Shown here one piece after another: positions 1-18,529 of a stretch of DNA of 18,529 nt. Source of the DNA: Anaerolineae bacterium. GTDB lineage: Bacteria; Chloroflexota; Anaerolineae; B4-G1. The translations under genes and the position numbers were made by a program. How positions within the stretch are numbered: position 1 is the first letter of the stretch; each line of letters begins with the position of its first letter. Location of the stretch: NCBI GenBank assembly GCA_016783285.1, contig JADHWW010000038.1, positions 1-18,529 of the forward strand, written 5' to 3'. The notes beneath the pieces were generated by a model, which was given only the letters and a program-made list of their open reading frames with translations, searched no databases and was not told the DNA's origin.

Positions 1-70
1 CTATGGTGGTCAGCACAATATCCACAATCGGCGCCGGCGGCGTGAAATCCTTGCTGTATGGGAAATTCAT
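1..70 (-). CDS. Start of a small protein, possibly a retropepsin-like aspartic protease (partial)
   Basis: Only the first 23 codons are visible; the gene runs off the left edge. The translation begins MNFPYSKDFTPPAPIVDIVL. Its ATG overlaps the TGA of the upstream DUF5678-like gene in an ATGA arrangement, so the two are probably translationally coupled. From memory of the family, short clan AA (retropepsin-like) proteases paired with DUF5678-like proteins begin with a similar Pro-rich segment running into a hydrophobic strand. The catalytic D-T/S-G motif would lie outside the window, so this identity is an inference. The coupled ATG and an open frame to the edge are what the sequence shows directly. 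Confidence 0.5.
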   Translation of the reverse strand, partial: MNFPYSKDFTPPAPIVDIVLTTI

Positions 71-441
71 AGCGCAATTGGCTCCAACCGGGGACTGCGA
101 AACATCAATTCGCGCACTGGTTCAGGTGTGACTTGAGCCAGCAACACAGGCGTGTTATCGTAGCGCTCGTGCACGCGCTGATAGAGTGTGCCTACATCCA
201 GCCCGTTGTCCACGACCTTGCCCTCGTGTATGGCAACGTATTGTCCCAAATATTGCTCTAGCAATTGAGGGTACATTGCCCAGAACGCTTTGGTCTCGGC
301 ACGAATTTTGGCCCGCTCTGCCTTCCGAACGTAACGATATACGGCAGTATGGGCGGCTTTTTCCACACTGACTTGCTTCTGCCTGGCAACCTGTCTCAGT
401 GCTGTCACTAAACGCTGGTCATGGATCGCTATCACACCCAT
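67..441 (-). CDS. DUF5678-like small protein with a ribbon-helix-helix-like N-terminus
   Basis: This is a 124-residue protein of unknown function. The N-terminal third (about residues 8-45) is basic and helical and could be a ribbon-helix-helix DNA-binding region. The C-terminal half carries the pattern LLEQYLGQYVAIHEGKVVDN, then a VLLAQV strand, which fits the DUF5678-type module (a Tyr, an aromatic/Val-Ala strand and a Gly-Lys-Val-Val turn). I chose the ATG at 441 because a strong Shine-Dalgarno GGAGGTGAGG lies just upstream; the ATG at 456 would leave almost no leader after the predicted transcription start. Its stop overlaps the start of the next gene, so it is probably the first gene of a two-gene unit with the possible protease at the window edge. 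Such pairs resemble toxin-antitoxin modules in layout, but a toxic activity is not shown here. Confidence 0.75.
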   Translation of the reverse strand: MGVIAIHDQRLVTALRQVARQKQVSVEKAAHTAVYRYVRKAERAKIRAETKAFWAMYPQLLEQYLGQYVAIHEGKVVDNGLDVGTLYQRVHERYDNTPVLLAQVTPEPVRELMFRSPRLEPIAL

Positions 442-471
442 TGCCCTCACCTCCATTACGAATCTGTCACC

Positions 472-500
472 AGTATATCACCGCATCTATTACGTGTCAA
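472..500 (-). promoter_or_regulatory. Consensus sigma70-type promoter for the DUF5678-like pair
   Basis: On the minus strand TTGACA (500 to 495) is followed after exactly 17 bases by TATACT (477 to 472). The predicted start of transcription is near 465, about 25 bases before the chosen ATG at 441. It separates this gene pair from the etfA end of the beta-oxidation operon. Confidence 0.7.
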
Positions 501-556
501 CCTTCGGCTGAATGAAATGTAGGCTTTAACAAATGCACAAAATTGCCTCCACGCAA

Positions 557-607
557 TCAGGCCCCGGCGTGCAGCCGGGGCCTGATCGGGCAAACTGGAA
601 AGTTTGC
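557..607 (-). terminator. Strong GC hairpin plus a second small palindrome after etfA
   Basis: Positions 557-585 form a perfect stem (arms TCAGGCCCCGGC and GCCGGGGCCTGA) with a five-base loop. Just before it on the minus strand, 590-607 is a second inverted repeat, GCAAACT-GGAA-AGTTTGC. Both lie directly after the etfA stop. No T-run follows on the minus strand, so classical intrinsic termination is uncertain; they may act as mRNA 3' stabilisers or simply be repeat elements. The rest of 457-612 holds the promoter at 472-500 and nothing else I recognise. Confidence 0.45.
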
Positions 608-612
608 TCTAC

Positions 613-1692
613 TTACCCTCTCAACGCCTTCAGCAGCGCCGGCAATACCTCGGCCGGCTCCGCCTCCAGACACAGGTCGGCTACCTGAAAGATGGGCGCG
701 TCGGGGTCGGGGTGGATGGCGGCGATGAACCTGGCATCGGCGATGGCGGCGTCGTGGAACGTGTCGCCCCGGATGCCCACCGCCACGTACACCTGCGGCG
801 CGACGGTCACACCGCGTACGTCCACCACCTGCTCCGGGCCGATCCAACCGGCGTCTCGCGCCCCCCGGTCGCCGGCCACCCGGCCGCCCAGCGCCGCCGC
901 CAGTTGCCGCACCAACTCAAAATCCCCCGCCTGCCGTCCAGCAGCCACGATCACCGGGGCCTGGGCCAGCGCCAACGCGGGCGGCTCGAAATCCTCCGCC
1001 GGCCCCAGCACGCGCACGGCCGGCTCCACCGGCTCGACCTCGATCATCGTGGGCTCCCCCTGGCGGTAGGAATCAATAAAGGGGGCGGGAAAGGCTCCCG
1101 GCTCAATGGTGAGGAATTGCGGGCGGGCCTCTGGGCAGGCGGCGATCTCAAAGTATTCGCCGCCGTAGATGGGAAACGTGGCCTCCACCGTGCGGGTGGC
1201 CTCGTCCAGGCGCACCGCCGTCACGTGCTCGATCAGCCCGCCGCCCAAACGCTGCGCCAGCCGCGCCGCTAATTCCTGTCCCGCGCCGGTCGCGCCGAAA
1301 AGAACCACCTCCGGCTGCTCCGCCTCGAACAGGTCGGCCAGCACTGCCAGGTAGGGCTCCAGCGCGAAGCGGGCCAGGGAGGGATGGTCGGCCACACGCA
1401 CGCCGTCGGCCCCGGCCTGGTAGAGCGTCTGCGCCAACCCAGACACGCCGTCGCCCAGCAGGACGCCGTAGACGTAGGCCCCCAGCGCGTCGGCCAGCGT
1501 GCGGGCCATGCCCAGCGCCTCCAGCGTCACCGGCGCCACCGCGCCGTCCACGACGCCTGCCTTGAGCTCGGCCTGAGCGTGGTCGAAGGGCGTAGTCGAA
1601 AGGTCGGCCACGACCCAGACACCGCCGCCGCCTTCCGCCTCGGAGACCTCCTCCTGCTGTGCCATCAACAAGTCGAGATATGACATGTCCAT
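613..1692 (-). CDS. etfA: Electron transfer flavoprotein alpha subunit
   Basis: This subunit partners EtfB and carries FAD, passing electrons from acyl-CoA dehydrogenases to ETF:quinone oxidoreductase or another acceptor. The protein is 359 residues, slightly long for the family. The N-terminal alpha/beta domain begins near GGVWVVAD, and the C-terminal FAD domain runs from about residue 240, ending in DPDAPIFQVAD, the EtfA signature. Several usual FAD contacts are changed: the QTGK motif reads VRGV, and GISGAIQH reads GIRGDTFH (residues 306-313), keeping only the last His. The segment STTPFDHAQAEL near the N-terminus is an inserted palindromic repeat (1572-1603). The start ATG at 1692 has GGGAGGAACTCGA upstream. 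It lies 13 bases after etfB and closes the operon. Confidence 0.93.
   Translation of the reverse strand: MDMSYLDLLMAQQEEVSEAEGGGGVWVVADLSTTPFDHAQAELKAGVVDGAVAPVTLEALGMARTLADALGAYVYGVLLGDGVSGLAQTLYQAGADGVRVADHPSLARFALEPYLAVLADLFEAEQPEVVLFGATGAGQELAARLAQRLGGGLIEHVTAVRLDEATRTVEATFPIYGGEYFEIAACPEARPQFLTIEPGAFPAPFIDSYRQGEPTMIEVEPVEPAVRVLGPAEDFEPPALALAQAPVIVAAGRQAGDFELVRQLAAALGGRVAGDRGARDAGWIGPEQVVDVRGVTVAPQVYVAVGIRGDTFHDAAIADARFIAAIHPDPDAPIFQVADLCLEAEPAEVLPALLKALRG
1572..1603. repeat. Dispersed palindromic repeat inserted in frame in etfA
   Basis: The plus strand reads CTGAGCGTGGTCGAAGGG followed by CGTAGTCGAAAGG. This is the same repeat class as the CTTCGA/TCGAAG elements at 2363-2400 and 16829-16882. 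It encodes STTPFDHAQAEL, an extra segment compared with ordinary EtfA, where the first strand is followed almost directly by the PVTLEALG-type helix. Confidence 0.6.
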
Positions 1693-1705
1693 TCGAGTTC
1701 CTCCC

Positions 1706-2599
1706 TTACCCTGTCACCCGTTCTGGCGGACTGGAAAGTCCGCCCCACTGCTGGAGCGCGTCTGCCAGCGCCCGGGCCATCTCTGCAGGCCGGCCCTCTA
1801 GCCGCACGCCCAGTTCCCGCTCCGGCGGGAAATCCTGTCCCCGCTTCTCTAGCAATGGTTGGAGCGCCGTTTCGTCCACCAGGCCTGCCACGTCCCACTT
1901 TTCCACCGCGTCCTCCGCCCGGTAGACGTTGATCAGGCGCACGCCGTCGGGGTAGCGCGGCTTGAGCGCCCCCGGCGAGACGGTGACCACCGCCGGCAGA
2001 TCCGCCTCGACAGTCACGTAATTGCCCGCCTGCTGGAGAACAGCCTGCACTTTTCCTTTCGCTGATTCGCTGACTCTCGCTGAATCGCTGAATCGCTGAA
2101 TCGCTACCTGCCAGGCCCCGACGATCTGGGGCCAGCCCAGCGCCTCGGCCAGCCGGGGGCCCAGTTGGCTCTGGCCGGTGTCGAGCGTGGTCGCGCCGGT
2201 GAGAAGCAAATCAGTCCCGCCCAGTTTCTCCACTGCCGCCGCCAGCGCTCGCGCCATGACCGCTTCGCCGGCGTTGGACAAGTTGGCAACTTGTCCTACA
2301 AAGTAGACCGCGCGGTCGGCCCCCATCGCCAATGCCTGGCGGAGCACGTCGTCGCTTGTGGTGAGCCCTTCGGCTCTGCTCAGAACAGGCCCAGTCGAAC
2401 CATCGGGCAGCGGGCCACGGGGGAGGGCCACCACCTCGGCGCTTGTGGCGTCCTTGATGCGCAGCGCCGCCTCCAGCGCGCACTTGTCGGCCGGCTGGAG
2501 GATGTACTCTTCACGATTGACAAAGATGCGGCCCCGCCTTCGGTTGACGACGATGCCGCTGGGGTCGAGAACTCGTCCAAGAATCACGACAATCCGCAC
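1706..2599 (-). CDS. etfB: Electron transfer flavoprotein beta subunit
   Basis: EtfB binds AMP structurally and forms the electron-input ETF heterodimer with EtfA. The 297 residues are clearly longer than the usual 250-265. Family landmarks are the start MRIVVILGRVLDP, LRQALAMGADRAVYF, LLLTGATTLDTGQSQLGPRL (the nucleotide-binding region) and DLPAVVTV. The extra length comes from in-frame repeat insertions: GPVLSRAEGL (2363-2400), GQVANLSNAG (palindrome 2276-2296) and RFSDSARVSES (tandem repeat 2060-2105). The C-terminus WGGLSSPPE is encoded by a further palindrome (1725-1744). The start is GTG with GGGAGGG at good spacing, 14 bases after the acyl-CoA dehydrogenase stop. All insertions fall between conserved blocks, so the protein could still be functional. 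Confidence 0.92.
   Translation of the reverse strand: MRIVVILGRVLDPSGIVVNRRRGRIFVNREEYILQPADKCALEAALRIKDATSAEVVALPRGPLPDGSTGPVLSRAEGLTTSDDVLRQALAMGADRAVYFVGQVANLSNAGEAVMARALAAAVEKLGGTDLLLTGATTLDTGQSQLGPRLAEALGWPQIVGAWQVAIQRFSDSARVSESAKGKVQAVLQQAGNYVTVEADLPAVVTVSPGALKPRYPDGVRLINVYRAEDAVEKWDVAGLVDETALQPLLEKRGQDFPPERELGVRLEGRPAEMARALADALQQWGGLSSPPERVTG
1725..1744. repeat. Palindrome at the 3' end of etfB
   Basis: GGCGGACT-GGAA-AGTCCGCC is a perfect inverted repeat sharing the core ACTGGAAAGT with the palindrome at 590-607 after etfA. It encodes the extreme C-terminus of EtfB. Confidence 0.6.
2060..2105. repeat. Period-8 tandem repeat inside etfB
   Basis: CGCTGAAT is repeated three times in succession, preceded by two diverged copies (CTGATTCG, CTGACTCT). 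It encodes about eleven residues (RFSDSARVSES) placed between the nucleotide-binding region and the DLPAVVTV strand. Confidence 0.7.
2276..2296. repeat. Palindrome inside etfB
   Basis: Arms GGACAAGTTG and CAACTTGTCC surround a single central base, a perfect 10-bp inverted repeat. It encodes GQVANLSN after the AMGADRAVYF block. Confidence 0.65.
2363..2400. repeat. Dispersed palindromic repeat inside etfB
   Basis: It contains the small hairpin GAGCC-CTTC-GGCTC followed by TGCTCAGAACAGG and a TTCGA-type end. It encodes GPVLSRAEGL, which has no counterpart in typical EtfB between the first strand and LRQALAMGAD. Confidence 0.6.
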
Positions 2600-2613
2600 G
2601 GTATCCCTCCCAT

Positions 2614-3780
2614 CTACGGTCTGATCCGCACTCCATGCTGGCGGAAGATGTTGCTGGCGATGACGATGCGCTGGATCTCGTTGGTGCCCTCAAAGATCTC
2701 GGAGATGCGGGCGTCGCGGAAGTTGCGCTCAATGGGAAAGTCCCGGCTGTAGCCCAGCCCGCCGTGGATCTGCAAGGCTACGTCAATGGCGCGGGAAGCC
2801 ACCTCGGAGCCGTACATCTTGCACATTGCCGCCAGTTGAGTGAATGGCTGGCCGGTATCTACCAGCCAGGCCACCCGGTAAACCAGGCTGCGCAACGCCT
2901 CGATCTCGGTGGCCATGTCCGCGATCATCCACTGCACCGACTGCTTGTGGGCCAGTTCCACACCGAACTGCTTGCGCGTCTTGGCCCAGTGGATGGACGC
3001 TTCCAGCGCTGCTTCGGCCCCGCCCAGACAGGCCGCGCCCAGCGTCAACCGGCCCATATCGAGTGTCTTCATGAAACTGATGAATCCCTCTCCCACTTTG
3101 CCCAGCACATTCTCGTGTGGCACCCGCACGTCCTCGAAAACCAGTTCCGCCGTAGAACTGCCCCGGATGCCCATCTTGTTCTCGTGGGTGCCCACCTTGA
3201 AACCGGGTGTGCCAGCCTCAACGATAAAGGCAGTCATGCCACCACGGGCACCCAGCGTCGGGTCGGTGACCGTCATGACGGTCACGATGTCGGCGAAACT
3301 GCCGTTGGTGTTAAATGTCTTGGTGCCGTTGAGAATCCAGTAGTTTCCGTCACGCACGGCGCGGGTGCGGATCGCTGCTGCATCGGAGCCGGCGTCAGCC
3401 TCGGTCAGCACGAAAGCACCGATCTTTTCCCCTCGCGCCAGCGGCGTCAGGAACTTTTGCTTCTGCTCCTCGGTGCCATCCAGGTAAATTGACATGGCGC
3501 CAATGCCGATGTGGGCGCCGACGTTGGTCGCCGTGGAGGTGCAGACGCGGCCCAGTTCCTCCATCAGGATGCAGTAGCCGGTTTCACCAGCCCCCATCCC
3601 ACCGTACTTTTGCGGAAAGCATACGCCCAGCAGACCGATCTTGGCCATTTCCCTCAGTGTCTCGAAAGGTATCCGTCCCTCGCGATCAATCTCCATCGCC
3701 AGCGGGGCCACCTCGTTCTCGGCGAACTCCCGCACCAACCGCCGCAGGGCAACGTGTTCAGGCGCATACGTGAAATCCAT
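2614..3780 (-). CDS. Acyl-CoA dehydrogenase with canonical catalytic glutamate
   Basis: This FAD enzyme oxidises acyl-CoA to trans-2-enoyl-CoA and reduces ETF. The 388 residues are the normal family length. Visible blocks are the N-terminal helical domain, the FAD-side signature [20 protein letters not shown], the beta-domain segment [40 protein letters not shown], and the C-terminal [20 protein letters not shown]. The catalytic base of the short- and medium-chain type is present as Glu364 in [10 protein letters not shown]. The start ATG has AGGAGGTGAAGG upstream. It follows the second dehydrogenase by 33 bases and precedes etfB by 14, so all belong to one operon. The substrate chain length cannot be read from sequence alone; a butyryl-CoA-like or general short/medium-chain enzyme is likely. 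Confidence 0.94.
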
Positions 3781-3813
3781 CCTTCACCTCCTTGTGGTGA
3801 GCCTGTCGAACCG

Positions 3814-4962
3814 CTACGGCGTGATCTCGACGTCTTTGTCGGCCATGATCCGCCGGGCGACGGCCACTCGCTGCAACTCCGTCGGCCCGCCGATGATACC
3901 CAACGCGCGGGCGTCCCGGTACTTGCGGGCCATCGGGTAATCCTCCATGTAGCCGTAGCCTCCCATTACCTGCAACATGCGGTTGGTCACACTGCGGGCC
4001 ACTTGCGCCGCGAAAGCCTTAACCACCGCCGCGTCGTAGGTCAGGTCGCCCCCCTGATCGGACAGCCAGGCGGCGTGGTAGACCAGGTAGCGCAGCGCCT
4101 CGACCTCGATGAGACTATCGGCCAGGTAGTTCTGGATGGCCTGCTTCTTGGCGATGGGGACGCCGAACTGGACCCGCTCACTGGCGAACTGGGCGGCTGT
4201 GTCTATCGCCGCCTCCGACACGCCCAGCCCGGCCGCCGCCAGCGCAATCGCCATGCGGTCCAGCGCCGGCTGCGCCACCGTCCACCCCTGCCCAGGCTCG
4301 CCAAGCCGGTTGGCGGCCGGGACACAGCAGTTCTCCAGGTAGAGTGTGTTGATGGCGACCCCGCGCAGCCCCAGTGTCGGCTCGCGGTAGCCCACCGTCA
4401 AGCCGGGCGTATCTTTCTCGACGATGAAGGATGTGATGCCGTCGGGCGCGGCCGCAAAGACGAGGAACAGCCCGGCAATGGAGCCGTTGGCGACCCAGGC
4501 CTTGACGCCGTCGAGCACATAGTCGTCGCCGTCGGGCGTGGCGCGGGTCTGGAGCGCCATCGCGTCGCTGCCGGCGTCGGGCTCGGTGAGCGCGAAGGCG
4601 CCGATGGCCTCACCGGCCGCGAGTAGCGGCAGGTACTGCTCCTTCTGCGCGTCGCTGCCGTGCTCCAGGATACTCATCGCCACCAGGCTCACGTGCGTCG
4701 CCAGCGTCACAGCGGTGGACATGCAGTCTCCGGCTAGCGTCTCAATGAGCAGGGCATAACTCACGTAATCCAGTTCCGCGCCAAAGTAATCCTCCGGCAG
4801 CGTCGCTCCCAGAAAGCCCTGGTTGGCCGCCTTGCGCAGCGCGTCCAGAGGCGGCCTTTCCTCGTGGTCCAGTTCCTCCGCTCCAGGCGCAACCTCTTTG
4901 GCGGAAAAGTCCCGGAACATGGCACGAAACATTTCCTGTTCTTCGCTAAAAGTAAAATCCAT
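3814..4962 (-). CDS. Acyl-CoA dehydrogenase paralogue lacking the usual catalytic glutamate
   Basis: This is a second member of the acyl-CoA dehydrogenase family, 382 residues from the ATG at 4962; AGGAGGGGCCA directly before that ATG favours it over the one 21 bases upstream. Conserved blocks include AFALTEPDAGSDAMALQTRA, LGLRGVAINTLYLENCCVP, SERVQFGVPIAKKQAIQNYL and QVMGGYGYMEDYPMARKYRD. The catalytic motif (FEGTNEIQR in the neighbouring paralogue) reads IGGPTELQR, so Gly358 replaces Glu. The alternative base used by isovaleryl- and long-chain enzymes (Glu in the LER motif before the LVLAGG helix) is Met here, in LDRMAIALAAAGLG. It may use another residue, oxidise an unusual substrate, or serve a non-catalytic role. 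It is the first dehydrogenase of the acd-acd-etfB-etfA block and follows a mobile-looking repeat. Confidence 0.9.
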   Translation of the reverse strand: MDFTFSEEQEMFRAMFRDFSAKEVAPGAEELDHEERPPLDALRKAANQGFLGATLPEDYFGAELDYVSYALLIETLAGDCMSTAVTLATHVSLVAMSILEHGSDAQKEQYLPLLAAGEAIGAFALTEPDAGSDAMALQTRATPDGDDYVLDGVKAWVANGSIAGLFLVFAAAPDGITSFIVEKDTPGLTVGYREPTLGLRGVAINTLYLENCCVPAANRLGEPGQGWTVAQPALDRMAIALAAAGLGVSEAAIDTAAQFASERVQFGVPIAKKQAIQNYLADSLIEVEALRYLVYHAAWLSDQGGDLTYDAAVVKAFAAQVARSVTNRMLQVMGGYGYMEDYPMARKYRDARALGIIGGPTELQRVAVARRIMADKDVEITP

Positions 4963-5027
4963 TGGCCCCTCCTGCTCTGGCAAGTTGGTAAGGGTGTCCA
5001 GAATTTAAAATATCCAAGTCATAGCCT

Positions 5028-5160
5028 GTCATTCTGAGCCGGAGCGCAGCGGAGGCGAAGAATCTCGTCTTGGATAGGCGATTTGGGCACTGTAGCGTGA
5101 GATTCTTCGCTTCACTGCGTTCCCCTTCGGCTACGCTCAGGGCAGGCTGCTCAGAATGAC
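5028..5160. repeat. 133-bp palindromic MITE-like element
   Basis: The ends are perfect 11-bp inverted repeats, GTCATTCTGAG and CTCAGAATGAC. Inside them, GGCGAAGAATCTC pairs with GAGATTCTTCGC, and CGGAGCGCAGCG faces CACTGCGTTCC. There is no ORF. It occupies most of the gap between the second dehydrogenase (4962) and the DUF5678-like gene (5219). The same class of CATTCTGAG-ended palindrome is familiar from many environmental genomes. No target-site duplication is obvious. Confidence 0.75.
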
Positions 5161-5190
5161 ACTGGGATGGTTATTTTTCTGGAACAGCCT

Positions 5191-5236
5191 AAATTGGTAC
5201 ATTGGAATCAACCCCAATCTACCAGTGTCCCAGTCC
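5191..5236. repeat. Short inverted pair of period-8 repeats
   Basis: The left arm AATTGGTACATTGG (5192-5205) faces the right arm CCAATCTACCAGTGTCCCAG (5214-5233) with only eight bases between. The unit matches the larger arrays at 5508-5604, 6411-6627 and 7879-8380. The right arm encodes the last residues (GLGHW) and the TAG stop of the DUF5678-like gene. Confidence 0.65.
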
Positions 5237-5488
5237 TTGAAAACCAACTCGATTCTGGTAGAAACGAAATGTCTTTTCGACAAAGATGACAGGGATGTGC
5301 CGTCTCCCCGTCTTCTCCTTGGCGATTTCTCTCGCTTTCACAGGGTCCTTCTCTGCCGCGACCACTTTCTCATTAGCCACCGCGATCCACTGATCAGGAT
5401 ATTCCTCCATCCAACGCTCATAGTTGGCAAAGGCCCACTCCTCGTCTTCCCAGAACTCTGGCGGCATTGGTTCTCTCTCAGATGCCAT
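5219..5488 (-). CDS. DUF5678-like small protein
   Basis: This is an 89-residue acidic/basic mixed protein with no signal or membrane segment. The central part, ERWMEEYPDQWIAVANEKVV, followed by AAEKDPVKAREIAKEKTG and PVIFVEK, matches the DUF5678-type pattern: an aromatic, a W-I-A-V strand, a Lys-Val-Val turn, an Ala-rich helix and a final strand. Function is unknown. The ATG at 5488 is chosen because GGAGGGTGAGGCA precedes it; the longer frame would begin inside octamer repeats. The last five residues and the stop lie in octamer repeat sequence, suggesting the original C-terminus was replaced or extended. It sits between enoyl-CoA hydratase and an acyl-CoA dehydrogenase, in the operon direction, without the protease partner seen at the left edge. 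Confidence 0.75.
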   Translation of the reverse strand: MASEREPMPPEFWEDEEWAFANYERWMEEYPDQWIAVANEKVVAAEKDPVKAREIAKEKTGRRHIPVIFVEKTFRFYQNRVGFQGLGHW

Positions 5489-5507
5489 TGCCTCACCCTC
5501 CAATCTC

Positions 5508-5604
5508 GGTAGATTGGTACATTGGTAGATTGGTAGACTGGTACATTGAGCGTACTCTACCAATTTCCCAATCTACCAATTTCCCAATTTCCCAATCTAC
5601 CGAT
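5508..5604. repeat. Empty inverted pair of period-8 arrays
   Basis: The left arm (5508-5548) has five units of the form AGATTGGT/ACATTGGT. The right arm (5557-5604) has six units alternating CTACCAAT and TTCCCAAT. Only eight bases separate them, so the transcript can fold into a long hairpin. The TAG stop of the enoyl-CoA hydratase gene (5597-5599) lies in the right arm. No gene remains inside, in contrast to the two related loci at 6411-6627 and 7879-8380. Confidence 0.85.
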
Positions 5605-6397
5605 CCTTGAACTGCGGATGCCGCTTCTCGAGAAAGGCGCTCACGCCCTCGCGGATGTCCTCGGTGTCGGCCAGGCCGACGAACTGGTCCGCTTCGATCC
5701 TCAACCCCTCCTCAATGGGGACGGCCAGCCCTGCGGTGATGGCCCGCAGCGCGGCGGCGATGGGGAACTTGGACTTGGACACGATTTTTCGCGCCAGTCC
5801 CCGCGCCTCCTTGAGCACCGCCCCGGCCGGCACGACCTTGTTGACCAGCCCCAGCCGGTAGGCCTCCTGCGCGGTGATCATGTCGCCGGTGAGGATCAGT
5901 TCGATAGCCTTGCCCTTGCCGGCCAGGCGGGCCAGCCGTTGCGTGCCGCCCCAGCCGGGGATTAGCCCCAGATTGATCTCAGGCTGACCCAACCGCGCCC
6001 GGTCGGAGCAGATGCGCACGTGGCAAGCCATTGCCAGTTCCAGCCCGCCGCCCAGGCAAAAGCCGTTGATGGCGGCGATGACCGGCTTGGCGGCCTTTTC
6101 GATCTTGAGGTTGAGACCCTGCCCGCGCTCAATGAACTCGCGGGCGACGGCGTACTCATTCTCGGGCTTGTCCAGCAGCGCCTTGATCTCCGGGATGTCG
6201 GCCCCGGCGACAAAGGCGTTGGTGCCCCCGCCGGTGATGACGATGGCCTTGACCTCGTCGTCGGCCAATAGTTCGTCAATCGCCTGGTCCAATTCGGTCA
6301 CCACCTGCTTGTTGAAGGAATTGACCGGCGGGTGGTCAATCGTCAGCACCGCGATCTTGTCTGCAACTTCAGTTCGGATATATTGCCATTCAGCCAT
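5597..6397 (-). CDS. Enoyl-CoA hydratase (crotonase family)
   Basis: It hydrates trans-2-enoyl-CoA to 3-hydroxyacyl-CoA, the second step of beta-oxidation. The 266 residues are typical. Crotonase features are clear: the oxyanion-hole segments NAFVAGADIPEI and NGFCLGGGLELAMACH, and both catalytic acids, Glu120 in GGGLELA and Glu140 in GQPEINLGLIPGWGGTQRL. Having both Glu residues fits a true hydratase rather than an isomerase-only relative. The start ATG has AAGGAGTGAAAA upstream. The stop codon is the TAG of a GGTAGATTGG octamer unit, so the gene ends inside the repeat array at 5508-5604. Upstream lies the deleted S23 copy, and before it the hydroxyacyl-CoA dehydrogenase that acts on its product. 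Confidence 0.95.
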   Translation of the reverse strand: MAEWQYIRTEVADKIAVLTIDHPPVNSFNKQVVTELDQAIDELLADDEVKAIVITGGGTNAFVAGADIPEIKALLDKPENEYAVAREFIERGQGLNLKIEKAAKPVIAAINGFCLGGGLELAMACHVRICSDRARLGQPEINLGLIPGWGGTQRLARLAGKGKAIELILTGDMITAQEAYRLGLVNKVVPAGAVLKEARGLARKIVSKSKFPIAAALRAITAGLAVPIEEGLRIEADQFVGLADTEDIREGVSAFLEKRHPQFKDR

Positions 6398-6410
6398 TTT
6401 TCACTCCTTA

Positions 6411-6627
6411 TGTTGGTATGTTGGTAGATTGGTAGGTTGGTAGGTTGGTACACTACTCCTCCAGGTGGTCGCCGTACTCTTTACGTCCTCGCTGCTGATT
6501 GCGGACGTACTCAAACCCACGCTGCCCCCGCTCTGCCATGCTCCCCTCCCCCCAATCTACCAGTTTCCCAATTTCCCAATCTACCAATTTCCCAATCTAC
6601 CAGTTTCCCAATCTACCAATCTACCAT
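6411..6627. repeat. Inverted period-8 arrays enclosing an S23 gene remnant
   Basis: The left arm (6411-6450) has units ATGTTGGT, AGATTGGT and AGGTTGGT. The right arm (about 6549-6627) has about nine units alternating CTACCAAT/CTACCAGT and TTCCCAAT. Between them lies a 28-codon ORF (6453-6539) derived from the S23 gene. The whole fills the gap between the hydroxyacyl-CoA dehydrogenase and enoyl-CoA hydratase genes. Confidence 0.85.
6453..6539 (-). pseudogene. S23 four-helix-bundle gene with an in-frame internal deletion
   Basis: The 28-codon ORF reads MAERGQRGFE joined to YVRNQQRGRKEYGDHLEE and a stop. These are residues 1-10 and 118-135 of the intact S23 protein at 7924-8331, with one substitution (Lys to Asn). 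Residues 11-117 (321 bp) are missing, exactly in frame. Start, stop, the purine-rich Shine-Dalgarno and both flanking octamer arrays are retained. All helices of the bundle are gone, so the product cannot have the family fold. Whether the short peptide is made is unknown; the ORF may persist only because it came with the element. Confidence 0.85.
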
Positions 6628-6628
6628 C

Positions 6629-7852
6629 CTATGCGTACTCGTGGAATCCTTTGCCCGTCTTCTCTCCGAGATGCCCGGCGCGGACGCGCAACTTGAGCGG
6701 GCGGGCGGGACGGAAGCGGGGCCCCAGTTCCTTCTCCAACGTTTCCAGTGTCTCCAGGACCACGTCCAGGCCAATCTTGTCGGCGATGACCAGCGGGCCG
6801 ACTCGTTCGCCACCGCAGGTCATGCCCGTGCCGGCGACCATCGCCATGTCAATGTCAGTAATACTGGCGATGTGCTCCTGCACGCACAGCGCGGCCTCGT
6901 TGATGACGGGGTACATCAGTCGTTCGGCACTGAACTTTGTGCCGGTGGGCGCCGCACCCGATTCCTGGAGTTCCTCGATCATCCCGTTGACCACATCTGA
7001 CTCGCCGCCGGGGTGGTCGTAAAAGCCAGCCCTCGTCTTTTCGCCGAAACGCCCGGCCTCGACCAGTTTGGAGAACAGCGGCGCCGGCGTCATGCGATCG
7101 CCGTACTCACTGTACAGATAGTCGCCCACGTGGCCGCAGACGTCAATGCCCAGCATGTCCATCAGCGTGAAGGGGCCCATCGGCATGCCCCACGCGACGA
7201 TGGCCTGGTCAATCTCTGTCGCCGTCGCCGCCCCTTCCTCCAGCGCCAAAACCGCCTCGTTGAGGTAGGGCATTAGCAGCCGGTTGACCAGGAAGCCGGG
7301 GCACTCTTGCACCACGACGGGGATCTTGCGCAATGATTCGGAAAACATCACCACGTCGTCAACCGTCTCCTGGCTGGTGTCGAGGCCGGGGATGACCTCG
7401 ACCAGTTTCATCACGTGGGCGGGGTTGAAAAAGTGCATGCCGATGATCTTGTGGGGCTTGCCCGTCGCCGCACCCATCTCAGAGATCGAAAGCGCCGAGG
7501 TGTTGCTGGCAAAGATCGTCTCCTCTGGGCAGACCCCCTCCAGTTCCTTGAGCACGGCCTTCTTGATGCCGATCTTTTCGGGCACGGCCTCAATGACAAT
7601 GTCCACGTCCTCAAACTCGTCGTAGGTGAGCGTCGGTGTCACCAGGTCGAGTTTGGCCTGCATGTCGCCCACGCCCATCTTGCCCTTGTTCACCCGCGCC
7701 TGGTAAATGGAGCGAACCTTTTCCATCCCCAGGTCGAGCATAGCTTGATCAATGTCCTTCATTACCACCGGCAGGCCGGAGTAGGTGATGACCTGGGCGA
7801 TTCCGCCGCCCATCGCTCCGGCGCCGACCACTCCTGCTTTGAAAATGTACAT
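6629..7852 (-). CDS. 3-hydroxyacyl-CoA dehydrogenase with two C-terminal HCDH domains
   Basis: It oxidises 3-hydroxyacyl-CoA to 3-ketoacyl-CoA with NAD. The 407 residues exceed the about 285 of single-domain enzymes because the C-terminal helical domain occurs twice, as in the dehydrogenase half of FadB/FadJ, but without a fused hydratase. The Rossmann motif is VGAGAMGGGIAQ (residues 9-20). The catalytic dyad is His140 in HFFNPAHVMKLVEV and Glu152; SNTSALS (116-122) and CPGFLVNRLLMPY are the other family landmarks. The second domain begins near ERLMYPVINEAALC and ends in GEKTGKGFHEY. The start ATG has AGGAGGTAACAAAC upstream. It lies between the intact and deleted S23 copies. Confidence 0.95.
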   Translation of the reverse strand: MYIFKAGVVGAGAMGGGIAQVITYSGLPVVMKDIDQAMLDLGMEKVRSIYQARVNKGKMGVGDMQAKLDLVTPTLTYDEFEDVDIVIEAVPEKIGIKKAVLKELEGVCPEETIFASNTSALSISEMGAATGKPHKIIGMHFFNPAHVMKLVEVIPGLDTSQETVDDVVMFSESLRKIPVVVQECPGFLVNRLLMPYLNEAVLALEEGAATATEIDQAIVAWGMPMGPFTLMDMLGIDVCGHVGDYLYSEYGDRMTPAPLFSKLVEAGRFGEKTRAGFYDHPGGESDVVNGMIEELQESGAAPTGTKFSAERLMYPVINEAALCVQEHIASITDIDMAMVAGTGMTCGGERVGPLVIADKIGLDVVLETLETLEKELGPRFRPARPLKLRVRAGHLGEKTGKGFHEYA

Positions 7853-7878
7853 GTTTGTTACCTCCTGTTTGGTGTTCA

Positions 7879-8380
7879 GTAGATTGGTATATTGGTAGAT
7901 TGGTACATTGGTAGGTTGGTACGCTATTCCTCCAGGTGGTCGCCATACTCTTTGCGCCCTCGCTGCTGCTTGCGCACGTAGCGGATGTAGCCGTTGAGAG
8001 AGCGTAGAGCACTGTGACAGAGTTCACGCTGACGAGGCAACTCCCCGGACGTGTACCCCACCTCGTCGCAGATGACGAACCCGCTCAATGTTTCATCAAG
8101 AGAGCCGCGGGCGATGTAGTAAAAGCGCAGGCTGTCCAAATAGTGATAGCGTCCATAGCCTTCAGCGATATTGAGAACGGCGCTGACCGCTGCCCTGCGC
8201 ATCTGATCTGCCAGGTTGTACCTCTCCTCCGACGGCAGCCGTTTGACAATGCGGTACGCCTCCCGTAGAACCTGCGATGCCAATTGATAGCACTCCAGAT
8301 CCTCAAACCCGCGCTGCCCCCGCTCTGCCATACTCCCCTCCCCCCAATCTACCAATTTCCCAGTTTCCCAATTTCCCAAC
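7879..8380. repeat. Inverted period-8 arrays enclosing an intact S23 gene
   Basis: The left arm (7879-7922) is about five units of AGATTGGT, ATATTGGT, ACATTGGT and AGGTTGGT. The right arm (about 8341-8380) reads CCCCCAAT, CTACCAAT, TTCCCAGT, TTCCCAAT, TTCCCAAC. TTGGTAGATTGG in one arm pairs perfectly with CCAATCTACCAA in the other, and the pairing extends with a few mismatches. The S23 gene would lie in the loop. Confidence 0.85.
7924..8331 (-). CDS. Four-helix-bundle protein of the 23S rRNA intervening-sequence (S23) family
   Basis: The 135-residue protein is all helical. The family pattern is present: FEDLECYQLASQVLREAYRI at the start, SEERYNLADQMRRAAVSAVL and NIAEGYGRY in the middle, then FYYIARGSLDETLSGFVICD. 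Members are encoded in intervening sequences of some bacterial 23S rRNAs and are related in fold to Avd of diversity-generating retroelements; their biochemical role is poorly known. The ATG at 8331 follows GGGGGGAGGGGAGT, a strong though unusual G-rich Shine-Dalgarno; the longer frame upstream runs through repeat sequence. Here it is not in rRNA but between two beta-oxidation genes, in the operon direction, bracketed by inverted octamer arrays. It looks like cargo of a mobile or RNA-processing element rather than a metabolic gene. Confidence 0.9.
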   Translation of the reverse strand: MAERGQRGFEDLECYQLASQVLREAYRIVKRLPSEERYNLADQMRRAAVSAVLNIAEGYGRYHYLDSLRFYYIARGSLDETLSGFVICDEVGYTSGELPRQRELCHSALRSLNGYIRYVRKQQRGRKEYGDHLEE

Positions 8381-8381
8381 C

Positions 8382-8642
8382 TTACCACGTAGGCAGTGGG
8401 ATGGCCGCCTCTGGGTTGTCCATACGCACAAAGTAGACCCACTGATCGGGGTATTTCTCGAACGCGGCCCGGTCGGCCTGGCCTAGCGTCTGGCCCACGA
8501 AGTAATCGCCGCTCTCAGGCTCGACGGCCACTACCCCTTCCTGGCCTTCCAGTTTGTCCTTGACGCTCTCAAAGGTATCCTTCCCTTTGGCGATGAACGC
8601 CGCCCGTGCCTTCTTGTCCTGCCAGATAGATACGTCTGCCAT
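8382..8642 (-). CDS. Small hypothetical protein between thiolase and the S23 element
   Basis: The 86-residue protein has no signal or membrane segment. I do not recognise it with certainty. The second half (GVVAVEPESGDYFVGQTLGQ, then an Ala-rich helix, YPDQWVYFVRM) resembles small antitoxin-like or DUF5678-related proteins in which a strand-rich segment with G-D-Y-F-V-G precedes a helix and a YFVR strand. I prefer the ATG at 8642 over 8648 because AGGAGG stands seven bases before it and only one base before the other. It lies 35 bases after the thiolase, so it is probably cotranscribed. The acyl-CoA genes give no clue to its role. Confidence 0.65.
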   Translation of the reverse strand: MADVSIWQDKKARAAFIAKGKDTFESVKDKLEGQEGVVAVEPESGDYFVGQTLGQADRAAFEKYPDQWVYFVRMDNPEAAIPLPTW

Positions 8643-8677
8643 AGTCATTCCTCCTAAAATGCCGCTTCGCTGACTCG

Positions 8678-9877
8678 CTACTTGCGCTCAATGACCATCG
8701 CGCCACCCAACCCACCGCCCACGCAGGCCGTGGCCAGACCCAGCGTCAGGTCGCGCTTGATCATCTCGTACAGCAGCGTGACCAGGATGCGCGTGCCTGT
8801 GCAGCCCACGGGGTGGCCCAGCGCGATGGCGCCGCCATTGACGTTGACTTTCTCCCAATCCCAGCCCTGATCCTCCAGTTCGATGCCCACGGCTATGGCT
8901 TGCGCAGCGAAGGCCTCGTTGAGTTCGATCAACTCGATATCGGTGAGTTTCAGCCCCGCCCGCTCCAACGCCATAGGCACGGCGTAGGCCGGACCGATGC
9001 CCATGATGTCCGGCGGTACGGCGGCGTAGGAATAACTGCGGATGGTGCACATCGGCTCCAGCCCCAGCGCCTGCGCCTTCTCGGCCGTCATCACCACCAC
9101 CGCCGCCGCGCCGTCAGAGATGGGGCAGGCATTGGCCGGAGTGACAGTGCCGCCTTTCTTGAACACCGTCGGATAGAGAGCGGCTTTCTGCACCGTCAGG
9201 CCTGGGTTGATGCACTCGTCCTCTATGATGTCCTCGTAGGCCACCTCCTGACCGGCGACTCTCTTGGACACCCGGAAGGGGACGATCTCATCCCGGAACT
9301 TGCCCATCCGCGTGGCGCGGAAAGCCTTCTTGTGGCTTTTCACGGCGAACTTGTTCTGCTCCTCGTGGCTGATGTCGTACATCAGGCTCAAGTTCTCGGC
9401 CGTGAGCCCCATAATCTGCCCGCAGACGGGGTCGGTCAGGCCCTCCCACAGGCTATCCACGAAAGTGTCGTGGCGCAGTTTGAGGCCCCAGCGGGCACCC
9501 CGCACGCAGTACGGCGCAGTGGACATGCTCTCCGTGCCGCCGCACAGGAACACCTCCCCATCGCCAGCCTGGATGGCCTGATAGGCCATGCTGATGGACA
9601 TCATGCCCGACACACAGTTGCGCTGGATGGTGCAGCCAGGCACGTGCACGGGCACGCCGGCCATCAACGCCGCCACACGGCCAATGTTGGCCGCGTCGCT
9701 CTGCTGGCTGATGCAGCCCAGGATCACGTCGTCAATGATGTTGGGGTCAATGCCCGCCCGGTTGATGGCCTCTTTGAACACCGCCGCAGCCAGATACTGC
9801 GCCGCGATGGTGCGAAAGGCGCCGCCGTGGCTGCCAATGGCAGTGCGACATCCGCTGACGATAACGACTTTTTTCAT
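8678..9877 (-). CDS. Acetyl-CoA acyltransferase (thiolase)
   Basis: It cleaves 3-ketoacyl-CoA with CoA to acetyl-CoA and a shortened acyl-CoA, the last step of beta-oxidation; the biosynthetic direction cannot be excluded. From the ATG at 9877 (AGAGGAGGTCGGG upstream) it has 399 residues, the normal length. The nucleophile is Cys88 in QRNCVSGMMSISMA, the general acid/base pair is His355 in GGAIALGHPVGCTGTR and Cys385 in ACVGGGLGG, and IELNEAFAAQA is present. The nucleophile loop has Val and Met-Met where many thiolases have Gly/Ala-Gly-Leu, a small departure. It is the first enzyme gene after the TetR regulator, from which it is separated by a short duplication (9881-9976). Confidence 0.95.
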   Translation of the reverse strand: MKKVVIVSGCRTAIGSHGGAFRTIAAQYLAAAVFKEAINRAGIDPNIIDDVILGCISQQSDAANIGRVAALMAGVPVHVPGCTIQRNCVSGMMSISMAYQAIQAGDGEVFLCGGTESMSTAPYCVRGARWGLKLRHDTFVDSLWEGLTDPVCGQIMGLTAENLSLMYDISHEEQNKFAVKSHKKAFRATRMGKFRDEIVPFRVSKRVAGQEVAYEDIIEDECINPGLTVQKAALYPTVFKKGGTVTPANACPISDGAAAVVVMTAEKAQALGLEPMCTIRSYSYAAVPPDIMGIGPAYAVPMALERAGLKLTDIELIELNEAFAAQAIAVGIELEDQGWDWEKVNVNGGAIALGHPVGCTGTRILVTLLYEMIKRDLTLGLATACVGGGLGGAMVIERK

Positions 9878-9880
9878 CCC

Positions 9881-9976
9881 GACCTCCTCTATTTTTTTGC
9901 CTGCAACGTAGAACATGGATTTGCAGGATTAGCGGATTCAGATTCTGGCCGACATCCTCTAGTTTTTTGCCTGCAA
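9881..9976. repeat. Direct repeat of the tetR 3' end upstream of thiolase
   Basis: Twenty-six bases at 9881-9906 recur at 9951-9976 with two mismatches (GACCTCCTCTA versus GACATCCTCTA, then T-run and GCCTGCAA). The right copy holds the last codons and stop of tetR; the left copy repeats them and carries the thiolase Shine-Dalgarno. The 44 bases between contain a GCAGGATTAGCGGATT stretch resembling the repeat unit at 14954-15040. This looks like an insertion flanked by a duplicated target. Confidence 0.7.
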
Positions 9977-10597
9977 TCCCTCAATTACTACATCCAACGC
10001 CGCCTGGTAGAGTGGTCCCCGATCCATCCCCACCATCTCCCGGCGCAGCGGATGCTCCATCAACTGCAACACGCCGTTCATCGTCGCCCAGAGGACACTG
10101 GCCGCCTGGCGCACGTCGCAGCAGTGAAACAATCCCTCGTCAATCCCTTGCTGAACCGCTCGCATCACCATCTCCAGCCCCTCCAGGCTGGCGGTCAACA
10201 CTTCCTGGTACACCTCCGGCGTCACTGACTCCTGAAAGCGCCCCCGATCCATCGCCATCAACAGGCGAAAATATTCTGGCTCCCGCTCGAAGAAGCGCAG
10301 GTAGCCTTGCCCCAGTCGCCGCAGTCGCTCGTCGGCCGGGAGCGATACATCCGCCGCGTAAGCCTGCTCCAGTTCCTCAACCAGTTCATCTAGCCCCTCT
10401 AAAAGCATAAGAGCAAGGATCATCTCCTTGCTCTCAAAGTACAGGTATACGGTGCCCTTGCTGACCTCCGCCCTGTCGGCCACGTCACCCACGGTAGCGC
10501 GGTGGAAGCCATGCTCGAAAAAAACTTCACGGGCCGCCCAGAGAATGGACTGCCGCCGTTCCTCCTTTTCCCGCTTGCGACGCGCCCTGGTCGTCAC
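9959..10597 (-). CDS. TetR/AcrR-family transcriptional regulator
   Basis: The 212-residue protein has the TetR architecture: a basic N-terminus, then a helix-turn-helix (about residues 15-60) with ILWAAREVFFEHGFHRATVG, VADRAEVSKGTVYLYFESKE, and a helical ligand-binding domain to the end. Position at the head of a beta-oxidation operon suggests a FadR/PsrA-like repressor sensing acyl-CoA; the ligand is inference. The start is GTG with AAGGAG seven bases upstream. Its own promoter overlaps a perfect palindrome (10633-10645), so negative autoregulation, and with it control of the genes behind, is likely. Its last codons are duplicated just downstream. Confidence 0.92.
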   Translation of the reverse strand: MTTRARRKREKEERRQSILWAAREVFFEHGFHRATVGDVADRAEVSKGTVYLYFESKEMILALMLLEGLDELVEELEQAYAADVSLPADERLRRLGQGYLRFFEREPEYFRLLMAMDRGRFQESVTPEVYQEVLTASLEGLEMVMRAVQQGIDEGLFHCCDVRQAASVLWATMNGVLQLMEHPLRREMVGMDRGPLYQAALDVVIEGLQAKN

Positions 10598-10616
10598 ACA
10601 GACACTCCTTGTGCTA

Positions 10617-10648
10617 ACTCACGGTCATTAACTGACTCGTAGTCATTA
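10617..10648. promoter_or_regulatory. Probable TetR operator: two copies, one perfect palindrome
   Basis: TGACT-CGT-AGTCA (10633-10645) is a perfect inverted repeat. Eighteen bases away, at 10617-10630, ACTCACGGTCATTA repeats the segment ACTCGTAGTCATTA (10635-10648) with two differences. The palindrome lies directly downstream of the -10 box of the tetR promoter, where a bound repressor would block initiation. Confidence 0.6.
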
Positions 10649-10673
10649 TATAATGAAAAGGCGGCCCTGTCAA
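10645..10673 (-). promoter_or_regulatory. Consensus promoter of tetR and the beta-oxidation operon
   Basis: On the minus strand TTGACA (10673 to 10668) and TATAAT (10650 to 10645) match the sigma70 consensus in all twelve positions with a 17-base spacer. The start of transcription would be near 10638, inside the operator palindrome, leaving a leader of about 40 bases before the GTG at 10597. Because ATTATATAAT is itself palindromic, a -10 box also exists on the plus strand, but without a good -35. Confidence 0.8.
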
Positions 10674-10705
10674 TAGCCTGGCAACAATTTTAAGATATGC
10701 CGCGC

Positions 10706-10733
10706 TTGTGTCTCCCCATCACTGTGCTATAAT
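10706..10733 (+). promoter_or_regulatory. Probable extended -10 promoter for the small membrane protein
   Basis: TATAAT at 10728-10733 is preceded by TGC, giving the extended -10 form TGNTATAAT. A weak -35 (TTGTGT, 10706-10711) lies 16 bases upstream. The next gene starts at 10768. This is divergent from the tetR promoter; 10674-10705 shows nothing else. Confidence 0.5.
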
Positions 10734-10767
10734 GAAATACCAATAACAATTGTTCACAGGAGGCACC

Positions 10768-10935
10768 ATGCGTCGCTCACAAGCCCGACAGACGCGCATC
10801 ATACTCTGGATTATCAGCCTGCTGATCGTACTCAGCATGGGACTCAGCCTGGTGGTGACATTTGCGCCGCCACGCCCACCCACGCCTACCCCTGTTCCCA
10901 CTTTCACCCCCTTTCCAACTCCTACGCCGGCGTGA
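10768..10935 (+). CDS. Small single-pass membrane protein with a Pro/Thr-rich tail
   Basis: The 55-residue protein has a basic N-terminus (MRRSQARQTR), one strongly hydrophobic helix (about residues 11-33, IILWIISLLI onward) and a tail made mostly of Pro and Thr (PPRPPTPTPVPTFTPFPTPT). Topology by the positive-inside rule puts the tail outside. Small proteins of this design are common in Chloroflexota and have no assigned function that I know. AGGAGG with good spacing precedes the ATG at 10768, which favours it over an earlier TTG. It is divergent from tetR and 25 bases upstream of the branching-enzyme remnant. Confidence 0.75.
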   Translation: MRRSQARQTRIILWIISLLIVLSMGLSLVVTFAPPRPPTPTPVPTFTPFPTPTPA

Positions 10936-10960
10936 GGTCCAACACAAACGAGGATGGAGA

Positions 10961-11218
10961 ATGGAGAATGGAGATGTAGAGGTAGTGTTGAACCAGGCGG
11001 CGCGGGAGTTGCTGCTGCTGGAGTCGTCCGACTGGCCCTTTCTGGTGACGACGGGGCAGGCGCGGGAGTACGCCATTCAACGCTTCACGGGGCACGTCGA
11101 GCGGTTCGAGCGCCTGGTCGCCAGCGTGGAGGAGGGCCGCCCTGACCGAGCGCTGGCCGAGGAATTGTGGGATAAAGTTTTCCCGGAGGTGGACTACCGG
11201 TGGTGGGCAACTACCTGA
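10961..11218 (+). pseudogene. C-terminal remnant resembling a GH57 (DUF1957) glycogen branching enzyme
   Basis: The 85-codon ORF encodes LNQAARELLLLESSDWPFLV, TTGQAREYAIQRFTGHVERF and then ERL. To my knowledge of the family this matches the C-terminal helical domain of GH57-type 1,4-alpha-glucan branching enzymes, which have more than 500 residues; the catalytic barrel is absent. The position immediately before glgA fits a former glycogen gene pair. The 5' junction lies in a short tandem repeat (GGAGAAT, 10956-10975), a likely recombination point. It has a start codon and a poor Shine-Dalgarno, so a short protein could still be made. Calling it a remnant rather than a stand-alone domain is inference. 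Confidence 0.65.
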
Positions 11219-11265
11219 TTGCCCGATTTTTTGCCCGATTATTGCCCGAAAGAGGGGGTTGGATT

Positions 11266-12729
11266 ATGACCAGAAAACCACTCAAAATCCTGTTTCTCGC
11301 CGCCGAGGCGGTGCCTTTCGCCAAGGTGGGTGGGTTGGCTGACGTGGCCGGATCGCTGCCCAGGGCCATTCGCGCCCTGGGCCACGACGTGCGGCTGATG
11401 ATGCCGCGCTACGGCACCATCCGCAGCGACCAGTTCCACCTGGAAAAGATCGGAGAACCCTTCCACGTCCCGGTCGGGCCTGGGCAGGAGTGCGTCCACC
11501 TGATCGGCAGCACCCTCGACGGAGGAGTCCCGGTCTACCTGTTGTGGAATGAGCAATATTTCTCTTCCCGCGACCGCATCTATGGCTTCGAGGACGACGC
11601 TCAACGATTCGCCGTCTTTGGGCAGGCATCCCTGGCCGCACTCCGTCTCCTGGACTGGAAGCCGGACGTGATCCATGCCAACGACTGGCACACCGGCATC
11701 GTGCCGACCTGGCTGGACACGGCCGGCCGGCAGGACCCCTTTTGTCGTGACATCGCCACCCTCTTCACCATCCACAACCTGGCCTACCAGGGCATCGCCG
11801 GACGGCTGATTCTGACCTTTGCGCAGATGGAATACGTGGAGCATCTGACCGTCGAGCAGCCTGGGACGGTGAACTGGATGGCGCAGGGTATCGCCCACGC
11901 CGACCTGATCAACACCGTCAGCCCACGCTACGCGCAGGAAATTCTCACCCCTGAAATTGGGATGGGGTTAGACCCCCTTCTACGCGAGCGGCGGGAGCAA
12001 CTGTTTGGCGTGCTCAACGGGATTGACTACGAACAGTGGAACCCGGCCACAGACCCCAACATTCCCCACCGCTTCGACGTCGAGACGCTCGACCAGCGGG
12101 CGGTCAATAAGACCGCCTTGCAGCAACAGGCGCGCCTGCTCGTGCAATCCGACGTGCCCCTGGTCGGTTTGGTCTCGCGGCTGGATGAGGTCAAGGGGAT
12201 GCACCTGATGGAGCCAGTGCTAGAATGGCTCCTGGGAGGAGAGGGCCAGTTCGTCCTGCTCGGCACCGGAATGCCCCAATACCACGAGATGTTCGAGCGT
12301 GTCCAGGCCCGCTTCCCCGACCGGATGCACGCCTTCCTCAAGTTCGACGCCGTGTTGGCGCAGCGTTTCTACGCCGGCGCGGACATGTTCCTGATGCCTA
12401 GCGCCGTCGAGCCGTGCGGCCTGGGGCAGATGATCGCCATGCACTACGGCTGCGTGCCTGTCGTGCGAGCGGTCGGTGGCCTTGCCGATACGGTCACCGA
12501 TTACACAGCCCATCGCCGTCGTGGCACAGGGTTTGTCTTCACAGACTACACACCCGAGGCGTGCCAGGAAACGCTGGAGCGGGCACTAAAGGTCTACCAC
12601 GACAAGAAGGCGTGGCGTGGTTTGCAGCGGCGGGGGATGAAGACCGATTTCTCCTGGTCAGCCTCAGCACAAGAGTACGTCAAACTCTATCGCCGGGCGA
12701 TTGAATTGCACGAGCGGATGACCGAATGA
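11266..12729 (+). CDS. glgA: Glycogen (starch) synthase, GT5
   Basis: It transfers glucose from ADP-glucose (or UDP-glucose) to the non-reducing end of an alpha-1,4-glucan. The 487 residues from the ATG at 11266 are the usual length. Visible motifs are the sugar-nucleotide-binding KVGGLADVAGSLP with Lys20, MPRYG, HANDWHTG, TIHNLAYQG, NTVSPRYAQEI, LNGIDYEQWNP, the second-domain GLVSRLDEVKG, and the C-terminal PSAVEPCGLGQMIAMHYGCV with its catalytic Glu. GAGGGGGTTGG upstream supports this start; an earlier GTG at 11200 would overlap the upstream ORF. The final residues and TGA lie in a period-7 repeat (12722-12763). No glgC is present in the window. Confidence 0.96.
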   Translation: MTRKPLKILFLAAEAVPFAKVGGLADVAGSLPRAIRALGHDVRLMMPRYGTIRSDQFHLEKIGEPFHVPVGPGQECVHLIGSTLDGGVPVYLLWNEQYFSSRDRIYGFEDDAQRFAVFGQASLAALRLLDWKPDVIHANDWHTGIVPTWLDTAGRQDPFCRDIATLFTIHNLAYQGIAGRLILTFAQMEYVEHLTVEQPGTVNWMAQGIAHADLINTVSPRYAQEILTPEIGMGLDPLLRERREQLFGVLNGIDYEQWNPATDPNIPHRFDVETLDQRAVNKTALQQQARLLVQSDVPLVGLVSRLDEVKGMHLMEPVLEWLLGGEGQFVLLGTGMPQYHEMFERVQARFPDRMHAFLKFDAVLAQRFYAGADMFLMPSAVEPCGLGQMIAMHYGCVPVVRAVGGLADTVTDYTAHRRRGTGFVFTDYTPEACQETLERALKVYHDKKAWRGLQRRGMKTDFSWSASAQEYVKLYRRAIELHERMTE

Positions 12730-12763
12730 CGAATTGCGAATGACGAATAGCGAATTGCGAATC
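12722..12763. repeat. Period-7 tandem repeat spanning the glgA stop
   Basis: Six units of NCGAATN (CCGAATG, ACGAATT, GCGAATG, ACGAATA, GCGAATT, GCGAATC) start at the last codons of glgA and run into the intergenic region. A related stretch (TTCGTTATTCG) occurs at 18329-18381. The remainder up to 12827 shows no gene. Confidence 0.75.
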
Positions 12764-12827
12764 CCGCTGACTGGATGAATTTGGGGAGTACGGAAGTGGA
12801 ACCGCGCTTTAATTTGACTGGAACAGG

Positions 12828-12856
12828 TTGACACCACGGGGCTTGTAGACTACAAT
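12828..12856 (+). promoter_or_regulatory. Near-consensus sigma70 promoter before the AbrB-like gene
   Basis: TTGACA (12828-12833) and TACAAT (12851-12856) are separated by 17 bases. Transcription should start near 12863, about 27 bases before the chosen ATG at 12890. Confidence 0.75.
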
Positions 12857-12889
12857 TGAATCATGTCTCGGGAGAGTAGGGAGGGTAAA

Positions 12890-13147
12890 ATGGAAAGAGT
12901 AAAAATGGTCGAGATCGCTGAACTGACCCCTGGACGTGCTTTGAAACTGCCGGCCGAGATTATAGGGCGCTTTCGCCCCTCAGACCGTTTCGTTGTGTGG
13001 GCAGAGGGGGATACCCTGCACTTGAAGCGCATCACTCCGCCACCAGTGACGGAAATCGTTTCCCACGCTCCGGAAGGGAAACCGCTGCCTCTGGACGAGA
13101 TCAATGAGATTGTTCACAAAGTGCGACACCAACGACGGATGGGGTGA
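12890..13147 (+). CDS. AbrB/MazE-type swapped-hairpin protein
   Basis: The 85-residue protein begins MERVKMVEIAELTPGRALKL, then PAEIIGRFRPSDRFVVWAEG and DTLHLKRI. This is the SpoVT/AbrB-like DNA-binding pattern, with a polar strand, a P-A-E-I turn and a G-D-x-L-x-L-K strand. The C-terminal half (PLPLDEINEIVHKVRHQRRM) is helical and could bind a partner. Such proteins are often antitoxins, but no toxin gene follows; the next ORF is a broken signal peptidase. The ATG at 12890 has GGGAGGGTAAA directly upstream and is preferred to the earlier ATG at 12863, which coincides with the predicted transcription start. Autoregulation is usual for the family and not shown here. Confidence 0.75.
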   Translation: MERVKMVEIAELTPGRALKLPAEIIGRFRPSDRFVVWAEGDTLHLKRITPPPVTEIVSHAPEGKPLPLDEINEIVHKVRHQRRMG

Positions 13148-13151
13148 ATTG

Positions 13152-13463
13152 TTGATAAACGACGAACAAAAAAACAATGAACCGCCGGTCACAGACCGGC
13201 CAAAGGTTGGACGTTTCCTACTGCGGACGCTGTGGGATGTAGTCAGTACAATCGTGCCGGCTGTGCTCATCGTCCTGGTCATCAACGTATTTGTGGTTCA
13301 GGCGATGACGATTGACGGGCCAAGTATGCAGCCCAACTTGTACTATGACCAGCGTGTGATGATCGAAAAGGTCACCTACTGTCTCATTCACGGCCCGCGC
13401 CGGGGGGACGTGGTGACCTTTGACGCACCGGGCGAGCCGGACCAGGCTAAATCGCTCCGCTAG
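13152..13463 (+). pseudogene. Signal peptidase I truncated before the catalytic lysine
   Basis: About 103 residues are encoded, probably from a TTG start (13149 or 13152) just after the AbrB-like stop; no in-frame ATG fits. A membrane helix (about residues 21-49) is followed by AMTIDGPSMQPNLYYDQRVM with the catalytic Ser58, and by RRGDVVTFDAPGEPDQ, the second family box. The protein then ends in AKSLR and a stop. The box with the general-base lysine (usually KRVIG) and the GDNR-type box are absent, so it cannot be an active type I signal peptidase. A palindrome (13184-13200) is inserted in the cytoplasmic leader. The truncation point is about 30 bases before the mttB-like gene, suggesting that insertion or deletion brought that gene in. 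Confidence 0.8.
13184..13200. repeat. Palindrome in the signal peptidase remnant
   Basis: GCCGGTC-ACA-GACCGGC is a perfect 7-bp inverted repeat encoding PPVTDRP in the leader segment. Confidence 0.55.
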
Positions 13464-13495
13464 ACGGAACCCTGAATCTAACACCAGGAGTCAAC

Positions 13496-14968
13496 GTGAC
13501 CAAACGCCCCTGTCTGCAAATTCTATCCTCCGAGACCATTGAGCGCATCGTGGCCGAGGCCTACGACCTGCTGAGTGACCCCGGCGTGTGCATCCACTCC
13601 GGCCGCGCGCTGCGCTTCCTGGCCGAGCGCGGCGCGGAGGTGGACTTGCAGGCGCAGGTAGCGCGCATCCCGGCCGGCCTGGCCCGCAGAGCGGTCGAGA
13701 CGGCCCCCTCGTCGTTTCACCTCTACGATGCCGGCGGCCAGCCGATGGTGCACTATGGCGACAACGACGTGCACTTTGACCCTGGGTCGGCCGCCATCGA
13801 GATCCTCGACCACAACGCGACTCGTTCGCGTTCCCCGGTCACTGCCGACTTTGTGCGCTTCATCAAACTGGCCGACGGGCTGGACGCGCTGGACGCTGCC
13901 GCCACCTCCCTCGTCTGCGCGGACGTGCCGCAGGAAATCAGCGACCTGTACCGGCTCTATCTGACCCTGCTCCACACCCGCAAGCCGGTCGTCACCGGCG
14001 CGTTCGCCGTCGAGACCTGGGAGGTGATGAAGGATCTGCTGCTGGTGGTGGCCGGCAGCGAGGAGGCCCTGGCAGAGCGACCTATCGCCGTCTTTGACGT
14101 CTGCCCCTCCCCGCCGCTTCTGTGGTCCGAGATCACCTGCGAGAACCTGATGGACTGCGCCCAGTACCGGGTGCCGGCGGAACTGGTCAGTATGCCGCTG
14201 GCGGGAGCCACGGGGCCGGCGACTCTCCTGGGATCAGTCGTCCAGCACACCGCCGAGTGTCTGAGCGGCGTCACCATTCACCAACTGGTGGAGCCCGGCG
14301 CACCTATCGTCTGGGGCGGCTCGCCGGCCGCTTTCGACATGCGCACCGGCACGCCGCCGATGGGCGCTATTGAGACGATGATGATTGATTGCGCCTACGC
14401 CGAGGTGGGCAAGTATCTTGATCTGCCCACCCACGCCTACCTGGGAATGTCCGACGCCAAGGTGGTGGATGCCCAGTGCGGGTTCGAATCGGGCATCGGC
14501 GCGATCCTGGGGGCGCTGGCGGGCATCAACATGATCTCCGGCCCCGGCATGCTCGACTTTGAGAGTTGCTTCAGTCTGGAGAAACTGGTGATTGACGCCG
14601 AGATCGTGGGGATGGCACAGCGACTGGTGACGGGGATGGTCGAGCGGGAGACGCCGCTGGCGCTGGAGGTCATCCGCCGGGTGGGGCACGCGGGCCATTT
14701 CCTGAGCACGCCCCACACGCGCCGCTGGTTCCGGGAAGAACTGTTCATCCCCAGCTCGGTGGTGGACCGCGACTTTCGCCGCAACTGGGAGGCCCAGGGC
14801 AGCCTGGACGCCGCCGGGCGGGCCCACCGGCGCGTCGAAGCGCTCATCGCCGCCTACGAGCCCAAGTCTCTGCCCGACGAAGTCACCCGCGAACTGGAGG
14901 CCATCACATTGCGCGCCGCCCAATCTGCCGGAATGGATCACCTGCCGAATGAGAACACTGATCGGTAG
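13496..14968 (+). CDS. MttB-family corrinoid methyltransferase (non-pyrrolysine)
   Basis: Members demethylate a methylamine or quaternary amine and pass the methyl group to a cognate corrinoid protein. The 490 residues match the family length. Recognisable segments are DLLSDPGVCIHSGRALRFLA, HFDPGSAAIEI, LPTHAYLGMSDAKVVDAQCG and GPGMLDFESCFSLEKLVIDA. No in-frame TAG occurs before the stop, so it lacks the pyrrolysine of true trimethylamine methyltransferase and belongs with the MtgB-like enzymes (known substrates include glycine betaine, proline betaine and carnitine). The substrate here is unknown. The start is GTG with AGGAG six bases upstream. The last codons and TAG lie in the first unit of a 29-bp tandem repeat. 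It is followed by its probable corrinoid partner; no methyltransferase II or corrinoid activase is in the window. Confidence 0.92.
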   Translation: MTKRPCLQILSSETIERIVAEAYDLLSDPGVCIHSGRALRFLAERGAEVDLQAQVARIPAGLARRAVETAPSSFHLYDAGGQPMVHYGDNDVHFDPGSAAIEILDHNATRSRSPVTADFVRFIKLADGLDALDAAATSLVCADVPQEISDLYRLYLTLLHTRKPVVTGAFAVETWEVMKDLLLVVAGSEEALAERPIAVFDVCPSPPLLWSEITCENLMDCAQYRVPAELVSMPLAGATGPATLLGSVVQHTAECLSGVTIHQLVEPGAPIVWGGSPAAFDMRTGTPPMGAIETMMIDCAYAEVGKYLDLPTHAYLGMSDAKVVDAQCGFESGIGAILGALAGINMISGPGMLDFESCFSLEKLVIDAEIVGMAQRLVTGMVERETPLALEVIRRVGHAGHFLSTPHTRRWFREELFIPSSVVDRDFRRNWEAQGSLDAAGRAHRRVEALIAAYEPKSLPDEVTRELEAITLRAAQSAGMDHLPNENTDR

Positions 14969-15040
14969 GATTGACGGATCATAACACTAATTGGCAGGAT
15001 TGACGGATCATAACACTGATCGGCAGGATTGACGGATCAT
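14954..15040. repeat. Three tandem copies of a 29-bp unit after the mttB-like gene
   Basis: Units start at 14954, 14983 and 15012, each of the form AACACTGATCGG(C/T)AGGATT plus GACGGATCAT, with three differences or fewer. The first unit encodes the C-terminus and supplies the TAG stop, where the other two copies have CAG. A related stretch lies at 9926-9940. Confidence 0.85.
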
Positions 15041-15045
15041 TGCGA

Positions 15046-15094
15046 CCCCAATTTCCCAATCTCCCAATCTACAATCCACCAATCTACAATCCAC
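15046..15094. repeat. Solo period-7/8 array upstream of the corrinoid protein gene
   Basis: CCCCAAT, TTCCCAAT, CTCCCAAT, CTACAAT, CCACCAAT, CTACAAT are the same unit family as the right arms at 5557-5604, 6549-6627 and 8341-8380, here without an opposing arm. It ends next to the Shine-Dalgarno of the next gene. Together with the 29-bp repeats it fills the whole gap between the two methyltransferase genes. Confidence 0.75.
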
Positions 15095-15107
15095 AGAGGA
15101 GCCAAAA

Positions 15108-15788
15108 ATGAGCGAAACCCTGAAACAACTACGAGAAGCCGTCATCCTCGGCGAGCCCGACCAGGCGCGGGAACTGGCAGCGCAGGCGTTGGAAGCAGGT
15201 GTCGTGCCGCTGACCGCTATCGAGCAAGCACTCAACCCCGGCATGCAGGTCGTCGGCGACCGGTTCGAGCGCGGCGAGTACTTTATCCCTGACCTGGTGA
15301 TGGCCGCCGAGGCGATGAAGGCTGCGATGACGGTGCTGGAACCGGTGCTGGTGGCGCGGCACGAGCAGCGCCAGGTGGTCGGCACCGTCGTCATCGGCAC
15401 CGTCGAGGGGGACATCCACGAGATCGGCAAGAGCCTGGTGGGGACGATGCTCGCCGCGGCGGGCTTCCAGGTGTACGACCTGGGGGTGGACGTGCCGGCG
15501 GGTGAATTCGTCGAGCAGGTGCAGGAGACCAGGGCGAACGTCGTCGGCCTCTCGGCCCTCCTCACGACGACGATGCGCAACCAGGAGGTGGTCATCGAGG
15601 CACTGAAAGAAGCCGGCCTGCGCGAGCAAGTTCAAGTCATCATTGGCGGGGCGCCGACCAGCCCCGAATGGGCGCAGACCATCGGCGCGGACGCCTACGC
15701 CGAGAACGCGAATGAGGCAGTGGCGGTGGTACGAGAGTTGCTAGGAAATGGCAATGGGGGTAAAATTGGGTTGGGAGGTGAGGGATGA
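15108..15788 (+). CDS. Corrinoid (B12-binding) methyltransferase protein, MttC-like
   Basis: It carries the cobamide that accepts the methyl group from the MttB-like enzyme. The 226 residues show the two-domain layout: a helical cap (about 1-88) with the [20 protein letters not shown] signature, and a Rossmann B12 domain from about residue 90. The lower axial ligand is His104 in [11 protein letters not shown] (DxHxxG). [16 protein letters not shown] and [20 protein letters not shown] complete the domain. The ATG follows GAGGAGCCAAAA. The C-terminal tail [14 protein letters not shown] is low complexity. The spacing and the MttB neighbour make it the cognate partner. Its stop overlaps the ATG of the next ORF as ATGA. 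Confidence 0.94.
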
Positions 15789-16069
15789 GAGTTGGAGCGA
15801 ACCCCGATGCAAAATTCCCGCGCCTGGACGTCAAAATGGGCGTGCTCCAGTCATCGGAGGGGCCTTTCTCCAACCTGAAGGAATTGAAACAGGCTATTGC
15901 CAAGACTCAATGCGCAGATTAGGCGCGCAAGGTAGCCCAGATATTGCTTGGCCTGGATCGCCAAATACTGCTCGGCCTGGATCACCAGATCCAGGCCGAA
16001 AGCGGGGATGGTTCGACTGTGCTCACCACAGGTTTGACAATCCCCCCGGAGCGATTTCGGATCCACTGA
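15785..16069 (+). pseudogene. Unknown ORF interrupted by an in-frame TAG
   Basis: An ATG overlapping the stop of the corrinoid gene opens a frame of 45 codons ([20 protein letters not shown] to KTQCAD), then TAG at 15920-15922. The same frame continues for 48 more codons ([20 protein letters not shown] to [11 protein letters not shown]) before TGA at 16067. Both halves look like soluble protein, and the second holds a repeated ILLGLD segment. I do not recognise it. It overlaps the N-terminal extension of the glycosyltransferase in another frame and ends where that enzyme's conserved domain begins, which suggests this frame was the real coding one here. A nonsense-mutated gene is the simplest reading; amber readthrough is possible but unsupported. 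Confidence 0.45.
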
Positions 16070-16809
16070 ATCTGACTGTCGTCATCCCCACTTACAACGA
16101 GGCCGAAAACGTCCGGCCCATGACCGAGACGTTATTTGGTCTGGGCATCCCCGCTTTAGACATCCTGATCGTGGATGATGAGTCGCCCGACGGCACCGGT
16201 CACATTGCTGACGAGTTAGCCACTCAGTATCCGGGCCGGTTGTACGTGTTGCACCGCGCCGGCCCGCGCGGTTTGGGTCGAGCCTACGTAGAAGGATTTC
16301 GCCGGGTTCTGGAGCACGGGGCCGATTTCATCGTCCAAATGGACTGCGACTTTTCCCATTCCCCCAGGTACATTCCCCACTTTCTGGAGTACGTCCGAGA
16401 CTACGACGTGATCGTCGGTTCCCGCTACGTGCAGGGCGGCAAGACGGGCGAACATTGGGGCCGGGGGCGCTGGCTGCTCTCCTGGTGGGCCAATAGCGTC
16501 TACACCCGGCTGATCCTGGGATGCAAGGTCAAGGACGTCACCGCCGGCTTCAAGTGCTGGCGGGCGGAGACGCTGCGCGGCATTGACCTGGGCCGCATCC
16601 ACTCACAGGGCTACGTCTTCCAGATCGAGATGGCCTACGTGACCGAGCGGCTGGGTTATCGCGTGCTAGAGATACCCATCTACTTTGAGCACCGGCGCAT
16701 TGGTCACTCCAAGATGACGGCGCCGGTAAAGATTGAGGCGGCACTGCGGACGTGGGATGTGCGCCGGCGCCATCGCCACCTGCGACCAGGTGACCGATTG
16801 ACCGCATGA
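15910..16809 (+). CDS. Family 2 glycosyltransferase, polyprenol-phosphate mannose synthase (DPM1) type
   Basis: It probably transfers a sugar from a nucleotide donor to a polyprenyl phosphate on the cytoplasmic face. The conserved domain starts near 16066 with [16 protein letters not shown] and continues with [30 protein letters not shown], the metal-binding [28 protein letters not shown] and a C-terminal [12 protein letters not shown]. From 16066 it would be about 247 residues, the normal length, but no ATG, GTG or TTG lies there. The ATG at 15910 is the nearest ordinary start and adds about 52 unusual Pro/Gly-rich residues, in a region where another frame looks coding. The start is therefore uncertain. 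The stop overlaps the ATG of the YfhO-like gene, whose product may use the lipid-linked sugar. Confidence 0.88.
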
Positions 16810-18529
16810 TCCGCAAAACGCTGCCCGACCCTTCGACAGCCCTTCGACGGGGCTCAGGCGATGTCCTGAGTTTATCGAAGGGACAAGGCTCAGGGCACCG
16901 CCTGGGCATCCTCGCCCTGTTGCTCCTGTTGCCCCTCCTGCTGTTCGCCCCTGTCGTCCTGGGGCCCAAGACGCTGCTGCCAGCCGACAATCTCTTCCTG
17001 TTTGAGCCCTATCGTGCTGCCGCGGACGAACTGGGCGTCGGCGTTCCTCAGAATCCCCTGCTCAACGACCTGATCCTGGAGAACTATGTCTGGAAGCAGT
17101 TCGTCGTCGAGGCGATTCAGAACCAGGAACTGCCGCTCTGGAATCCTTACATCTTTGCCGGTCATCCCTTCCTGGCCAACGGGCAGCACTCGGCGCTTTA
17201 TCCCCTCAGTGTCGTTTTCTACGTCCTCCCACTGTGGCGAGCCTACGGCATGTTCACCTGGCTGCAATTGGGTCTGGCGGGGATGTTTGCCTACCTCTTC
17301 GCCCGCGTGTTGGGCATTCGCCGCCTGGGGGGGCTGATCGCCGGGATCACCTTCCAGTTCAGCGGCTTTTTGGTCGTCTCAGTCGTGCACCCGATGATCA
17401 TTGCCGGGGCGTCGTGGCTGCCGTTCATCCTGGCGATGGTCGAGTTGATCGTGCAGCAGCGGCCGGCGCTGGGCCGGCGGCAGGCAACGCTGCCCTGGGC
17501 ACTCCTGGGGGCGCTGGGCCTGGGCTGCCAGATGCTGGCCGGTCACGCCGAGAACACCTACTTTGTCTTGCTGATCACCGGGGCTTTTGCGCTGTGGCGA
17601 CTCATTACTCAACCAACTAGCAAACCAACCAACAAAAGTCGGTTTGTTAGTTGGTTTGTTGGTTTGTTGGTTGGTTCCCGCCGGGCGGCGATGTGGCTCG
17701 TCGTGATGCTGACTCTGGGCCTGGCGCTGGGCGCGGTGCAGTTCGTGCCCCTGTACCAGGTGGCCACCACCAGTTTTCGCGCTGGCGAGGCGGCGGCGAG
17801 TCTCCAGCAAGTGCTGGGGTGGGCCTATCCCCCCCGGCGCCTGATCACCTTTGGTATTCCCAACTTTTTCGGCAACCCGGCCCACCGCAGTTACTTTGAT
17901 CTCTTTGAGTGGCGCACGGTTCCGGTCACCACGAACTCTTACGGGGAGCCGATCCTCAACCCCGATTGGGGCATCAAGAACTATGTCGAGGGCGGCGCCT
18001 ACCTGGGTCTCCTGCCGCTGTTCCTGGCGGTCATCGCAGTGCTGGCAAATCGGCAAATCAGCAAATCGGCAAATCGGCAAATCAGCAGTAGGTTGATTAA
18101 TTGGTTTCGCCACCCGCATATTCCCTTCTTCACATTGCTGGCTTTGTTTTCCCTCGGCTGCATCTTTGGCACGCCGCTCTATGCCCTCGTCTACGCGCTG
18201 CCCTTTATCAGCCAGTCCCACTCCCCCTTCCGCTGGGTGTTCCCGCTGACGCTGTCCGTTGCTGTGTTGGCGGGGTTCGGGGTGAATGTGCTCATCGAAA
18301 ACCGAAAACGATTGCTGGACGAGAAAGCAGGAAGCAAGAAGCAAGAGACAATTCGCAATTCGTTATTCGTTATCCGCAATTTACTCCTGCTCAACACCTC
18401 TCCGTCGTTGGTCTCTATCCTCGCTGCGGCGGCCTTCTGGGGCGGGATGGTGACGCTGGCGGGGTTGGCCCTCAGCTGGGTTTTCTTCACCCAGATTGAG
18501 CCGCTGGTGGAGCGTGTCTTTCTGTCGCT
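16806..18529 (+). CDS. YfhO-like multi-pass membrane protein (partial, runs off the right edge)
   Basis: About 574 codons are visible without a stop. After a short leader comes a first membrane helix ([20 protein letters not shown]), an extracytoplasmic loop with [12 protein letters not shown] and [20 protein letters not shown], and at least seven further hydrophobic helices. The D-x-x-x-x-x-x-P and L-W-N-P-x-x-x-x-G-x-P patterns fit YfhO/GT-C-type membrane proteins that use polyprenyl-phosphate sugars for envelope glycosylation. The ATG overlaps the stop of the polyprenol-phosphate glycosyltransferase, which could supply its donor. Four repeat insertions are carried in frame: [18 protein letters not shown] near the N-terminus, [20 protein letters not shown] (17610-17674), [14 protein letters not shown] (18044-18086) and [13 protein letters not shown] (18329-18381). 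They fall in loops or between helices. Confidence 0.85.
16829..16882. repeat. Dispersed palindromic repeat in the YfhO-like leader
   Basis: The ends CCCTTCGA and TCGAAGGG are inverted, and an inner pair CTCAGG (16853-16858) and CCTGAG (16865-16870) forms the hairpin tip. It is the complete form of the element seen in part in etfA, etfB and at 3796-3812. Confidence 0.75.
17610..17674. repeat. Inverted pair of short tandem repeats inside the YfhO-like gene
   Basis: The left arm of AACCAAC/CAAACCAA units (17610-17636) faces a right arm of TTTGTTGG/TTGGTTTG units (17641-17674) with four bases between. The layout is the same as the octamer pairs of the beta-oxidation operon, but the unit differs. 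The reading frame is kept throughout. Confidence 0.75.
18044..18086. repeat. Period-8 tandem repeat inside the YfhO-like gene
   Basis: Five units of CAAATCGG/CAAATCAG in succession encode [14 protein letters not shown] in a cytoplasmic or periplasmic loop. The frame is kept. Confidence 0.8.
18329..18381. repeat. Short tandem repeats inside the YfhO-like gene
   Basis: GAAGCAA-type copies are followed by CGCAATTCGTTATTCGTTAT, units of seven to eight bases related to the NCGAATN array after glgA. They encode [16 protein letters not shown]. Confidence 0.55.

Follow-up and report, generated by a model that had tools for sequence, protein, structure and literature searches.

The window analysed here, the whole 18,529-nucleotide stretch of an Anaerolineae contig, carries reverse-strand beta-oxidation genes, including one for 3-hydroxyacyl-CoA dehydrogenase (3HCDH), and several gaps between these genes are occupied by repeat arrays with or without an S23 gene (Table 1). 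The original prediction described arms of a period-8 repeat facing their reverse complement, and Tandem Repeats Finder reports such arrays at the solo (5508-5548 and 5556-5605), deleted (6412-6450 and 6551-6626) and complete (7879-7921 and 8343-8379) loci. No Rfam match was found in the window, and the flanks of its S23 elements are beta-oxidation genes, not 23S rRNA. An S23 gene also lies directly before 3HCDH at two other loci (L003 and L079).

Table 1. Features of the S23 elements and related arrays in the window
Feature	Position	Strand	Description
Complete S23 element	7879..8380	-	Intact S23 gene with inverted period-8 arms on both sides; neighbours are an 88-aa ORF and 3HCDH
5' (upstream) arm, complete element	8343..8379	-	In operon sense, units like ATTGGGAA / ATTGGTAG; starts at the 88-aa ORF's stop codon
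S23 gene	7924..8331	-	135 aa, four-helix bundle, PF05635 / TIGR02436
3' arm, complete element	7879..7922	-	Units like CTACCAAT, followed by the 3HCDH ribosome-binding site
Deleted S23 element	6411..6627	-	Arms of like kind; S23 with an in-frame 321-bp internal deletion
S23 remnant	6453..6539	-	28 residues (10 N-terminal and 18 C-terminal)
5' arm, deleted element	6551..6626	-	Start adjoins the 3HCDH stop codon
3' arm, deleted element	6412..6450	-	Tandem Repeats Finder
Solo array hairpin, no S23	5508..5605	-	Between enoyl-CoA hydratase and a DUF5678 gene; z -9.6
Weak candidate	5191..5236	-	Arms of about two units each; spans the DUF5678 stop codon; z -1.3

The gene enclosed by the arms of the complete element is, as predicted, a complete S23 gene: with 7924-8334 as the reference query (one extra residue ahead of the ATG), it scores 91.1 bits against PF05635 (curated cut-off 33.8; E 6.3e-26) and 92.4 bits against TIGR02436 (curated cut-off 24; E 2e-26). 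Its predicted structure has four helices (mean pLDDT 83.3) and finds its best structural match in XCC0516 (2gsc); the fold also resembles Avd (4dwl; TM 0.65-0.68 depending on the query, Foldseek E 0.02-0.07) and matches chains of diversity-generating retroelement (DGR) ribonucleoproteins. Both Avd and XCC0516 are pentamers. Identity with the full copy is 94.7% and 89.5% for the two pieces that the deleted copy keeps, and since the missing 321 bp are in frame and leave 10 residues at one end and 18 at the other, the claim that residues 11-117 are absent proves exact.

Folded as RNA, the solo hairpin (5505-5606; z -9.6) and the deleted element (6409-6628; z -3.1) are each equalled by none of 200 shuffles, and the complete element (7877-8381) reaches only z -1.6, with five of 100 shuffles equalling it, probably because its long coding interior dominates the fold. 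Two loci had been described as enclosing almost nothing. The first, 5508-5605, is a strong hairpin, whereas the second, 5191-5236, is weak and by folding alone lies within chance (24 of 200 shuffles equal the fold of 5187-5240, z -1.3).

S23 genes and their arms in other genomes

The arrangement recurs widely, and the relatives that were to be searched for S23 genes with flanking arrays do contain them. From 112 S23 matches, removal of six duplicates and 13 weak or partial ones left 93 genes, and the arm test was applied to the 88, from Chloroflexota loci, that had at least 200 nt available on both sides. Complementarity between a gene's own arms was at least 20 in 75% of these 88, compared with 8.4% for exchanged arms (1760 pairs) and 8.0% for control genes (162). 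Similar values hold for the phylum of genome G140, Cyanobacteriota (80% of 35 S23 genes; 8.6% of 700 exchanged pairs; 14% of 57 control genes), and an arm score of 20 was reached at eight of 11 loci from Nitrospirota, Planctomycetota and KSB1, a figure that stands without a control set. Plasmids of two cultured cyanobacteria, Nostoc sp. C052 and Geminocystis sp. NIES-3709, likewise bear S23 together with arms. The arrays flanking S23 are reverse-complementary and mostly of period 7 or 8, with a unit that varies between loci; besides the window type there are, for example, S23 proteins of a GGGAGTA and a GGTTTCA type.

This variation follows the protein to a considerable degree. In comparisons among 134 S23 loci, from which weak matches and exact duplicates had been removed but in which kin loci remain, so that pairs are not independent, a common unit (score cut 18) was found in 57 of 87 pairs (65.5%) at unrelated sites in different genomes with 65-80% protein identity, versus none of 83 same-genome pairs from different S23 clades; in a further comparison set the share was 2.2% of 8352. 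Co-variation is not monotonic with identity: at unrelated sites, the unit is common to only one of seven pairs in the 75-85% bin, several of which score 15-16, and to the single pair at 85% or above. S23 protein lineages tend to pair with their own repeat unit. Among the matches listed, the cognate octamer array occurs in six of 10 genomes with a window-type S23 and in eight of 239 without (Fisher p 1.8e-6), window-type meaning at least 69% identity, a cut picked after the list had been inspected. The protein itself is under purifying selection (pN/pS 0.07-0.24 in 33 of the 34 pairs computed).

Our preferred explanation, which we place just on the probable side, is that S23 and its reverse-complementary 7-8-bp arrays form a proliferating, probably selfish element whose protein recognises the cognate repeat. 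In such an element, two arms of tandem 7-8-bp units, each the reverse complement of the other, would lie on either side of an S23 gene; the four-helix bundle, similar to Avd and XCC0516, may bind its array as a single strand, hairpin or cruciform, may keep the arms alike, and may assist the formation of new arms or of entire elements, with an enzyme presumably moving the element DNA. The S23-bearing intervening sequences (IVSs) of 23S rRNA would be members of this family resident in rRNA. A bolder form of the proposal, which we offer tentatively and with more doubt than confidence, is a widespread partnership of protein and repeat, in which each subunit of an S23 ring would recognise one unit of the cognate array and the ring would promote both the spread and the homogenisation of that array. 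These elements would then be the source of many of the so far unexplained intergenic heptamer and octamer arrays of bacteria, with the long-known IVSs as their rRNA-resident members.

Occupied, deleted and empty sites

Comparison of orthologous sites uncovered full, deleted and empty states, in agreement with the predicted family whose full, internally deleted and empty forms vary between relatives at one site. A scan of S23 loci for internal deletions returned the window copy and one other (L004), and site comparison added a third (G010); the deletions of the window copy and of G010 preserve the frame, and that of L004 is read from sequence as out of frame. Under the element explanation, deleted forms would result where the S23 interior is lost and solo hairpins where the gene is lost, as in the window. 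Turnover of S23 copies is slow, which tells against that explanation, as indicated by outer flanks common to 28 of 36 S23 pairs at 75% identity or more.

Both flanking genes run in the sense of S23 at 77 of 134 loci and both are opposed at five, as called by a crude ORF picker; at 22 the upstream gene is co-directional and the downstream one opposite, at 12 the reverse holds, and at 18 a neighbour is missing on one side. The array starts between -40 and +20 nt from the upstream stop codon at 66 of 78 loci, a count that has no null model and leaves out 55 of the 134 loci that lack an array at threshold and one that lacks a co-directional upstream ORF. Under the element explanation, elements would settle in sense between an upstream stop codon and the next ribosome-binding site, where they may do little harm.

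Comparison of two Anaerolineae sites showed neither terminal repeats outside the arms nor a clear duplication of the target, and the gene end at the empty site resembles a repeat unit, which fits growth in place. In one genome with many young copies (G405), S23 and its arms are carried by a terminal-repeat element of ordinary type: near-identical copies lie within AACTGAYGTTACGCA terminal inverted repeats, and matching 3-bp duplications flank all five copies with both ends found, out of eight examined and 13 loci fetched. These copies would suit a model in which MITE-like elements carry S23 and its arms as passengers of a transposase acting in trans, but the two Anaerolineae sites have like arms and no such ends were seen there, and we think this model quite improbable. 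Likeness to MITEs extends to deleted forms that keep both ends, to occupied and empty orthologous sites and, in G405, to the terminal-repeat element and its 3-bp duplications; the difference is that neither a terminal inverted repeat beyond the arms nor a clear duplication was seen at the two Anaerolineae sites.

The RNA level and arrays without S23

The predicted equivalence with the architecture of 23S rRNA IVSs is matched by an IVS on an Azospirillum plasmid, in which S23 and its arms are arranged as in the window elements. A 23S motif scan placed none of our S23 loci inside 23S rRNA; its lone match, in a 3HCDH locus (L008), is away from S23. In IVSs and window elements alike the S23 ORF sits in the loop of an inverted-repeat stem, and heptamer repeats form the stem in the Azospirillum IVS and in that of Coxiella (PMC4990558, partial text), the host genes being the difference: 23S rRNA for IVSs, protein genes for the window elements. 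In Coxiella, RNase III processes the IVS, and the 5' site falls where the heptamer repeats begin, according to the available part of PMC4990558, which describes both the functionality of IVSs and their origin as unclear. This processing, the Azospirillum IVS with like arms and the sense orientation of the elements all suit an RNA-level element, in which the arms would fold in the transcript, the S23 segment would be removed or isolated by RNase III, and the mRNA of the operon would be split. Against it, mismatches between arms at the 60 of 134 loci with an arm score of at least 18 comprise 187 G.U and 195 A.C, with no bias towards the wobble pairs tolerable in sense RNA, and the intact window copy folds only weakly as a whole. 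By the wobble test the arms give no sign of RNA-level selection; transcript processing and splitting of the operon, as originally proposed, are left unsupported, and we judge an RNA-level element improbable.

Arrays also occur apart from S23. The original prediction had named arrays lacking S23 and never polymorphic between relatives as evidence against an element family; the first half is borne out, with 47 arrays in the 230 operon gaps and no S23 ORF called at 45 of them, but the second is not, for sites do vary. Among the matches listed, one genome (G077) has 183 overlapping pattern matches, several per array, with a single window-type S23, and two others (G147, 83 matches; G218, 65) have arrays and no window-type S23 found; S23-free genomes with arrays exist as well (L027, L014). 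S23 number correlates with the density of S23-free arrays (rho 0.50 for 57 loci, 0.59 for 45 Chloroflexota loci), with kinship ignored and with about a dozen genomes whose S23 were counted by a less sensitive protein search.

The main competing account is that slippage and template switching build heptamer and octamer arrays in place, with hairpin homogenisation, and that S23 is a cellular gene persisting alongside. Abundant S23-free arrays, the lack of target duplication and the unit-like empty gene end in the Anaerolineae site comparison, arm mismatches without strand preference and the failure of co-variation at 75-85% identity all speak for it, and a slippage hypothesis for heptamer abundance is repeated in PMC4692102 (partial text). 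It sits poorly, however, with an association that far exceeds that of control genes, and with units that agree within a clade across genomes at unrelated sites while clades of the same genome differ. We consider this account unlikely, though deserving of attention.

Relation to known repeat systems

A structural parallel exists with DGRs, through the similarity of Avd to the predicted S23 fold. In phage BPP-1, homing requires a DNA hairpin or cruciform that contains the TAG stop codon of mtd or lies next to it (PMC3240598, partial text), much as S23 arrays start near an upstream stop. S23 might accordingly act in an Avd-like manner with a reverse transcriptase and home to DNA hairpins at stop codons. 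Counts of S23 and RVT_1 do correlate (rho 0.44) in 120 draft genomes assembled from match lists, among the matches listed; but so, almost equally, do those of S23 and Y1 transposases (rho 0.40, again among the matches listed), so that general element load may explain both. Among the matches listed for these drafts, moreover, RVT_1 is absent from 13 of the 28 genomes with at least five S23 matches and Y1_Tnp from three, and three genomes (G003, G063, G077) combine arrays and window-type S23 with no Y1_Tnp match. Given these modest correlations and counter-examples, neither enzyme was retained as a required partner, and we regard retro-mobility as very improbable.

Intergenic direct 7-bp arrays, STRRs and their like, often near one neighbouring ORF, are described from Nostoc, Xanthomonas and Beggiatoaceae (PMC4692102, PMC4679880), and detailed literature on heptamer repeats is said to be absent in PMC4692102. 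Among those of PMC4692102 are GGGAATC arrays, and some S23 genes of Xanthomonas, XCC0516 being one candidate, are predicted to be linked to them. The available text of PMC4679880 mentions no S23, 23S rRNA or four helix, and that of PMC4692102 no 23S. These arrays share with S23 arms their intergenic position and short tandem units; pairing as inverted arms distinguishes the S23-associated ones. The pairing of S23 with arrays may account for the origin of this widespread, puzzling class of DNA repeats, and would give S23 a candidate ligand in its own repeat and heptamer arrays a candidate partner. It also links the question of IVS origin to that of the heptamer repeats, which renders both testable, and would define a very small class of selfish element hidden at operon stop codons.

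In REP/RAYT systems, few protein genes accompany many short repeats, and the protein clade is matched to the repeat. By analogy only, S23 clades would go with their own units as RAYTs do with REPs, given the matching described above (57 of 87 pairs versus 0 of 83, and one of seven in the 75-85% bin); the gene of the element is S23 rather than a Y1 transposase, and its arms are tandem arrays where REPs are single palindromes.

The window operon and its counterparts in related Anaerolineae

The period-8 arrays of the original prediction are real, and lie among minus-strand genes (Table). As had been claimed, the short S23 copy lacks an in-frame interior (321 bp) and keeps both gene ends, which are 94.7% and 89.5% identical to those of the full copy. 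Two empty hairpins had also been proposed: the larger is far beyond chance, the smaller is not. In the operon sense the arrays start at or beside the upstream gene's stop codon, and the next ribosome-binding site comes only after the end of the first three (full, deleted and solo hairpin). The window also carries other repeats, one of which, a by-eye inverted repeat of about 130 bp, looks like a separate short repetitive element.

Features of the window and of two other loci
Sequence	Feature	Position	Strand
Window	TetR, thiolase, 88-aa ORF, S23, 3-hydroxyacyl-CoA dehydrogenase (3HCDH), enoyl-CoA hydratase, DUF5678 protein, two acyl-CoA dehydrogenases		minus
Window	Full S23 element	7879-8380	
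Window	Intact S23 gene	7924-8331	minus
Window	Deleted S23 element	6411-6627	
Window	Short S23 copy	6453-6539	
Window	Solo hairpin	5508-5605	
Window	Weak hairpin candidate	5191-5236	
Window	Inverted repeat, type GTCATTCTGAGC...GAAGAATCTC, between DUF5678 and acyl-CoA dehydrogenase	5030-5165	
Window	ORF with repeats at its end	13496-14968	
Window	29-bp repeat AACACTGATCGGCAGGATTGACGGATCAT, three copies; CCCAATCT-type array directly after	14954-15095	
Window	Further period-8 array, other unit (GTTGGTTT)	17642-17676	
Window	Further period-8 array, other unit (GGCAAATC)	18044-18087	
L036	Tandem pair of identical S23 copies, AAGCTGG arrays, 3' of 3HCDH	5425-6533	
L257	Ordinary gene with nested arrays, built from several distinct units, on either side	840-1580	

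The closest relatives of the window 3HCDH come from Anaerolineae/Chloroflexi MAGs (81-85% identity), and 80 relative loci were gathered through this protein. Gap content differs among other Anaerolineae with the same operon. One relative (L003) has a full S23 with the window octamer ahead of 3HCDH; another (L001) has, at the counterpart of the window's deleted element, an S23 truncated differently; a third (L004) has two S23 copies in separate gaps, one nearly full-length between TCGCAGG-like arms and the other with an internal deletion; further S23 genes occupy gaps in L029, L012 and L036. At our threshold, arrays occur in 47 of 230 operon gaps across L001-L054, with period 7 or 8 in 45 of the 47 and units varying from genome to genome; no S23 ORF was called in 45 of these 47. 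The tandem pair in L036 appears as if duplicated through the arrays.

Association of arms and repeat unit with S23 genes

Complementarity between the upstream and downstream flank had a median of 26.5 for 88 S23 genes of Chloroflexota loci, against 13 both for 1760 arm pairs swapped across loci and for other genes of the same loci (n = 162); it reached at least 20 in 75%, 8.4% and 8.0%, respectively. The corresponding figures in the phylum of G140, recorded as a Melainabacteria MAG and placed in Cyanobacteriota in GTDB, were 80% of 35, 8.6% of 700 and 14% of 57, and the same level was reached in eight of 11 loci in a control-free set of Nitrospirota, Planctomycetota and KSB1 records. S23 was found by tblastn in 20 plasmid records, and arms were visible by eye in six of seven inspected, but not in Pseudanabaena PCC 7367. 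On a Picosynechococcus PCC 7003 plasmid (L348), the cmr2 (cas10) and cmr3 genes of a type III-B CRISPR operon are separated by an S23 gene with arms. The gene between the nested arrays of L257, where no S23 was seen, reads like a small thioesterase.

We compared units between S23 locus pairs without homologous outer flanks, excluding coding sequence and counting a local score of at least 18 as shared. Sharing rose with S23 protein identity, from 2% (below 45%) and 4% (45-55%) to 21% of 136 pairs (55-65%) and 68% of 84 (65-75%); one pair of one shared above 85%. Pairs at 75-85% do not fit this trend (one of seven, several others scoring 15-16), a number too small to settle the matter. The unit was shared in 57 of 87 pairs from different genomes at 65-80% S23 identity, and in none of 83 pairs of different clades within one genome; thus it is not a genome-wide habit. 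Pairs differing in both genome and clade shared it in 2.2% of 8352. Among the matches listed for 249 class members, the window octamer array occurs in 14, window-type S23, defined by at least 69% identity, in 10 and both in six (Fisher p 1.8e-6). The eight genomes with the array and without window-type S23, many of whose listed matches fall in G147 and G218, are either counter-evidence or reflect gaps in draft genomes. The number of S23 genes in a genome correlates with S23-free array density (rho 0.50 over 57 loci, 0.59 over 45 Chloroflexota loci, kinship uncorrected), the arrays of this set having period 7 (36), 8 (19), 6 (three) or 9 (three).

Neighbouring genes both follow the S23 sense at 77 of 134 loci and both oppose it at five. 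Where an array was called and the upstream gene is in sense (78 loci), the array starts -40 to +20 nt from that gene's stop at 66, a null-free count. Upstream, 87% show positive GC skew in the nearest 100 nt; downstream, 80% show negative skew (n = 127). The S23 gene is under constraint: pN/pS is 0.07-0.24 in 33 of 34 listed pairs (overlapping pairs, homologous outer flanks), the exception being 0.33 at a dS of only 0.02.

Orthologous sites and young copies

Two orthologous intergenic sites carry the element in different states. Among the matches listed, S23 with GGGAGTA arms occupies the L084 site in G012, G009 and G111; in G010, whose flanks match those of G012 at 87% and 95% identity, the S23 interior is deleted (234 bp, in frame), and in G004 the element is absent, one gene ending where the next directly begins. 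At the L082 site, the listed matches show S23 with ACAAGG arms in G010, G004 and G111, and a short spacer in G013, G002 and G011 (about 145 nt between matched ends, versus about 613). Here G009 (L274) retains the 5' array and an S23 N-terminal remnant, the rest replaced by other sequence, and in G003 the site contains different sequence of about 850 nt. No target duplication was evident at either site.

At different sites, G405 holds S23 copies that have GGTTTCA arms and match L327 at about 97-99% identity across roughly 290-385 bp. The eight copies examined share one terminal inverted repeat at their start, and matching 3-bp duplications flank all five with both ends found; in this genome, the mover may be a carrier element. 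In several copies (L330 and others) the S23 gene is interrupted by an element of a few hundred base pairs that carries several different heptamer arrays and has its own terminal repeats, ACCTGAGTTCGG...CCGAACTGAGGT.

Mechanism and relation to rRNA intervening sequences

The matching of protein and repeat suggests that the S23 protein recognises its own repeat. By structure comparison, the predicted S23 fold is like XCC0516 and like Avd, S23-like four-helix bundles that we take to be pentamers; chains A to E in solved entries 2gsc, 2rld and 4dwl fit this. An S23 ring could read one unit per subunit, which would explain the fixed 7-8-nt period. The original prediction allowed for a role of the arms in the transcript, and here the sense-RNA test was negative (187 wobble versus 195 A.C arm mismatches), so that homogenisation of the arms at the DNA level is more likely than RNA selection. 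Per-genome S23 counts correlate modestly with RVT_1 (rho 0.44) and Y1 transposase (0.40), and either can be absent.

In the portions of the open-access literature consulted, we recognised no paper on heptamer-armed S23 genes outside rRNA. On plasmid AZO_p2 of Azospirillum lipoferum 4B, a 23S rRNA gene (LSU in Rfam, 1552 bits) contains an S23 gene; the inverted arms on either side of this S23 gene have period 7 and fold into a single long stem. The Coxiella intervening sequence (IVS) is reported to have heptamer repeats ahead of its S23 ORF, the first of which coincides with an RNase III site (PMC4990558). In this small sample, one member tested and one taken from a paper, the architecture is common to IVSs and S23/array elements, and the two are probably of the same class. 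We file the S23 IVS as an already-known kind, and the S23/array elements outside rRNA as a variant of it.
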